DNA of 56,084 nt from NCBI GenBank assembly GCA_945872795.1, contig CAMCAZ010000001.1, positions 1-56,084 on the forward strand, in the 5' to 3' direction. The position numbers and the translations under genes are program-made. Positions 1-56,084 of the stretch are shown here, piece after piece (position 1 is the first letter of the stretch; the number at the start of each line of letters is the position of its first letter). This DNA is from Chryseobacterium gleum (lineage in GTDB: Bacteria > Bacteroidota > Bacteroidia > Flavobacteriales_F > PHOS-HE28). The notes under the pieces are model-generated. The model was not told the origin of the DNA, ran no database searches, and was given only the letters and a program-made list of their open reading frames with translations.

Positions 1-1
1 C

Positions 2-43
2 CAGAACCACCTCACACTGAACGACTTCCATGTCGGCCGTTAA
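2..43 (+). CDS. C-terminal tail of an upstream gene (partial)
   Basis: An open frame runs in from the left window edge and ends at TAA 41-43, reading QNHLTLNDFHVGR. It ends 18 nt before the glycosyltransferase start, a spacing typical of neighbouring genes in one operon. Too little is present to name a family. Confidence 0.35.
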   Translation, partial: QNHLTLNDFHVGR

Positions 44-61
44 GAACTGCGCAATATCGTG

Positions 62-1459
62 ATGCCCCGAAACAAGCAAGCCGTACAGCAACAGCCGACA
101 GTGCAGAAAGAGTTGGGCAATACCGCAGGAGGAGTTCCGGTGCTGCCAAGTGTATTGGTCATCTGCCAGCACTTCCCTCCCCTCAACCGCACGGCTGCCC
201 GGCGACCATACTATCTCGCGAGGCATCTCACACAAATGGGGCACAATGTATCGGTGGTCACCCAGGAGGTCGGACCCGGGGATGATTGGAACACTTCGCT
301 CCAAGGCATGCGCCTGATGAGACTCCCTGTGACACACTCACCTCATAGCGCCCCTTCATGGCAGCGATGGATGTGGTCCATTCATTGGCGCTTGATGCGC
401 ACCCCGCTGAGGCCGCTGATGGATCTGTGCGCTGATCTTTTCCTTCCCTTGAACCCAAGAGCACGTCTCGATATCACACCCCATGCTGTTGAGCAGCAAT
501 TGGGGCGGCATGACGTGGTCGTAGCCACTGGACCAGGTTGGTCCATGCTCGAGTTCGGAGCGCAGGTGAGCAGTGAGTGGAACAGCACCTTTCTTCCGGA
601 TTATCGAGACCCTTGGAGCGTGGAGATGCCCGAGGTCGGTCTATTGGTGATGTCGCATTATGGAAAGCCACCATTCGCTTGGCTGAGGAAACGACGTATG
701 CGTCGCCTGGAGAGAAAGTACACGAAGCACGCGCACGGTATCACAGCAGCAACGCCACCCTTGTTGGAAAACGCATTGCGCGTGATCGGCGTCCGTCCTT
801 CGGCAGTGGTCTTCAATGGCCACGAAGCAACACACCATTCCCCCCGGACCATACCCACCGAACGGTACACTCTCGTGTACACCGGATCGGTCTACTGGGA
901 GCAGGAATGGGAGATCTTGGCCGATGCATTGCGCCAGCTGAGGATACATCACCCGGGCTACTACCGTGACCTTCACGTTCAGCTGATCGGGGCCACCTCC
1001 TCACACGGACCGACCATGGCACGTGTTCAGCATCTGATCGATACAGAGCCATGCGTATCCGCCATGACCCGGATGGACCGGACCTCCACGATACGTGCAC
1101 AGGGCGAAGCGGACCGGCTCCTGCACGTGGGATTCAAGGGAAAAAAGGGGATCGTCCCCCTGAAATTCCTGGAATACGTCCATGCTGGAGTGCCCGTCAT
1201 ACAGGTCAGTTCCACAAGAGACCTGCAGGAGACGATTTTGGAGGGGACCCGCACCGGGATCGTGGCTCCCGATGCAATTACGCTTTTGAACGTCATGCTG
1301 GAGGGGATTACCGGCTGGCGAGCTGGACGACCCACACGTCATGATCCGGATAAGGCAGCCTTGGAGGAATACACCTGGGGCCATCAAATGGAGCGGTGGC
1401 GACAGTTCATCCTCTCTGTGCACCGGGCACAAAAAGGAAACGGGACAGCCACTAGCTGA
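62..1459 (+). CDS. Glycosyltransferase, GT4-like (GT-B fold)
   Basis: Predicted cytoplasmic glycosyltransferase that would add a sugar during surface-glycan assembly. The roughly 465-aa protein begins its first Rossmann half with VLVICQHFPPLNRTAARR (about residues 32-49), the opening typical of GT4-like enzymes that bind a nucleotide sugar. The second half shows YTGSVYWEQEW near residue 272 and PLKFLEYVHAGVPVI near 367, the position of the usual sugar-nucleotide-binding E-x-x-A-x-G-x-P segment. I chose ATG 62; GTG 59 lies directly before it. The stop overlaps the convergent rdgB stop by 8 bp. Wzm/Wzt and the legionaminate genes follow downstream, supporting a role in the same glycan. Donor and acceptor cannot be read from the sequence. 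Confidence 0.82.
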   Translation: MPRNKQAVQQQPTVQKELGNTAGGVPVLPSVLVICQHFPPLNRTAARRPYYLARHLTQMGHNVSVVTQEVGPGDDWNTSLQGMRLMRLPVTHSPHSAPSWQRWMWSIHWRLMRTPLRPLMDLCADLFLPLNPRARLDITPHAVEQQLGRHDVVVATGPGWSMLEFGAQVSSEWNSTFLPDYRDPWSVEMPEVGLLVMSHYGKPPFAWLRKRRMRRLERKYTKHAHGITAATPPLLENALRVIGVRPSAVVFNGHEATHHSPRTIPTERYTLVYTGSVYWEQEWEILADALRQLRIHHPGYYRDLHVQLIGATSSHGPTMARVQHLIDTEPCVSAMTRMDRTSTIRAQGEADRLLHVGFKGKKGIVPLKFLEYVHAGVPVIQVSSTRDLQETILEGTRTGIVAPDAITLLNVMLEGITGWRAGRPTRHDPDKAALEEYTWGHQMERWRQFILSVHRAQKGNGTATS

Positions 1460-2051
1460 TCGGATCTCGAAGCCTTCGCTCCTTCAGGAAGGTCACGAAC
1501 CGCCCAACCGCAAGGGCGCGATGGCTCAACATGTTCTTTGCAGTGATGGTCATTTCAGCAAACGTTCGATCGGACCCTTTCGGAAGGAACACCGGGTCGT
1601 AACCAAAACCGCCCGTACCACGAAGTGAATCGAGGATCACTCCATCCACAGTTCCTTCGAAGAGATGCTCCCCGAGGTCATCCACCAAGGCCAGCACGGT
1701 CCGAAAACGTGCGGTCCGAGGCTGCCTACCCTGCATTTGCGTAAGGAGCAGCCGAATATTCGCCTCGGCACTGCGGGATCCTCCAGCGTAGCGGGCAGAC
1801 CGAACGCCCGGAGCACCCTGCAGGACATCCACTTCAAGTCCCGTGTCATCGGCCACACAGGGTAGGCCGCAGCGGCCGAATGCCTCCTTTGCCTTTTGCA
1901 TGGCGTTCTGCTCCAAGGTCTCCCCGGTCTCGGGCAATTCTTCAGTGATACCAACTTCCGCAAGTGTCAACAAGCCAAGGTGTTCAGGCAGCAGGGATCT
2001 GAACTCCTTCATCTTCCCCTCGTTCGAGGTGCACACGACCAACTGTTCCAT
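1452..2051 (-). CDS. rdgB: XTP/dITP diphosphatase (RdgB/HAM1 family)
   Basis: House-cleaning enzyme that hydrolyses non-canonical purine nucleotides (ITP, dITP, XTP) to the monophosphate and pyrophosphate, keeping them out of DNA and RNA. The 199-aa length is normal for the family. The N-terminal substrate loop reads TSNEGKMKEF (about residues 8-17), and the family hallmark DDTGLEVDVLQGAPGVRSAR follows near residue 68, with the catalytic Asp pair. The C-terminal FGYDPVFLP and SHRALAV segments are also family-typical. It starts at ATG 2051, divergent from the wzm gene, and its end overlaps the preceding glycosyltransferase tail-to-tail. It is a housekeeping gene between glycan genes and probably has its own promoter. 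Confidence 0.95.
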   Translation of the reverse strand: MEQLVVCTSNEGKMKEFRSLLPEHLGLLTLAEVGITEELPETGETLEQNAMQKAKEAFGRCGLPCVADDTGLEVDVLQGAPGVRSARYAGGSRSAEANIRLLLTQMQGRQPRTARFRTVLALVDDLGEHLFEGTVDGVILDSLRGTGGFGYDPVFLPKGSDRTFAEMTITAKNMLSHRALAVGRFVTFLKERRLRDPIS

Positions 2052-2066
2052 GGTGGTGAAAGATCG

Positions 2067-2074
2067 TACTTTCG
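2067..2074 (+). promoter_or_regulatory. Possible -7 promoter box for wzm/wzt
   Basis: TACTTTCG matches a Bacteroidota-type TAnnTTTG/TAnnTTCG -7 element, in the short gap between divergent rdgB and wzm, about 50 nt before the wzm ATG. No convincing -33 TTG was found at the usual distance. Confidence 0.35.
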
Positions 2075-2123
2075 CCTCGATGGTCAGCTACTTTGCCGGG
2101 CATCGTTGGAAGCCCCCCTCAGC

Positions 2124-2948
2124 ATGCGGATCGAAGTCGACGCAAAGCGTTGGAAACCCATACCGGACCTCCGCGAGCTGTTGGCTCATCGTGACCTGTT
2201 CCTGACCTTGGCCTACCGCGACATCCGTGTGCGCTATGCCCAGACATTTCTTGGATTTGCCTGGGCACTTGTCCAACCCCTGGCCACCCTGCTGATCATG
2301 GTGCTGGTGTTCGGCAGGGCGGTGAAAGTGGATACCGCTGGCCTCCCCTATTCGCTGTTCGCCATCACCGGCATATCCGCTTGGGCCTACTTCGCATACG
2401 TGCTCAAGGAATCGGGCAATTCCATCATCGGTGCACAGGAAATGGTGCGCAAGATCTACTTCCCCAGGATCATCATCCCTTTGAGCAAGGCCGCCGTCGG
2501 CTTGGTCGACCTGTCCGTCGCGCTGCTTGTCATGGGCGCTCTCTTCGTATACCATCGAGTGGCTCCCGGACCGAACGTTTTGCTCGCCATCCCATACTTG
2601 TTGGGCATCATGATGGCCTCGGTTTCCACCGGCATCTGGATCAGCGCGCTCACCATCCGGTTCAGGGACCTTCAGCACGTGGTCCCTTTTCTGATCCAAT
2701 TCGGCCTTTTCATAACCCCTGTTGCATATCCGGCCCAACTGGTTTCGAAAGCCTTACCGCAATGGGCACAGGTGCTCTATTTCCTGAACCCCATGGCAGG
2801 CCTTATCGAAGGGTACCGCTGGAGCCTCCTGGGAGTGGGTGATCCAGGTGGACTGTGCTTGATCTCCATTGCGGCCACCGTTGTGCTGGCCGTCTCAAGC
2901 CTGTTGTACTTCCGTTCGGTGGAGCGCTTCATCGCAGACCTGGTATGA
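2124..2948 (+). CDS. wzm: ABC-2 type polysaccharide export permease (Wzm-like)
   Basis: Membrane half of an ABC exporter that moves a finished, lipid-linked polysaccharide across the inner membrane. The frame is open further upstream over rdgB, but translation most likely starts at ATG 2124 (MRIEVDAKRWKPI), which gives 274 aa, the normal size. The cytoplasmic N-terminus is followed by the family sequence DLFLTLAYRDIRVRYAQTFLG and about six hydrophobic segments (GFAWALVQPLATLLIMVLVF, then YSLFAITGISAWAYFAYVL, and others). The FVTP-like FGLFITPVAYPAQLV and LNPMAGLIEGYRW segments near the end are hallmarks of Wzm/TagG permeases. The ATPase partner follows after a 97-bp gap. Confidence 0.92.
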   Translation: MRIEVDAKRWKPIPDLRELLAHRDLFLTLAYRDIRVRYAQTFLGFAWALVQPLATLLIMVLVFGRAVKVDTAGLPYSLFAITGISAWAYFAYVLKESGNSIIGAQEMVRKIYFPRIIIPLSKAAVGLVDLSVALLVMGALFVYHRVAPGPNVLLAIPYLLGIMMASVSTGIWISALTIRFRDLQHVVPFLIQFGLFITPVAYPAQLVSKALPQWAQVLYFLNPMAGLIEGYRWSLLGVGDPGGLCLISIAATVVLAVSSLLYFRSVERFIADLV

Positions 2949-3045
2949 ACCATGCGGAGCATATCGGTCCACCGGTCGTCCTTACGGACCGGGGTCTCAT
3001 GGCCCAGGGATGGGAACGCGATTTTGGCCCCCTTAGCTGAGCAGC

Positions 3046-4281
3046 ATGAGCAACCTGATGATATCTGTGGAGGGTCTGGGCAAGGATTACCGCCTGGGAG
3101 GGAACAAAAGCTTTGATCTCAGGAGCGGACTGAAGCGTAACACCCGTGCCTTGCTGGGGCGATCGGAAGGGAGCTTCTGGGCGCTAAAGGATGTCAGCTT
3201 CACCGTGGAGCGTGGTGATGCATTGGGCATCATCGGACGCAACGGCGCGGGCAAGAGCACCCTGCTGAAGCTGCTCTCACGCATCACCATGCCCAGCACT
3301 GGACGCTTCAGTATCAACGGACGGGTCAGTTCCCTGTTGGAAGTGGGTACCGGGTTCCACCCCGAACTGAGCGGAAGGGAGAACATCTTCCTCAACGGGA
3401 CCATACTGGGCATGCGTCGTGCGGAGGTCAAGCGGAAGATGGAGGAGATCGTCGAGTTCAGCGGCGTGGAGCGTTTCCTGGAGAACCCGGTGAAACACTA
3501 CAGCAGTGGACAGAAGGTGCGTCTCGCCTTTGCGGTCGCCGCACACCTTGAACCCGAAGTGCTCATCATCGATGAAGTGCTCGCCGTGGGCGACCTCGAG
3601 TTCCAGCGTAAATGCCTCGGCAAGATGAAGGATGTGACCAGTAGCGGGCGGACCATCCTCTTCGTAAGCCACAACATGAGCGCCATCAACAGCCTCTGCA
3701 AGCGATGCATGTTGCTCAGTGATGGCATGGTGGAAGCGGAAGGCGATACACGCACCATCATCAACCGCTACATACACTTCAACGACGATGCACCCACCGG
3801 CCTCCGCGAGTTCAGTGCGAACACACCAACCCGTGATGGGGCTGCGCGACTGAGGTCGATGCGCTGGGTCGACCCGGAGGGGCTGACCATCTCACGCTCC
3901 AGGGTGACCGACCCATTGGGCCTGGAGGTCATCTACGAGGTGCTCAAGGAAGGGGTACGGCCACAACCGGTGATCTTCCTATACAACTCGGAGGGGGACC
4001 ACATCTTCACATCCTTCGCCGGACTGGACGCACCCTTGGGACAACACCCTGGAATTCACCGCACCGTACTGCGCTTTCCGGCCGACCTGTTCAACGAGGA
4101 CACGTACTATGTGAGCATCTGGCTCACCACATGGCTGCCCCATACGGTCCACCAAGTTCAGGAGAACGTGATGAACATCCAGATCATGGATGACCTGGCC
4201 TCCTCCACCCGCTCTCCCTCCCACTACGTGATCAAAGGCGCCCTCCGACCCCGTTTCCAGTGGGACATCATCCCACTTTAG
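3046..4281 (+). CDS. wzt: ABC polysaccharide export ATPase with C-terminal glycan-binding domain (Wzt-like)
   Basis: ATPase that powers the Wzm permease. The N-terminal 250 residues carry Walker A GRNGAGKST (about 65-73), the ABC signature YSSGQKVRLAFAVAAH (about 152) and Walker B VLIIDEVLAVGD (about 172), followed by the switch histidine in FVSHNMSAI. The LLSRITMPSTGRFSINGRVSS region is typical of Wzt and TagH exporters. At 411 aa it is longer than a plain ATPase. Residues from about 265 form a second, mainly beta domain (LEVIYEVLKEG, LFNEDTYYVSIWL), as in Wzt proteins that recognise a terminal modification of the O-polysaccharide before export. The cargo is therefore probably capped or modified; a methyltransferase lies downstream. 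Confidence 0.94.
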   Translation: MSNLMISVEGLGKDYRLGGNKSFDLRSGLKRNTRALLGRSEGSFWALKDVSFTVERGDALGIIGRNGAGKSTLLKLLSRITMPSTGRFSINGRVSSLLEVGTGFHPELSGRENIFLNGTILGMRRAEVKRKMEEIVEFSGVERFLENPVKHYSSGQKVRLAFAVAAHLEPEVLIIDEVLAVGDLEFQRKCLGKMKDVTSSGRTILFVSHNMSAINSLCKRCMLLSDGMVEAEGDTRTIINRYIHFNDDAPTGLREFSANTPTRDGAARLRSMRWVDPEGLTISRSRVTDPLGLEVIYEVLKEGVRPQPVIFLYNSEGDHIFTSFAGLDAPLGQHPGIHRTVLRFPADLFNEDTYYVSIWLTTWLPHTVHQVQENVMNIQIMDDLASSTRSPSHYVIKGALRPRFQWDIIPL

Positions 4282-4287
4282 CCCTGT

Positions 4288-4295
4288 TACATTTG
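4288..4295 (+). promoter_or_regulatory. -7 promoter box for the legionaminate operon
   Basis: TACATTTG fits the Bacteroidota -7 consensus TAnnTTTG and ends only 4 nt before the legB ATG. This placement predicts transcription starting at or next to the start codon (a leaderless message). No clear -33 TTG at 19 nt was seen. Confidence 0.5.
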
Positions 4296-4299
4296 GACC

Positions 4300-5289
4300 A
4301 TGGCCAGAAAGATCTTGATCACGGGGGCGGGGGGGTTCATCGGAGGACATCTGTGCGAAGCCTTGGTGCGCAAAGGCTACGATGTCCGCGCGCTCGTGCG
4401 TTACAATTCATCCAACAGCTGGGGATGGCTCGACCATGTGCCGGTGGATATCAAGGACGCACTGGAGGTGGTGAGCGGTGATGTTCGCGACCCCAATGCG
4501 ATGCGAGAGGTAATGCGCGGTATCGATCATGTGCACCACCTGGCCGCGCTGATCGGGATCCCATACAGCTATCACGCTCCGGACAGTTATGTGGACACCA
4601 ACATCAAGGGCACGCTCAACGTTCTGCAGGCCGCACGCGACGCGGATGTGTCGCGCATCCTGATCACCTCCACCAGCGAGGTGTATGGCACGGCCCGACA
4701 GGTACCGATCACGGAGGAGCATCCCCGTCAAGGTCAGTCCCCATACTCTGCCACCAAGATCGGCGCGGACCATCTTGCCCTGTCCTATCACCTGAGCTTC
4801 GGCACTCCAGTGACCGTCGTGAGGCCATTCAATACCTACGGTCCACGCCAAAGTGCCCGGGCCATCATCCCGACCATCATCACCCAGCTCATGGCTGAGG
4901 CCAGGGAGTTGCGGCTCGGCTCGCTCAGTCCTACGCGCGACCTTGTCTTTGTGGAGGACACGGCACAGGCGTTCATCGCCATCGCAGAGACGAAGGCCTT
5001 GATCGGTGAGGAGGTGAACATTGCCACCGAGCAGGAGATCAGTGTGGGCGACCTTGCCGGGAAGCTGATGGCAATGACCGGAAAGCAGGCCGAGATCGTG
5101 ACCAGCGAGGAGCGCATCCGACCCGCGAACAGCGAAGTGGAACGTCTTCTGGGCAGTGCTGCGAAGATCAAGCGCCTTACGGGTTGGTCCCCGGGTCATG
5201 ACCTGGACCAAGGTTTGAAGCGCACCGTCGAATGGTTCAGCGACCCCAACAACCGCGCCGGCTACAAGTGGCGCATCTACAATGTTTGA
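4300..5289 (+). CDS. legB: LegB-type NAD-dependent GDP/UDP-GlcNAc 4,6-dehydratase
   Basis: Extended short-chain dehydrogenase/reductase predicted to catalyse an early step of legionaminic acid synthesis, 4,6-dehydration of a nucleotide-activated GlcNAc. The Rossmann motif TGAGGFIGGH sits at residues 8-17, the catalytic Ser/Glu region STSEVYG near 125, and the catalytic YSATK near 149. The stretches YNSSNSWGWLDHV, HHLAALIGIPYSYHAPDSYV and RPFNTYGPRQSARAIIPTII are characteristic of LegB rather than of generic epimerases (from memory of Campylobacter and Legionella LegB). At 329 aa it has the family length. It opens a run of genes with overlapping start and stop codons and overlaps legC by 8 nt. 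In Campylobacter the substrate is GDP-linked; the PtmE-like gene below suggests the same here. Confidence 0.88.
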   Translation: MARKILITGAGGFIGGHLCEALVRKGYDVRALVRYNSSNSWGWLDHVPVDIKDALEVVSGDVRDPNAMREVMRGIDHVHHLAALIGIPYSYHAPDSYVDTNIKGTLNVLQAARDADVSRILITSTSEVYGTARQVPITEEHPRQGQSPYSATKIGADHLALSYHLSFGTPVTVVRPFNTYGPRQSARAIIPTIITQLMAEARELRLGSLSPTRDLVFVEDTAQAFIAIAETKALIGEEVNIATEQEISVGDLAGKLMAMTGKQAEIVTSEERIRPANSEVERLLGSAAKIKRLTGWSPGHDLDQGLKRTVEWFSDPNNRAGYKWRIYNV

Positions 5290-6424
5290 CGAGATCGTAG
5301 CGGGGATCCGGGACATCTTCGATCAGGAGAGCGGAACCGTCCCCTTGCATGCCCCCTGGTTCGATGAGGCCGATGAAATGGCCGTGGCCGCATGCGTGCG
5401 GTCCACCTTCGTTTCCTCCGTGGGCGCTGAGATCACCGCCTTCGAACAGGACCTGGTCGCCATCACAGGAGCACCGCACGCCGTTGCGGTGGTGAATGGC
5501 ACGGCCGCCTTGCACACAGCCCTGATGCTGACCGGTGTTGGGCCGAACGACCTCGTCATCACACAGCCCTTCACCTTCATTGCGACCTGCAACGCGATCG
5601 CATACACCGGTGCGGCCCCGGTCTTCATCGATATCGATGAGGATACGCTCGGACTTTCGCCGAAGGCCACAAAGCGCTGGCTGGAAGAACAATGTGAGTA
5701 TCGTTCGGGGACATGCATCCACCGCGGCTCAGGTCGGCGTGTGAAGGCCTGCATACCCATGCACTCATTCGGGGCACCGATGCGCATCATGGAACTGCTG
5801 GCGCTCTGCGCGGAATGGAGCATCACCGTGATCGAGGATGCTGCCGAGGCCTTGGGATCCACCGTCAAGGGCCGACATGCAGGCACCTTCGCGCCCATCG
5901 GTACGCTCAGTTTCAACGGGAACAAGATCGTCACCTGTGGTGGTGGCGGTGCGCTGCTGGTCCAAGATGAGCAGGTCGCCAGCGCGGCGAAGCATTTGAC
6001 CACCCAGGCCAAGGTGCCGCATCCCTGGGCGTTCTCCCATGATCGCACGGGGTACAATTACCGGTTGCCGAACCTGAACGCGGCACTGGCGCGCACCCAG
6101 CTCCTCAAATTGCCACACAACGTGAAGGTGAAAAGAGAGCTGCACGAGGCCTATCGGTCCCTCTTCAAGAACACGCCGTGGAAGTTGTTGGATGAACCGA
6201 CCGGAACAACGAGCAACTACTGGCTGAACGCGGTCCTGATGAGAGACCGAAAGGAACGTGATGCGTTCCTCAAGACCTGCATGGAAGCCGGCATTCAGGC
6301 CAGGCCCGCATGGGAGCTCGCCACCGACCAGCCCATGTACATCGGCTCGCTCCAGAGTGAAATTCCCGTTTCAAGGGAACTGCAGGACCGTCTTGTGAAC
6401 ATTCCTAGCAGCGCTCACCCATGA
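5282..6424 (+). CDS. legC: LegC-family PLP-dependent aminotransferase
   Basis: DegT/DnrJ/EryC1-type sugar aminotransferase that would put an amino group on C4 of the 4-keto-6-deoxy sugar made by LegB, using glutamate. The PLP-binding lysine lies in SFNGNKIVTCGGGG at about residue 215. Other family blocks are FVSSVGAEITAFE, VVNGTAALHTAL (about 70), the Asp of IEDAAEALG that contacts the pyridine nitrogen, and YNYRLPNLNAALARTQL near 260. The length of 380 aa is normal. The ATG at 5282 lies inside the end of legB, and the stop overlaps the next start (ATGA), so translation is probably coupled. Confidence 0.88.
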   Translation: MFDEIVAGIRDIFDQESGTVPLHAPWFDEADEMAVAACVRSTFVSSVGAEITAFEQDLVAITGAPHAVAVVNGTAALHTALMLTGVGPNDLVITQPFTFIATCNAIAYTGAAPVFIDIDEDTLGLSPKATKRWLEEQCEYRSGTCIHRGSGRRVKACIPMHSFGAPMRIMELLALCAEWSITVIEDAAEALGSTVKGRHAGTFAPIGTLSFNGNKIVTCGGGGALLVQDEQVASAAKHLTTQAKVPHPWAFSHDRTGYNYRLPNLNAALARTQLLKLPHNVKVKRELHEAYRSLFKNTPWKLLDEPTGTTSNYWLNAVLMRDRKERDAFLKTCMEAGIQARPAWELATDQPMYIGSLQSEIPVSRELQDRLVNIPSSAHP

Positions 6425-7062
6425 ACATCTCCTCATTGATCTTGGTCGGAGGCGGTGGCCATTGTCGTTCGATGATCGATCTCATCGCATCGGTGGGGAG
6501 GTTCCACATCCATGGCATCCTTGATCGGGAGGAGAATGTCGGGCGGACCGTTTCCGGATGCACTGTCATCGGGACCGACGGCATGATCGCCGAGCTGGCA
6601 AGACAAGGACATGGGTTCGTGATAACGGCCGGACAGGTCGGAAGGTCACATCTTCGCAAGGACCTCTTTGAGGTTGTTCGGTCTGCTGGGGGGCGGTTCG
6701 TCACGATCACGTCGCCGAACGCGTATGTTGCCAAGGACGCAGCATTGGGCGAGGGTGTCACCATAGGCCATGGCGCTGTGGTGAACAGTGGAGCACGGGT
6801 GGGTGCGAACAGCATCGTGAACACAGGTGCGATAATTGAGCATGATGCGTTGGTGGATGTACATTGCCATATCTCCACCGGTGCCGTCGTGAACGGCGGG
6901 TGCACGATCGGTGCGGCATGCATGATCGGCAGCAGAGCGGTCCTCTTGCAGGGCATCCACATTGGCGAGGAGTGTGTCATCGGCGCTGGAGCGGTCGTTA
7001 TACGCGATGTGCCACCAGGCCTCACCATGGTCGGTGTGCCTGCCAAACCCCTCACCGAATGA
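6421..7062 (+). CDS. neuD: NeuD/PglD-type sugar N- or O-acetyltransferase
   Basis: Acetyl-CoA-dependent left-handed beta-helix acetyltransferase. The N-terminal 75 residues form a PglD-like sugar-nucleotide-binding domain starting LILVGGGGHCRSMIDLI. From about residue 95 there are imperfect hexapeptide repeats (for example VAKDAALGEGVTIGHGAVV, GARVGANSIVNTGAIIEHD and CTIGAACMIGSRAVL), with the catalytic-type histidine in IIEHDALV. The end, RDVPPGLTMVGVPAKPL, is the usual family close. In this operon the most likely job is acetylating the 4-amino group made by LegC, the role called LegH in Campylobacter. O-acetylation of the finished sugar is the alternative. It overlaps both neighbours through ATGA junctions. 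Confidence 0.85.
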   Translation: MNISSLILVGGGGHCRSMIDLIASVGRFHIHGILDREENVGRTVSGCTVIGTDGMIAELARQGHGFVITAGQVGRSHLRKDLFEVVRSAGGRFVTITSPNAYVAKDAALGEGVTIGHGAVVNSGARVGANSIVNTGAIIEHDALVDVHCHISTGAVVNGGCTIGAACMIGSRAVLLQGIHIGEECVIGAGAVVIRDVPPGLTMVGVPAKPLTE

Positions 7063-8087
7063 AGCCTTTGGTGGAACCGGTGCTGATCATCGCGGAAGCG
7101 GGCGTCAACCACAACGGCGATCTCGACATGGCACGTCGGCTCATTGATGTGGCCGCGGGCGCAGGGGCCGATGTCGTGAAGTTCCAGACCTTTCGTTCCG
7201 ATCGGATCATCGCCGCCAACGCACCCAAGGCGGCCTATCAGGAGCGCAACACCGGTCGGTCGGAAAGCCAGCTCGACATGGTGCGCAAGCTGGAACTGAG
7301 CGCGAGCGACCACGAAATGCTGCGTTCACATGCCGACCGGAAGGGGATCCGCTTTCTCTCCACTCCGTTCGACCAGGAAAGCATAGGACTGCTCAAGGGC
7401 ATGGGCATCACCCTGGGAAAGATCCCCAGCGGGGAGGTGACCAACCTGCCGTATCTCCAGGCCATGGCCCGTGCCTTCCCCGACCTTATCCTGAGCACCG
7501 GCATGTGTACGCTGGATGAGGTGCGACAGGCGATCGATGTGCTGGAACAGGCCGGCGCCCTAAGGGACCACATCACCCTGCTCCACTGCAACACGGAGTA
7601 CCCCACACCGATGCGGGACGTGCACCTGAAAGCCATGCTCACCCTTGCGGAGACGTTCGGGACACGGGTCGGGTACAGCGACCATACATTGGGTATCGAG
7701 GTGCCCATCGCTGCGGTCGCATTGGGGGCGGTGATCATCGAGAAGCACATCACCCTGGACCGCACCCTTCCCGGTCCCGACCATCGGGCATCGCTCGAAC
7801 CGGCTGAATTGACGGCGATGGTGAAGGCCATTCGGAACATCGAGCAGGCCCTGGGTTCGGGCACCAAGGAGCCGTCCCCGAGCGAGCTGCCGAACCGGCT
7901 GATAGCGCGGAAGAGCATCCATCTCCGCCACCCGATGCAACGTGGCCACCCCATTGAGGTGGATGACCTGATCATGTTGCGCCCCGGGGATGGGATCTCC
8001 CCGATGAGGATCGGCGATATCGTCGGCAAGAAGACCAACAAGGACCTTCCGGAAGGCCACAAGCTGCGCGAAGAGGACCTGTCATGA
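7059..8087 (+). CDS. legI: Legionaminic/N-acetylneuraminic acid synthase (NeuB family)
   Basis: Condenses phosphoenolpyruvate with a 6-deoxy-mannosamine derivative to give the nine-carbon ulosonic acid. The start is ATG 7059, overlapping the previous stop (ATGA), giving 342 aa. Family signatures are IAEAGVNHNGDLDMARRLID (from about residue 10), VKFQTFRSDRI (about 40), STPFDQESIGLLKGMGI, KIPSGEVTNLPYL and YSDHTLGIEVPIAAVALGA, with EKHITLDRTLPGPDH for metal and substrate binding. The last 60 residues (RKSIHLRHPMQRGHPIEVDDL onward) form the SAF antifreeze-like domain. Given LegB, LegC and LegG beside it, legionaminic acid is a better call than sialic or pseudaminic acid, but the product is inferred from context. 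Confidence 0.92.
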   Translation: MKPLVEPVLIIAEAGVNHNGDLDMARRLIDVAAGAGADVVKFQTFRSDRIIAANAPKAAYQERNTGRSESQLDMVRKLELSASDHEMLRSHADRKGIRFLSTPFDQESIGLLKGMGITLGKIPSGEVTNLPYLQAMARAFPDLILSTGMCTLDEVRQAIDVLEQAGALRDHITLLHCNTEYPTPMRDVHLKAMLTLAETFGTRVGYSDHTLGIEVPIAAVALGAVIIEKHITLDRTLPGPDHRASLEPAELTAMVKAIRNIEQALGSGTKEPSPSELPNRLIARKSIHLRHPMQRGHPIEVDDLIMLRPGDGISPMRIGDIVGKKTNKDLPEGHKLREEDLS

Positions 8088-9181
8088 AGATCGCGCTCCT
8101 CACCAGCAGTCGAGCTGACCTCGGGATCCAGATGCCCCTGATCAGGATGCTCCGGCAGGATGCGCGGTGTTCGCTTACCGTCATCGCGTTCGGCAGCCAC
8201 CTCGATCCCCGGTTCGGGTCCACCATATCGGAGGTCCGAGCCACGGTCAGCGCGCCCTTGATCGAACTTCCCCCTGTACTGCGGGGCGATTCCCCTGCTG
8301 ATATCTCGGAGGCCATGGGGCGCACCATGGAACAGTTCAGCATCGTATGGCAGCAGCATAGGCCTGACCGCATCATCGCCTTGGGCGACCGCTACGAGAT
8401 GTTCGCGGCCGTGTCCGCAGCGCTGCCCTTTGGCATCCCCATTGCTCACATCCATGGCGGAGAGGTCACCTTGGGGGCCATCGACAACGCTTTGCGCCAT
8501 TCCATGACCCACATGGCGGACCTGCACTTCACCTGTTCCGATGTGTACCGTGACAGGGTCGTGCGCATGATCGGACACGACACAGGCGTGCACAACACAG
8601 GGGCCCTCAGCGTGGACAACCTGCGCGAAATGCAACTATTGAGCGTGGAAGGGGTCCGAGAACGGTTCGGCATCGACCTTTCGTCGCCCACCGTGCTGAT
8701 CACCTATCACCCGGAGACCGTGGACCTCGCGCATGCCGAACAGCACTGGAAGGAATGGGCCAGCGCCGTGACCACGTTGGGTGGGCGCTATGCCATGTTG
8801 GTGACACTACCGAACGCCGACACAGGAGGACTATGGCTCCGCGAGCGATGGAGGGAACTGGTCCGTGACCTGCCCAATGCAACCGCCGTGGACTCCCTGG
8901 GCGCGTTGGGCTACCTCTCCTGCATGAAGCACGCCGCCTTCCTGCTCGGTAATAGTTCGAGCGGCTATGTGGAGGCATCCTTTCTCCAAAAGCCCGTCAT
9001 TGATGTCGGGGAACGACAGACCGGTCGTCTGGTCACCCCCAATATCGTACGCTGTCCGATCCAGGCACAGTCCATTCTTTCCGCTGTGGAACTTATCGAA
9101 CAAGCCCCTCCCGTCAGCCATACTTCGCCTTACGGCGATGGGCATTCCGCCGAACGGATGATGGCCTTGTTGGTCCCTTGA
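8084..9181 (+). CDS. legG: Hydrolysing nucleotide-sugar 2-epimerase (NeuC/LegG)
   Basis: Removes the nucleotide and inverts C2 of the diacetamido sugar, giving the manno-configured substrate for the NeuB-type synthase. The 365-aa GT-B-like protein starts KIALLTSSRADLGIQMPLI and shows GDRYEMFAAV (about 101), IAHIHGGEVTLGAIDNALRH (about 121), a T-Y-H-P-E segment near 208 and the conserved GNSSSGYVEA loop near 289. These match UDP-GlcNAc 2-epimerases of the hydrolysing NeuC kind. It overlaps neuB by an ATGA and runs to the edge of the next gene. Confidence 0.91.
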   Translation: MKIALLTSSRADLGIQMPLIRMLRQDARCSLTVIAFGSHLDPRFGSTISEVRATVSAPLIELPPVLRGDSPADISEAMGRTMEQFSIVWQQHRPDRIIALGDRYEMFAAVSAALPFGIPIAHIHGGEVTLGAIDNALRHSMTHMADLHFTCSDVYRDRVVRMIGHDTGVHNTGALSVDNLREMQLLSVEGVRERFGIDLSSPTVLITYHPETVDLAHAEQHWKEWASAVTTLGGRYAMLVTLPNADTGGLWLRERWRELVRDLPNATAVDSLGALGYLSCMKHAAFLLGNSSSGYVEASFLQKPVIDVGERQTGRLVTPNIVRCPIQAQSILSAVELIEQAPPVSHTSPYGDGHSAERMMALLVP

Positions 9182-9183
9182 AC

Positions 9184-10227
9184 ATGAAAGCGATCAAGCA
9201 CCGAACCATTCACCCCAACGCCACGATACGCCAGGCGTTGGAGGCCTTGAACCAGAGCGGCGGTCCAATGACCGTGCTGGTGGTCGATGAGGAAGGAAGG
9301 CTCTGTGGCAGTGTGACCGATGGGGATATACGCAGAGCGATCCTGTCCGGCGTTACCATGGAAACCTCCGTGGCCTTGGCCATGAACCCCGCCCCTCGCA
9401 GGCTGGTGCAGGGGCAGGAGGCCATTGGGCTGATCAAGGAGCTCACCGCCATCGGCATCCGATCACTCCCCATCGTGGACCACGAGCAACGTTTGTTGCG
9501 GGTAGTGGACCTCGCCACGATCGATTCCGTCCTCCCCTTGCGCGCACTGATCATGGCCGGTGGCCGTGGGATGCGCCTGAAGCCCTATACCGACTCCCTC
9601 CCCAAGCCCCTGATCCCCGTCCGGGGAAGACCGATCATCGAACATGCGCTGGAACTGATGGGCCGAAGCGGTATCGAGGACGTGTCCATCTCGGTCAATT
9701 ACCTCCGGGAGATGATCATGGACCACCTCGGGGATGGCCGGCAATACGGCCTGCGATTGAGCTACCTGGAAGAGGACACGCCCCTAGGTACGGCAGGAGC
9801 TTTGGCCATGCTGCGCGAACGGGGCCCTGGGCATGTGCTCATGATGAACAGCGACCTCCTGACCGACATCGACCTGGCCGCCATGTACACCCTGTTCAAG
9901 GAACGCGATGCCGACCTGGCGCTGGCCACCACGGCCCATGTGGTCGACCTTCCCTACGCCGTCATGGACCTCGATGAGGACACCGTACTGGCCCTGCGCG
10001 AGAAGCCATCGCTCTCCTTTCCGTGCAATGCAGGCATATACATGATCCACGATCGCGCATTGGCCCAAGTGCCCGAGGGCAGACCTTACCAGGCTACCGA
10101 GCTCCTCCAGGACATCTTGGACCGCAAGGGCCGTGTGCATGCCTTCCCGATCGAGGGGTATTGGTTCGATATTGGAAGGCACGATGACCTGCAACGGGCT
10201 GGCATGCACGATGGATCACCGCGCTAA
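9184..10227 (+). CDS. ptmE: PtmE-like nucleotidyltransferase with N-terminal CBS pair
   Basis: Predicted sugar-1-phosphate guanylyltransferase. The N-terminal 120 residues are a tandem CBS module (for example MTVLVVDEEGRLCGSVTDGD and IRSLPIVDHEQRLLRVVD), a likely regulatory or ligand-sensing unit. From about residue 122 a nucleotidyltransferase domain begins ALIMAGGRGMRLKPYTDSLP, with metal-binding Asp in MMNSDLLTDID and family segments LGTAGALAM and GYWFDIGRHDDLQRA. The CBS-plus-NTP-transferase architecture beside leg genes matches Campylobacter PtmE, which makes GDP-glucosamine for legionaminate (knowledge from that pathway). I chose ATG 9184; TTG 9178 is an alternative that overlaps legG. 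No PtmF partner is evident. Confidence 0.82.
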   Translation: MKAIKHRTIHPNATIRQALEALNQSGGPMTVLVVDEEGRLCGSVTDGDIRRAILSGVTMETSVALAMNPAPRRLVQGQEAIGLIKELTAIGIRSLPIVDHEQRLLRVVDLATIDSVLPLRALIMAGGRGMRLKPYTDSLPKPLIPVRGRPIIEHALELMGRSGIEDVSISVNYLREMIMDHLGDGRQYGLRLSYLEEDTPLGTAGALAMLRERGPGHVLMMNSDLLTDIDLAAMYTLFKERDADLALATTAHVVDLPYAVMDLDEDTVLALREKPSLSFPCNAGIYMIHDRALAQVPEGRPYQATELLQDILDRKGRVHAFPIEGYWFDIGRHDDLQRAGMHDGSPR

Positions 10228-10323
10228 GGTCGGACCACAGAGCAACCCTGCAGATCTTCCTGTGCTCGGCCCTGAACCATCCATTCCTTTGCGACAGGTA
10301 CTTGCAACCAACCGAACCCGACC

Positions 10324-11136
10324 ATGAACTCCGGTCCGAACATTCCCTTCCTCATAACGGCACGCCTGAGCAGCGTTCGCCTGCCCAAGAAACTCCTCCA
10401 GGAACTGGATGGTACAGAAGTGATCAGCAAGGTCATTGAAAGAGGCATCAAGGCTTTTGGGCGGGAGCAGGTCATCCTCTGTACATCGCAACTGCCGATG
10501 GATGATGAATTGGTCAACGTTTCAGCAAGACATGGTATCAGTGTTTTCCGGGGACACCCGGAAGACATTCTGCTCCGGCTTTGTGGCGCATGTCGCGAAC
10601 GCAATGCAGTGGGCTTCGTGGGGCAAACCGGAGAGAATCCGATCTTTCAGGTGGACCATTGCCTTCGTATCCGAGACCTTATCGCTGAAGGCCACGACCT
10701 TGTCAGGTACCAAGGCCTCCCGATCGGCTGCTCTCCTTATGGTATCAGCAGGCCCGCCTTGGAGACCTTGCTTGCCACCAAGGAGGAAGAGGATACCGGC
10801 TTTTGGGGCTATCTCCTGAACCGGCCGGAGTTGTTCGACGTGGTCATGGTTCAAGCTGAAGAGTCCCTGCGCATGCCGACAATGCGCCTCACTGTGGATT
10901 ACCTCGAGGACCTGGAACTGATGCGGGGCCTTTTCAGCCTGCATCCGGGAATGCCGGACCTTCGTGATGTTATCCACAGCCTGCGCACCATGCCTGAACT
11001 AAAGGAGATCAATAGAATGCATGTGCAAGGGGACCTTGATGAACAGGCCAAAGATCGTCTGCAGGATTTCTTTCAGAGACGTGGACGAGAGGTGGAACAG
11101 GAATTGGAACGTCAGCGACGATGGTTCAGGGGATGA
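10324..11136 (+). CDS. Cytidylyltransferase family protein (KdsB/SpsF-like), candidate CMP-legionaminate synthetase
   Basis: Nucleotidyltransferase-fold protein of 270 aa whose first motif, FLITARLSSVRLPKKLLQEL (residues 8-27), resembles the CTP-binding loop of CMP-Kdo synthetase and SpsF-type proteins, not the usual ARGGSKGIPRKN-type loop of sialate/legionaminate cytidylyltransferases. The second CTP-site block reads FRGHPEDILLRL, and MRLTVDYLEDLELMRGLF is a family-typical segment. The C-terminal 60 residues are charged and probably helical. It follows the PtmE-like gene after a 96-bp gap and overlaps the next gene. No other CMP-sugar synthetase is visible here, so by elimination this may activate the sugar with CTP; that is inference. 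Confidence 0.75.
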   Translation: MNSGPNIPFLITARLSSVRLPKKLLQELDGTEVISKVIERGIKAFGREQVILCTSQLPMDDELVNVSARHGISVFRGHPEDILLRLCGACRERNAVGFVGQTGENPIFQVDHCLRIRDLIAEGHDLVRYQGLPIGCSPYGISRPALETLLATKEEEDTGFWGYLLNRPELFDVVMVQAEESLRMPTMRLTVDYLEDLELMRGLFSLHPGMPDLRDVIHSLRTMPELKEINRMHVQGDLDEQAKDRLQDFFQRRGREVEQELERQRRWFRG

Positions 11137-12563
11137 CCGACCGGCAAGATCTGTTGGCCCGGATCCAGCGCGTGGAAGAGGCTTACCGCCCTTACCAACT
11201 AGAAGTGGATGGGGCCCCGATATGGCCTTTATTGCGCATGACATTGGGTGGCCGTATGCTGAGTGATGAGGTTGCCCCCGCCGTGACACCGCACTCCGGA
11301 AAGACCAATGGAAGGTTGGCCATGTTTTTCAAGGCCATCATTGGTTCCATGGATCTGTTGGATTCACGAAATGACCGACCCTTACTTTTCCTCAATAGCA
11401 GAATATACCAAGCCAATACTCCAGATGGCATGGTGGACAAATTCGCCCATCCCTTGATGGAGGCAGCCACGACTGGAGGTTTAAAGAGTGTTCTGGTCGT
11501 CAAGGACGAGTTACCCGAGAAGCCATTCAAAGCCATTGCGGGAATGAGCGTATTGCATGTACAAGCTCCGTTCCGCATGGCGGCCTTCCTGCATTGGAAA
11601 AAGCGCCCCACACCTGTGGCCGAAATGACAGGTGCACAGGACCTGATCACGGGAATTGAGCGGAATTTCCCGCCAGCCACCATTTACAAACTCGATAGGG
11701 CCGTCCACAACTTCCGTATGTACCTCAGTTGGTATGGTCGCCTTCTCCGTCGCATTCGACCGGCACATGTGTTCGTTACGTGTTGGTACAGCGCAGACAA
11801 TATGGCCATCGCTCATCTATGCTCACGCATGGGAATTCCATGCACCGACCTACAGCATGGGGTTCAGGGGCCATCACATCTTGCCTATGGCGCCTGGCAC
11901 GGGCTGCCCGATATTGGATGCAGTAGCATACCTTCCTCGTTCTGGTGCTGGGACGAGGCGAGTGCCGCGAATATCCGGTCATGGGCACCTCAGGGAATTC
12001 ACATCCCGTATGTCGGTGGGTCCCCCTGGCTTGAAGGATATCCGAATAGAGCAGTAAATGCGATACCGGTAACACCAGATCGGATCCTATTCAGTATGCA
12101 ACCACTCACCGCCCCCTTTCCCTTGGGCCTTGGATCAGCCATCAAGGCATCCCCTTCATCGCTGCGCTGGGTATTCAGACTTCATCCCAGTGACCAGTTG
12201 CAAGATCATCATATCATGCAATGGGCGGCCAGCAAGGGAGTAAGCGACCGTATTGAGGTAGAAGACCCGCGCCAGACCTCCATTACTGTATCACTGAACC
12301 GTGCGTTGCTCCATGTGACCTGCTTCTCGTCTGTGATCCGCGAAGCGGCTATGACCGGTGTGCATTCTGTGGCATTGGACCCCAACGCACTGAATTTATA
12401 CCCGGACCTCGTGAGCCTTGGCATGCTGACCTACACAAAGGACCCCGCTGAACTGGCGGAGACATTCGTTCAATGGGGAAGGACCACGCGTGAGGAAGTA
12501 CAACGGCGCCCCTTGTGGACACGATTACAAGAGATCATGGCAATGGACCATTGCCGACCCTGA
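11133..12563 (+). CDS. Uncharacterised polysaccharide protein, possible GT-B glycosyltransferase
   Basis: No named family was recognised. The 476-aa soluble protein starts at ATG 11133, overlapping the preceding stop (ATGA); an ATG at 11121 is possible. Features that suggest a GT-B sugar transferase are a Rossmann-like RPAHVFVTCWYSADNMAIAH (about residue 210), then a conserved-looking DLQHGVQGPSHLAYGAW near 239. An HG motif in this position occurs in polysaccharide and teichoic-acid transferases. A later RLHPSDQ and an S-x-x-I-R-E-A segment (CFSSVIREAAMTGV, about 395) resemble the phosphate-binding part of the same fold. Its place directly after the CMP-sugar genes makes a legionaminyl transferase the leading guess. 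Confidence 0.6.
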   Translation: MTDRQDLLARIQRVEEAYRPYQLEVDGAPIWPLLRMTLGGRMLSDEVAPAVTPHSGKTNGRLAMFFKAIIGSMDLLDSRNDRPLLFLNSRIYQANTPDGMVDKFAHPLMEAATTGGLKSVLVVKDELPEKPFKAIAGMSVLHVQAPFRMAAFLHWKKRPTPVAEMTGAQDLITGIERNFPPATIYKLDRAVHNFRMYLSWYGRLLRRIRPAHVFVTCWYSADNMAIAHLCSRMGIPCTDLQHGVQGPSHLAYGAWHGLPDIGCSSIPSSFWCWDEASAANIRSWAPQGIHIPYVGGSPWLEGYPNRAVNAIPVTPDRILFSMQPLTAPFPLGLGSAIKASPSSLRWVFRLHPSDQLQDHHIMQWAASKGVSDRIEVEDPRQTSITVSLNRALLHVTCFSSVIREAAMTGVHSVALDPNALNLYPDLVSLGMLTYTKDPAELAETFVQWGRTTREEVQRRPLWTRLQEIMAMDHCRP

Positions 12564-12567
12564 ACCC

Positions 12568-13404
12568 ATGGCACAGGCACTGATCAGCATCATCATGCCC
12601 GCGCTCAATGCTGCTCCCTATATCGGGGAAGCAATAGGCTCGGTTCTGGCACAGACCTGGCAGAACTGGGAATTGATCATTACGGACAACGGTAGTTCGG
12701 ATGCGACACTCAATATTATCGCACAGTTCAAGGACCCCCGTATATCCATACACCATGAACCCGAGCGAGGCGTGAGCAGGGCCCGCAACCTGGCACTTGA
12801 CCACATCAAAGGAGCGTACTTTTGCTTTCTGGACGCCGATGACCACTTGACGCCACGGAGCTTGGAATCCCGTGTGCTGCTGCTGGAGAATGACCAGAAC
12901 ATACTTTTTGCAGACGGCGGCGTTGATAGGTGGGACAATCGTACCGGAAAGTTGACCCCACTGCACAGACCTGCATTCATAGGCCCACCGTTCGCCCGTT
13001 TGATGGAGCTCAGCCCAACGGTTTTCTTCGGCCTAAGTTGGATGATCCGACGCTGCAGTGCCACTGACGCCAGATTTCCGGAACACATCAGTCATGGCGA
13101 GGATCTTGCCTTCTATCTTTCAATTGCCCGCGAAGGCAATTATACGTTCACTCCCGAGGTCATCCTTCATTATCGCTCCGGACATGGTTCAGCCATGTCC
13201 AACATCAAAGCCTTGGATAAAGGCTATATGGATCTCTACCGATCAGCGTCCTCCTTGGCACCAGCTCCGGACCAGGAACGCTTGGATGCTCTATGGAATC
13301 GGATAAGGCGGGTCATGTTCAGGGGATTCTTGAAACGGGGAATGCCCTTCGATGCGATACGCGTGCTGCTGAGGCGCAAGCCAACTAAAGGGGCCTCCAT
13401 ATGA
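12568..13404 (+). CDS. Glycosyltransferase family 2
   Basis: GT-A inverting glycosyltransferase, 278 aa from ATG 12568, five bases after the previous stop. The opening ISIIMPALNAAPYIGEAIGS is the GT2 signature, followed by ITDNGSSDATLNII and the metal-binding DADD in CFLDADDHLTPRSLE at about residue 89. GVSRARNLALDHIKG is also typical. An acidic HGEDLAFYLSI segment in the second half matches the acceptor-side ED motif. There are no membrane segments, so it is a cytoplasmic or peripheral enzyme adding a sugar to the growing repeat unit. It ends overlapping the next gene by ATGA. Confidence 0.9.
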   Translation: MAQALISIIMPALNAAPYIGEAIGSVLAQTWQNWELIITDNGSSDATLNIIAQFKDPRISIHHEPERGVSRARNLALDHIKGAYFCFLDADDHLTPRSLESRVLLLENDQNILFADGGVDRWDNRTGKLTPLHRPAFIGPPFARLMELSPTVFFGLSWMIRRCSATDARFPEHISHGEDLAFYLSIAREGNYTFTPEVILHYRSGHGSAMSNIKALDKGYMDLYRSASSLAPAPDQERLDALWNRIRRVMFRGFLKRGMPFDAIRVLLRRKPTKGASI

Positions 13405-14588
13405 TAGCACGAAACATACTCGTCCTGAGCTACTGGAGCCTGAGGGAACCATTGACAGCAGCCGCAGTATTCCCATACCTGAAAATACTGGCGGAGCGGG
13501 AGGATATCAGCGAGATCCATCTGGTGACTTTGGAAACCACCAGCAACCATCTTCCTCAGGTTGACCTGGACATCCCCAAGGTCATCCTCCATCAGGTAAA
13601 GCCCGTTGCACAGTACTTCTTCATCCTTTCCAAGGTCCTACTTCTACTGTCAGCTATTCGTCTGATCCTCCATCTGGATCGAAAGAGGAAGATCGACCTG
13701 ATCTTCGCCAAGGCCTCCATGGCAGGAGCGATCGCGCAGATCGTGAACCTGTTCACTGGAACGCCCTATATCGTCGAGTCCTTTGAGCCTCACTCGACGT
13801 ATATGCTCGAATGTGGAGTATGGAAAAGGAACGGACTTCGGTACTTGTTCTCCCACTGGATGGAAAGGGTCCAAGTGAAACACGCCCGACACATCATCAC
13901 GGTCACGCACAACCATCGCGATGACCTCATTGCGGCAGGTCGACCTGTCGAACAGATCAAGGTCATTCCATCGATCACCGATCTTTTCATATTCAGATAC
14001 CAGCCCCATGAGCGTGCACGCATCCGGTCTGAACTTGGCATTCCAATGACCGCCACGGTCGGTATATACGTTGGCAAATTCGGGGGGCTCTATCTCGACA
14101 AGGAGGCATTTACGGTCTTTGCCCGCTCCTTTCATTTCTTCGAAGATCTGTACATCATTGTTCTTTCACCGACCGACCGGGAAGTGATCATTCGAAAGGC
14201 TCAAGATGCTGGAATCGACATCCATAGACTGCGCGTGCTCATTGCCACTCACGTGGATGTGCCGAACTACCTTTCAGCGGCCGACCTGGCATTCAGCACC
14301 ATCAAACCTTCCCCGATCAAACGGTACCAATGCCCGATAAAGAATGGCGAATATTGGGCCAGTGGACTACCCATCCTCATGACCGATGGCATTTCCGACG
14401 AGTACAAGCTTCTGCGCAAAGGGATCGGAGGCAGCACCTTCAGCGGCGACCTCCATGATCTTGACCAGGCCATCATGATGATCCGGAGCATTCTGGCGGA
14501 CCCAGCACACCGCAACGCCATTACCGGGTTGGCCCGAGAGTACAAATCCATAGACCTGGCCAGAGACGTCTACGGGGCCATCCTGTAA
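13401..14588 (+). CDS. Glycosyltransferase family 4
   Basis: GT-B glycosyltransferase of 395 aa. The N-terminal half begins ILVLSYWSLREPLTAAAVFP and contains the acceptor-domain segment FAKASMAGAIAQIVNLF. The C-terminal Rossmann half starts near residue 213 with ATVGIYVGKFGGLYLDKEAF. Near residue 305-325 IKRYQCPIKNGEYWASGLPI matches the loop that binds the sugar nucleotide in GT4 enzymes. It is coupled to the GT2 gene by a 4-bp overlap and is the last gene of the legionaminate run. Base composition is more A/T-rich than in the housekeeping genes, as in its neighbours. Confidence 0.85.
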   Translation: MIARNILVLSYWSLREPLTAAAVFPYLKILAEREDISEIHLVTLETTSNHLPQVDLDIPKVILHQVKPVAQYFFILSKVLLLLSAIRLILHLDRKRKIDLIFAKASMAGAIAQIVNLFTGTPYIVESFEPHSTYMLECGVWKRNGLRYLFSHWMERVQVKHARHIITVTHNHRDDLIAAGRPVEQIKVIPSITDLFIFRYQPHERARIRSELGIPMTATVGIYVGKFGGLYLDKEAFTVFARSFHFFEDLYIIVLSPTDREVIIRKAQDAGIDIHRLRVLIATHVDVPNYLSAADLAFSTIKPSPIKRYQCPIKNGEYWASGLPILMTDGISDEYKLLRKGIGGSTFSGDLHDLDQAIMMIRSILADPAHRNAITGLAREYKSIDLARDVYGAIL

Positions 14589-14775
14589 CACGTGCCCGAG
14601 GCTCCCTAAGAGGGGACCGTTTCTCTTCTCCCCAAGTGCTCACCCCTGCCGCATTCAGGGTCCGGGCAGAATACCCATACGTTCACGTGCGGACGATGGG
14701 TTGACCATGCCCCCCTTATCCCTTGGGCACGACCTCCACATCAATGATCAACTCGTCAGGGCAACTTGCGCTTGC

Positions 14776-14783
14776 TATCTTGT
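14776..14783 (+). promoter_or_regulatory. Possible -7 promoter box for the methyltransferase
   Basis: TATCTTGT, a near match to TAnnTTTG, lies 14 nt before ATG 14798, within the 209-bp gap after the glycosyltransferase. It suggests a separate transcript. Confidence 0.4.
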
Positions 14784-14797
14784 ACGCCGTGGAACAT

Positions 14798-15661
14798 ATG
14801 CAACGTCCCTGCCCTGTTTGCGGCGGCGAACGATCCTCCGGGATCGAGCAGTATACCAAGCACTACTTTGTCAAGTGTTTGGATTGTGGAATGGCCTTTG
14901 CTTCACGCGAACCCAGTTCATCGGAATTGGACGCGATGTACAGTAGCTATCCGATCCGTGCCGAACTTAACACCGTCACCCGGATCCGTTTTCATCAGCT
15001 GCTGGATGAATTCGAGAAGTACAGGTCCACCGGGCGATTGATCGACGTTGGCTGTGGAAGTGGGTTTTTCTTGGATGTGGCCAGTGAACGCGGATGGGAA
15101 GTTCATGGAACCGAATATGACCAAGGTGTGGTCGATTCGTGTGCTGCTCGGGGGATCCACATGCGACAAGGGCCCTTGGATGTCCGGAATTATGAACCCG
15201 GAACATTCGATCTGGTGACCAGTTTCGAAGTCCTTGAGCATTTGGTACACCCGCAAGAGGAATTGACGTATTTTCATCAACTACTGCGACCCGGGGGGGC
15301 TTTGTATTTCACCACCCCCAACTACAATGCGCTCAGTCGAAAGATCGCAGGCAGCGGCTGGACCATTGTGAACTACCCGGAGCACTTGAACCTGTACACT
15401 GCGTCCACCATTGGAAATGCGCTGGGTCGCGCAGGCTTCAGAAAAATACAGCTGGCAACCACGGGTGTGAGCATCATGCGAATACGAGCGAGTCTGACGT
15501 CAACCCAACAGGATAATACGGATTCAGGTAATGATGATCAACTGATCCGCACCAGCATCGAAAAAAATGTACTCTTAAAGATGCTTAAGAATTGTATCAA
15601 TTTCTTGTTGAGTGTCACGCGGTCGGGGGACAGTATCAAAGTATTGACCACACGTCAATAG
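14798..15661 (+). CDS. SAM-dependent methyltransferase with N-terminal zinc ribbon
   Basis: Class I methyltransferase of 287 aa. The first 35 residues hold a probable zinc-binding C-x2-C...C-x2-C (C5, C8, C27, C30), as in many glycan-cluster methyltransferases. The SAM-binding motif I reads LIDVGCGSGFFLDVA near residue 82, followed by the acidic HGTEYD and motif VTSFEVLEHLVHP. The tail (FYFTTPNYN-like region onward) fits Methyltransf_23. I prefer ATG 14798, just before the zinc ribbon, over an ATG at 14723. It may methylate a sugar, perhaps the chain terminus that Wzt recognises; this is inference. The end of the gene is conspicuously A/T-rich. Confidence 0.85.
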   Translation: MQRPCPVCGGERSSGIEQYTKHYFVKCLDCGMAFASREPSSSELDAMYSSYPIRAELNTVTRIRFHQLLDEFEKYRSTGRLIDVGCGSGFFLDVASERGWEVHGTEYDQGVVDSCAARGIHMRQGPLDVRNYEPGTFDLVTSFEVLEHLVHPQEELTYFHQLLRPGGALYFTTPNYNALSRKIAGSGWTIVNYPEHLNLYTASTIGNALGRAGFRKIQLATTGVSIMRIRASLTSTQQDNTDSGNDDQLIRTSIEKNVLLKMLKNCINFLLSVTRSGDSIKVLTTRQ

Positions 15662-15810
15662 CCAAGGAGAACGGGCACAAGGCATAACGCTTTGATTCGT
15701 GTTCGAGAGCCGTGTCGGTGTATCAACAGCACTGTCCACCAAGCGCTTAAGACACTATTCTGTCCCTTTCACAACTACTGCGCCTAAAGAGGGGGTGCGT
15801 ACAGGGACAC

Positions 15811-17286
15811 TCAACTTGCCGGCCGTTTTCGGCCCATTGTTCCAACGGGATCAGAAGTCCTTGCGAAGAACCGTTTAGGATCGCCGTCAGAATAGACGCC
15901 GAAATCGAATCGCTTTCCACTGGCGATCATGACCTTGCGTTCATTCAAGATGTACGCAGTTATGTACATTCCTGATACAAATAACGGTATCAAGGGGATC
16001 TTGAAGCGCACCAGCGCACCATAGTTCGGGGTGGTCACACCGATCATGAACGCATAAGCAAAGGCGAACACATAGAACATCTGCAAAAGTGGATTCGAAC
16101 GGAGCAACGCGAAAAAGTGGAGCAACCTGCTTTGGACCAGTATGGAGACAAAAAACAGTAACAACCAAGCGTTCTCAAGCGCAGCCATGAGCATCACCAC
16201 GTTGTCCACCTGGAAGAAGGATGGCATGAACAACCCCGCAAAGGTGGCTGCAGGGGCCTTGGAGAACACACTGGACCATGTGGGCTCGATCTCACCCAGA
16301 TCGAAGTAATTATCCCCATACTGCTGACCTCGTTTCATATCAGCCTGACTCACGACCATGGTCTCCAAGACCCTGTCTAACGAGAATTTTGAAAGATTGT
16401 CACCCAACGCGTTGAGCGTCATCAAGGTCAGCGTGCCAAAAAGCACGAACGCGACAGGTAGCACAAGGACCCTGACCAATGCATTGCGGATGCGTGCTAC
16501 GCGGTGATAAAGCAACCAGGACAAGCTGGCAGGAAAGATCATCATGAAGATGTACGGCTTCATGCCGATCATGATCACCGAAGACAGCAGTACCGCGAAC
16601 CAGGAACTGGTGCGATTCCTTTTCTGGAAAAATATATTGTCCAATGCATGAACGAACCAGCAAAGTGATGCAAAGGTGTATGTATCCTTGATGATCCCAG
16701 AGCCCCAGAACAGACAAGAAGGCATGAACAACACGGCGAAGGCCAGCTTGTTCTGGAGCAATGGATAGTAGTGCACCAAGGTCCGGTACAAACGCCAGAC
16801 CCCGCCATATGCCAAGGTGCTTACCAGAGCCCCAGTGAGCAGGAAGCTTTTAAAGGCCAAGGCTGTCAAAGGACTGATCAGACGGACCAAAAAATAGGAC
16901 CGTGTATCGACGTATATATATCCGAGCGGATAACCCGTACTGCCATCAAAGAACCGATATCTGTTCTCCATGGAATTATCGGCAAAAAGAGCCTGTAAAT
17001 AGAGCCCAGGATCTTTTAAGAACAATTCCACCAGAGGAACACTGGACAGAAAGAAACTGACCGTATCACCATTGCCGTAATAGTAGACATAGATCATGGC
17101 GAAGGCCACACCTCCAAGGATCTTGGAATAGAGCCCCCACAAGTAGTACTTGTATTCCGAATGCTTCGCGATCTCCAAGTTCTTCTTCCGGGAGTGAACC
17201 ATTCCCACCACCGCGATGAAGATGACGAGTACCGGGAATTCCCAGAAGGCGATCTCAAGGGGGCGACCGGAGCCGGATCCATACAT
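15811..17286 (-). CDS. Polytopic membrane protein, candidate glycan polymerase or ligase
   Basis: Inner-membrane protein of about 491 aa with roughly ten or more hydrophobic segments (for example FPVLVIFIAVVGMV, VLLSSVIMIGMKPYIFMMIF and VLVLPVAFVLFGTLTLMTL). The segment MPSCLFWGSGIIKDTYTFAS near residue 200 is notable: charged residues in a loop after a helix, as in EpsG/Wzy-like integral enzymes. No catalytic family could be named with certainty. The start is ATG 17286; TTG 17295 lies inside the promoter box and is less likely. It is the only opposite-strand gene at the end of the glycan locus, and the gene is A/T-rich. A Wzy-type polymerase is possible, but the neighbouring Wzm/Wzt system would not need one. 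Confidence 0.65.
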   Translation of the reverse strand: MYGSGSGRPLEIAFWEFPVLVIFIAVVGMVHSRKKNLEIAKHSEYKYYLWGLYSKILGGVAFAMIYVYYYGNGDTVSFFLSSVPLVELFLKDPGLYLQALFADNSMENRYRFFDGSTGYPLGYIYVDTRSYFLVRLISPLTALAFKSFLLTGALVSTLAYGGVWRLYRTLVHYYPLLQNKLAFAVLFMPSCLFWGSGIIKDTYTFASLCWFVHALDNIFFQKRNRTSSWFAVLLSSVIMIGMKPYIFMMIFPASLSWLLYHRVARIRNALVRVLVLPVAFVLFGTLTLMTLNALGDNLSKFSLDRVLETMVVSQADMKRGQQYGDNYFDLGEIEPTWSSVFSKAPAATFAGLFMPSFFQVDNVVMLMAALENAWLLLFFVSILVQSRLLHFFALLRSNPLLQMFYVFAFAYAFMIGVTTPNYGALVRFKIPLIPLFVSGMYITAYILNERKVMIASGKRFDFGVYSDGDPKRFFARTSDPVGTMGRKRPAS

Positions 17287-17292
17287 CGTGAT

Positions 17293-17300
17293 CAAAGATA
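17293..17300 (-). promoter_or_regulatory. -7 promoter box, leaderless arrangement
   Basis: On the minus strand TATCTTTG, a perfect TAnnTTTG, ends 6 nt before ATG 17286. This predicts a message beginning at or within a few bases of the start codon. Confidence 0.5.
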
Positions 17301-17592
17301 GACGCCGTGTAAACTGCGCATGGCCCCATCACGCGATATACCGACCGACCACTGATCCCATATAATTCCATTTCCAAGGAATACACGTACCATCAGGCAT
17401 CCGGGCACCGAGGCCAACCAATGAAGCCCGACTTGAGCCCCCACGTTGGTCTCCCGGAGGAAGCCCAGAGCCCATCTGACCATGCTCAGGATGACCTGCC
17501 TGCAAACCATGGAGCGGAGGGGCCCTCGAACAGATCGCCACCTTGCCATCTCCGCCCCTTGCGACCAGTGCATTTTCAACGTTGGCTCGGCG
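17301..17592. other. Intergenic stretch without a convincing gene
   Basis: Between the membrane protein promoter and the end of rlmH there is about 290 bp with only short overlapping frames on both strands. The longest minus-strand frame (17292-17579) has no recognisable domain and would overlap the promoter. No repeat or clear hairpin was seen. Confidence 0.5.
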
Positions 17593-18054
17593 TTAATGAT
17601 GGTACCCTGTCCCCTGAAGGATGCTGAACGCCCGGTAGAGCTGCTCGGCGAAAAGAACGCGCACCAGTTGATGGGGGAAGGTCATGGGCGAAAGCGCCAG
17701 CACCAGGTCCGCCCGCTGGCGCAGTTCCTCGGGCATACCATAGGCCCCTCCGATCACAAAGGCCACCTGGCGGACGCCCTGGTCCCTCCATTTGCCCAGG
17801 CGGCCTGCGAACTCCGGACTGGTCATGGACGCTCCGCGTTCATCCAGCACCACCACCCGCTCCCCGGGCTTGAGCGCGGCCAGCAGGCGTTCGCCCTCCA
17901 CCCGCTGCTGATAGGCCGGCGCGCCTGTTCCAGCCTCGGGAACGACCACCTCCTCCACCACCATGGTGCGGGCCAGCCGGTCCAGGTATTCCCGCAGACC
18001 ATCGCTTACAGGGCCCCGAACGGTGCGCCCCACCCAGATCAATCTGACCTTCAT
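17593..18054 (-). CDS. rlmH: 23S rRNA pseudouridine-1915 N3-methyltransferase RlmH
   Basis: SPOUT-class enzyme that methylates pseudouridine 1915 in helix 69 of 23S rRNA on assembled ribosomes. The start is ATG 18054 (MKVRLIWVGRT), giving 153 aa, the usual size; the frame is open upstream but unrelated. The knot region near the C-terminus carries VAFVIGGAYGMPEELRQRAD and LALSPMTFPHQLVRVLFAEQ, the SAM-binding and dimer segments of the family, ending in GTGYHH. VVLDERGASMTSPEFA is another conserved block. It is divergent from the DUF4783 gene, with a perfect 14-bp palindrome between them. Confidence 0.96.
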   Translation of the reverse strand: MKVRLIWVGRTVRGPVSDGLREYLDRLARTMVVEEVVVPEAGTGAPAYQQRVEGERLLAALKPGERVVVLDERGASMTSPEFAGRLGKWRDQGVRQVAFVIGGAYGMPEELRQRADLVLALSPMTFPHQLVRVLFAEQLYRAFSILQGTGYHH

Positions 18055-18081
18055 GGACTGGTCTTTGTTGGTAATTCGTGG

Positions 18082-18095
18082 CGGGCACGTGCCCG
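18082..18095. repeat. Perfect 14-bp palindrome between divergent genes
   Basis: CGGGCACGTGCCCG lies in the 86-bp gap between divergent rlmH and the DUF4783 gene. It contains a CACGTG core and could be an operator or simply chance. Confidence 0.35.
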
Positions 18096-18140
18096 ACATT
18101 GGCCCGGTATTTGCAAATTTCGGCACAAATGACCCTAGTA

Positions 18141-18539
18141 ATGAACCGTTCCCTCCTGTTCCTGGCATCCCTCCTGCTGGTCCTGGGCCTCCGGGCACAG
18201 GACCCGACGCGGGACAAGGTGGTGCTGGCCATGAAGACCGGCAATGCCAAGGAACTGGCCGAGCAGTTCATCCCCAACATCGACCTGACCGTCAAGGAGA
18301 CCTCGGAGGTGTACAGCAAGGCCCAGGCCGAGCAGATCATCCGCAAGTTCTTCAACGACCACCCTCCGGTGGACATGGTCATCGAACATAGCGGGGTGAG
18401 CAAGTTCGGGGACAAGTACTACATCGGCATCCTGCGCACGCGCAACGGCTATTTCCGCGTCACCTTCTTCCTGAAGAAGACCGGTGATCTCATGCAGGTC
18501 AAACAGTTGCGTATTGAAGCCAGTAAGAACGATCTTTGA
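18141..18539 (+). CDS. DUF4783 family secreted protein
   Basis: Small exported protein of 132 aa. An N-terminal signal peptide (MNRSLLFLASLLLVLGLRAQ, cleavage probably before QDP) leads to a roughly 110-residue domain with DLTVKETSEVYSKAQAEQII and a beta-rich end (KYYIGILRTRNGYFRVTFFL). This looks like the NTF2-like DUF4783 fold widespread in Bacteroidota next to nadC. The start is ATG 18141. It overlaps nadC by a TTGA junction. The function is unknown; a periplasmic binding role is only a guess. Confidence 0.88.
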   Translation: MNRSLLFLASLLLVLGLRAQDPTRDKVVLAMKTGNAKELAEQFIPNIDLTVKETSEVYSKAQAEQIIRKFFNDHPPVDMVIEHSGVSKFGDKYYIGILRTRNGYFRVTFFLKKTGDLMQVKQLRIEASKNDL

Positions 18540-19384
18540 CCGTGCTTCCACCGGGAACTGCGGAACTGATCGAGCTGGCGCTCAAGGAGGATATCGGGGA
18601 TGGTGACCATTCCGCGCTGTCCACGATACCTGCAGATGCCAGGGGCGCCGCGCGTCTGTTGATCAAGGCCGACGGGGTGCTGGCCGGCATGGACCTGGCC
18701 CGCTCCATCGTGCAGCGTTTCGATCCGGAGCTGAACCTGCGCCCCTTCCTGGAGGACGGTGCCCGCGTGAACGTGGGCGATGTGGCATTCACCCTGATGG
18801 GACCTGCACGCAGTATCCTGACCATCGAACGATTGGTGCTGAACTTCATGCAGCGCATGAGCGGCATCGCCACCCTCACCCATCGCTACGTGGAGGCCGT
18901 GGAGGGTACGGGCTGCAGGGTGCTGGACACGCGGAAGACCACGCCGGGCATGCGTGCCTTGGAAAAGTGGGCGGTACGCATCGGTGGCGGGCACAACCAC
19001 CGGAACGGCCTGTACGACATGATCATGATCAAGGATAACCATGCCGACTTCGCCGGTGGTATACCTCAGGCGATCGCCGCTGCGCATGCCTACCTGACGA
19101 TGAAGGAGATGGACCTGCCGATCGAGGTGGAGACCCGCAACATGAAGGAAGTGGAGCAGGTGCTGGTGACCGGGGGAGTGGACCGGATCATGCTGGACAA
19201 CTTCACCCCGGAACAGCTCAAGGTGGCGGTGGACAGGATCGCTGGGCGCTACGAGACCGAAGCTTCCGGAGGCATCAACCTGTCCACCATCCGCAGTTAC
19301 GCCGTCACCGGCGTGGACATGATTTCCGTGGGTGCGCTCACTCACAGCGTGCCCAGCCTTGACCTGAGCCTGAAAGCCCTTTAG
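18536..19384 (+). CDS. nadC: Nicotinate-nucleotide diphosphorylase (carboxylating), quinolinate phosphoribosyltransferase
   Basis: Converts quinolinate and PRPP to nicotinate mononucleotide, CO2 and pyrophosphate in de novo NAD synthesis. The 282-aa protein shows ELALKEDIGDGDHSALSTIP-type N-terminal sequence, LNFMQRMSGIATLTHRYVE and the active-site DTRKTTPGMRALEKWAVRIGG block (from about residue 137). It also has GGHNHRNGLYDMIMIKDNH, IEVETRNMKEVEQVL, MLDNFTPEQ and ASGGINLSTI, all hallmark segments. No ATG is available: translation starts at TTG 18536 (overlapping the previous stop as TTGA) or GTG 18542. It is co-transcribed with the DUF4783 and YihY genes. Confidence 0.97.
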   Translation: MTVLPPGTAELIELALKEDIGDGDHSALSTIPADARGAARLLIKADGVLAGMDLARSIVQRFDPELNLRPFLEDGARVNVGDVAFTLMGPARSILTIERLVLNFMQRMSGIATLTHRYVEAVEGTGCRVLDTRKTTPGMRALEKWAVRIGGGHNHRNGLYDMIMIKDNHADFAGGIPQAIAAAHAYLTMKEMDLPIEVETRNMKEVEQVLVTGGVDRIMLDNFTPEQLKVAVDRIAGRYETEASGGINLSTIRSYAVTGVDMISVGALTHSVPSLDLSLKAL

Positions 19385-19388
19385 CTCC

Positions 19389-20351
19389 ATGGTGGAACGG
19401 CTCAAGCGGAAGGTGCTCTTTTCGCGGACATTCCGTGCCTTGACCGGGTGGACCCAACGGATCGTTCCACCGGGCTTCGAGGGCTTCAGCCTGTTCCAGA
19501 TCCTGCGCTTCTTCATGTCGGCACTGGCCCAGGGCCGCTTGATCACGCGCGCCTCGGCCATCTCCTTCAAGCTCTTCCTGGCCTTCTTCCCGGCGGTCAT
19601 CGTGCTGCTCACATTGATCCCCTACATCCCCATCCCCGATCTGCAGCACAGGCTTCTGGAGACCTTCCGGGAGATGATGCCCATCGAGGTGTACCGCTTC
19701 ATTGAAAGCACCCTGCATGACCTGCTGTTGAAGAAGCATGGCACCCTGCTGTCCGTGAGCTTCATCTCCGGCCTGTACCTCGCCAGCAACAGCATCGATG
19801 CGATCCTGGAGGGCTTCAGCGGGAGCACCAACCTCACCAAATGGCATAGCGCCCTCAAACAACGCCTGCTCAGTCTGGGTCTCCTCCTTGCGTTGACCAT
19901 CCTGCTGGTGATCGCCATCCCGCTCTTCTCCATCAGTGGCGTACTGCTCGGCAAACTGCTGGACCTTTCCGTGCTCACCACCAGCATCGAGGTCTACCTG
20001 CTCATCGCCCTGAAGTGGGTCCTGTCCATCCTGCTCGTGATGGTCTCGGTCTCGCTGCTCTACATGGCCGGCGATCCCACGGCCAAGCGCTTCCGCACGT
20101 TCACTCCCGGTTCCATCCTGGCCGTTTTCCTCATCCTCTTGGTATCCCAAGCGCTCGCGTACGTGTTCAGCAACATCACCGACTATAATGCGCTATACGG
20201 TTCCATTGGTGCGATCCTGGCCGTCCAGCTTTGGATCTACTTCAACATGATCGCCCTGCTCGTGGGGTATGAACTGAACATCAGCATCACCCGTGCCCGG
20301 GCACACCATAGCGACAAGCTGCTGGCACGGGGCGAACGACGCCGCTCCTGA
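19389..20351 (+). CDS. YihY/BrkB family inner-membrane protein
   Basis: Polytopic membrane protein of 320 aa, once annotated as RNase BN. About six membrane segments are evident, for example ISFKLFLAFFPAVIVLLTLI (about 58) and LSLGLLLALTILLVIAIPLF (about 160). The conserved region LYMAGDPTAKRFRTFTPGSI and IGAILAVQLWIYFNMIALLVG near the end are typical of the family. The cytoplasmic N-terminus is basic. Function is unsettled; transport or envelope roles have been proposed. It lies 5 bp after nadC. Confidence 0.92.
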   Translation: MVERLKRKVLFSRTFRALTGWTQRIVPPGFEGFSLFQILRFFMSALAQGRLITRASAISFKLFLAFFPAVIVLLTLIPYIPIPDLQHRLLETFREMMPIEVYRFIESTLHDLLLKKHGTLLSVSFISGLYLASNSIDAILEGFSGSTNLTKWHSALKQRLLSLGLLLALTILLVIAIPLFSISGVLLGKLLDLSVLTTSIEVYLLIALKWVLSILLVMVSVSLLYMAGDPTAKRFRTFTPGSILAVFLILLVSQALAYVFSNITDYNALYGSIGAILAVQLWIYFNMIALLVGYELNISITRARAHHSDKLLARGERRRS

Positions 20352-20360
20352 AGGATCGGA

Positions 20361-20368
20361 TATCTTGG
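20361..20368 (+). promoter_or_regulatory. -7 promoter box for the M1 peptidase gene
   Basis: TATCTTGG, close to TAnnTTTG, ends 7 nt before ATG 20376, so the mRNA probably has almost no leader. Confidence 0.45.
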
Positions 20369-20375
20369 ACGAGCC

Positions 20376-23300
20376 ATGCGCATCCTTTTCCTGTTCCCGG
20401 TCCTTCTTCTGGCCAGCTTCGTCGCTGCCCAACGCTTTGATGCCGAGCGGCCGCCGAACACGTATCGCAACGCCGACAACCCGCATTACTGGAAGAACCG
20501 GCCACCCCATCCCGGCTACTGGCAGCAGGATGTGCACTATGTGATCAAGGGGCGCTTGGACGATGAACAGGACCTGATCGAGGGTGATCTGACCCTCTAT
20601 TACCACAACAATTCCGGCGACACGCTGCGCCACGTGTTCTTCCACCTCTACCAGGAAGCCTACACGCCAGGATCCTACGCCGACCTGTTGGACAATGACG
20701 GAAGGAACTCACCACCCCGCGAGGATTATACCGGCACCCGGATCACCTCTCTCACGGACGGCGCGAACACCCTGCGTACGGAGCAGGACAACACGGTGCT
20801 GAAAGTGGACTTGGCACAGGCCCTGCCACCGGGTGAACGCGCGGTGTTCCGCATCGGGTTCACCACCCACTGGGCCAAGGACATCCAGCGCCGCATGAAG
20901 CTCTTCAACGCCTGGGGCTACAAACACTATGATGGCGTGCACTGGTATCCCCGGATAGCGGTGTACGACCGGCGGGCCGGATGGGACACCCAGCAGCACC
21001 TGGGCAACGAGTTCTATGGTGACTTCGGCACTTTCGACGTGGACCTCGACCTGCCGCATCACTACATCCTCGACGCCACCGGCCATTTGCAGAACCGCGA
21101 AGAGGTCCTGCCGGCGGAGCTGCGGGCCAGGCTCGACATCGCCAATTTCAAGGACAAACCGTGGAACGAGGCCCCCTCGGAGATCATACCCATCGAACCC
21201 GGCAAACGCAAGGTGTGGCGCTTCCATGCCGAGAACGTGCATGACTTCGCTTTCACCGCGGACCCCACCTACCGCATCGGAGAAGCGGAATGGAACGGCG
21301 TGCGCTGTGTGGCCCTGGCACAGGAACCTCATGCCAGCGGATGGCAGAACGCAGCTTCCTACACCGCGCGCATCATCGAGGTGTTCAGCACCGACTTCGG
21401 CATGTACGCCTACCCCAAGATGATCGTGGCCGATGCCCGCGACGGCATGGAGTATCCCATGCTGACACTTGATGGCGGAAGGGATCCCGACTACCGCGGC
21501 CTGCTGGTCCACGAGGTGGGCCACAACTGGTTCTACGGCATGGTGGGCAACAATGAGACCTACCGCGCCTTTCTCGACGAAGGCTTCACCCAGTTCCTGA
21601 CCAGTTGGGGATTGGAACGCATCGATGGTGACACCCTGGTGAGCGAGGCTCCGGCCACCCGCTACGAGGCCCGGCATCGCCCTCCTGAACTGGTGCGGGA
21701 AAGCGAGGTGTACTACGGCTACCAACGTGATGCGGTGCGTGACCGGCTGCCCGCGATCAACACCCACAGCGACGAGTTCGGGTATGGCGAGGCCCGTGGA
21801 CAGGGCGGATACGGACATGCCTATTTCAAGACCGCCACCATGCTCTACAACCTCCAGTACACCCTGGGCGATGAGCTGTTCCTATCAGCGATGCGTCACT
21901 ATTTCGACCAGTGGCGCATGTGCCATCCCTATCCCGAGGACATGCGGCAGAGCTTCACCGACCACACGAAGCGCGACCTGAACTGGTTCTTCGACCAGTG
22001 GATCGACACGGGCAAGCGGATCGACTATGCTGTGAAAGGTGTGAAACGACGTTTCAAGGAGGATGGCCAGGAGATCACCCTGCGACGGGTGGGTGACCTG
22101 CAGATGCCCATCGACCTGCAGGTCATTGCCCGTAATGGCAGCGTGCACAACCTTCATATCCCCAATATGTGGGATGTGAAGCTGACCACGGACAGCGTGC
22201 TTCCACGGTGGATCGGCTACGACCAACTGCAGCGCGACTATACCGCACGGGTGAACATCCCCTCGGGCATCGACCAAGTGATCATTGACCCGAGCGACCG
22301 GCTTGCGGATGCGAACAAGCTCAACGACCGCTTGACGCCACCTGTGAATGTCACCTTCGACCACCACCTCTGGACACGCCCGGACCGGCGCACCTATGAA
22401 GGTTTCGTGCGCCCCGATCTCTGGTGGAACGGCTACGATGGCGTGAAGGCCGGCGTGCACTTCAACGGCAGCTACATGCGTTACAAGCACAAGCTGCATT
22501 TCAGCGCATGGCTCAACACCGGCATGGGCCAGCACCTCCCTCCGAATAATGCCGCGGTGCAGTTCGACCCCGTGCCGGGCAACACCGATACGGGATATGA
22601 CCCCATCTCCATCAACTTCCGTTACGAGAACGGCACCGAGAAGGTCCTGAAAGGCTCCTCCACGTTCGTCCATGCACGTGTGTTGGACGGTATGCAACGC
22701 TACGGCGGTGGGTTCCAATACACCCTGCCGAACGGGCGCACCGAGGCCCAGGTGGAACTGGTGTACCTGATGCGACGTGACAGCAGTGACCTCACCTACC
22801 TGCTCTATCCCGACCTGTGGAACCTCGACCAGCTGAACGGAACGGTGAACCTTTCGCTGCGGCACCGCTACAACTACGGCCGTGGCACGGGCAACCTGCT
22901 CGCTGAACTCCGCAATTCCACTGTGGGTTCCGATGCCCGTTATGCCCAGCTCCGGCTCAGCGCCATCAACATCAGCGACCTGGGTCCTTTCCAAGTGAGG
23001 ACCCGCGGTTTCGGGCAGTTCGGCACCGGGCACACGCCCATGGAGAGCGGGCTTTACCTCGCCGGGGCATCACCCGAGGAGATGATGGAGAACAAGTACA
23101 CGCGCAGCATCGGCTTCGTGCCCTACGACTGGCTGGGCCTTGGCCCTGCCACGAACCACTTCCACGCCGGTGGTGGGCTGGGGTTGCGCGGATATGCCGG
23201 ATACCTTGCCCCGGAGGAGATCGAAGAGGGACAGGTGATCCAGACCTATGCCGGGAATACCGGCGCGGCCGCCAGTGCCGAACTGGACCTTGATGGCCTC

Positions 23301-23600
23301 GTGAGCTGGAGACCCGGCAAGCTCGCGCGCTACCTCCACCTGGACGTTTACCTCTTCGGCGATGTCGGCGTCATGGGCTACCGCATGGTCGTCAACGATC
23401 GCGAACGCCTCGAACTGGCGGCGCCCCGTGCCGATGCAGGGGCCGGCCTGGCCTTCACCATCAAACGTTTCGGTCCGCTCGTGGACATCAAACCCCTCAC
23501 CATCCGCTTCGACATGCCCCTGTTCCTCTCGGCACTGCCCGCCGGGGAAACGGACCACTTCGCGTTCCGTTACGTGGTGGGCATCGGACGCACATTCTGA
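20376..23600 (+). CDS. M1-family metallopeptidase fused to a probable outer-membrane beta-barrel
   Basis: Large (1074 aa) exported zinc aminopeptidase. A signal peptide (RILFLFPVLLLASFVAA) precedes an M1 N-terminal beta domain. The exopeptidase GAMEN-like site reads DGMEYPML near residue 356. The zinc site is HEVGH at 379-383 with the third ligand E402 in AFLDEGFTQFL. A helical domain follows to about 570. From about 660 to the end the sequence changes to alternating aromatic/polar strands (YEGFVRPDLWWNGYDG, GLGLRGYAGY), and the last residues are FAFRYVVGIGRTF, the terminal-Phe strand expected of outer-membrane barrels. The barrel is inferred by eye. The peptidase would then sit on the outer membrane, on the periplasmic side or the cell surface. 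Confidence 0.85.
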   Translation: MRILFLFPVLLLASFVAAQRFDAERPPNTYRNADNPHYWKNRPPHPGYWQQDVHYVIKGRLDDEQDLIEGDLTLYYHNNSGDTLRHVFFHLYQEAYTPGSYADLLDNDGRNSPPREDYTGTRITSLTDGANTLRTEQDNTVLKVDLAQALPPGERAVFRIGFTTHWAKDIQRRMKLFNAWGYKHYDGVHWYPRIAVYDRRAGWDTQQHLGNEFYGDFGTFDVDLDLPHHYILDATGHLQNREEVLPAELRARLDIANFKDKPWNEAPSEIIPIEPGKRKVWRFHAENVHDFAFTADPTYRIGEAEWNGVRCVALAQEPHASGWQNAASYTARIIEVFSTDFGMYAYPKMIVADARDGMEYPMLTLDGGRDPDYRGLLVHEVGHNWFYGMVGNNETYRAFLDEGFTQFLTSWGLERIDGDTLVSEAPATRYEARHRPPELVRESEVYYGYQRDAVRDRLPAINTHSDEFGYGEARGQGGYGHAYFKTATMLYNLQYTLGDELFLSAMRHYFDQWRMCHPYPEDMRQSFTDHTKRDLNWFFDQWIDTGKRIDYAVKGVKRRFKEDGQEITLRRVGDLQMPIDLQVIARNGSVHNLHIPNMWDVKLTTDSVLPRWIGYDQLQRDYTARVNIPSGIDQVIIDPSDRLADANKLNDRLTPPVNVTFDHHLWTRPDRRTYEGFVRPDLWWNGYDGVKAGVHFNGSYMRYKHKLHFSAWLNTGMGQHLPPNNAAVQFDPVPGNTDTGYDPISINFRYENGTEKVLKGSSTFVHARVLDGMQRYGGGFQYTLPNGRTEAQVELVYLMRRDSSDLTYLLYPDLWNLDQLNGTVNLSLRHRYNYGRGTGNLLAELRNSTVGSDARYAQLRLSAINISDLGPFQVRTRGFGQFGTGHTPMESGLYLAGASPEEMMENKYTRSIGFVPYDWLGLGPATNHFHAGGGLGLRGYAGYLAPEEIEEGQVIQTYAGNTGAAASAELDLDGLVSWRPGKLARYLHLDVYLFGDVGVMGYRMVVNDRERLELAAPRADAGAGLAFTIKRFGPLVDIKPLTIRFDMPLFLSALPAGETDHFAFRYVVGIGRTF

Positions 23601-23606
23601 ACGACC

Positions 23607-24038
23607 ATGCGTACACTTCTGATCCATGCCCTGATCGTCCTGCCCCTGTTCGCCCTGGCCCAACCACCCGCGAATGCCGGAGTGCTGGGGCGATGGACCA
23701 CCATCGACGACAACACCGGAAAGCCACGGAGTGTGGTGGAGATCACGATGAGCAACGGCGTGCTCAGCGGTCGGATCGTCGACCTCCATGATCGCAGTAA
23801 GCTGGACAAGGTCTGCGAGAAGTGCACCGATGACCGGAAGAACAAACGCATCGTGGGGCTCGAGATCATCCGTGGAATGAAGGCCGATGGCGACACGTGG
23901 GAGGATGGCACCATCCTGGACCCCGAGACCGGCAAGGTCTATGACTGCAAGCTTTGGCTGGAGGACGGGAAGCTGCAGGTCCGCGGCTACGTGGCGTTCT
24001 TCTTCCGGACACAGGTGTGGGTGCGGCGCACTCCCTGA
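23607..24038 (+). CDS. DUF2147 family secreted protein
   Basis: Exported protein of 143 aa. The signal peptide MRTLLIHALIVLPLFALA is followed by a compact beta-rich domain with GRWTTIDDNTGKPRSVVEI, LSGRIVDLHD, a CEKC pair (near residue 70), ILDPETGKVYDCKLWLED and GYVAFFFRTQVW, the pattern of DUF2147 (lipocalin-like). Function is unknown. It lies 6 bp after the M1 gene and may be co-transcribed with it. Confidence 0.88.
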   Translation: MRTLLIHALIVLPLFALAQPPANAGVLGRWTTIDDNTGKPRSVVEITMSNGVLSGRIVDLHDRSKLDKVCEKCTDDRKNKRIVGLEIIRGMKADGDTWEDGTILDPETGKVYDCKLWLEDGKLQVRGYVAFFFRTQVWVRRTP

Positions 24039-24067
24039 GCCCCCTCGGCCCAGGTCCACCTGTACGA

Positions 24068-25144
24068 TCACTCCTGCTTCGCCAGGCGCTGGACCAGTTG
24101 AAGGAACTGCATGCGATGCTCCCTGGGCCAGCGTTGCATGATCCTTTCACGGGCGCGTCGGCCCATGGCCTCTGTGTCGAGTGTCAGGGCCTTCCGGATG
24201 ATGCGTTCCAGTTCATCCGCATCCTTGTGTTCCAGGACCAAGCCCGTATCTCCCACGATCTCGGGTAGAGCGGCCACCGAGCTCACGACCGGCACACAGC
24301 CGCTGAGCATCGCTTCACAGGGTGCGCTCGGGAACCCTTCCCACATGCTGAGCTGCAGATAGAACGTGTTCGCGGCGTACAGCCTGGGCAGGTCCTCGTA
24401 GGCCACCGCACGCACCAGTTCCACATTGGGCGGCACGGGTGGATAGACCATACCCGGCGTGTCCCCGACGATGGTGAAGCGCAGATCGGGGAACCTGAGC
24501 GCCATCTCGAAGATCAGGTCCGCACCCTTCCGGAAGAAGTTGGGGGCGTTCATCCGGCTCACCGTCAGGAATGTCCCTGGCCTCCGCTCCCCTTGGGGCG
24601 CGAAGCGTTCCGCATCATAACCATAGGCTAGGACGGTATGCGGCGTGCGGATGTCGGGGAACAACCCGCGATAACCCTGACGGACCGGATCCCGAGGGTG
24701 AGGGGCATAGGTGTAGGTGGCCTCCACCAGGGAAGCATCCACGGGGGCCAGGTGTGTGGCCTTTCGCAAGGCCCAGTGGGTACAGGCTCCTAGCAATGTG
24801 CGCACATGATCCCCGTAGTTGAAGGACGGGAACTTCACGCATTCCGTGCCACCCAGCACCAGCAGGGAAGGCACCCTGAACAGCCTGCCAAGCGCCACGG
24901 GAAGGACAGCATGGTAGCCGGAGAACTGCGTGACGCTCACGGAAGCTCCGGGCAACCAACGGAACAGGAAGAACAGCTGCCGGAGCAGCACCCACGGAGT
25001 AAGTATCTTGCGCGACGGCTCGAAGAGGAACACGTGAACATCACAATGACGCTGCAACAACGCGATGTCGTTCCGGGCAAAAGAGGCCATCACATTCGTG
25101 CAATAGACCACCTTGATCCGTGTGCGTGCAGTTCCCTCCGTCAT
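24068..25144 (-). CDS. Glycosyltransferase family 4
   Basis: GT-B glycosyltransferase of 358 aa from ATG 25144. The C-terminal half is clear: FLTVSRMNAPNFFRKGADLI starts the nucleotide-sugar domain, and EGFPSAPCEAMLSGCVPVVS (about residue 272) with LPEIVGDTGLVLEHKDADEL is the diagnostic E-x7-E region and following helix. The N-terminal half contains LLVLGGTECVKFPSFNYGDH, a typical acceptor-side segment. The gene converges with the DUF2147 gene and is divergent from the next glycan genes, beginning a second envelope-glycan block. Confidence 0.9.
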   Translation of the reverse strand: MTEGTARTRIKVVYCTNVMASFARNDIALLQRHCDVHVFLFEPSRKILTPWVLLRQLFFLFRWLPGASVSVTQFSGYHAVLPVALGRLFRVPSLLVLGGTECVKFPSFNYGDHVRTLLGACTHWALRKATHLAPVDASLVEATYTYAPHPRDPVRQGYRGLFPDIRTPHTVLAYGYDAERFAPQGERRPGTFLTVSRMNAPNFFRKGADLIFEMALRFPDLRFTIVGDTPGMVYPPVPPNVELVRAVAYEDLPRLYAANTFYLQLSMWEGFPSAPCEAMLSGCVPVVSSVAALPEIVGDTGLVLEHKDADELERIIRKALTLDTEAMGRRARERIMQRWPREHRMQFLQLVQRLAKQE

Positions 25145-25150
25145 GGTCGG

Positions 25151-25158
25151 CAAATCTA
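25151..25158 (-). promoter_or_regulatory. -7 promoter box, leaderless arrangement
   Basis: Minus-strand TAGATTTG is a perfect TAnnTTTG, ending 6 nt before ATG 25144, the same spacing as at 17293-17300. Confidence 0.5.
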
Positions 25159-25189
25159 CCCCTGATCATCAGGCGACCTTATCCCATGC

Positions 25190-25915
25190 GTGCTGATGGT
25201 CACCGGTAGTGGAATGATCGCCCATGCGTTCATGGACCTCGCCAGCGATGACCGTGTTCATGTCTTCGCTTCCGGAGTAAGCCGATCCAGCGAAAGCGAA
25301 CCTCAGGTCTTCGCTCGGGAAAGGCTCCTGATCGAAATACAGCCCGTGGACCATGGACGGTTCATCTATTTCAGTTCCTGCAGCATCTACGACCCCACGC
25401 TCAGGTATTCGCCCTACGTGGCGCACAAGCTGCAGATGGAAGCGCTGGTGCGTGAGCGACATGCCGACCATCTCATCGTGCGCCTGCCGAACCTGGTGGG
25501 TCGCACTTCGAACCCGCACACGCTGACGAATTTCCTGAGGGACCGCATCGTCAGTGGCCAACCCTTCGACATCCACATGCGGGCCTGCCGCTACCTGCTC
25601 GATGTGGAGGATGTTTCGACCGACCTGCGCCTGCTCTTCCAACTGTCCGCATTGAAAGGATCCACGATCGACGTCTGTGGCGGTCATGCATTCCCCATAC
25701 CCGAACTGGTGCACACGATGGAGGAGGTGCTGGGCCAGCGCACCCATTTGCGAGAGGTGGATGCAGGTAGTTGTTTCACGGTGGACAATACCCGGTTCCT
25801 GGAACTCCTTCCCGATGATCGCCGCCCTGTTTACCAAACCATGGACCTGGCCGCATTGCTGCGCAAATACTACGGCCGGAAGACCCGGTCCATCGACAGT
25901 GATCAACCCCACTGA
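25190..25915 (+). CDS. Short NAD-dependent epimerase/dehydratase-like protein
   Basis: SDR-superfamily protein of 241 aa, shorter than the usual 300+. The Rossmann loop is at the very start (MVTGSGMIAHAF), and the catalytic region reads FIYFSSCSIYDP then YSPYVAHKLQME, which supplies a Ser–Tyr–Lys triad. RLPNLVGRTSNPHTLTNFL and YLLDVEDVSTDLRLL match the substrate domain. GTG 25190 gives the full glycine-rich loop; ATG 25196 is an alternative. It probably makes or modifies a nucleotide sugar. The first strand–helix region is shortened compared with standard members, so catalytic activity is not certain. Confidence 0.75.
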   Translation: MLMVTGSGMIAHAFMDLASDDRVHVFASGVSRSSESEPQVFARERLLIEIQPVDHGRFIYFSSCSIYDPTLRYSPYVAHKLQMEALVRERHADHLIVRLPNLVGRTSNPHTLTNFLRDRIVSGQPFDIHMRACRYLLDVEDVSTDLRLLFQLSALKGSTIDVCGGHAFPIPELVHTMEEVLGQRTHLREVDAGSCFTVDNTRFLELLPDDRRPVYQTMDLAALLRKYYGRKTRSIDSDQPH

Positions 25916-25921
25916 ATATCC

Positions 25922-26590
25922 ATGAGCAACCCGATCCGCGACCTTCTCCTCAAACCGGCCTACCGTTCCCTGAACCAGCTCATGAGCAAGGTGCGGACCG
26001 CTCAGAGCAAGCGTATCCCGCATGTGGAGCTGGCGCCACGGCACATCGCCAACCTCAGGGTGGTGACGGACCGGGCCGCCTTCCTGGATGCCTTGCCGAA
26101 GGGTGGGACCGTGGCGGAGGCCGGTGTCGACCATGGAGATTTCTCCGCACAGATCCTGGCCATCACACGGCCCGAGCGGCTGCACCTCATCGACATGTGG
26201 TCGAGCACCCGCTACCATGGTGGGCTGGAACAGGTGGTACGCGACAAGCTCCAACGGGAGATCGCCGAAGAGCGCGTGCACATCGACCTTGGGCGATCAA
26301 CGGATGTGCTGCAGCGATACCCGGATGGGACTTTCGACTGGGTCTATATCGATACCGACCATGGTTATTCGGTGACGGCCGAAGAGCTTGAACTATGCAG
26401 GCTCAAGGTGAAACCGGGCGGCATCATCGCCGGGCATGACTACGTGACAGGAAACTGGGACGGCGGCGTGCGCTATGGGGTGGTGGAGGCCGTGCACGAA
26501 TTCTGCGTGAGGTACGAATGGGAGTTGATCCTGCTCACGCATGAAACAGACCGGCATTTGAGCTTTGCGATCCGCGCGATCCGATCTTAA
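25922..26590 (+). CDS. SAM-dependent methyltransferase (Methyltransf_24-like)
   Basis: Class I methyltransferase of 222 aa. Motif I is GGTVAEAGVDHGDFSAQILA (about residue 60), the acidic strand end is LHLIDMWSS, and DWVYIDTDHGYSVTAEELEL followed by KPGGIIAGHDYVTG (about 165) is the catalytic block of the Methyltransf_24/TylF-like family. It likely O-methylates a sugar. It lies 6 bp after the epimerase gene, and its TAA stop shares bases with the convergent stop of the flippase gene (TTAA). Confidence 0.86.
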   Translation: MSNPIRDLLLKPAYRSLNQLMSKVRTAQSKRIPHVELAPRHIANLRVVTDRAAFLDALPKGGTVAEAGVDHGDFSAQILAITRPERLHLIDMWSSTRYHGGLEQVVRDKLQREIAEERVHIDLGRSTDVLQRYPDGTFDWVYIDTDHGYSVTAEELELCRLKVKPGGIIAGHDYVTGNWDGGVRYGVVEAVHEFCVRYEWELILLTHETDRHLSFAIRAIRS

Positions 26591-28071
26591 GCCTTCCCCC
26601 CACCCCACAGCCTGCGCGCAAGCTCGGCCAGCTCGGGTGCCGCGCCCAGGTAAAAGGCCAGCGGCCAGAAGAGCGCACTGACGATGCCCCCCCTGACCAC
26701 CAGGTCGATCATGGGGCTGGTGAAGAGGGGCAGCCAGTGCACCACCAAGGCAACGGCGATGATCAGGGCTGCCATATAGATGGTGCGCCGCTCGAAGGGC
26801 CACAGGCCATAGCGCCGGTAGAGGAACCAGGTGCGGTAGATGTTGACGGAGACGAGTGAGAGGAGCGTGGCCCAGGCCGCGCCCACGATGCCCATGGAAC
26901 GGATGAGGAAAAAATTCGCCACCGCATTGATGAGCAACATGCTGATGCTGCTCCACGCATCCAGCCTGTAGGCCTTCGACATGCTGATGATGCCCACGCT
27001 GAGGCCGATGGAGCTGTTGATGAGGTAGGCCAGGCCGATGATGACGGCCACGGTGGCCCCACCGGCATATTCAGGGGGCAGCAGTACGAACAGGTCATCG
27101 AGGCCCGCCCACATGAGCAGGAACAGATAGCCGGAGACCACCAGTTGCACCAACGAGGACTTTCGGTAAAGGGAGATGATGGAGACCATGTCGCCACGCT
27201 TCCAGGCATCGGCCAAGGAGGGCACCGCAGCCTGTGTAAGCGCGCGGCCGGGGGCGGCGATCACGGACCCGAAGTAGAAGGCCACCGCGTAGTGGGCCAC
27301 GTAACGAAGGCCATCGCCGAGCAGGGCACCGATCATCAGCTGGTCCATGTTGCCGAGCACGATCCCGGCCAGGCTGGCCGAAAAAGTGAAGCTGCTGTAG
27401 GTCATCATGCTCTTGCGCAAGCGACGGGGCAACCAGCGTTCGGACCATCCGATGACGAAATGCCCGGCGCGGGCCAGGTCCACGACCAGCAGGATGGTGG
27501 TGGTGAGGAAGAGCCCTGTGTAGATCACCATGAAGGTGCTGAACGTCATGGGCCGCCACGCCTGGTAGGCGATGAGCAGTGTCTGGAGCAGGCGCAGGAC
27601 GAACTCCCGGATGAAGGTGGGCTGCACCGTACGACGCAACGACCGACTGTAGCTGCGCAGCAGGATGAAGAAGACCTCCGAGAACACCAAGGGCAACAGG
27701 AGCAGGCCATAGCGACCGTAGAGCGCGTTGCGATCGGAGAACACATCCGACAGCGTGCCGTGGAACAAGGCCAGGACCAGCATGGCCAGCAGGCCCAAGG
27801 CCGTGCCGAAGAGCAGGAGCATGCCCAACATGCCCCGGTGCTTGCGTTCCGGATCGCGGAAGTAGGGAAAGAAACGGATCACCGTGTTCTCGGCACCGAG
27901 CTGCGCGATCTGCGCGGCCATCGTGGCGATGGACATCAACAGGCGTGTGAGCCCGAACTCATCGGACTGCAGGACCTTGGGGTAGAGCAGCACCACATTG
28001 ACGAAGCCCAGACCGATGCCCATGTAGGTGAGCAGCGTGTTGAGGGTGGCTTGTCTGGCGATATTGCCCAT
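26587..28071 (-). CDS. Oligosaccharide flippase (Wzx/MOP superfamily)
   Basis: Inner-membrane flippase of 494 aa that would turn an undecaprenyl-linked oligosaccharide to the periplasmic side. About 12-14 membrane helices are visible. The first begins near residue 15 (IGLGFVNVVLLYPKVLQSDE), and the MOP-family RLLMSIATMAAQIAQLGAENTV and central GLRYVAHYAVAFYFGSVIAAPGRALTQAAVPSL match polysaccharide flippases. It is transcribed together with the glycosyltransferase and YfhO genes upstream or from its own promoter near 28105. Confidence 0.9.
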   Translation of the reverse strand: MGNIARQATLNTLLTYMGIGLGFVNVVLLYPKVLQSDEFGLTRLLMSIATMAAQIAQLGAENTVIRFFPYFRDPERKHRGMLGMLLLFGTALGLLAMLVLALFHGTLSDVFSDRNALYGRYGLLLLPLVFSEVFFILLRSYSRSLRRTVQPTFIREFVLRLLQTLLIAYQAWRPMTFSTFMVIYTGLFLTTTILLVVDLARAGHFVIGWSERWLPRRLRKSMMTYSSFTFSASLAGIVLGNMDQLMIGALLGDGLRYVAHYAVAFYFGSVIAAPGRALTQAAVPSLADAWKRGDMVSIISLYRKSSLVQLVVSGYLFLLMWAGLDDLFVLLPPEYAGGATVAVIIGLAYLINSSIGLSVGIISMSKAYRLDAWSSISMLLINAVANFFLIRSMGIVGAAWATLLSLVSVNIYRTWFLYRRYGLWPFERRTIYMAALIIAVALVVHWLPLFTSPMIDLVVRGGIVSALFWPLAFYLGAAPELAELARRLWGGGKA

Positions 28072-28104
28072 GGAGCAGTGCGTGCCCGGTGCAGAAGAGC
28101 CCTG

Positions 28105-28112
28105 CGAAAGTA
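28105..28112 (-). promoter_or_regulatory. Possible -7 promoter box for the flippase gene
   Basis: Minus-strand TACTTTCG lies 33 nt before ATG 28071, in the 60-bp gap after the next upstream gene. Confidence 0.35.
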
Positions 28113-28131
28113 GGTGCGTGGCGATGGATGA

Positions 28132-29418
28132 TCAGTGTGCGGCGATCATGTCCTCCAGGGTGCTGGCCACTTCACCGGCCAGCACACGACGGTCATAGCG
28201 GCCGAAGGCCTCCCGGTCCAGCACGGCACCCCGGGTGAACAGTCCATGGATCGCATCGATCTGTGCGGCATCGGGCTCACGGTCCACCCGCAGGTGCCCA
28301 CCGGTGATGACCCGCGCGATGTCGCCCTGCGCCGGACCGACCGCCAGCACCGGACGCCCCACGGACAGGTATTCGTAGAGCTTTCCGGGAAGGATGCCCG
28401 CACTGTTGGGCGTGTCGTTGATGGGCAGCAGCAGGACCCGCGCGCGCTGCATCGCCTGCATGGCCTCTGCATGCGTGACCCTGCCCACACGCTCCACGTG
28501 GCCACCAAGCCCTGCCGCTTCCACGCTGGTGATGATGCTGTGATCCACCGGACCCACGAAGCTCAGCACGAAGCGGCGGGCGAACTCCGCATCCTTGGCG
28601 CACAGAACGGCCAGCGCTTTCCACAGCGCAGGACAATCACGTGTGGCGCTCATGGAACCGATGTGCACCAGGCTCCAGCGCTCATCCAACGCCACGGCAG
28701 GCTCGGGGACATCGGCCCGGTCGTAACCGTTGGTGATCACCTCCACCGGCCGACCACCGAGCCGCTCCAGGTCACGGGCCCAGCTCCAGCTCACGGTCAC
28801 CACGCGGTCGGCTTCGCGCAGCACGCTGCGTTCCATGCGGTGGTGGCGCCCATCGGCCCAGGTGCTCAGGCTCAGCTGCTGGTAGAAATCAATGTCCGTC
28901 CAGGGATCGCGGAAGTCGGCGAACCACTTCACCCCGAGCTTCCGCTTCAGGCCACGCCCGATGAGGTGCATGCTGTGCGGCGGGCCGGTGGTGACCACGG
29001 CATCCACGGGGTGGTCCTTCAGGTAGCGCGTGAGGAAGCGGATGGATGGCCGCACCCACCAGACGCGGGCATCGGGGATGAAGAAATTACTCCGCACCCA
29101 CAGGGCGAGGTCCTCCTTCCATCCACCGCCACCCTGCTCGCTGAGGAAGGCCGTCTGCACCCGTTCGCTCTGGGCCTTGCCCGTGAAGCGCTTGTAGAGG
29201 CTGAAGGGCTCGGTGATGGGATGTTTGACGACCTCCACGGACGCGGCCACATCACCCAGCAACGCAGGGTCCTCGGCCACCACCTCCGGGTTCTCCGGAG
29301 TGTAGATCACCGGCTGCCAACCATACTCCGGCAGGTACTTACTGAACTTTAACCAGCGGTAAACCCCTGCACCACCGTTCGGTGGCCAGTAGTAGCTGAT
29401 GATCAGGACGCGCTTCAT
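28132..29418 (-). CDS. Glycosyltransferase, GT4-like
   Basis: GT-B glycosyltransferase of 428 aa starting MKRVLIISYYWPPNGGAGVY (ATG 29418; the ATG overlaps the previous stop as ATGA). The N-terminal part has WFADFRDPWTDIDFYQQLSL, a block shared with the GT4-like enzyme at the left end of the window (DYRDPW), and the second half begins SLVHIGSMSATRDCPALWKA. LPGKLYEYLSVGRPVLAVGP near residue 350 is the donor-binding segment. The two enzymes probably belong to the same subfamily. It works with the downstream flippase. Confidence 0.88.
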   Translation of the reverse strand: MKRVLIISYYWPPNGGAGVYRWLKFSKYLPEYGWQPVIYTPENPEVVAEDPALLGDVAASVEVVKHPITEPFSLYKRFTGKAQSERVQTAFLSEQGGGGWKEDLALWVRSNFFIPDARVWWVRPSIRFLTRYLKDHPVDAVVTTGPPHSMHLIGRGLKRKLGVKWFADFRDPWTDIDFYQQLSLSTWADGRHHRMERSVLREADRVVTVSWSWARDLERLGGRPVEVITNGYDRADVPEPAVALDERWSLVHIGSMSATRDCPALWKALAVLCAKDAEFARRFVLSFVGPVDHSIITSVEAAGLGGHVERVGRVTHAEAMQAMQRARVLLLPINDTPNSAGILPGKLYEYLSVGRPVLAVGPAQGDIARVITGGHLRVDREPDAAQIDAIHGLFTRGAVLDREAFGRYDRRVLAGEVASTLEDMIAAH

Positions 29419-32234
29419 GCCTCGGCCTTCGCCGTGCGCCACTCCTTCACCGCCATACCCAGCGCGAACAACAGGACCAGGATGCTCGCCACCAAGGCAA
29501 CGCCCTGACTGGTCGCGTGCGCCGTACTGCGCACCTTGAAGACCACCTGATGCTCACCGGCGGGGACCGCCAAGGCGCGCAACACATAGTCGGCCCGGGC
29601 ATGGGGCACTTCCTTGCCATCGATGGTGGCCACCCAATCGGTTCCGTACCAGATGGCGCTGAACACCACCAGGCCACCCTGTGCGGATCGCACGGTATAG
29701 CTGAGTTCGTTCGTCCGGTAGTCATCCAGGGTCACGGTGGCGGATGGATCTGCCATGGCACGTACTTCGCCGAGCTCTGTCCGGAATCGTTCATCCACCA
29801 GGGCCGTGCGGGCTGGATCGATCTCGCCCAAGGCCATGATCTCCTCATCGGCGTTCTTCACCCAGCGCAGTTCATCCACGAACCAGGCACTGCCCAGGGC
29901 GTTGGGGTTCAGGATCGGCGGGCGCTCGTTGCTGTAGATCAGGTACCGCGTGTTCAGCATGTTGAGCACACCCTCCTGCGCCATCAGGCTGTCCATGGCC
30001 TGCACGGATGTGCCGCTCTGGAGCATGGTGATCACCCGCTGGATCGCCGGCGAGAGGTGGAACTCGATCAGTTCCTGGTAGCGCTTCAGCTTGGCCCCGT
30101 GATAGCCCCCCAGGCTCTTGTGGAAGTAGCTCACCTTCGAGTCGTTGAAGGGATTGGCGAGCGTGAGGACGCGGTGATCGGTGCTACGCCGCAGGCTGGC
30201 GAAGCGTACGATCTGCTCCTCCTCCTTGCCCACCATCCGGTCCCGGGCGTTCTTCCCGGCCCGTTCGGCCTTCATGCGCTCCAGCGTGGTCTTCAGGTCG
30301 GCCTCGGCCTTGGGGTTCCATTCCGCCTCAAGGATCGCCATGTCGGCCGCAGAAGGCTTGAAAGGCAGCAGGTTCGTCCGCTCATCCTCCCAGCTCAGGT
30401 AGCGGCCGCGGTCCTTCTCATTGTTGACGTAGCGTTTGTCCACCGTCCACAGGTCGGCCAGCACGAGGCCACCGAGGCCCAGCACCAGCACAGTGGAGGA
30501 GAGCTTCCGGCGTCCGAAGAGGAAGAGCAGCGCCCCGCCGGCGACCACGAAGGCCAGGCTGCGCCACACATCCGTGGTGAACACGCCCATGCGGTAGGCC
30601 TTGATATCCTCCACGAAGGCGCTGACCTGGGCCTCAGGTGCGGCACCACTGTCGATGCGCTGGTTGAAGTTCTCCCGCTCGGCATCGCTCACGAAGTCGA
30701 AGAAGGACGCCGGTGTGATCGCAAAGGCCAGCAGCAGCGCGACCAAGGCACCGGCCGGGACCAGGAAACGTTTCTCGGCGAGCTTGTCCCAACCGCCTTG
30801 GCGGATCAGGCGGTCCAGGTAGAGCATACCGAGCACGGGTGCCGCCAGTTCCACGATGACCAGGATGATGGTGACCGCCCGGAACTTGCTGTATCCCGGC
30901 ACATGGTCCAGGAAGAAATCCGTGAGGGGCATGTAGTTGCGCCCCCAGCCCAGCATCATCGTGAGGAGCAGGCCACCGAACAGGGCATAGGCCAGGGTGT
31001 CCTTCCAGAGTACCAAGCCGGCTGCGAGGTAAGCCAGCACCAGCACCCCGGCCAACACGGGCGAGGAGATGTTCAACAAGGCCACGACCATCGGAACGGA
31101 AGCGACCAACCACCAGCGGGCGGCCCCTTCGGCCTGGGCCAGGGCCAGCAAAAGCAACAGCGCCACCAGTGCCCCGATGTAGACAGGTCCCGAGGTGAAG
31201 GATTGATCACCCCAGTAGGCGTTGATGTAGCCGCCGCCCTGGTATTCCTTCATCAATGCATTGCGGAACCCGGGGTCAGGAATGGCATTGAAGTCCTGCT
31301 GGCTCTGGATGATGGACGCCGTTGCCCCACCTTTGGCGTTGGGCACCAACAGCGAGAAGCTCTCCTGCTTGCCATAGCTCCAGGCGGTCACATAGTCGCG
31401 GTCCAGTCCGCCCGTACGGATGTCCGCCGCGGACGAACCGTCGGGGCGGATGGTGAGCTCGCTCTTGCCACGCGTGGTCTCCTTGCCATATTCGAAGGTG
31501 GTCCACAGCATGCCGATGTTGCAGGCCAAAGCCAGCAAGCCCCCCACGAGACCGAGCGACGAGCGTTTGGCGAAGTCAGCGACCCTGCCCTCCCGGAAGG
31601 CGCGCAAAGCCTCGGCCAGCACAAAGAAGACGAGCACAATGGCCAGGTAGTAGGTGATCTGCACGTGGTTCATGGCCACCTCCAGCCCCATGAACAGGGC
31701 CAGCAGGGCAGCGCCGAGCAGGGCCTTCTCCCGGTAGAGCAGCACCACGGCCCCGAGCACCATGGGCATGTAGCCGATGGCATTGGCCTTGCTGTTGTGC
31801 CCCGCCTCCAGGATCACGAAGAAGTAGGAAGAGAAGCCGAAGGCGATGGCACCCACGATGGACAGCCACGGATCGATGCGCAGGCAGCGCATGAGGATGT
31901 ACATGCCCAGGAGATAGAGAAACAGAAAGCTCGCGGGCCGGGGCAGGAAGCCGTGGAAGGCATCATCGGCGAAGCGCAACAGGTTCATGGGCCAGAGCAC
32001 CGTGATCTGGTAGGCGGGCATACCGCTGAACATGCTTCCCGTCCAGAGCGGGTCCTCATCAAAGGCCGTGCGGTGCTCCAGCACTTCCTGGGCCATGCCC
32101 TGCCAGTGCTTCAGGTCGCCCTGCACCAATTTCTTCCCTTCCAGCACGGGGCTGAAGTAGGCCAGGCTCAAGGCATAGAACAGGGCCAGGGCCGCCACCA
32201 CGGGCAGCAGTTTTTTCCAAGGGAGGTTGCTCAT
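29415..32234 (-). CDS. YfhO-family large membrane protein
   Basis: Inner-membrane protein of 939 aa. After a short cytoplasmic start, about 12 membrane helices occupy residues 10-530, with an early loop containing QGDLKHWQGMAQEVLEHR and SGMPAYQITVLWP, the YfhO/GT-C-like pattern in which the acidic first loop is thought to be catalytic. From about 560 there is a long periplasmic segment ending in a small beta domain (VVFSAIWYGTDWVATIDGKE), then a last helix. YfhO proteins have been linked to glycosylation of lipoteichoic acid or other glycans in Firmicutes; the substrate here is unknown. It is translationally coupled to the GT4-like gene. Confidence 0.87.
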   Translation of the reverse strand: MSNLPWKKLLPVVAALALFYALSLAYFSPVLEGKKLVQGDLKHWQGMAQEVLEHRTAFDEDPLWTGSMFSGMPAYQITVLWPMNLLRFADDAFHGFLPRPASFLFLYLLGMYILMRCLRIDPWLSIVGAIAFGFSSYFFVILEAGHNSKANAIGYMPMVLGAVVLLYREKALLGAALLALFMGLEVAMNHVQITYYLAIVLVFFVLAEALRAFREGRVADFAKRSSLGLVGGLLALACNIGMLWTTFEYGKETTRGKSELTIRPDGSSAADIRTGGLDRDYVTAWSYGKQESFSLLVPNAKGGATASIIQSQQDFNAIPDPGFRNALMKEYQGGGYINAYWGDQSFTSGPVYIGALVALLLLLALAQAEGAARWWLVASVPMVVALLNISSPVLAGVLVLAYLAAGLVLWKDTLAYALFGGLLLTMMLGWGRNYMPLTDFFLDHVPGYSKFRAVTIILVIVELAAPVLGMLYLDRLIRQGGWDKLAEKRFLVPAGALVALLLAFAITPASFFDFVSDAERENFNQRIDSGAAPEAQVSAFVEDIKAYRMGVFTTDVWRSLAFVVAGGALLFLFGRRKLSSTVLVLGLGGLVLADLWTVDKRYVNNEKDRGRYLSWEDERTNLLPFKPSAADMAILEAEWNPKAEADLKTTLERMKAERAGKNARDRMVGKEEEQIVRFASLRRSTDHRVLTLANPFNDSKVSYFHKSLGGYHGAKLKRYQELIEFHLSPAIQRVITMLQSGTSVQAMDSLMAQEGVLNMLNTRYLIYSNERPPILNPNALGSAWFVDELRWVKNADEEIMALGEIDPARTALVDERFRTELGEVRAMADPSATVTLDDYRTNELSYTVRSAQGGLVVFSAIWYGTDWVATIDGKEVPHARADYVLRALAVPAGEHQVVFKVRSTAHATSQGVALVASILVLLFALGMAVKEWRTAKAEA

Positions 32235-32278
32235 GGGCGCAGCGGGTCAGTGCTGGTGGAAAGGGTCCGTGGGGTTGT

Positions 32279-32542
32279 CTACTTGATCTCCTCGAAGTCC
32301 GCGTCGATGATCACCGGGCCATGGCCGGGTGCCCGGCCCTTATCCTGTGCGGTACGCTCCACACGCACCTCACCGGGAGCCCGTGGAACTTCATTGGTGC
32401 GCTCGGCTCCTCCACCGGGCACAGGGCGATGCGCCTGCCGTTGAGCGTTCATCCGCAGGAAGAACCGCAGCAACCACCACACGATGAGCAGCACCAGGAT
32501 GGTGCGGAAAGTGCCATTGAGGCTGGCTTCGATCATGGTCAT
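32279..32542 (-). CDS. DUF4834 family small membrane protein
   Basis: Small protein of 87 aa starting MTMIEASLNGTFRTILVLLI. One membrane helix (ILVLLIVWWLLRFFLRM) is followed by a disordered, charged tail of about 55 residues ending in VIIDADFEEIK, the acidic end typical of DUF4834 in Bacteroidota. The longer frame extending upstream runs antisense through the helicase gene and is not real. Function unknown. Confidence 0.75.
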   Translation of the reverse strand: MTMIEASLNGTFRTILVLLIVWWLLRFFLRMNAQRQAHRPVPGGGAERTNEVPRAPGEVRVERTAQDKGRAPGHGPVIIDADFEEIK

Positions 32543-32552
32543 GTCGGACGGC

Positions 32553-32560
32553 CAAAGATA
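32553..32560 (-). promoter_or_regulatory. -7 promoter box for the DUF4834 gene
   Basis: Minus-strand TATCTTTG, a perfect TAnnTTTG, ends 10 nt before ATG 32542, giving a very short leader. Confidence 0.5.
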
Positions 32561-32590
32561 GCCGAACACCCGCCCCACCCCGGATCGCCG

Positions 32591-32598
32591 TACCTTCG
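32591..32598 (+). promoter_or_regulatory. Possible -7 promoter box for the DEAD-box helicase
   Basis: TACCTTCG (TAnnTTCG variant) lies 53 nt before ATG 32652. The gap after it is C/T-rich and may form the 5' leader. Confidence 0.4.
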
Positions 32599-32651
32599 CG
32601 GCCCATACGCGCCCGGCGAGCGCTCCTTTTCTCCCCCTTTTCCCTACTGAG

Positions 32652-34529
32652 ATGTCTTCTTTCGACGCGCTCGGTCTCCGCGCGGAGACCCTCCGGTCTC
32701 TTACCGAGATCGGCTTCACCACCCCCACTCCGGTCCAGGAACAAGCCATCCCGCTGCTGCTGAAGTCCGAGAAGGACGTGGTGGCCCTGGCACAGACCGG
32801 CACGGGCAAGACCGCCGCGTTCGGCCTGCCCATGCTCGAGTTCCTGGACCCCCAGGACAAGACGATCCAGGCCCTGATCCTCGCCCCCACCCGCGAACTG
32901 TGCGTGCAGATCAGCAAGGACCTCGAGCGCTTCTCGTCGAACCTGAAGGGGACCCGCATCGTGGCGGTGTATGGTGGTGCGAGCATCCGTGACCAGATCC
33001 GCGACATCCAGCGGGGTGCACAGATCATCGTGGCCACGCCGGGCCGCCTGCTCGACCTCATCGGTCGCCAAGTGTTGGACTTGACCACCGTGGACGTGGT
33101 GGTGCTCGATGAAGCCGACGAAATGCTCAACATGGGCTTTCAGGAGGACCTGACCGAGATCCTCCAGAACACGCCCCAGGACAAGCGCACCTGGCTCTTC
33201 AGTGCCACCATGAGCAGTGAAGTGCGCCGGATCGCCAAGCGTTACATGCGCGAATTCGAGGAGCTCAGCATCGGCCCCGCGAACAGTTCCGTCTCCGCCA
33301 TCCAGCACCAGTACTGCGTGGTCCATTCCAAGGACCGCTACGCCGCCCTGCGTCGTTTCGTGGATGCCGACCCCGACCTGTTCGGCATCGTGTTCTGCCG
33401 CACCAAGCATGAAACACAGGACCTGGCCACGGCCCTGGTGAAGGACGGCTACAACGCCGATGCCATCCATGGCGACCTGAGCCAGGCCCAGCGCGACCAG
33501 GTGATGGGCCGCTATCGCGCCCGCAGCATCCGCCTGCTGATCGCCACCGACGTGGCGGCCCGTGGGATCGATGTGAAGGACGTGACCCACGTGATCCACT
33601 TCGACCTGCCGGGTGAAGTGGAGAACTACACCCACCGCAGCGGTCGCACAGGCCGAGCCGGTCGTGCGGGCATCTCGCTCAGCATCATCGGTGTGCGCGA
33701 CGTGAACAAGGTGCGCCAGTTGGAGCGTGGCCTGAAGACCCACTTCATGTTCGTGCGTGTTCCCGGCGGTGCCGAGATCGGCAAGCAGCAGGTGGTGGCC
33801 TACATGAAGCGCCTGAAGAGCGTGGAAGTGGACCATGAGGGCCTGGCCGAACTGCTCTCCGAAGCCCGTTCAGAGCTCATGAGCTTCGAGAAGGAGGAGC
33901 TGATCGACCGTTTCATGAGCCTCGCGTTCAACCGGATCATCGACCAGCACCGCACGTCCTACGACCTCAACGTGGACATGAGCCGCAAGGACCACAGCGC
34001 CCGTGCCGAGCGCCCGACGTCGTTGGAGCGCTTCAGCACCGGCCGCCAGATGTTCATCAACCTCGGCACCGCCGATGGCTTCGACAAGGGCAAGATGCTC
34101 GGTTACATCTGCGGCATCAGTGGTGTGAGCGGCGAGATCATCGGCAAGATGCTCATCAAGGACGTGTATTCCTTCGTGGACATCGAGCCCGAGCATTTCG
34201 AGCAGGTGAAGAACTCCTTCAACAACGCCAACTACAAGGGCCGCAGTGTCCGTGTGGACGAGGCCGGAGGACCTGGCAAAAGCTCTCCCCGCCCCAGCGG
34301 CGGCACCGGATACCAAGGTGGTGGCGGCGGTGGATACAAAGGCGGTGGCGGTGGCGGCTACAAGGGCGGTGGTGGTGGTGGCTATCAGGGAGGTGCTCCC
34401 CGCAGCGACCGCGGCGATCGTCCACAAGGCGGTGGTGGATACCGCGGCAACGACGACCGTGGTGGCTATCCCAAAAAGGACGGTTTCTACGAGCCCAAGC
34501 CCAAGTTCCCGAAGAAGGAACGCAAGTAA
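32652..34529 (+). CDS. DEAD-box RNA helicase with DbpA-like RNA-binding domain and Gly-rich tail
   Basis: ATP-dependent RNA helicase, 625 aa, likely acting in ribosome assembly or mRNA turnover, often cold-induced. All core motifs are present: Q motif (TPTPVQEQAIPLL), Walker A AQTGTGKT near residue 47, the DEAD box at 153-156, SAT near 183 and HRSGRTGRAGR near 328. From about 455 there is a DbpA-type RNA-recognition domain (RQMFINLGTADGFDKGKMLGY; GEIIGKMLIKDVYSFVDIEP). The last 70 residues are Gly/Tyr-rich repeats, as in DeaD/CsdA relatives of Bacteroidota. Stand-alone gene between divergent and convergent neighbours. Confidence 0.96.
   Translation: MSSFDALGLRAETLRSLTEIGFTTPTPVQEQAIPLLLKSEKDVVALAQTGTGKTAAFGLPMLEFLDPQDKTIQALILAPTRELCVQISKDLERFSSNLKGTRIVAVYGGASIRDQIRDIQRGAQIIVATPGRLLDLIGRQVLDLTTVDVVVLDEADEMLNMGFQEDLTEILQNTPQDKRTWLFSATMSSEVRRIAKRYMREFEELSIGPANSSVSAIQHQYCVVHSKDRYAALRRFVDADPDLFGIVFCRTKHETQDLATALVKDGYNADAIHGDLSQAQRDQVMGRYRARSIRLLIATDVAARGIDVKDVTHVIHFDLPGEVENYTHRSGRTGRAGRAGISLSIIGVRDVNKVRQLERGLKTHFMFVRVPGGAEIGKQQVVAYMKRLKSVEVDHEGLAELLSEARSELMSFEKEELIDRFMSLAFNRIIDQHRTSYDLNVDMSRKDHSARAERPTSLERFSTGRQMFINLGTADGFDKGKMLGYICGISGVSGEIIGKMLIKDVYSFVDIEPEHFEQVKNSFNNANYKGRSVRVDEAGGPGKSSPRPSGGTGYQGGGGGGYKGGGGGGYKGGGGGGYQGGAPRSDRGDRPQGGGGYRGNDDRGGYPKKDGFYEPKPKFPKKERK
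34312..34395 (+). repeat. In-gene Gly-rich repeat of the helicase tail
   Basis: About three successive 24-27-bp units encode GGGGGGY followed by K or Q. Units are similar but differ at third positions, so the repeat is older than a recent slippage event; copy number may still vary. Confidence 0.7.
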
Positions 34530-34545
34530 GCGCGGCGCTGCGCGA

Positions 34546-35145
34546 TCACGCAGGCCACTTCACGGACACCACGACCTCGTTGCGCCGGCCCACCAGTTGC
34601 CACGGTGGGTTGTAACCCAGGTAACGCACCGGCCCCAGCGGTGTCAGGCCCTGTTGAACGAGCCGTTCCAATAGTTCGGCGGAGCGTTCCTGGATCATCT
34701 GTTCATTGGCGAAACCGCTGAAGCGGAGAGCGGCCACCACCTCTTCGGGTGCCCGGTGCAGGCGCACGTCCGGGTCGTTCGGTCGAGGCAGGCTGTCCAT
34801 GGCAAGGTCCTCAGGCATCACGAAGCTCATCCGCGAACTATCCGACCCCAGTTCCATGTGCACCGGTGCGGTCATCGCGATCTTCCGGCCACCCTCGTTG
34901 TCACCGAAGATGTATCCGGCCAGCTGCCGGAAACCGCTGCTGGAGACCTCCGAATACGCACCGCCCGGACGCACCACGGTGGCCACCAAGGCTTCGGGAT
35001 AGCGGCGCACCTCCAGGTCATCCATGGTGCGCAATACGGTGTAGGGTTGCTGCTCGGTGCGGTCGGTGCTCACGGTGGTATAGGCTTCAAAGCCGACGAA
35101 GAGGACGGCGATTCCGATCAGGATGTACATGGTGCGTTTCTTCAT
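34546..35145 (-). CDS. SOUL-family heme-binding protein, membrane-anchored
   Basis: Protein of 199 aa from ATG 35145 (MKKRTMYILIGI). An N-terminal membrane helix or uncleaved signal (ILIGIAVLFVGFEAYTTV) anchors a SOUL/HBP domain: YTVLRTMDDLEVRRYPEALV, SSSGFRQLAGYIFGDNEGG, KIAMTAPVHMEL near residue 95 and FVMPEDLAMDSLPRPNDPDV are the hallmark blocks. Family members bind heme or are of unknown role. The longer upstream frame is not supported. It converges with the helicase gene. Confidence 0.92.
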   Translation of the reverse strand: MKKRTMYILIGIAVLFVGFEAYTTVSTDRTEQQPYTVLRTMDDLEVRRYPEALVATVVRPGGAYSEVSSSGFRQLAGYIFGDNEGGRKIAMTAPVHMELGSDSSRMSFVMPEDLAMDSLPRPNDPDVRLHRAPEEVVAALRFSGFANEQMIQERSAELLERLVQQGLTPLGPVRYLGYNPPWQLVGRRNEVVVSVKWPA

Positions 35146-35369
35146 GGTCCATGCCACTGAAGCACAACTCAACAATGACCGTGCGATGGCATCCTTGAAG
35201 AGAACACCTGCCGGGGGGCTCCTGTTCAAGCTGGAAGCGCTGCGCCATGAACCATACGCCTGGATGGTACCTGTCGAAGGACCCGGAGACCGCCGGGGTG
35301 GAGCGGTCGATGTGCGGCCGGACCGAGCCACGTTAGCCCCTTCTCCCGTGCTTAACCTTCGCTACCATC

Positions 35370-35915
35370 CTAGACCTTCATCTCTGCGGCGATCAACTTG
35401 TCGATCAGCTCATCGACCTCCACGGCCGTGATCACGCGCGTGGCACCGTGCAGGAAGCCGTCGCGCTCCATCCGCGCCATCTGCTCGACCAAGCCGTCGA
35501 AGAAGCCGTTCACGTTCAGCAGGCCCATGGGCTTGGCGTGCAGACCCAGTTGACGCCACGTCAGCAGTTCGAACAGTTCGTCCATGGTACCGAAGCCGCC
35601 GGGCAGCGCGATCACCGCCTGGCTGCGCTGGTGCATCACCATTTTCCGTTCGTGCATGTCGCGCACCATCACCAGCTCGGTCACGCGATCGTGCGCCAGT
35701 TCCCGTTCGGTCATGAACCCTGGGATGACGCCCACCACCTTCCCTCCTGCTTCCATCGCGGCATCAGCCACGGCGCCCATCAGGCCCACGTGTCCACCGC
35801 CATACACCACGCCCAGGCCACGCTGGGTAATGCTGCGTCCCACAGCACGCGCGCTTGACATGTAGATGGGATCATGGCCTGCACTGGCCCCACAGAAAAC
35901 GGCGATGTACTGCAT
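35370..35915 (-). CDS. LOG-family protein (cytokinin riboside 5'-monophosphate phosphoribohydrolase-like)
   Basis: Rossmann-fold protein of 181 aa in the LOG/TIGR00730 family, which cleaves nucleoside 5'-monophosphates to base and ribose 5-phosphate. The start is ATG 35915 (MQYIAVFCGASAG). Hallmarks are YGGGHVGLMGAVADAAMEAG near residue 37 and the phosphate-binding LPGGFGTMDELFELLTWRQL near residue 100, with the conserved R-x-x-M-H region just before it. The physiological role in bacteria is uncertain; nucleotide salvage is most likely. A -7 box lies 4 nt before the start. Confidence 0.93.
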   Translation of the reverse strand: MQYIAVFCGASAGHDPIYMSSARAVGRSITQRGLGVVYGGGHVGLMGAVADAAMEAGGKVVGVIPGFMTERELAHDRVTELVMVRDMHERKMVMHQRSQAVIALPGGFGTMDELFELLTWRQLGLHAKPMGLLNVNGFFDGLVEQMARMERDGFLHGATRVITAVEVDELIDKLIAAEMKV

Positions 35916-35919
35916 GGAG

Positions 35920-35927
35920 CGAAGGTA
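35920..35927 (-). promoter_or_regulatory. -7 promoter box, leaderless arrangement (LOG gene)
   Basis: Minus-strand TACCTTCG (TAnnTTCG) ends 4 nt before ATG 35915. Confidence 0.4.
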
Positions 35928-35966
35928 GGAGGCCACCCCCCATTGATCCATCCGCACCCTTCCCGC

Positions 35967-36644
35967 TCAAATGTCCCGCACGCACCGCACCGCGTAACCG
36001 TCAGCCTTGTTCATGTAGCCCACACCTGTGACCATGGCGGGGGATCCATTGAGGTCGGCGTAGTGGATCAAGCGGCCGCACCACGCCTCGCTCATGCTGC
36101 CCTCCACCGAGGTCCAATACACGGCTGAGCTGCCGCCATGGCTGAACACACCTCCGTCCGAACGGATCCCGCTTGGAAGTCCGCTGAAGCCGCTGCTGTT
36201 GTCAGCGGCCGTTGCAGACCCGGGCCATTGCGCCGCACCCGTCGCCCGCAGGCGGTACCCAACGGAGTCCTCGCCCAGGCATGTCTCCATCGCCTCCCAA
36301 TCCATGTCAGTGAGCACATGCCAACCTTGCGGTGCGAGGCCCCGCGGATCGTTCACCGCATACCAGTTATAGAGCCTGCCGTAGCGATGGTAGGTGGCCG
36401 AATCGTTGTTGTACCAGCACCAGGCACCGGTGGTCAGCTTCACCCACGCCTCAGGGTCGGTGACCTGCGGAATGGGGTCGCCGTTGCGGTAGGTGGCCAC
36501 ATCCAGGTTGCGGGTCGACCATGTGTGGCCGCAGATCGTTGTGGACGCGTTGGTTGTCGTGACGCTGGTACTCATCTCCCAGTTCGGTGCAGGCGAACAA
36601 GAGTAGATCGGCAGTACGAATGCAAGAGCCTGGATGAACTTCAT
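35967..36644 (-). CDS. FISUMP-domain secreted protein
   Basis: Exported protein of 225 aa with the Fibrobacter succinogenes major paralogous (FISUMP) domain. A signal peptide (KFIQALAFVLPIYSC) ends in a Cys that could be lipidated, although the -2 Tyr is not ideal for a lipobox. The domain starts with CGHTWSTRNLDVATYRNGDP and continues with WCWYNNDSATYHRYGRLYNW, GWHVLTDMDWEAME, SGFSGLPSGIRSDGG and YWTSVEG, ending GYAVRCVRD, all canonical. A cell-surface role is assumed but unknown. It is coupled to the upstream membrane-protein gene by ATGA. Confidence 0.9.
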   Translation of the reverse strand: MKFIQALAFVLPIYSCSPAPNWEMSTSVTTTNASTTICGHTWSTRNLDVATYRNGDPIPQVTDPEAWVKLTTGAWCWYNNDSATYHRYGRLYNWYAVNDPRGLAPQGWHVLTDMDWEAMETCLGEDSVGYRLRATGAAQWPGSATAADNSSGFSGLPSGIRSDGGVFSHGGSSAVYWTSVEGSMSEAWCGRLIHYADLNGSPAMVTGVGYMNKADGYAVRCVRDI

Positions 36645-37015
36645 GGGTCTGATCGCCGGGCTGATGCGAGCCTGGGCCGCAGGAATGAACCGAGCAGCAG
36701 GAACAACACGCCTGTGCCGCCCAACAGTAGTTGCAGGAACTCCATGTCATTGCTGCGGCCCGGCTGTGCGCCGATCCAGAGGCTCGTGAGGAAGAGCACC
36801 GCACCGAACACCAACACCACCGCCCGCTGCCATGGCCGTCGTTTGAACAGGTAGAGCACCGTGATGATGAGCCCGGAGACCACCAGGGCGAGAACCACCG
36901 CTCCGAAGAGGACAGCGGCCGCTATGGCATTCTCCGTGCCTTGGGCGCGAAGCGGTATGGCGACCAGCAACGCCAGAACGACCAACGAAGAACGGATAGG
37001 ATGCCCGGTTTGCAC
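36641..37015 (-). CDS. Small membrane protein of unknown family
   Basis: Protein of 124 aa with a GTG start at 37015. The N-terminal hydrophobic stretch (SLVVLALLVAIPLRAQ) looks like a signal peptide ending in AQ, followed by three further hydrophobic segments (about 30-52, 65-82, 92-110) separated by basic loops. No family was recognised. It overlaps the FISUMP gene by 4 bp and is probably its operon partner. Confidence 0.7.
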   Translation of the reverse strand: MQTGHPIRSSLVVLALLVAIPLRAQGTENAIAAAVLFGAVVLALVVSGLIITVLYLFKRRPWQRAVVLVFGAVLFLTSLWIGAQPGRSNDMEFLQLLLGGTGVLFLLLGSFLRPRLASARRSDP

Positions 37016-37019
37016 GGTG

Positions 37020-37027
37020 ACAAGATA
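37020..37027 (-). promoter_or_regulatory. -7 promoter box, leaderless arrangement with GTG start
   Basis: Minus-strand TATCTTGT ends 4 nt before the GTG start at 37015. It supports that start and a leaderless transcript for the membrane protein–FISUMP pair. Confidence 0.42.
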
Positions 37028-37348
37028 GCGGCGGAATGAGCGGTGATCACGGTTTCGAACCCCAGGGTCGTCCGCTCAAAGCAGCGGACAGACCCGGGTG
37101 AGGTTTGGAGTGGACGCCCTGCGTTGGTCTCCAGAGACAGGCGGAGGTGGGGGGGACACCCTGCGGTGGTTCAAACGGCGGCCACGCAAGTCCTCATTGG
37201 TCATGGAAAGACCTGCCGTTCGCTCTCCTTGACGTTCATCCATGGCGCGAAGTTCGTCTGCGAACGGGGACAAGGCAATCGGGTCGCGGATCACGCAAAG
37301 TGATGTGCGCAGGGACAACGGAAAGCGGCGTGCGGCAGCACATTGATG
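37028..37348. other. Intergenic stretch without a supported gene
   Basis: About 320 bp upstream of the sensor kinase. Overlapping short frames exist on both strands, but none shows a domain. A GGTTTCGAACCCC string resembles a tRNA T-arm, but no cloverleaf can be built around it. Confidence 0.5.
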
Positions 37349-37387
37349 CGGAATTCAATTCCACTGCTACTTTTATACGGAATTCAA
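37349..37387 (+). repeat. 10-bp direct repeat flanking a promoter-like box
   Basis: CGGAATTCAA occurs at 37349-37358 and 37378-37387, a 29-bp period. TACTTTTA at 37368-37375, a TAnnTTTN -7-like box, lies between the copies, 17 nt before ATG 37393. The layout suggests a possible operator pair for the kinase gene. Confidence 0.35.
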
Positions 37388-37392
37388 CGCAT

Positions 37393-38712
37393 ATGCCTGC
37401 CGGACCTGATCGATATAACCTGATGCTGACGCGCTTGATGGTGTTCCTGCAGCGCGCTCTCAGGATCGAGTCCCTGGGTATCGGTGACAAGATCTTTGCG
37501 ATCAACACCGCGTCACTGCTGGTGTTCGGCATCTTCCTGTTCGTCATGGACCGTTCCGGGGTCATGGTACCCGCGTGGATCGCCCTCAGCCTTTCGGGAG
37601 GTGCCCTCATCGCCCTGGTCCTTGTCAGGCTGCGCATGACCTATGCCGCGAAGATGCTCGTTCACACGCACACGTCGCTGGCGATCTGTGCCATCAACAT
37701 GGTCTTTTCGCTGTCATCGCTCATCATCCTCTTCCTGGTCCCCGTGTTCGTGAGCCTCGTTGTAGTGTTCAGCGGTCGGGAGCGATGGTTCTCCTTCATC
37801 TTTGGCAGCCTGCTCCTGGTAGTCTGCACCTGGCTCGTCCTTGCCGACCCGCGCTTCCAGCCGATCGAACTTGGCACCGATGACATGGACATCATCCGTA
37901 TCGTGAATGTATTGGGGGCTATCCTGTTCACGCTTTTCCAGACGGCGTTCACCGTGCAGGTGAACGAACGCTACCGGGCGGACCTGATGGAACTGAACCG
38001 CGAATCAGCCGTCTACAATGCCAGCCTGGAGACCAACGTGACCGAACGGAACCGACTGATCCAGATGATGTCGCACGACCTGCGCAGCCCGTTCAGCAAC
38101 CTGATCATAGGTCTTGATGATGCCGTGATGGCGGAGCTTGATGAGCAGGAACGCCTTGCCCTGATACAACGCATCCGCAGTGAGGCAAGTTCCACGCTGG
38201 GCATGCTCGATGGCATCCTCCTGTGGGTGCGGTCGCGGCAGGGCTCCTTGAAACTCGACATACACCGGACACCGGTAACGCCCCTCGTGGAACAACTGTG
38301 TTCCCAATTCGCTGAGGAGGCCTCCCGCAAGCACATCGAATTACGGACCGAGGTGCAGGAGCACCTTCATGTGCAAGCGGATCGCTTCGCCATCTCCAGC
38401 GTGTTGCGCAACCTTGTGTCGAACTCCTTGAAATTCACGCCGCCCAACGGGCATGTGCTTGTGACCGCGACAATGGACCAAGGACAGGCCCGCTTTGTCG
38501 TGCGGGACACAGGCCATGGCTTGACGCCCGACGAGCTCGAACACGTCCGACAACGGCTATCGTTCTCGCGTCGCGGCACCAACAACGAAAAGGGGCACGG
38601 TGTCGGGTTGCTCATCGCTCAGGAGTTCCTTGACCGCCACGACAGCCGGCTCGAGGTGAACTCAACACCCGGTGGGGGAACGGAGTTCAGCTTCCGGATG
38701 GCGGCGGGATAG
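37393..38712 (+). CDS. Membrane sensor histidine kinase
   Basis: Two-component sensor kinase of about 439 aa (ATG 37393; ATG 37423 is an alternative). Five to six membrane helices fill residues 30-190 with little periplasmic loop, so the signal is probably sensed in or near the membrane. A short linker leads to the HisKA box MSHDLRSPFSNLIIG, with the phospho-acceptor His near residue 228. The ATPase domain shows N box LRNLVSNSLKFTPPNG, G1 VRDTGHGLTPDEL and G2 GHGVGLLIAQEFLDRH, ending GGGTEFSFRMA. There is no receiver domain and no response regulator gene nearby, so it is an orphan kinase. Confidence 0.93.
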   Translation: MPAGPDRYNLMLTRLMVFLQRALRIESLGIGDKIFAINTASLLVFGIFLFVMDRSGVMVPAWIALSLSGGALIALVLVRLRMTYAAKMLVHTHTSLAICAINMVFSLSSLIILFLVPVFVSLVVVFSGRERWFSFIFGSLLLVVCTWLVLADPRFQPIELGTDDMDIIRIVNVLGAILFTLFQTAFTVQVNERYRADLMELNRESAVYNASLETNVTERNRLIQMMSHDLRSPFSNLIIGLDDAVMAELDEQERLALIQRIRSEASSTLGMLDGILLWVRSRQGSLKLDIHRTPVTPLVEQLCSQFAEEASRKHIELRTEVQEHLHVQADRFAISSVLRNLVSNSLKFTPPNGHVLVTATMDQGQARFVVRDTGHGLTPDELEHVRQRLSFSRRGTNNEKGHGVGLLIAQEFLDRHDSRLEVNSTPGGGTEFSFRMAAG

Positions 38713-38858
38713 GCAGGCGCGGAAGGACTCGATGAAGACGGCATGGTGATCTCACCTCCGGCGATATCGTATCGAACGACCCTGCCTCCGTCAGACAGGA
38801 CCGGTAGACCGGCCTATCGCAGGCTTGGCGTCCGGCCTGCCGAAGGCATGGCCGAGCA

Positions 38859-39062
38859 TCACTTCGCCTTGGCCTTGGAGGCCTTCATCCGTATCGTCCG
38901 CTTGGCTACTGCCGCCTTCGGCAATGCACGCTTGGCAGCAGGGCGCTTCTTCGACGCATGCTCCTTCCTGATCAAGGCACTGATCAGCTTGCGGTCCTCG
39001 GCGGTGAGTGTACCACCGGCGATGACCAGATCCACCTCTTCGGGTTCTTCCTTATGGCGCAT
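38859..39062 (-). CDS. Small acidic-to-basic protein, partner of the upstream unknown gene
   Basis: Protein of 67 aa starting MRHKEEPEEVDLVIAGGTLT. The N-terminal half is acidic and carries EVDLVIAGGTLTAEDRKLIS, followed by ALIRKEHASKK and a Lys/Arg/Ala-rich tail (about 25 residues) that looks nucleic-acid-binding or disordered. No named domain. It starts one base after the stop of the 175-aa protein. I recall similar short proteins paired with the same larger gene in other Bacteroidota, but this was not checked. Confidence 0.6.
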   Translation of the reverse strand: MRHKEEPEEVDLVIAGGTLTAEDRKLISALIRKEHASKKRPAAKRALPKAAVAKRTIRMKASKAKAK

Positions 39063-39063
39063 G

Positions 39064-39591
39064 TCAGTTCGTCTTGAAGTAGTGGTCGACCAATGCTCTT
39101 GAAGCCTGTGTGTCGAGGTACATCCTGTTGCCTCGCAGCACCTTGGCGCCCAGCGTGGAGATGTAGTGCTCGGGCAACGCGTGCTTGGACACGAAAGATA
39201 CGAAACCGGCATGGCCTTTATCGAAGGATAGCTGACCCGCAAAGGCCAGCAGATTGCCCGCCACCCCATGGAAACGCTTCTTCGCTCCACGGTTGTGTGC
39301 GGCACTCTCCAGCAGGTGTGCGAAAACGTGGTCGCCCAGGTCCTCGATGCAGATGAGGCCTTGGATGATGTCCGGCTCTTTGCGGGTGGTGAGTTTGTAC
39401 ACTTCGCGTTTTGGTTGCGCAAGTTCACCATGCCAATCGAACAGCCATGAACGCTTATGGATCTGCTTCCGGTGAATGGTGAGTACCCGTACCACCTCGG
39501 TGGGCATCTCACGGCCTGTGGCGACCTCCTTTAACGAGTTCGTCAACTCGTCGATCTCGGTATCGAGTTCCCTTGAGCGTCGTTTGGCCAT
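39064..39591 (-). CDS. Uncharacterised GNAT-like protein of a two-gene module
   Basis: Protein of 175 aa from ATG 39591. The first 50 residues are charged and helical (ELDTEIDELTNSLKEVATG); the rest has an N-acetyltransferase-like pattern: DIIQGLICIEDLGDHVFAHL, then GVAGNLLAFAGQLSFDKGHA and GFVSFVSKHALPEHYISTLG, ending GNRMYLDTQASRALVDHYF. The G-x-G/A loop expected for acetyl-CoA binding is not classical. The gene sits 1 bp upstream of a short basic partner, a layout seen in toxin–antitoxin pairs; that role is only a hypothesis. A TACCTTGG box lies about 20 nt before the start. Confidence 0.65.
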   Translation of the reverse strand: MAKRRSRELDTEIDELTNSLKEVATGREMPTEVVRVLTIHRKQIHKRSWLFDWHGELAQPKREVYKLTTRKEPDIIQGLICIEDLGDHVFAHLLESAAHNRGAKKRFHGVAGNLLAFAGQLSFDKGHAGFVSFVSKHALPEHYISTLGAKVLRGNRMYLDTQASRALVDHYFKTN

Positions 39592-39666
39592 GGCGTGCGT
39601 CGTTCCAAACGCCAAGGTATGACGAGGGTCCGCGGAAGCGATCGAGCGGAAAGCGCGACCCGAGGG

Positions 39667-39772
39667 CCCTGAGCGGAGCTTTACGGAGTCGAAGGGTGCG
39701 AGGGGCACGCCCACCCTTCGACTCCTCAGTCGCTGCGCGCCTTGCGCAGTGCCGCTTCGCTTATGCTCAGGG
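39667..39772. repeat. REP-like nested inverted repeat
   Basis: The inner arms GGAGTCGAAGGGTG (39685-39698) and CACCCTTCGACTCC (39712-39725) are perfect complements; outer arms CCCTGAGC (39667-39674) and GCTCAGGG (39765-39772) also pair. The whole looks like a dispersed intergenic palindromic repeat. It begins 5 bp beyond the decayed carB 3' fragment. Confidence 0.65.
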
Positions 39773-39776
39773 AGGG

Positions 39777-39932
39777 CTACCTGCTGAAGTAAAGACTCCT
39801 CTCCCCTTAAACCTGCCTCTGCATCGCCACGCATAGCCGTGCCTCGCAGTGACAGAACCCCGCGTCTTCGCTCGGGGCAGGCTCCTCCTTCAGGTCCTTG
39901 ATGAAGTAGATGGCCTCGCTGGTGCTCTTTAT
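39777..39932 (-). pseudogene. Decayed 3' end of a second carB
   Basis: On the minus strand this fragment reads KSTSEAIYFIKDLK and later RQV, stop, GERSLYFSR and a final TAG. It aligns with the end of the intact carB (KSTGEAIYFIKDLK ... RQVYGERSMYLSR). A TAT-to-TAA change puts a stop inside it, and a 57-bp in-frame insertion carrying a palindromic repeat separates the halves. It starts exactly where the small membrane gene downstream of carB ends. It is non-coding today. Confidence 0.85.
39812..39883. repeat. Palindromic insertion inside the carB 3' fragment
   Basis: Segment with outer ends CCTGCC and GGCAGG, inner CCCCG/CGGGG arms and an imperfect hairpin around CTGCATCGCCACG. It occupies the position where the intact carB has only about a dozen bases. 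One CCTGCC end is native carB sequence, so the inserted part is about 57 bp. Confidence 0.55.
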
Positions 39933-40183
39933 CCTAGGTGTGGTATCATCATCACGATGATCATCAAGAGCACCATGATCAGTGAACTGAGGAAGAGAAC
40001 GCCAAGAAAGAGCAGACTCTTTCGCTGTTGTTCCCTAGGGAGCTTGCCTTGGTTCAGCCGAAGCAAGAGATCAGGACCTTCATACTTCTCCTTCAACCGC
40101 GCATGTGCCCGGTTATTCCGCCAAGTCCATCACCCGCCGAATGACAACCAACCCACTACCAACGCGTAGATAGGCCAGGGCAT
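39929..40183 (-). pseudogene. Small two-helix membrane protein gene with an internal TGA
   Basis: ATG 40183 lies 3 nt after the carB stop (TAG ATC ATG). The frame reads MPWPIYALVVGWLSFGG, a TGA at codon 18, then WTWRNNRAHARLKEKYEGPD and, near the end, QRKSLLFLGVLFLSSLIMVL, stopping at TAA 39929-39931. Two hydrophobic helices flank a charged loop, which looks like a real 84-aa membrane protein broken by one mutation. A start after the TGA (a TTG) would lose the first helix. No family recognised. Confidence 0.45.
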
Positions 40184-40186
40184 GAT

Positions 40187-42980
<2,794 letters not shown>

Positions 42981-42997
<17 letters not shown>

Positions 42998-43133
42998 GGC
43001 AAGAAAGATGTTTGGAAGTGGGAGCCGGAGTAGTCGAACCTGCCTGCCGGCAGGCAGGCTCGCAGGCCTGGCCGATGACGATGGGTCCGCTGCCGATGAG
43101 CAGGACCGACTTGATCGAGGTGTCTTTTGGCAT
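42981..43133 (-). CDS. Possible 50-aa leader frame overlapping the carB start
   Basis: The carB 5' remnant still has ATG 43133 and 25 codons of CarB sequence. The 20-bp palindrome then shifts the frame, giving about 25 unrelated residues and a TAG at 42981-42983, 17 nt inside carB. If transcribed from the promoter box at 43155, ribosomes would terminate across the carB start, which could couple or hinder its translation. Speculative. Confidence 0.3.
43019..43133 (-). pseudogene. Truncated 5' end of a second carB
   Basis: Minus strand reads MPKDTSIKSVLLIGSGPIVI, continuing GQACE, then a 20-bp insertion, then FDYSGS, where similarity stops. It matches the start of the intact carB (MPRDNSIKSVLLIGSGPIVI). 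Over the 25+6 shared codons there are about two amino-acid changes but around a dozen synonymous ones, so this copy diverged while under selection and was broken later. It ends 21 bp before the intact carB start. Confidence 0.9.
43039..43058. repeat. 20-bp perfect palindrome inserted in the carB remnant
   Basis: CCTGCCTGCCGGCAGGCAGG sits exactly between the Glu and Phe codons of the GQACE/FDYSGS motif, shifting the frame. Intact carB lacks it. No target duplication is visible. Confidence 0.85.
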
Positions 43134-43154
43134 GTCCGGAGGGTATCCGGGTCG

Positions 43155-43162
43155 CGAAGGTA
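43155..43162 (-). promoter_or_regulatory. -7 promoter box upstream of the carB remnant
   Basis: Minus-strand TACCTTCG (TAnnTTCG) lies 21 nt before remnant ATG 43133. It is probably the original carB promoter, now reading through the remnant into the intact gene. Confidence 0.42.
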
Positions 43163-43320
43163 CCCCGGCAGGGTTGCGCCCGTGCGAAATGTGGATAAGG
43201 TGGGGGGATCGTGGAGAAGATGTCGATCAGAGGATCAGAAAATGGGGGCTGCGCACAGTGCAACGACTCGGTTCGTGATGGCCAATTGCCGTCGTACTTG
43301 CCACCTTTGCGGCGCATTCG

Positions 43321-43352
43321 ATCATCTGATCGTCTGATCATCTGATCTTCTG
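43321..43352 (+). repeat. 8-bp tandem repeat (4 units)
   Basis: Units ATCATCTG, ATCGTCTG, ATCATCTG and ATCTTCTG run head to tail and end just before the TTG start of the hydrolase. A related inverted stretch (GATCAGAGGATCAG) lies near 43219, so a long-range hairpin is possible. Confidence 0.75.
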
Positions 43353-43356
43353 ATCC

Positions 43357-44178
43357 TTGGTTTCGTATTTCACCCACGGCCCCACCCTCGCCTACCGCAG
43401 CTACGGCCACGGCCCTTTGCCGGTGCTGGCGTTCCATGGCTTCGGTCGTACGGGTGAGGACTACCACATCCTGGAAAAGACCTTGGGTGAACGGTGCACG
43501 ATCCATGCCTTCGACCTGCATTTCCATGGAAACAGCCCCAGCTACCCGCACCGCGCGAACGAGCCCTTCACACCAAAGGAACTGGCCATCTTTTTTGCGG
43601 CCTTTGCCGATGAACTGAAGGCGGAGAGGGTGGTCCTGTTGGGCTACAGCCTGGGAGGGCGCATGGTACTGAACCTTCTGGAGCAGATCCCCGAACGGGT
43701 GGAGATGGCCTTCCTGGTGGCGCCGGACGGGCTGAAGACGCGTCCCTGGTACCGTGGGCTGGCGGCCTCCTCGCTGGGCCGCTGGATGTACACGCGCTTC
43801 ATCGAACATCCCGCTCGCGTCCACTTCGTCATCCACGGCCTGCGCCGCCTGCGACTGATGAACGAACGCATGCACCGCTTCCTCATCGGCCAGACCGACA
43901 GCCGCGCCAAACGGATGCTGCTACGCGATGTGTGGCTGAGCTATCGCCTGATCGAACCCGTCCTGGACCGCGTGGCCCGGAACGCCCGGGAGCACGGAAC
44001 TCCCATCCACCTGTTCTTCGGCAGCTTCGACCGGGTGATCAAGCCGCACTTCGGCGAACGGCTGCGCCAGCACGCGCCGGAGATCATCACGCACCATGAA
44101 CTGCCCTTCGGCCACGTGCTCCTGACCCGCGAACTGGGAGAGGCGATGCTGCCCTTGTTGCCGTCCCATCGTTCGTGA
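43357..44178 (+). CDS. Alpha/beta hydrolase
   Basis: Serine hydrolase-fold protein of 273 aa. LAFHGFGRTGEDYHILEKTL gives the oxyanion HG motif near residue 28, GYSLGGRMVLNLLEQI the nucleophile elbow (Ser near residue 98), and HLFFGSFDRVIKP with a later HELPFGHVLLTRE the likely Asp and His of the triad. The cap region is basic and rich in Arg. Substrate is unknown; ester hydrolysis is likely. An in-frame TGA at 43351 leaves TTG 43357 as the only start codon close to the domain. It converges with rpmH. Confidence 0.88.
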   Translation: MVSYFTHGPTLAYRSYGHGPLPVLAFHGFGRTGEDYHILEKTLGERCTIHAFDLHFHGNSPSYPHRANEPFTPKELAIFFAAFADELKAERVVLLGYSLGGRMVLNLLEQIPERVEMAFLVAPDGLKTRPWYRGLAASSLGRWMYTRFIEHPARVHFVIHGLRRLRLMNERMHRFLIGQTDSRAKRMLLRDVWLSYRLIEPVLDRVARNAREHGTPIHLFFGSFDRVIKPHFGERLRQHAPEIITHHELPFGHVLLTRELGEAMLPLLPSHRS

Positions 44179-44225
44179 ACGCCCTGGGCGCGGGGAAGCG
44201 GATCGGCACTCCACGTTGACCCAAC

Positions 44226-44257
44226 AAAAAGAGGGCTGCCCGTTGGGACAGCCCTCC
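44226..44257 (-). terminator. Rho-independent terminator of rpmH
   Basis: Arms GAGGGCTG (44231-44238) and CAGCCCTC (44249-44256), extended by CCC/GGG, form a strong hairpin. Reading on the minus strand it is followed by TTTTTG, the T-run of an intrinsic terminator, placed about 25 bp after the rpmH stop. Confidence 0.85.
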
Positions 44258-44281
44258 TTGGAGGTGATGTGAGATGGAGGA

Positions 44282-44437
44282 CTACTTGTGCGTAGGCTCG
44301 TCGCTCGTGGTGAGCTTGTGACGGCCGGTGGCACGGCGGCGGGCCAGGATGGCGCGGCCGGCTACGGAACTCATACGCTTACGGAAGCCATGCTTGTTGG
44401 TGCGCTTGCGTTTGCTGGGCTGGTACGTACGTTTCAT
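44282..44437 (-). CDS. rpmH: 50S ribosomal protein L34
   Basis: Basic 51-aa protein of the large ribosomal subunit, bound to 23S rRNA near the exit tunnel. The minus-strand translation starts [20 protein letters not shown] and continues [20 protein letters not shown], the unmistakable L34 sequence, with a short Bacteroidota-type tail ([11 protein letters not shown]). The gene has a clear promoter and a hairpin terminator, so it is a single-gene transcript. dnaA and rnpA, often beside it in other bacteria, are absent here. Confidence 0.98.
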
Positions 44438-44463
44438 GGCCTCTTGTCTTTCGTAAGGGACGG

Positions 44464-44493
44464 CAAAAGTAGACCTTTTTTCTTAGCGAGCAA
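44464..44493 (-). promoter_or_regulatory. Full Bacteroidota-type promoter of rpmH
   Basis: Minus strand carries TTG (44491-44493), exactly 19 nt of A-rich spacer, then TACTTTTG (44464-44471), matching the -33/-7 consensus TTG-N19-TAnnTTTG. It lies 26 nt before the rpmH ATG. This is the best promoter in the window. Confidence 0.8.
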
Positions 44494-44499
44494 CACCCA

Positions 44500-45249
44500 T
44501 CATCGCGAGGCGAAACGAAGTCGGTCCAAGCCGTAGGAGGCCACGCTCCCGTCCTCCAGCTCCACGATCAGGCGCCCCTGCCGGTCCACATCCATGGGCC
44601 TGACCATCAGCGGGTTGTCATCCAGCACCACCGCGGCCCAGCGTCCGCGGGACCACAGCAGTTCGGTGTAGCGCTCCTCCCAGGCCCTACCACCACCGTC
44701 CCACTCCGACCAGAGGCGCTCGAAATGCTGGCAGAAGGTCTCGAGCAGGGAAAAGCGGTCCAGATCCCCACCCACGGCCAGGGCCAGGCTGGTCGCCCCG
44801 AGGTCGGCCTCGAAGGCCCGGCTGTTCACGTTGAGACCGATGCCGATGATGGACCACAGCACCCGGTCGCCGGCCAGTTCATTCTGGATCAGGATGCCGG
44901 CCACCTTCTGGCGCCCGATGAGGATATCGTTGGGCCATTTGATGCGCACCCCGTTGGGCACCACCGAGCTCACCAGAGCATACACGGCCAGTGCCGCCAG
45001 CTTGCTCAGCACGAACTGCTGCTCGGCCCGCAGGTCACGCGGTCGCACCACCACACTGAAGGTGAGGTCCAGGCCGGGGCCGGAGTGCCAAACCCGGCCG
45101 CGTTGGCCACGACCGGCGCTCTGTTCATGGGCCAGAATGACAGCCCCATGCAGCAACTTCGACAGCCCGAGCATCTCGGCCGCTGTTTTGTTGGTGCTCT
45201 CCGCGAGGTCCAGTTCAACCAATTGTTGGCCGATGATCGATGTCTTCAC
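44500..45249 (-). CDS. birA: Biotin–[acetyl-CoA-carboxylase] ligase
   Basis: Attaches biotin to acetyl-CoA carboxylase via biotinyl-AMP. The 249-aa protein is the enzyme domain without the DNA-binding repressor domain of E. coli BirA. Family blocks: ESTNKTAAEM, the biotin-AMP loop SAGRGQRGRVWHSGPGLDL near residue 43, GVRIKWPNDILIGRQKVAGI near 100 and IIGIGLNVNSRAF. The C-terminal SH3-like cap (VELEDGSVASYGLDRLRFAS) is present. It starts at GTG 45249, divergent from rsfS. Confidence 0.95.
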   Translation of the reverse strand: MKTSIIGQQLVELDLAESTNKTAAEMLGLSKLLHGAVILAHEQSAGRGQRGRVWHSGPGLDLTFSVVVRPRDLRAEQQFVLSKLAALAVYALVSSVVPNGVRIKWPNDILIGRQKVAGILIQNELAGDRVLWSIIGIGLNVNSRAFEADLGATSLALAVGGDLDRFSLLETFCQHFERLWSEWDGGGRAWEERYTELLWSRGRWAAVVLDDNPLMVRPMDVDRQGRLIVELEDGSVASYGLDRLRFASR

Positions 45250-45296
45250 GGAGACCGGTCGTTGAATTAGAGCACAGGGCAGGGTTGGTAACTTCG

Positions 45297-45304
45297 TACC
45301 TTTG
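45297..45304 (+). promoter_or_regulatory. -7 promoter box for rsfS–ftsH operon
   Basis: TACCTTTG is a perfect TAnnTTTG, 20 nt before the rsfS ATG at 45325, in the gap after divergent birA. Confidence 0.5.
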
Positions 45305-45324
45305 AACGGACCAAGATAGACCGG

Positions 45325-45699
45325 ATGAAGAACGCACAGGCCGCGAACGCTGCCCGTTTAGTGGATGCCATCGTTAAAGGTATCCAGGAAGTGAAGGGCA
45401 AGGACATCGTGCACCTGGATATGCGGGACGTACCGAACACCGTGTGCGATCATTTCGTTATCTGCCACGGCGACTCAACAACGGCGGTGGATGCCATCGC
45501 CGGATCCGTGGAGAAGATGACCCGCGAACTGGTGGGGGAAAAGCCTTGGCACACGGAAGGACAGATGAACCGGGAATGGATCCTGCTGGACTACGTGAAC
45601 GTGGTGGTGCACATCTTCCACCGCGACAAACGCGGATTTTACGCCCTGGAGGAACTGTGGGGCGACGCTGTGCGAAAGGCGTATGACAATGTAGCGTGA
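45325..45699 (+). CDS. rsfS: Ribosome silencing factor RsfS
   Basis: Binds ribosomal protein L14 and blocks joining of the ribosomal subunits during starvation. The 124-aa protein shows the DUF143 pattern: DIVHLDMRDVPNTVCDHFVI near residue 31, STTAVDAIAGSVEKM, and the W-x-x-E-G block EKPWHTEGQMNREWILLDYV near 73, then VVVHIFHRDKRGFYALEELW. First gene of a run in which most genes overlap; the following ftsH starts within its stop codon (GTGA). Confidence 0.96.
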   Translation: MKNAQAANAARLVDAIVKGIQEVKGKDIVHLDMRDVPNTVCDHFVICHGDSTTAVDAIAGSVEKMTRELVGEKPWHTEGQMNREWILLDYVNVVVHIFHRDKRGFYALEELWGDAVRKAYDNVA

Positions 45700-47765
45700 A
45701 CGAAGGACCGAGGAACACCAACGTGGAGAACAACGACAAACGCAGCGAGAACGGAAGTAAGGCTCCCAAGAAGTCCTTCAACTTCTATTGGATCTACGGC
45801 ATCATCATCCTGGTGATCCTGTCCATCAACCTCTTCCAGTACGGAGGAGGCATGGCGAAGATCGACCCCACCGAGTACCAGAAGATGCTGGACGCCGGCG
45901 ATGTGGAACGCATCGTGGTGGTCAATGACCAGATGGTGAAGGTCTACATCAAGAAAGAAGCACTTTCCAAATCCCCCCACAAGGAGAAGATCAAGGGCTC
46001 GCCCATCTCAGGTCCCAATACGACCGGCCCTCACTACGCCTTCAACATGGGCAACTCCGATGTGGTGAAGGACCGCCTGGTGCAGGGGGCGGAGTCGCAC
46101 AACGTGGCCTATGAGTATGAGACCCAGGACAACTGGGGCCGGGAGATCCTGAATTGGGTGCTCTTCTTCGGCATCATGATCGCCGTGTGGATGTTCGTCA
46201 TGCGCCGCATCGGCGGTGGCGGCGGACCCGGCGGGCAGATCTTCAACATCGGCAAGAGCCGGGCGCAGGTCTTCGAAGGTGGCAAGAGCACGAACATCAC
46301 CTTCAATGACGTGGCCGGACTGGACGAGGCCAAGGAGGAACTGCAGGAGATCGTGGACTTCCTGAAGACCCCCAAGCGCTACACCGACCTCGGTGCCAAG
46401 ATCCCCAAGGGCGCGCTACTGGTGGGCCCTCCGGGAACCGGAAAGACCTTGCTGGCCAAGGCCATCGCCGGTGAGGCGAACGTACCCTTCTTCAGCCTCA
46501 GCGGTTCGGACTTCGTGGAGATGTTCGTGGGCGTGGGTGCCAGCCGGGTGCGCGACCTCTTCAAGCAGGCCAAGGAGAAAGCCCCGGCCATCATCTTCAT
46601 CGACGAGATCGACGCCATCGGACGTGCCCGCGGACGCAGCGTGAGCATGGGCGCCAATGACGAACGGGAGAACACGCTGAACCAGTTGCTGACCGAGATG
46701 GACGGCTTCGGGACCAACAGCGGTGTGATCCTGATCGCGGCCACCAACCGTGCCGACGTGCTGGACCGCGCTCTCATGCGTCCGGGACGCTTTGACCGAC
46801 AGATCTTCGTGGACATGCCCGACCTCAACGGCCGGGTGGCCATCTTCAAGGTGCACCTGAAGCCCCTGAAGCTGGACACCAGTTCGGTGGACGTGGAGTT
46901 CCTGGCCCGCCAGACGCCCGGTTTCAGCGGCGCTGACATCGCCAACATCTGCAACGAGGCCGCGCTGATCGCCGCCCGCAAGAAGAAGACCTCGGTGACC
47001 AAACAGGATTTCCTGGATGCCGTGGACCGCGTTATCGGTGGACTGGAAAAGAAGAACAAGATCATCACCACCGAAGAGAAGAAGGCCATCGCCTACCATG
47101 AGGCCGGACATGCCACGGTAAGCTGGTTGGTGGAACACGCCAGCCCGCTGGTGAAGGTGACCATCGTGCCCCGGGGTCGTTCGCTGGGCGCCGCGTGGTA
47201 CCTGCCCGAAGAGCGGCAGCTGACCACCGCCGAACAGATGCTGGACGAGATGTGCGCAGCACTGGGTGGTCGTGCAGCGGAGGACGTGATCTATGGCAAG
47301 GTGAGCACCGGTGCCCTCAGTGACCTGGAGAAGGTGACCAAGCAGGCCTACGCCATGGTGACCATCTACGGGCTGAACGACAAGATCGGCAACATCAGCT
47401 ACTTCGACAGCTCGGGACAGAGCGAGTACACCTTCGGAAAGCCGTACAGCGAAAGCACCGCCAAGACCATCGACGAGGAGGTGAGCAAGATCGTGGAGGG
47501 ACAGTACCGCCGGGCCAAGCAGATCCTTTCGGAGAACAAGGACAAGCTAACGGCCTTGGCCGACAAGCTGTTGGAGGTGGAGGTGATCTTCAAGGAGGAC
47601 CTCGAGAAGATCTTCGGCGACAGGCCTTGGATCCGTCCTGAGATCGCCATCTCCAATGGCAATGGGGTGAAGGCCGGCGATGCGGCGGATGCGGCGGCCA
47701 GCGCAGCCAGTGCTGCAGCGCTGAAGGAGAGTGCTGCGGAGAGCAGTCCGGCGGCCAGCAGCTAA
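45696..47765 (+). CDS. ftsH: ATP-dependent zinc metalloprotease FtsH
   Basis: Membrane-bound AAA+ protease that degrades misfolded membrane proteins and some regulators. The 689-aa protein has an N-terminal helix near residue 30-45 ([18 protein letters not shown]), a periplasmic domain and a second helix ([19 protein letters not shown]). The AAA domain has Walker A GPPGTGKT near residue 244, Walker [12 protein letters not shown] and the second region of homology with arginine fingers. The zinc site is HEAGH at about 468-472. The tail is Ala-rich ([16 protein letters not shown]), low-complexity and probably flexible. It starts at GTG 45696; no better ATG exists. Confidence 0.97.
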
Positions 47766-47777
47766 GCAACTCCCCCA

Positions 47778-47984
47778 ATGGGCCAGTGGACCCTTGTGCT
47801 CACCACATCCTCGCGGACCAAGGCGGAACTGGTGCACGGGCGGCTGGAGGAACATGATATCCAGGCGGTGGTGATGGACCAGCGCTCCAGCGCCTATCCG
47901 GTCTTCGGGGAGGTGGGCGTCTACGTGGAAAGCGAGGATGTGCTGCGCGCCCTCTACCTTGTGCGCCAAGAGGAAGGCGCATGA
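47778..47984 (+). CDS. DUF2007 family small protein
   Basis: Protein of 68 aa matching DUF2007 (putative signal-transducing protein): WTLVLTTSSRTKAELVHGRL begins the fold and VVMDQRSSAYPVFGEVGVYV is the conserved second half. It is soluble, with a ferredoxin-like pattern of strands and helices. Its location between ftsH and cdsA is a typical Bacteroidota arrangement. Function unknown. Overlaps cdsA by ATGA. Confidence 0.88.
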   Translation: MGQWTLVLTTSSRTKAELVHGRLEEHDIQAVVMDQRSSAYPVFGEVGVYVESEDVLRALYLVRQEEGA

Positions 47985-48784
47985 AGGAACTCATCACCCG
48001 GTCCCTGACCGGAGCGGTCTACGTGGGCCTGACGCTTGGCGCGGCCTTCTCCGGACCGTTCACCACCTTCCTGCTCTTCCTGCCCGTCTGCGCCATGGCG
48101 GCTTATGAACTGCACCTGCTCTACTGGGAAAAGGAACAGGCACCACCTTCGTTCTGGAGCGTGCTGGTGGCCTCCATTGGCATGATCGTCATCGCCATGA
48201 ACGCCTTCCAGCCCTCCAGCGAACTAGGCTACAGCATCGGCTTCATCTTCCTGCTGATCCTGGTGTCCATCACCTGGATGCTCCTCAGCGGCGCCCGCAA
48301 CCCGGCCCAGGAAATGGGAGGCCTGCTGCTGATCATCGGGCTGGTCGCCCTGCCGTTCGGCTGCATCCCCATGCTGTTCACCTTCGACACCTGGGCCTTC
48401 GTGGGCTTCATGATCCTGTTGTGGACCAATGATACCGGCGCCTACATCGTGGGACGGCTGGTGGGTCGGACCAAGCTGCTGCCCTCGGTCTCCCCCAAGA
48501 AGACGGTGGAAGGCTTCGCGGGCGGCGTGATGCTCACCCTGGGCGTGGCCTACCTGCTCAGCACCTGGCAGCCCTTCCTGTCCATGGAGGAATGGATCAC
48601 CTACGGGGGCATCATCGCCATCACTTCCACCCTGGGCGATCTGCTGGAGAGCGCGTTCAAGCGGGCCCGCGGCGTGAAGGATTCCGGGGATGTGCTTCCC
48701 GGGCACGGCGGCATACTTGACCGCTTCGATGGATTCCTCCTCGCCATACCGGCCGTATTGCTCTACCTGACGTTGGTCTCCTGA
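47981..48784 (+). CDS. cdsA: Phosphatidate cytidylyltransferase
   Basis: Makes CDP-diacylglycerol from phosphatidate and CTP for phospholipid synthesis. The 267-aa membrane protein has about eight helices. The family signature is complete at the C-terminus: SAFKRARGVKDSGDVLPGHG then GGILDRFDGFLLAIP. The metal-binding region LLWTNDTGAYIVGRLVGRTK and SPKKTVEGFAGGVML are also present. It is coupled to the DUF2007 gene and followed by psd, so two consecutive phospholipid steps are adjacent. Confidence 0.97.
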   Translation: MKELITRSLTGAVYVGLTLGAAFSGPFTTFLLFLPVCAMAAYELHLLYWEKEQAPPSFWSVLVASIGMIVIAMNAFQPSSELGYSIGFIFLLILVSITWMLLSGARNPAQEMGGLLLIIGLVALPFGCIPMLFTFDTWAFVGFMILLWTNDTGAYIVGRLVGRTKLLPSVSPKKTVEGFAGGVMLTLGVAYLLSTWQPFLSMEEWITYGGIIAITSTLGDLLESAFKRARGVKDSGDVLPGHGGILDRFDGFLLAIPAVLLYLTLVS

Positions 48785-48800
48785 ACATCGGACAGGCTTT

Positions 48801-48808
48801 TATCTTTG
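48801..48808 (+). promoter_or_regulatory. -7 promoter box for psd
   Basis: TATCTTTG is a perfect TAnnTTTG, 22 nt before the psd ATG, giving psd a start separate from the ftsH–cdsA run. Confidence 0.5.
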
Positions 48809-48830
48809 GCAGCACCACTAGGGCCAACAC

Positions 48831-49493
48831 ATGCGACTGCACCGGGAAGGAACCCCCACACTGCTCCTCAGTACGGCGCTCCTCTGCTTTGCCCTCTTCG
48901 GCCTCTGGAACTGGAGCTTCACACCGCAGTGGTTGGCGATCTTGCTGAGCGCTGCCTTGCTCGTGGTCTTCGCCATCATCGTCTGGTTCTTCCGCGTACC
49001 AAAGCGCGGGTCACAGTACTCCGATAACGACGTGATCGCTCCCGCCGACGGCAAGGTGGTGGCCATCGAGGAGGTGCACGAACCCGAGTACTTCAAGGAC
49101 AAGCGCATCCAGGTGAGCATCTTCATGTCGCCCCTGAACGTGCACGTGAACTGGTACCCCATCGGCGGCACCACCTCCTACTACAAGTACCATCCGGGGA
49201 AATACCTGGTGGCCTGGCACCCGAAGAGCAGCACGGAGAATGAGCGCAGTACGGTGGTGGTGAAGCATCCCGTCCATGGCGAGGTGCTCTTCCGCCAGAT
49301 CGCCGGTGCGCTGGCGCGGCGCATCTGCACGTACAGCCGCGAGGGTGCGCCGGCGCACCAGGGCACGGAGTTCGGCTTCATCAAGTTCGGTTCCCGTGTG
49401 GACCTCTTCCTGCCGCTTACCGCCAAGGTGGACGTGGCCATCGGCCAGGCCGTGACCGGCTGCAGCACGGTGGTCGCACGCTTCAACGCCTGA
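48831..49493 (+). CDS. psd: Phosphatidylserine decarboxylase-like protein (short type)
   Basis: Converts phosphatidylserine to phosphatidylethanolamine. The 220-aa enzyme has two N-terminal helices (TLLLSTALLCFALFGLWNW and WLAILLSAALLVVFAIIVWF), then the catalytic part: VIAPADGKVVAIEEV near residue 70, IFMSPLNVHVNWYPIGG with the conserved His, and RQIAGALARRICTYSREG. The self-cleavage site is FGSRVDLFLP, where Ser188 would become the pyruvoyl group; GS is followed by R, as in short proteobacterial/archaeal-type members. It is the step after CDP-DAG made by CdsA. Confidence 0.94.
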   Translation: MRLHREGTPTLLLSTALLCFALFGLWNWSFTPQWLAILLSAALLVVFAIIVWFFRVPKRGSQYSDNDVIAPADGKVVAIEEVHEPEYFKDKRIQVSIFMSPLNVHVNWYPIGGTTSYYKYHPGKYLVAWHPKSSTENERSTVVVKHPVHGEVLFRQIAGALARRICTYSREGAPAHQGTEFGFIKFGSRVDLFLPLTAKVDVAIGQAVTGCSTVVARFNA

Positions 49494-49498
49494 CAATC

Positions 49499-50020
49499 AT
49501 GACCCGTACGATCAAAACGGCCCTCATCGTGCTCATCGTGGCGCTCGGCGCACTGCTGGGCGCCAAGCAGCTGCATCTCCTTCCGGGCGGCAGCGCGGCG
49601 AAGACCGGCGGTGACGAGGCTGCTCCCACTGCCGAAGTGATCAACGGTCCGCTGTCCGGGCTGCCCATCCGCTTTGATGGCCACTACCGCACCGAGAGCG
49701 GCGATGTGATCCGCCTGATGCGCTACTTCCCGGAAGGTCGCGTGGTGCTGATCAATGGCACGCGCGAGCTGGAGGCCGACCTGCACAAGTTCCTCATCCG
49801 CGAAACGAAGGGCGATCCGAGCATCGGGCTGCACAACGTGCCAGTGGAGGTGAAGGGCGACAGTCTCTTCTTCGTCGTTCATCCCGAGAAGGGCGACATC
49901 GATTTCCTAGGAAAGGTCTCCAGCGGATCCTCGCTCAGCTTCGAGCGCTACAGCCACATCAACGGGCACCGCGAACGGATGGAGTACATCTTCCACCCGG
50001 ACAGCGTGCCCTCAAAGTAG
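49499..50020 (+). CDS. Membrane-anchored or secreted protein of unknown function
   Basis: Protein of 173 aa. A single N-terminal helix (TALIVLIVALGALLGA) is followed by a flexible Gly/Ala stretch and a beta-rich domain of about 120 residues (IRFDGHYRTESGDVIRLMRY; SLSFERYSHINGHRERMEYI). It lies 5 bp after psd and converges with yjjG, overlapping by 9 bp. No family was recognised; a periplasmic beta domain is the most that can be said. Confidence 0.75.
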   Translation: MTRTIKTALIVLIVALGALLGAKQLHLLPGGSAAKTGGDEAAPTAEVINGPLSGLPIRFDGHYRTESGDVIRLMRYFPEGRVVLINGTRELEADLHKFLIRETKGDPSIGLHNVPVEVKGDSLFFVVHPEKGDIDFLGKVSSGSSLSFERYSHINGHRERMEYIFHPDSVPSK

Positions 50021-50707
50021 GATAGGCCGGAGCTCGTCCATGTGCGCGACCCGGTAGGTGGCGGAGGTGTCGGGCGTGTTCTCCGCCGCAAAGTGCACCT
50101 GGTCCCAACCCGCATTGCGGGCACCGCGCATGTCCGTCTCGTGATCGTCGCCGATCATCAGGCTCTCCTTCACTTGGGCACCGGACATGGCCAGCGCCTT
50201 GGCGAAGATCCGGGGGTCGGGTTTCCCTGCACCGGCCTTCTCACTGCTCAGCACCACGTCGAAATGGTGATGGATGCCGCTGGAGTGCAACTTCACCTGC
50301 TGCACCTCATGGAAGCCGTTGGTGATGATGTGCAGGCGGTACTGGGCGGACAGGTCCTGCAACAGGGCCTGGGCTCCCTGGAAGAGGTTCGGCTTCAGCG
50401 GGCATTGTTCCAGGTAGGCTTCGCCCATGCGGGTGGCCAAGGGCTCGTTGCGGATGCCGAACTGCAGCAGCGTGTTCCGGAAGCGCAGCACCCGAAGCAC
50501 CTCCTTGTTCAGGTGGCCCGCCTCGTAGCGCTTCCACAACCCACGGTTCACGTCCTCGTAAACGCTGATCAGCTCGTCCACATCCTCCACCCCGTGCTGG
50601 GCGAGGCCAAGCTCCGCATAGAGCTCACGCAGGGTCTCCCGCGAATTCGCCCGGAAGTCCCACAAGGTGTGGTCCAGGTCGAAGAACAGATGCCGGTAGC
50701 GTTTCAT
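50012..50707 (-). CDS. yjjG: HAD-type pyrimidine nucleotidase, YjjG family
   Basis: Hydrolyses non-canonical or excess pyrimidine nucleoside monophosphates. The 231-aa protein has HAD motif I FFDLDHTLWDFRANS near residue 9 (nucleophile Asp), motif II TNGFHEVQQVKLHSSGI, motif III lysine in SSEKAGAGKPDPRIF, and motif IV MIGDDHETDMRGARNAGWD. The helical cap between motifs I and II is typical of YjjG/YfnB proteins. The next minus-strand gene upstream ends 5 bp before this start. Confidence 0.92.
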   Translation of the reverse strand: MKRYRHLFFDLDHTLWDFRANSRETLRELYAELGLAQHGVEDVDELISVYEDVNRGLWKRYEAGHLNKEVLRVLRFRNTLLQFGIRNEPLATRMGEAYLEQCPLKPNLFQGAQALLQDLSAQYRLHIITNGFHEVQQVKLHSSGIHHHFDVVLSSEKAGAGKPDPRIFAKALAMSGAQVKESLMIGDDHETDMRGARNAGWDQVHFAAENTPDTSATYRVAHMDELRPILL

Positions 50708-50712
50708 GCGAC

Positions 50713-51198
50713 CTAACCCAAGTACTGTTGAATGTAGGCCTTCACCACGACGAGCCCCCCGGTAACGACCAGGGACTGCAGTACCACCGAAAGGAGCATG
50801 GCGGGAATGGTGCGGCGCTCGTGGTGAAAGAAGCGGGCTGCCAGGATGCCACCAAGGGGGATGGTGAGGACCAGCGGCGTCAACGCGGCCACACCCAGGT
50901 AACCGCTCACGTGTTTGATGCGGATGATCCGGCGGTTCATCTTGGTGAAGATCGGCGCCACGGCCCTCGTGCCCTTGGCCAGCGCCTGTGCCCGTTTACG
51001 CAGCCAACGGACCCGCGAGCGCTCGGTGAGTCTTTCGCTGAGACCATAGAACAGGAGCACGCCCAGGCAGCCGCCCAGGCTGGTGTAGAAGAAATTCTGG
51101 AGGAAGGTGAACCCGAAGCCGGCACCGAGGCCTGCGGCCACGAGCATCTTCAACATGCCCCACGCCACGACGGTCAGTATCTCAACAAGGGGGCTCAC
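50713..51198 (-). CDS. Uncharacterised small membrane protein
   Basis: Protein of about 161 aa from GTG 51198 (4 bp after the upp stop); ATG at a later codon (MLKMLVAAGLG) is an alternative. Three hydrophobic segments are visible: MLVAAGLGAGFGFTFLQNFF, GGCLGVLLFYGLS, and near the C-terminus FTPLVLTIPLGGILAARF-like and SVVLQSLVVTGGLVVV. A very basic central loop (RSRVRWLRKRAQALAKGTRA) lies between. It resembles DedA-like small envelope proteins loosely, but no family is assigned. Confidence 0.7.
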   Translation of the reverse strand: MSPLVEILTVVAWGMLKMLVAAGLGAGFGFTFLQNFFYTSLGGCLGVLLFYGLSERLTERSRVRWLRKRAQALAKGTRAVAPIFTKMNRRIIRIKHVSGYLGVAALTPLVLTIPLGGILAARFFHHERRTIPAMLLSVVLQSLVVTGGLVVVKAYIQQYLG

Positions 51199-51202
51199 AG
51201 GA

Positions 51203-51853
51203 TCACATCTTCTCGCCGTAGGCCAGATCACCGGCGTCGCCCAAGCCGGGGACGATGTAGGACTGTGCGGTCATCTCCTCATCAATGGCTCCGATCCAGA
51301 AACGGGTGCCTGCAGGAAGGTGAAGCTTGGCGTACTCCAGCCCCTCGGAACTGGCAATGGCCGATACCACATGCAGGGACCGCGGCTTGCCCAAACGCTG
51401 CAGCGCGCGGTGCACCAGGACCATGCTCTGACCGGTGGCCAGCATTGGATCGCAGAGCACCAGCACGCGTCCTTCAAGTGATGGGCTCGAGAGGTACTCC
51501 ACTTCGATATCGAACGAATCCGTTCCCTTGCGGTGCTTGCGGTACGCACTGATGAAGGCGTTGTCCGCACGGTCGAAGTAGTTCAACATCCCCTGGTGCA
51601 TGGGCAGACCGGCACGCAGGATGGTGGCCAGGACCGGCTGCTCGGCTAGGCGCCTTCCACGCGCCACGGCCAGGGGCGTGGTCACTTCCTGCTCCTCGTA
51701 GGCCAGCGTCCGGCTCAGCTCGTAGGCCAGGACCTCACCCACCCTTTCCAGGTTGCGTCGGAAACGCATCGGATCTTTCTGGACCTGAACATCGCGGAGC
51801 TCCGCGATGAAATGGTCCGCCACACTCGGTCGGCTCACCAGCTCAAATACCAT
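51203..51853 (-). CDS. upp: Uracil phosphoribosyltransferase
   Basis: Salvages uracil with PRPP to UMP. The 216-aa protein has the PRPP loop CDPMLATGQSMVLVHRAL at about residue 134 and the uracil-binding end IDEEMTAQSYIVPGLGDAGD with LAYG, as in Upp. LATILRAGLPMHQGMLNYF is the conserved hood region. Starts at ATG 51853, overlapping the end of the upstream FemAB/GNAT-like gene by 11 bp; thus a housekeeping gene follows directly on the acylation operon. Confidence 0.95.
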   Translation of the reverse strand: MVFELVSRPSVADHFIAELRDVQVQKDPMRFRRNLERVGEVLAYELSRTLAYEEQEVTTPLAVARGRRLAEQPVLATILRAGLPMHQGMLNYFDRADNAFISAYRKHRKGTDSFDIEVEYLSSPSLEGRVLVLCDPMLATGQSMVLVHRALQRLGKPRSLHVVSAIASSEGLEYAKLHLPAGTRFWIGAIDEEMTAQSYIVPGLGDAGDLAYGEKM

Positions 51854-52763
51854 CCCTTCGTTGTTTGTACCAGCGCAGTGGTTGTGGAAGTCTGTTCCTG
51901 ATCAGGCGTAAATATACCGATGCGCTCGCGCCAAAGCCCGCATTGAAGCGCGCCACCGACGGGGTGTTCGATCCCGCCAGGTCCAGCACCTGCGAACCAC
52001 CTGCACCGCTGGCCATGTATTCATCCACGATCAGGAACAGGGCCGACATCTCCCGCCCACGCTCATCCACAGCCGACTTCAGGAGAATGGAGCGGCCCTC
52101 CCATTCCACGAACACCACGGCAGCAAGCAGTTCACCACCGTCCAGGAGTCCGAGGATCCGGCCTTGTCCGCGCATGATGAGACCCTGGACCAGCGCACGC
52201 AGTACGTCCAGATCACGCTCCTTGGTCTTTCCGAAGCGCATGGCGGTGGTCCGTTGGAAAAGTGCCATGAATCCATCAGGATCGATGGCCCAGCTCAGCC
52301 GTGCACGATGCGCCTCGGCCTTGCGGAGGTTCCGTCGATGCCCCTGTGAGTAAGCTGCCCGCTGCCGTTCGATGTCCCCAAGGAGGGTGATCGTCTGCTC
52401 GGTGCTCCGCCCCATCGTGTCGAAACGAAGCTCCTGCATGTCCTCGTTCACGTGGATATCCCAATACCGGAAACGTTCGGGGACCGCATCGATGAAGGCT
52501 TGATCAACTGCTGCATCGTGGTCCCTCGCGAACACGCCCAACTGTTGGATCGCGTAAGGCTGAAAGAGGTAGTCGAACCCCAGGCGGGAGCGCCAGGTGA
52601 GGGGCATCAGGGCACCACGTTCCTCATCCACCAGGGCCTCCCAGCCCGGCGAGGCCGCGTCGAGGACCCAGCGTTGGATGTACCAGAGCCTGTTGGCGCA
52701 GCGCATCAGGTGCTCATCCCAGGCGAACCGTTGCACAGCGTGATGGTCGAGGTGGCGGATCAT
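51843..52763 (-). CDS. FemAB/GNAT-like acyl- or aminoacyltransferase
   Basis: Protein of 306 aa from ATG 52763, overlapping the previous stop (ATGA). It has two GNAT-like halves: an N-terminal substrate part (FDYLFQPYAIQQLGVFARDH) and a C-terminal part with AYSQGHRRNLRKAEAHRARL, RGQGRILGLLDGGELLAAVV and SGAGGSQVLDLAGSNTPSVA, the layout of FemAB/BioF2-like transferases, which use charged aminoacyl-tRNA or acyl carriers. Placed last in an operon with an adenylation enzyme and ACP, it may be the transferase that puts the activated group on a glycan. Substrate unknown. Confidence 0.7.
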   Translation of the reverse strand: MIRHLDHHAVQRFAWDEHLMRCANRLWYIQRWVLDAASPGWEALVDEERGALMPLTWRSRLGFDYLFQPYAIQQLGVFARDHDAAVDQAFIDAVPERFRYWDIHVNEDMQELRFDTMGRSTEQTITLLGDIERQRAAYSQGHRRNLRKAEAHRARLSWAIDPDGFMALFQRTTAMRFGKTKERDLDVLRALVQGLIMRGQGRILGLLDGGELLAAVVFVEWEGRSILLKSAVDERGREMSALFLIVDEYMASGAGGSQVLDLAGSNTPSVARFNAGFGASASVYLRLIRNRLPQPLRWYKQRRDGI

Positions 52764-54058
52764 CGGCGCGCGTGTGACAAGGTGTTCAACAGCACGGCCC
52801 GCCACCCCTTCCAAGGTCCGTGATCGCTCAGGAAGCGGTCGTGCCAGACGCTCACGAAGGTGCCCTGTACCGCGCGGACCGTGTCGATCACCGCATCGAT
52901 CTGTTCCTGGGCAGCAGCGGGCGCCAGACCCATCCGATCGTGCAAGGCACTGTCCATGGTGGCAAAAGGCCATAACATCAGTGTGGTGGCCCGATCCTGC
53001 TCCAGATCATAATAGGGGAACGGCGTGCAGGTCCCGGCCCGGAAGCCCGTGCGATCGGAGAAGCCCAGCGTATGGTCCTCACGGAAACCGGCAGACTCCA
53101 GTTCACGCAGCGTATCGGGCAGGCGCCAACGCAGGAAATGCTGGCGCGAAAGGCTGACCGGTCCCGCGATGATGCTCTCCAGACGGGCCCTGTCCTCAGC
53201 GGCCACCTGCGGATCGGTGCTGCTCGTGTAGGAAGGATGGAGGCCCACTTCGATCGACCGATGCATGGACCGGACCCGAGCCTGAAAGCGTGGATGCAGA
53301 TGGGAGCAGGCACGGTCCTGGGCACCCTTTCTGCGCATCAGCAGGAAGGCGATGACCCTGTCGGCCTTGTCCGAATGAAGGATATCCCCGAGTTCATCGT
53401 AGCGATCGAAGGGATCGGGGCGATCTCCCAACAGCACTTGTGCACGGTCCCACGCCGAGCCGATGCGACCGAGCGCCAGATCACGCAGACCGGCCGCCCA
53501 TTGACGATGCAGGGGATGACCCACATAGCGGAGACCATTATCCACATCCACCGTGACCACATGGCGGAACTGGCGCGTGGGCGGCGGAAGTTCCGGAAAG
53601 CGAGCCCGCAATCGTCCAGCCAACTCCAACGCCCAACGATCGACCAGTGGTTGCTGCGCCGATCCATGTCGGACCAGATGCAGGTCATCGCTCTTCACCC
53701 GACCATGTTGGTCGCGCGCGTGTTCACCCATCTCATCCACCAGAGCGAGCAGGACAAAGGCGCCAGCGAAGGGATCGTGACCGTGTTCCGTCGGGAACAG
53801 GACCGGCATGTCCGCAAGCAACCGGGGCACGGGCAGGCGCATACCGGTGCGCACTTCGGAGAGCTTCAACGCCGGAACGACCGTGAATGCTTCATCACCC
53901 GCCACCGGTGCACCATAACGCAAGCGGGGACCGACATGGCCGCTGAACTCCGCCGCACCGGACGAGAAGCGCACGGGCCAGCCCAGCATCCTCTCCAACA
54001 GGTGGGAGATGATGTACCGCTGCCGCGGTCCGGGTTCATCGAGGTGTACGAGCAGCAT
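52760..54058 (-). CDS. Polysaccharide-deacetylase-like protein with N-terminal extension
   Basis: Protein of about 432 aa from ATG 54058 (MLLVHLDEPG); ATGs at 54064 and 54073 are alternatives, all overlapping the AAC(3) gene. The N-terminal 130 residues are an extra domain seen before some Bacteroidota polysaccharide deacetylases. The central part has RHVVTVDVDNGLRYVGHPLH, an Asp-rich motif like the NodB metal site, and later the helix-rich EVGLHPSYTSSTDPQVAAED with the H-x-S/H-P metal-binding style. The C-terminal FVSVWHDRFLSDHGPWKGW resembles the last NodB motif. It probably removes acetyl groups from a sugar so that another acyl group can be added. Confidence 0.72.
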   Translation of the reverse strand: MLLVHLDEPGPRQRYIISHLLERMLGWPVRFSSGAAEFSGHVGPRLRYGAPVAGDEAFTVVPALKLSEVRTGMRLPVPRLLADMPVLFPTEHGHDPFAGAFVLLALVDEMGEHARDQHGRVKSDDLHLVRHGSAQQPLVDRWALELAGRLRARFPELPPPTRQFRHVVTVDVDNGLRYVGHPLHRQWAAGLRDLALGRIGSAWDRAQVLLGDRPDPFDRYDELGDILHSDKADRVIAFLLMRRKGAQDRACSHLHPRFQARVRSMHRSIEVGLHPSYTSSTDPQVAAEDRARLESIIAGPVSLSRQHFLRWRLPDTLRELESAGFREDHTLGFSDRTGFRAGTCTPFPYYDLEQDRATTLMLWPFATMDSALHDRMGLAPAAAQEQIDAVIDTVRAVQGTFVSVWHDRFLSDHGPWKGWRAVLLNTLSHARR

Positions 54059-54902
54059 GGTCATCAAGGGCACGGTCCGAGCGTGTACGTTCCTTCCCCC
54101 GCAAGATCGGGCGCAGGCGGTCGCGGAACCATCGTTCCCAACTGAAATCGTGGATCGAACGGGCCTTGTTCAAGCGGATGTCGCGTTCCAGCGCGGCATG
54201 TAGCGCAGGTACATCCACCAGCGTGTAGGACAGGCCGTCCAGCTGTCCCGTGCGCAATGCGCCGGCCTCGCTCAGCAGCACTTCCAACCGGGCCGTGCTG
54301 TTCATATGGCCGGGCTGTTTGGCATAGAGCCGGAAGATGCGATCGTTGGTCCGGCCTTCGTGATCGGTGTATCGGATCGACAGTTCACGCCAGCTGCGAT
54401 AAGGCACTGCCTCCACCTCCTCCACATGGTGGATGTAGGTCAACGCATAGGTGACGTGCAGATCGATGGACACGATGGTGGCCTCATGGCTCCGCATGAA
54501 GGCGAAGGGTGAACGCGGCCCAAAGCTGCTGGTCTCCTTGGCTGCCAGGATCTCCTCCGCACCAGCACCGGCCACTGCGAAGGAGTGCAAGGCATTCCCC
54601 GTACGCCGGAAAGCCGGGTGCTCCAAGGCCGCCTGCCCCAGGGCCCCGGTGATCGTGGGACTGCGCCGCACATCAAAGGCATCACCGGAGACGAGGTCGT
54701 GATTGAAGGTGGGCACCAACAGGGTGCCTGAAGGACCGAGTGCGTTCAGGAAATGATCAAGGAGCAGTGCCGGTGTGAAGGGGATGCCCTGGCGGCGAAG
54801 CATCCATGCCATCCGCGTCACATCGGCCATCAGCATCACCGTCCCACCCGGTACCACACCCATGCGGTGCGGCCATTCCTGCAGGCCGGAAAGGGTGTTC
54901 AT
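54036..54902 (-). CDS. AAC(3)-family N-acyltransferase
   Basis: Protein of 288 aa in the aminoglycoside 3-N-acetyltransferase family. Members in glycan clusters acylate amino sugars rather than drugs. Family segments: VPGGTVMLMADVTRMAWML, GTLLVPTFNHDLVSGDAFDV, SPTITGALGQAALEHPAFRR near residue 83, HSFAVAGAG, and SFGPRSPFAFMRSHEATIVS. In the Ser-/His-type pocket the HSFAVAG motif (about 106) is conserved. Between the GNAT/ACP genes and the deacetylase it likely transfers the ACP-bound group onto an amino sugar. Overlaps both neighbours. Confidence 0.85.
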   Translation of the reverse strand: MNTLSGLQEWPHRMGVVPGGTVMLMADVTRMAWMLRRQGIPFTPALLLDHFLNALGPSGTLLVPTFNHDLVSGDAFDVRRSPTITGALGQAALEHPAFRRTGNALHSFAVAGAGAEEILAAKETSSFGPRSPFAFMRSHEATIVSIDLHVTYALTYIHHVEEVEAVPYRSWRELSIRYTDHEGRTNDRIFRLYAKQPGHMNSTARLEVLLSEAGALRTGQLDGLSYTLVDVPALHAALERDIRLNKARSIHDFSWERWFRDRLRPILRGKERTRSDRALDDHAARTPR

Positions 54903-55378
54903 GAGGGGCGACGGAAGCGGAACAGCTCGGGATGGTACCCCAAGGAACGGACGAAGGCCTGCGAAAGCGTGTTGTCATGCACCACCTCGCACTCCGTGGC
55001 CTTCACCGCCTTCTCTGCGAACCATTCGTGCAGGCAGGCCGTCAGGGCATTGGCCACGCCGGAACGACGATGCTCGGGTTCCACGTAAAGGTGTGTCCAG
55101 TGACCGAGGAGTTCGCCACCGAGGTATTCGGGCGCCAGCTTGATGACCCCGTAGGTGAAGCCCACCACACGACCGTCCTGCACCGCCAGCACCATGCGCC
55201 CGAAGCGTTCCAGTCCGCGGCGCGTGCCGTCCACCCAGAGGCGGGCACCGTTCGGCGCCAGGGTGGCCTGCATGCCGTGACCGCCCATGGAGGCGTGCAG
55301 TGCTTCGAACTGATCGGCCACCTGCTCCAGGAGCGGATCCTGACCATCAACGACGATGTGAATGGCGGGTGCGTTCAT
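54899..55378 (-). CDS. GNAT family N-acetyltransferase
   Basis: Acyl-CoA-type N-acyltransferase of 159 aa. The acetyl-CoA motif is HLYVEPEHRRSGVANALTAC near residue 106, the R-R-x-G-x-A form of the pyrophosphate loop, and VVGFTYGVIKLAPEYLGG gives the preceding strand. The end (NTLSQAFVRSLGYHPELFRF) is the usual GNAT finish. Substrate unknown; in this operon it may build or modify the acyl group. It overlaps the ACP gene by ATGA. Confidence 0.86.
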   Translation of the reverse strand: MNAPAIHIVVDGQDPLLEQVADQFEALHASMGGHGMQATLAPNGARLWVDGTRRGLERFGRMVLAVQDGRVVGFTYGVIKLAPEYLGGELLGHWTHLYVEPEHRRSGVANALTACLHEWFAEKAVKATECEVVHDNTLSQAFVRSLGYHPELFRFRRPS

Positions 55379-55632
55379 TTGCGCTGTACGAATAGACGGA
55401 TAAGCCCACCGACCGTGGTCCCACCCGGGCTGTCCATGGCCGAGACCAGGTCCACCTGGTGACCGACCTCCTCCTCCACCGCCACCACGAGGTCCACGAA
55501 GCCTAGGGAATCCAGAAGACCGGAACGCAGCAGGTCCAGGTCGTCCGTCACATCGGCCTCGGTCAGACCCAATCGCCCGAGACGTGGGCCGATCGCCCTG
55601 ATGAGGGTGCCTCTTACCTCCGTTTCAAGCAT
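55375..55632 (-). CDS. Acyl carrier protein
   Basis: Four-helix carrier of 85 aa. The phosphopantetheine serine is Ser42 in LRSGLLDSLGFVDLVVAVEE, matching the D-S-L motif. The helix II–III region (EEEVGHQVDLVSAMDSPGGT) is typical of dedicated ACPs paired with adenylation enzymes. It overlaps both the adenylation gene upstream and the GNAT gene downstream, so the three are made together. It would carry the activated acyl or aminoacyl group as a thioester. Confidence 0.9.
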   Translation of the reverse strand: MLETEVRGTLIRAIGPRLGRLGLTEADVTDDLDLLRSGLLDSLGFVDLVVAVEEEVGHQVDLVSAMDSPGGTTVGGLIRLFVQRK

Positions 55633-56084
55633 GTCGGGCGCGCTCCTTCAGCGCTACTTTATCCACCTTGCCGTTGCTGTTCATCGGGAAGGTGTTCAAC
55701 ACCAACACCTGTTCGGGCACCATGTATGCCGGTAGATGGGCAGCAGCATATCGAGCGACCTCGGCGGTATCCATGGGCATGTCGATAAAGGTAACGAGAC
55801 GCTGCATCCCATTCCGTTCGACGGACACGGTCACTGCGCGGCCACCGCTCAGCTTGCCTGCAAGGCAGGCATCCACCTCGCCAGGTTCCACACGGTGTCC
55901 GGCGATCTTCACCTGCTCATCGATGCGGCCGAGATAGTGGTACACGCCCGCCGCATCCTTCCGCACCCGATCGCCTGTGCGGTACCAGGCAGGGCCGCTC
56001 TCCCCTGACGCCACGTAGGCCTTCCTCGTTTCCTCCGGCCGCCCCACATATCCGGTGGTGACCTGTGGCCCCGCAAGCCAGAGC
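55625..56084 (-). CDS. Adenylation (AMP-binding) enzyme, C-terminal part, cut by the window edge
   Basis: The 3' part of an acyl- or amino-acid-activating enzyme; the frame stays open to the right edge (reading LWLAGPQVTTGYVGRPEETR). Core motifs of the superfamily: A7 YRTGDRVRKDAAGVYHYLG, A8 GRIDEQVKIAGHRVEPGEVD and the catalytic lysine motif A10 NSNGKVDKVALKERA at the end. The A8 sequence VKIAGHRVEPGEVD is that of NRPS-like amino-acid adenylation domains. No carrier domain is fused; the separate ACP gene follows directly, overlapping by 8 bp. The N-terminal specificity region is outside the window, so the substrate cannot be predicted. Confidence 0.9.
   Translation of the reverse strand, partial: LWLAGPQVTTGYVGRPEETRKAYVASGESGPAWYRTGDRVRKDAAGVYHYLGRIDEQVKIAGHRVEPGEVDACLAGKLSGGRAVTVSVERNGMQRLVTFIDMPMDTAEVARYAAAHLPAYMVPEQVLVLNTFPMNSNGKVDKVALKERARHA

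Follow-up and report, generated by a model that had tools for sequence, protein, structure and literature searches.

Gene layout and peptidase domain

In the window, which is the whole 56,084-nucleotide stretch of Chryseobacterium gleum DNA analysed, a single open reading frame runs from the ATG at 20376 to the stop codon at 23598–23600 and encodes 1074 amino acids. The features of the locus are given below; row counts refer to a 56-row alignment, most rows of which had been preselected by an HExxH plus RG pattern.

19389–20351, plus strand: gene for a BrkB/YihY membrane protein, immediately upstream and separated by 24 nt (PF03631, E 5.7e-47)
20376–23600, plus strand: complete gene (1074 aa and stop codon), with likely signal peptide, M1 peptidase and predicted Omp85-type barrel
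20376–20429, plus strand: likely Sec signal peptide, residues 1–18 (read from the sequence; helix 2–17 in the model)
20526–22310, plus strand: M1 peptidase region, approximately residues 51–645 (PF01433 at 376–542; VIA M1 matches)
21444–21458, plus strand: GMEYP, residues 357–361, where M1 enzymes have their exopeptidase loop motif (56/56 rows)
21510–21581, plus strand: zinc site, HEVGH 379–383 to E402, HEXXH-X18-E (56/56 rows)
21822–21824, plus strand: Tyr483, probable catalytic Tyr by analogy with M1 enzymes (56/56 rows)
22026–22295, plus strand: all-beta segment, residues 551–640, at the place of M1 domain III, which we presume it to be (secondary structure of the model; ERAP1 alignment)
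22395–23597, plus strand: predicted Omp85-type 16-strand barrel, residues 674–1074 (two models, structure matches, profile comparison)
23031–23261, plus strand: 77-residue loop joining strands 11 and 12, residues 886–962, with LRGY at 937–940 (model and alignment)
23607–24038, plus strand: DUF2147 gene, immediately downstream and separated by 6 nt (PF09917, E 7.7e-32)

The analysis confirmed an architecture composed of a likely signal peptide, an M1 zinc-peptidase domain and a predicted C-terminal outer-membrane barrel. The protein is probably exported, and its mature N-terminus would be Gln19 according to the Bacteroidetes Q-rule, if the signal peptide is cleaved where we read it. Gln19 is invariant in 29/29 rows of alignment A1, from which L021, a near-copy of L019, was left out. 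A tally of the Q-rule in the window gave 5 of 16 candidate frames, several of them clearly not signal peptides, and was set aside as too crude.

The original prediction had placed an M1 peptidase with HEVGH 379–383 and E402 in the first part of the protein, and this was upheld. PF01433 scored 50.7 bits (cut-off 27.7) and was the sole Pfam family found in the whole protein; both Pfam and NCBIfam recognise the M1 half only. The full-length model matched M1 folds with VIA Z-scores of 26.5–29.1 over 382–493 aligned residues in the 50 rows listed, among which the Deinococcus two-domain M1 enzyme aligns over residues 48–643, and residues 59–675 of ERAP1 (6ryf) align to 51–669 of the model. The zinc site is intact, the ligands H379, H383 and E402 being kept together with E380 in all 56 of the largely preselected rows, and of six segments compared for conservation, the catalytic part ranks highest (mean column identity 0.72). 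The domain is probably catalytically active. GxMEN is the exopeptidase motif of the aminopeptidase members of M1 and does not define the family. Here Glu359 is present in 56/56 rows, but the letters are DGMEYP; since D-G-M-E-Y replaces GxMEN, exopeptidase action is not certain.

The C-terminal barrel

The barrel was folded by itself because the M1 domain filled the Foldseek and VIA lists of the full-length model, which contained M1 peptidases only. The barrel-only AlphaFold2 model reached a pLDDT of 91.4 and a pTM of 0.87. In both predicted models the last 400 residues form 16 beta strands, counted by eye with short strands inside loops excluded, and end in Phe1074. The outer-membrane barrel ending in Phe that had been expected at the C-terminus was thus found in the predicted structure, and a soluble fold, which would have spoken against it, did not occur. 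The earlier reading had not recognised the Omp85 type of this barrel.

Foldseek returned 107 rows for the barrel model at E ≤ 0.001, and all 50 listed are BamA/BAM or TamA chains (E 2.8e-9 to 2.0e-7), with loose superpositions (rmsd 7.7–14.8 Å, TMq 0.36–0.49). The 50 VIA rows listed are all BamA/BAM, TamA or SAM (Z 18.0–20.8), 49 of them assigned by title and one, 5ayw, probably belonging to this group by its alignment range. The loop between strands 11 and 12 lies at the L6 position, and its R-G-Y fits the RG[FY] motif of Omp85 barrels. No POTRA domain was seen in the model, in which residues 545–673 consist of strands only, with no helix of at least four residues. The barrel strands were slightly more amphipathic (1.35) than the M1 strands (1.07), a weak separation that was not used as proof.

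When the barrel profile was compared by hhalign with Omp85 proteins of congeners, it scored 44.9 (E 5.8e-5, probability 66%), against 14.2–25.0 for controls and at most 23.8 for 40 column shuffles. Against four small Omp85 profiles, each built from 1 or 3 sequences, the barrels scored at control level (17.4–22.9), which was uninformative; positive controls in which known Omp85 groups were compared through equally small profiles were also weak (21.6–27.3). Pfam matched no family, PF01103 (Omp85) included, in the 21 barrels scanned; NCBIfam gave weak matches to five models among 54 barrels, with the BamA model in 2/54 (best E 0.0017), and a PDB search by hmmsearch using the barrel profile gave a single chance match (E 0.25). 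Taken together, the models and the congener profile allow this predicted membrane barrel to be named Omp85-type (BamA/TamA/Sam50).

Conservation and gene neighbourhood

Fifty-five homologues could be aligned, at 41–74% identity. A close orthologue or fragment occurs in 44/45 genomes of the genus, its own genome counted; the exception, G032 (69% complete), has only a paralogue of 32% identity. The barrel by itself was detected in 41/45 genus genomes (40/44 in a second count), the four misses being G032 and also G009, G037 and G044, in which the match is truncated by the start of a contig. All 56 rows contain R938-G939 and the terminal Phe, to be read with the preselection in mind. Among 40 fetched class loci the pattern failed in three, all of which have the zinc site, with R-A-F, R-A-Y and A-R-G-Y as motifs. 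These three, L120, L128 and L136, are absent from alignment A3 but included in A4; L143–L146 and L148, whose frames are split or incomplete, are in neither. L292, dropped from the tree by the motif filter, proved to be a normal fusion protein carrying R-G-Y.

The fusion is widespread across the class: of the 295 class genomes sampled, 166 have the barrel, and among the 150 places listed, 139 fall within frames 900 aa or longer. A scan of species genomes gave 369 matches, the best 80 of which were all labelled Bacteroidota, and the remaining genome searches were confined to this phylum. That the protein could be an artefact of assembly or annotation is already contradicted by the one-frame fusion in most congeners and in many families, in many cases on long contigs.

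Two genomes of one family, G132 and G164, carry the barrel without the peptidase, directly after BrkB. These forms show that the barrel is able to do without the peptidase, and since they keep the barrel only, they argue that it is more than an anchor.

BrkB was a neighbour by the distance rule in 31/80 named loci (25/36 congener loci and 6/44 others); L178, L182 and L216 fail the rule only since their stop-to-stop frame extends back over BrkB. In class loci it was a neighbour in 19/58, or 16/54 after repeats of one genome were removed. The BrkB profile was made from four neighbour proteins, and PF03631 was found by Pfam in 8/8 of those scanned. The linkage is common but by no means universal, and we read no function into it. 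The DUF2147 similarity cluster is present in 22/80 loci, 18 of which are from congeners.

Discussion

In the model, the seven short turns of the barrel comprise 45 residues and the eight long loops 165, within the strand limits set by us, and the peptidase attaches on the side of the short turns and the C-terminus, opposite the long loops. Because the short turns lie on its side and the long loops opposite, the peptidase most likely faces the periplasm and not the surface. Its proposed position at the surface is accordingly disfavoured, also by PlpD, an enzyme-Omp85 fusion studied by experiment, whose enzyme domain is in the periplasm (PMC11116518).

We favour, with a probability of roughly 0.55, a periplasm-facing M1 zinc exopeptidase that is held at the outer membrane by an Omp85-type barrel and trims N-termini. 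The barrel would occupy the C-terminal place of the classical M1 helical domain IV and hold the peptidase at the outer membrane, on its periplasmic face. The enzyme would remove N-terminal residues from peptides arriving there; alternatively, its substrates may be unfolded or incompletely protected exported proteins that reach this membrane. The barrel may also have an insertion or translocation activity of its own.

A possible, clearly less probable reading is that the protein functions as an Omp85 factor for assembly or translocation. Its M1 domain, at the POTRA place, would receive outer-membrane or surface clients and trim or clear them, and the barrel would insert or translocate them, which would make the protein a fused counterpart of the metalloproteases linked with outer-membrane protein biogenesis in E. 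coli. The Omp85 assignment by profile, Foldseek and VIA, the conserved loop and RG motif and the survival of the barrel after loss of the peptidase are consistent with such a role. However, the model has no POTRA domain, the protein is not known to have a client, and M1 exopeptidases, unlike BepA, are not endoproteases. A link between outer-membrane protein biogenesis and the M48 zinc proteases BepA, YcaL and LoiP (PMC13067283) is in favour of this reading, whereas PlpD shows that an enzyme-Omp85 protein may serve other purposes (PMC11116518).

It was also proposed in the original prediction that the protein serves peptide uptake, the barrel admitting oligopeptides and the peptidase cutting them upon entry. 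A peptidase joined to an outer-membrane barrel, likely on the periplasmic side, would suit such a device, but the barrel is of the Omp85 type. Members of this family insert or translocate proteins and are not known as general pores for nutrients or peptides, and for this reason uptake is not favoured. The broad class-wide conservation looks like housekeeping, and no peptide transporter was recognised among the 22 neighbour clusters listed, annotated in part; uptake thus appears unlikely.

Still harder to credit is a surface enzyme whose barrel translocates the peptidase outside, as once proposed for PlpD. The enzyme is N-terminal to the barrel in both proteins, yet PlpD keeps its enzyme domain periplasmic (PMC11116518), and the passage of an M1 domain of approximately 600 residues through a narrow barrel would be improbable.

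If the protein is a periplasmic exopeptidase on an Omp85 anchor, it may bear on the Q-rule. Under this rule a Gln following the signal peptide is cyclised by glutaminyl cyclase, which is essential in P. gingivalis. The peptidases that trim N-termini in the periplasm are only presumed in the papers on the rule (PMC10653852, PMC5837995), and the fusion is a concrete candidate for this activity. In a highly speculative extension, the protein would be an N-end checkpoint of Bacteroidota, in which the Omp85-anchored exopeptidase, itself Gln-capped, meets exported proteins on their arrival at the outer membrane, trims every N-terminus lacking a pyroglutamate or lipid cap and forms one internal aminopeptidase pressure behind the rule, while the barrel recognises clients like other Omp85 barrels. 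The fusion is likewise a candidate for peptidase-linked outer-membrane quality control in Bacteroidota. Omp85 proteins are core assembly machines of the outer membrane, and fusion to M1 adds an architecture in a major phylum.

Comparison with known systems

Searches of the open-access literature turned up no description of an M1-Omp85 fusion, an architecture that is easily overlooked since Pfam and NCBIfam do not reach beyond its M1 half. PMC4104836 lists few fusions of an enzyme to an Omp85 barrel, namely with patatin and with a PF00149 domain. The PlpD-type patatin-Omp85 proteins (PMC4104836; PMC11116518) likewise carry a soluble enzyme at the N-terminus and a 16-strand Omp85 barrel at the C-terminus of a single chain. 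Their enzyme is a patatin lipase, whereas the present protein has an M1 zinc peptidase, no patatin domain by Pfam and no POTRA domain seen. Its occurrences came from Bacteroidota only, among the 80 best of the 369 matches and in the other searches, which were run within the phylum.

The Omp85/TpsB superfamily is defined by its barrel, POTRA domains being usual, not defining, and absent from some subfamilies (PMC4104836). One of these, the 'Metallo' subfamily of Heinz and Lithgow (2014; PMC4104836), resembles the present protein in having a metal-dependent enzyme domain on an Omp85 barrel and in the absence of POTRA. Its domain is called a metalloprotease in that paper, which yet cites PF00149 (PMC4104836). 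The Pfam name of this entry is Metallophos. We take it to be a phosphoesterase family, whereas the peptidase domain here is PF01433.

BamA and TamA/TamL of Bacteroidota (PMC12611786, PMC12045153) share the barrel fold and motifs; the present protein differs from them in that no POTRA is seen, in a likely Sec-type signal with Gln at +1 in place of a lipobox, and in the peptidase before the barrel.

With the M1 aminopeptidases ERAP1, IRAP, Thermoplasma F3 and the Deinococcus two-domain enzyme, the protein shares HEXXH-X18-E, the probable catalytic Tyr and the fold. Classical M1 enzymes carry the helical domain IV at their C-terminus, whereas this one carries a predicted Omp85 barrel there, with D-G-M-E-Y in place of GxMEN.

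The peptidase and barrel halves

The fused protein is encoded by a single gene that follows a BrkB/YihY gene on the same strand:

20376-23600, + strand, fused gene, 1074 codons plus stop
19389-20351, + strand, BrkB/YihY gene (PF03631, E 5.7e-47), upstream of the fused gene

The N-terminus, ending in ...VAAQ, reads as a signal peptide, and Gln19 is invariant in the genus alignment (29 of 29 rows). Peptidase_M1 (PF01433; residues 376-542, 50.7 bits, cut-off 27.7) is the sole Pfam family found, and NCBIfam gave just two M1-type models, both far under their cut-offs. The zinc site is H379-E380-x-x-H383-X18-E402; H379, E380, H383, E402, E359 and Y483 are present in all 56 aligned Bacteroidia proteins, most of them preselected with HExxH and the RG pattern. 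The full-length AlphaFold2 model built from this alignment has a pLDDT of 87.9 and a pTM of 0.85, and its N-terminal part matches M1 structures with VIA Z-scores of 26.5-29.1.

Models and profiles identify the C-terminal half as a barrel of Omp85 type. Modelled alone (420 residues, 54 rows), it reached a pLDDT of 91.4 and a pTM of 0.87. Both models have 16 strands, short strands inside loops being left out of the count, and in both the longest barrel loop (77 residues, 886-962) joins strands 11 and 12; it carries L-R-G-Y at 937-940. In Omp85 barrels, such a loop is the one called L6, and it bears an RG[FY] motif. Foldseek returned 107 PDB chains at E <= 0.001, the best 50 of which are BamA/BAM or TamA (E 2.8e-9 to 2.0e-7, TMq 0.36-0.49, rmsd 7.7-14.8). 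The 50 matches listed by VIA-align are BamA/BAM, TamA or mitochondrial SAM (Z 18.0-20.8, rmsd 4.0-6.0), 49 of them identified by title and the other, 5ayw ('Structure of a membrane complex'), having the alignment range of the BamA rows; we take it to be BAM. No POTRA domain was seen in the full-length model, where residues 545-673 form strands, with no helix of at least 4 residues, and occupy the place of M1 domain III. The barrel takes the place of domain IV of classical M1 enzymes.

When the profile of 54 barrels was independently compared with that of 26 congener Omp85 proteins found with PF01103, the score was 44.9 (E 5.8e-5, probability 66%, 311 columns), with the RG loop, the F-x-D-x-G strand and the R-x-D strand paired in register. 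Controls with the same profile scored 16.6 (PorP/SprF barrels), 14.2 (FadL-like barrels), 17.7 (M1 domain), 23.1 and 25.0 (reversed profiles) and at most 23.8 (40 column shuffles). No Pfam family matched any of 21 barrels, the NCBIfam BamA model matched 2 of 54 (best E 0.0017), and four small Omp85 profiles scored only 17.4-22.9. Given these poor results against the matches of fold and profile, the relation to Omp85 is distant in sequence but clear in fold.

Distribution and gene neighbourhood

A close orthologue, whole or in part, occurs in 44 of 45 genus genomes, the source genome included; in G032 (69% complete) only a paralogue was found. The barrel alone was detected in 41 of the 45. Across the class it was found, at E <= 1e-5, in 166 of 295 genomes (79 of 155 genera), 11 of the 166 genomes being from the source genus; of the 150 places listed, 139 fall within open frames of 900 aa or more, and the other 11 within shorter frames. 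A species-genome scan gave 369 relatives, the best 80 of which all have Bacteroidota labels. Peptidase and barrel share one frame in 79 of these 80, the exception (L150) starting at a contig end, and each of the 73 frames that reach 1040 aa retains the zinc motif, the RG motif and the terminal Phe, the RG count being biased because a peptide containing LRGY was one of the two scan patterns. Phylum-wide, full-length matches also occur outside the class (e.g. G549, residues 45-1066 in a 1123-aa frame), and many of the matches listed are M1 paralogues (610-660 aa) that lack the Omp85-type barrel.

Upstream of the fused gene, BrkB/YihY adjoins and nadC lies beyond; a DUF2147 gene is downstream. 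BrkB is immediately upstream, by our distance rule, in 31 of 80 named loci (25/36 congener, 6/44 others), at least 900 nt of upstream sequence being available in 69 of the 80; among 54 unique class loci, whose flanks are short, the number is 16. It recurs before both fused and barrel-only genes; the literature matches listed gave no established function for it. Of 44 loci outside the genus, 24 have a TPR-protein gene (~250 aa) a short way downstream, at position +1 in 20 of the 24; Pfam confirmed the TPR assignment for L185 only (L185:7229-7987). We draw no function from either neighbour.

Barrels without the peptidase

In three genomes the barrel occurs in a different setting:

L140:4517-5839 (genome G132) and L141:4372-5694 (G164), free-standing 441-aa barrel with its own signal peptide
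L142:3103-4920 (G048), 606-aa protein, the same barrel preceded by ~200 residues without a Pfam match

In a barrel tree (FastTree, 57 leaves, midpoint root) the G132 and G164 barrels and four fused proteins, all of the same family (f9), make up a single clade (local support 0.999); apart from these two barrels and L142, every leaf is from a fused protein. The start codon of both free barrel genes overlaps the end of a BrkB gene. The other M1 genes of these genomes have frame lengths resembling paralogues also present in a fused relative (G052), so no moved peptidase half is seen. The simplest reading is that the peptidase was lost and the barrel kept; the barrel would therefore have work of its own.

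Stand-alone short copies of the last 32-36 barrel residues (G034:C1:1568484-1568591, G017:C41:11205-11300) sit ~0.4 kb and 3.3 kb past the end of the gene and look like duplicates of the C-terminal strand. There is also a second M1 protein of ~1000-1100 aa, encoded on the same contig outside the window (G000:C1:88743-92057 = L004:1201-4515) and at L304-L306 and L316-L335. Its C-terminal 440 residues (24 loci) match the barrel profile colinearly and weakly (score 31.5, E 0.004, probability 8%), and Omp85, PorP, FadL and M1 profiles at 13.5-21.5. By sequence it is possibly another M1-barrel fusion, one that lacks the RG motif of the loop.

Discussion

With our strand limits, eight far-side loops total 165 residues against 45 for seven peptidase-side turns. 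The C-terminus of Omp85 barrels lies on the same side as here, that of the peptidase. Since the long loops are opposite and the C-terminus is on the peptidase side, we place the M1 domain, from the model and by analogy, in the periplasm. The protein would likely be an exopeptidase held at the outer membrane and facing the periplasm, where it would trim the N-termini of peptides or exported proteins. The barrel might also handle clients, as a working Omp85 assembly or translocation factor with the M1 domain in the POTRA place. In the passages available from work on the Q-rule, exported P. gingivalis proteins with the Gln mutated to Asn had lower abundance, one having an N-terminus 13 residues shorter; aminopeptidases were presumed responsible, and the enzymes named are dipeptidyl-peptidases, with no M1 enzyme among them (PMC10653852, PMC5837995). 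To link such trimming with the M1-Omp85 protein is speculation.

The fusion is provisionally undescribed. The literature matches listed, as titles and abstract starts (subscription papers and preprints being outside the search), hold no description of an M1-Omp85 or M1-barrel fusion, and the parts available of the Bacteroidota BAM paper (PMC12611786, with no word starting 'peptidase'), the TamL paper (PMC12045153) and a 2026 BAM review (PMC13067283) do not mention it. Heinz and Lithgow recognised ten Omp85/TpsB subfamilies (PMC4104836); an M1 fusion is absent from their subfamily section (section 10), and no word in the paper starts with 'peptidase'. The family that defines the 'Omp85-metalloprotease' subfamily of that section is PF00149, Metallophos in Pfam, so the label, repeated in a passage of PMC11116518, looks like a misnomer. 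The known patatin-Omp85 protein PlpD has its enzyme domain in the periplasm, as established by experiment according to the part of PMC11116518 available; the M1 domain of the fused protein would, by inference, lie there likewise.
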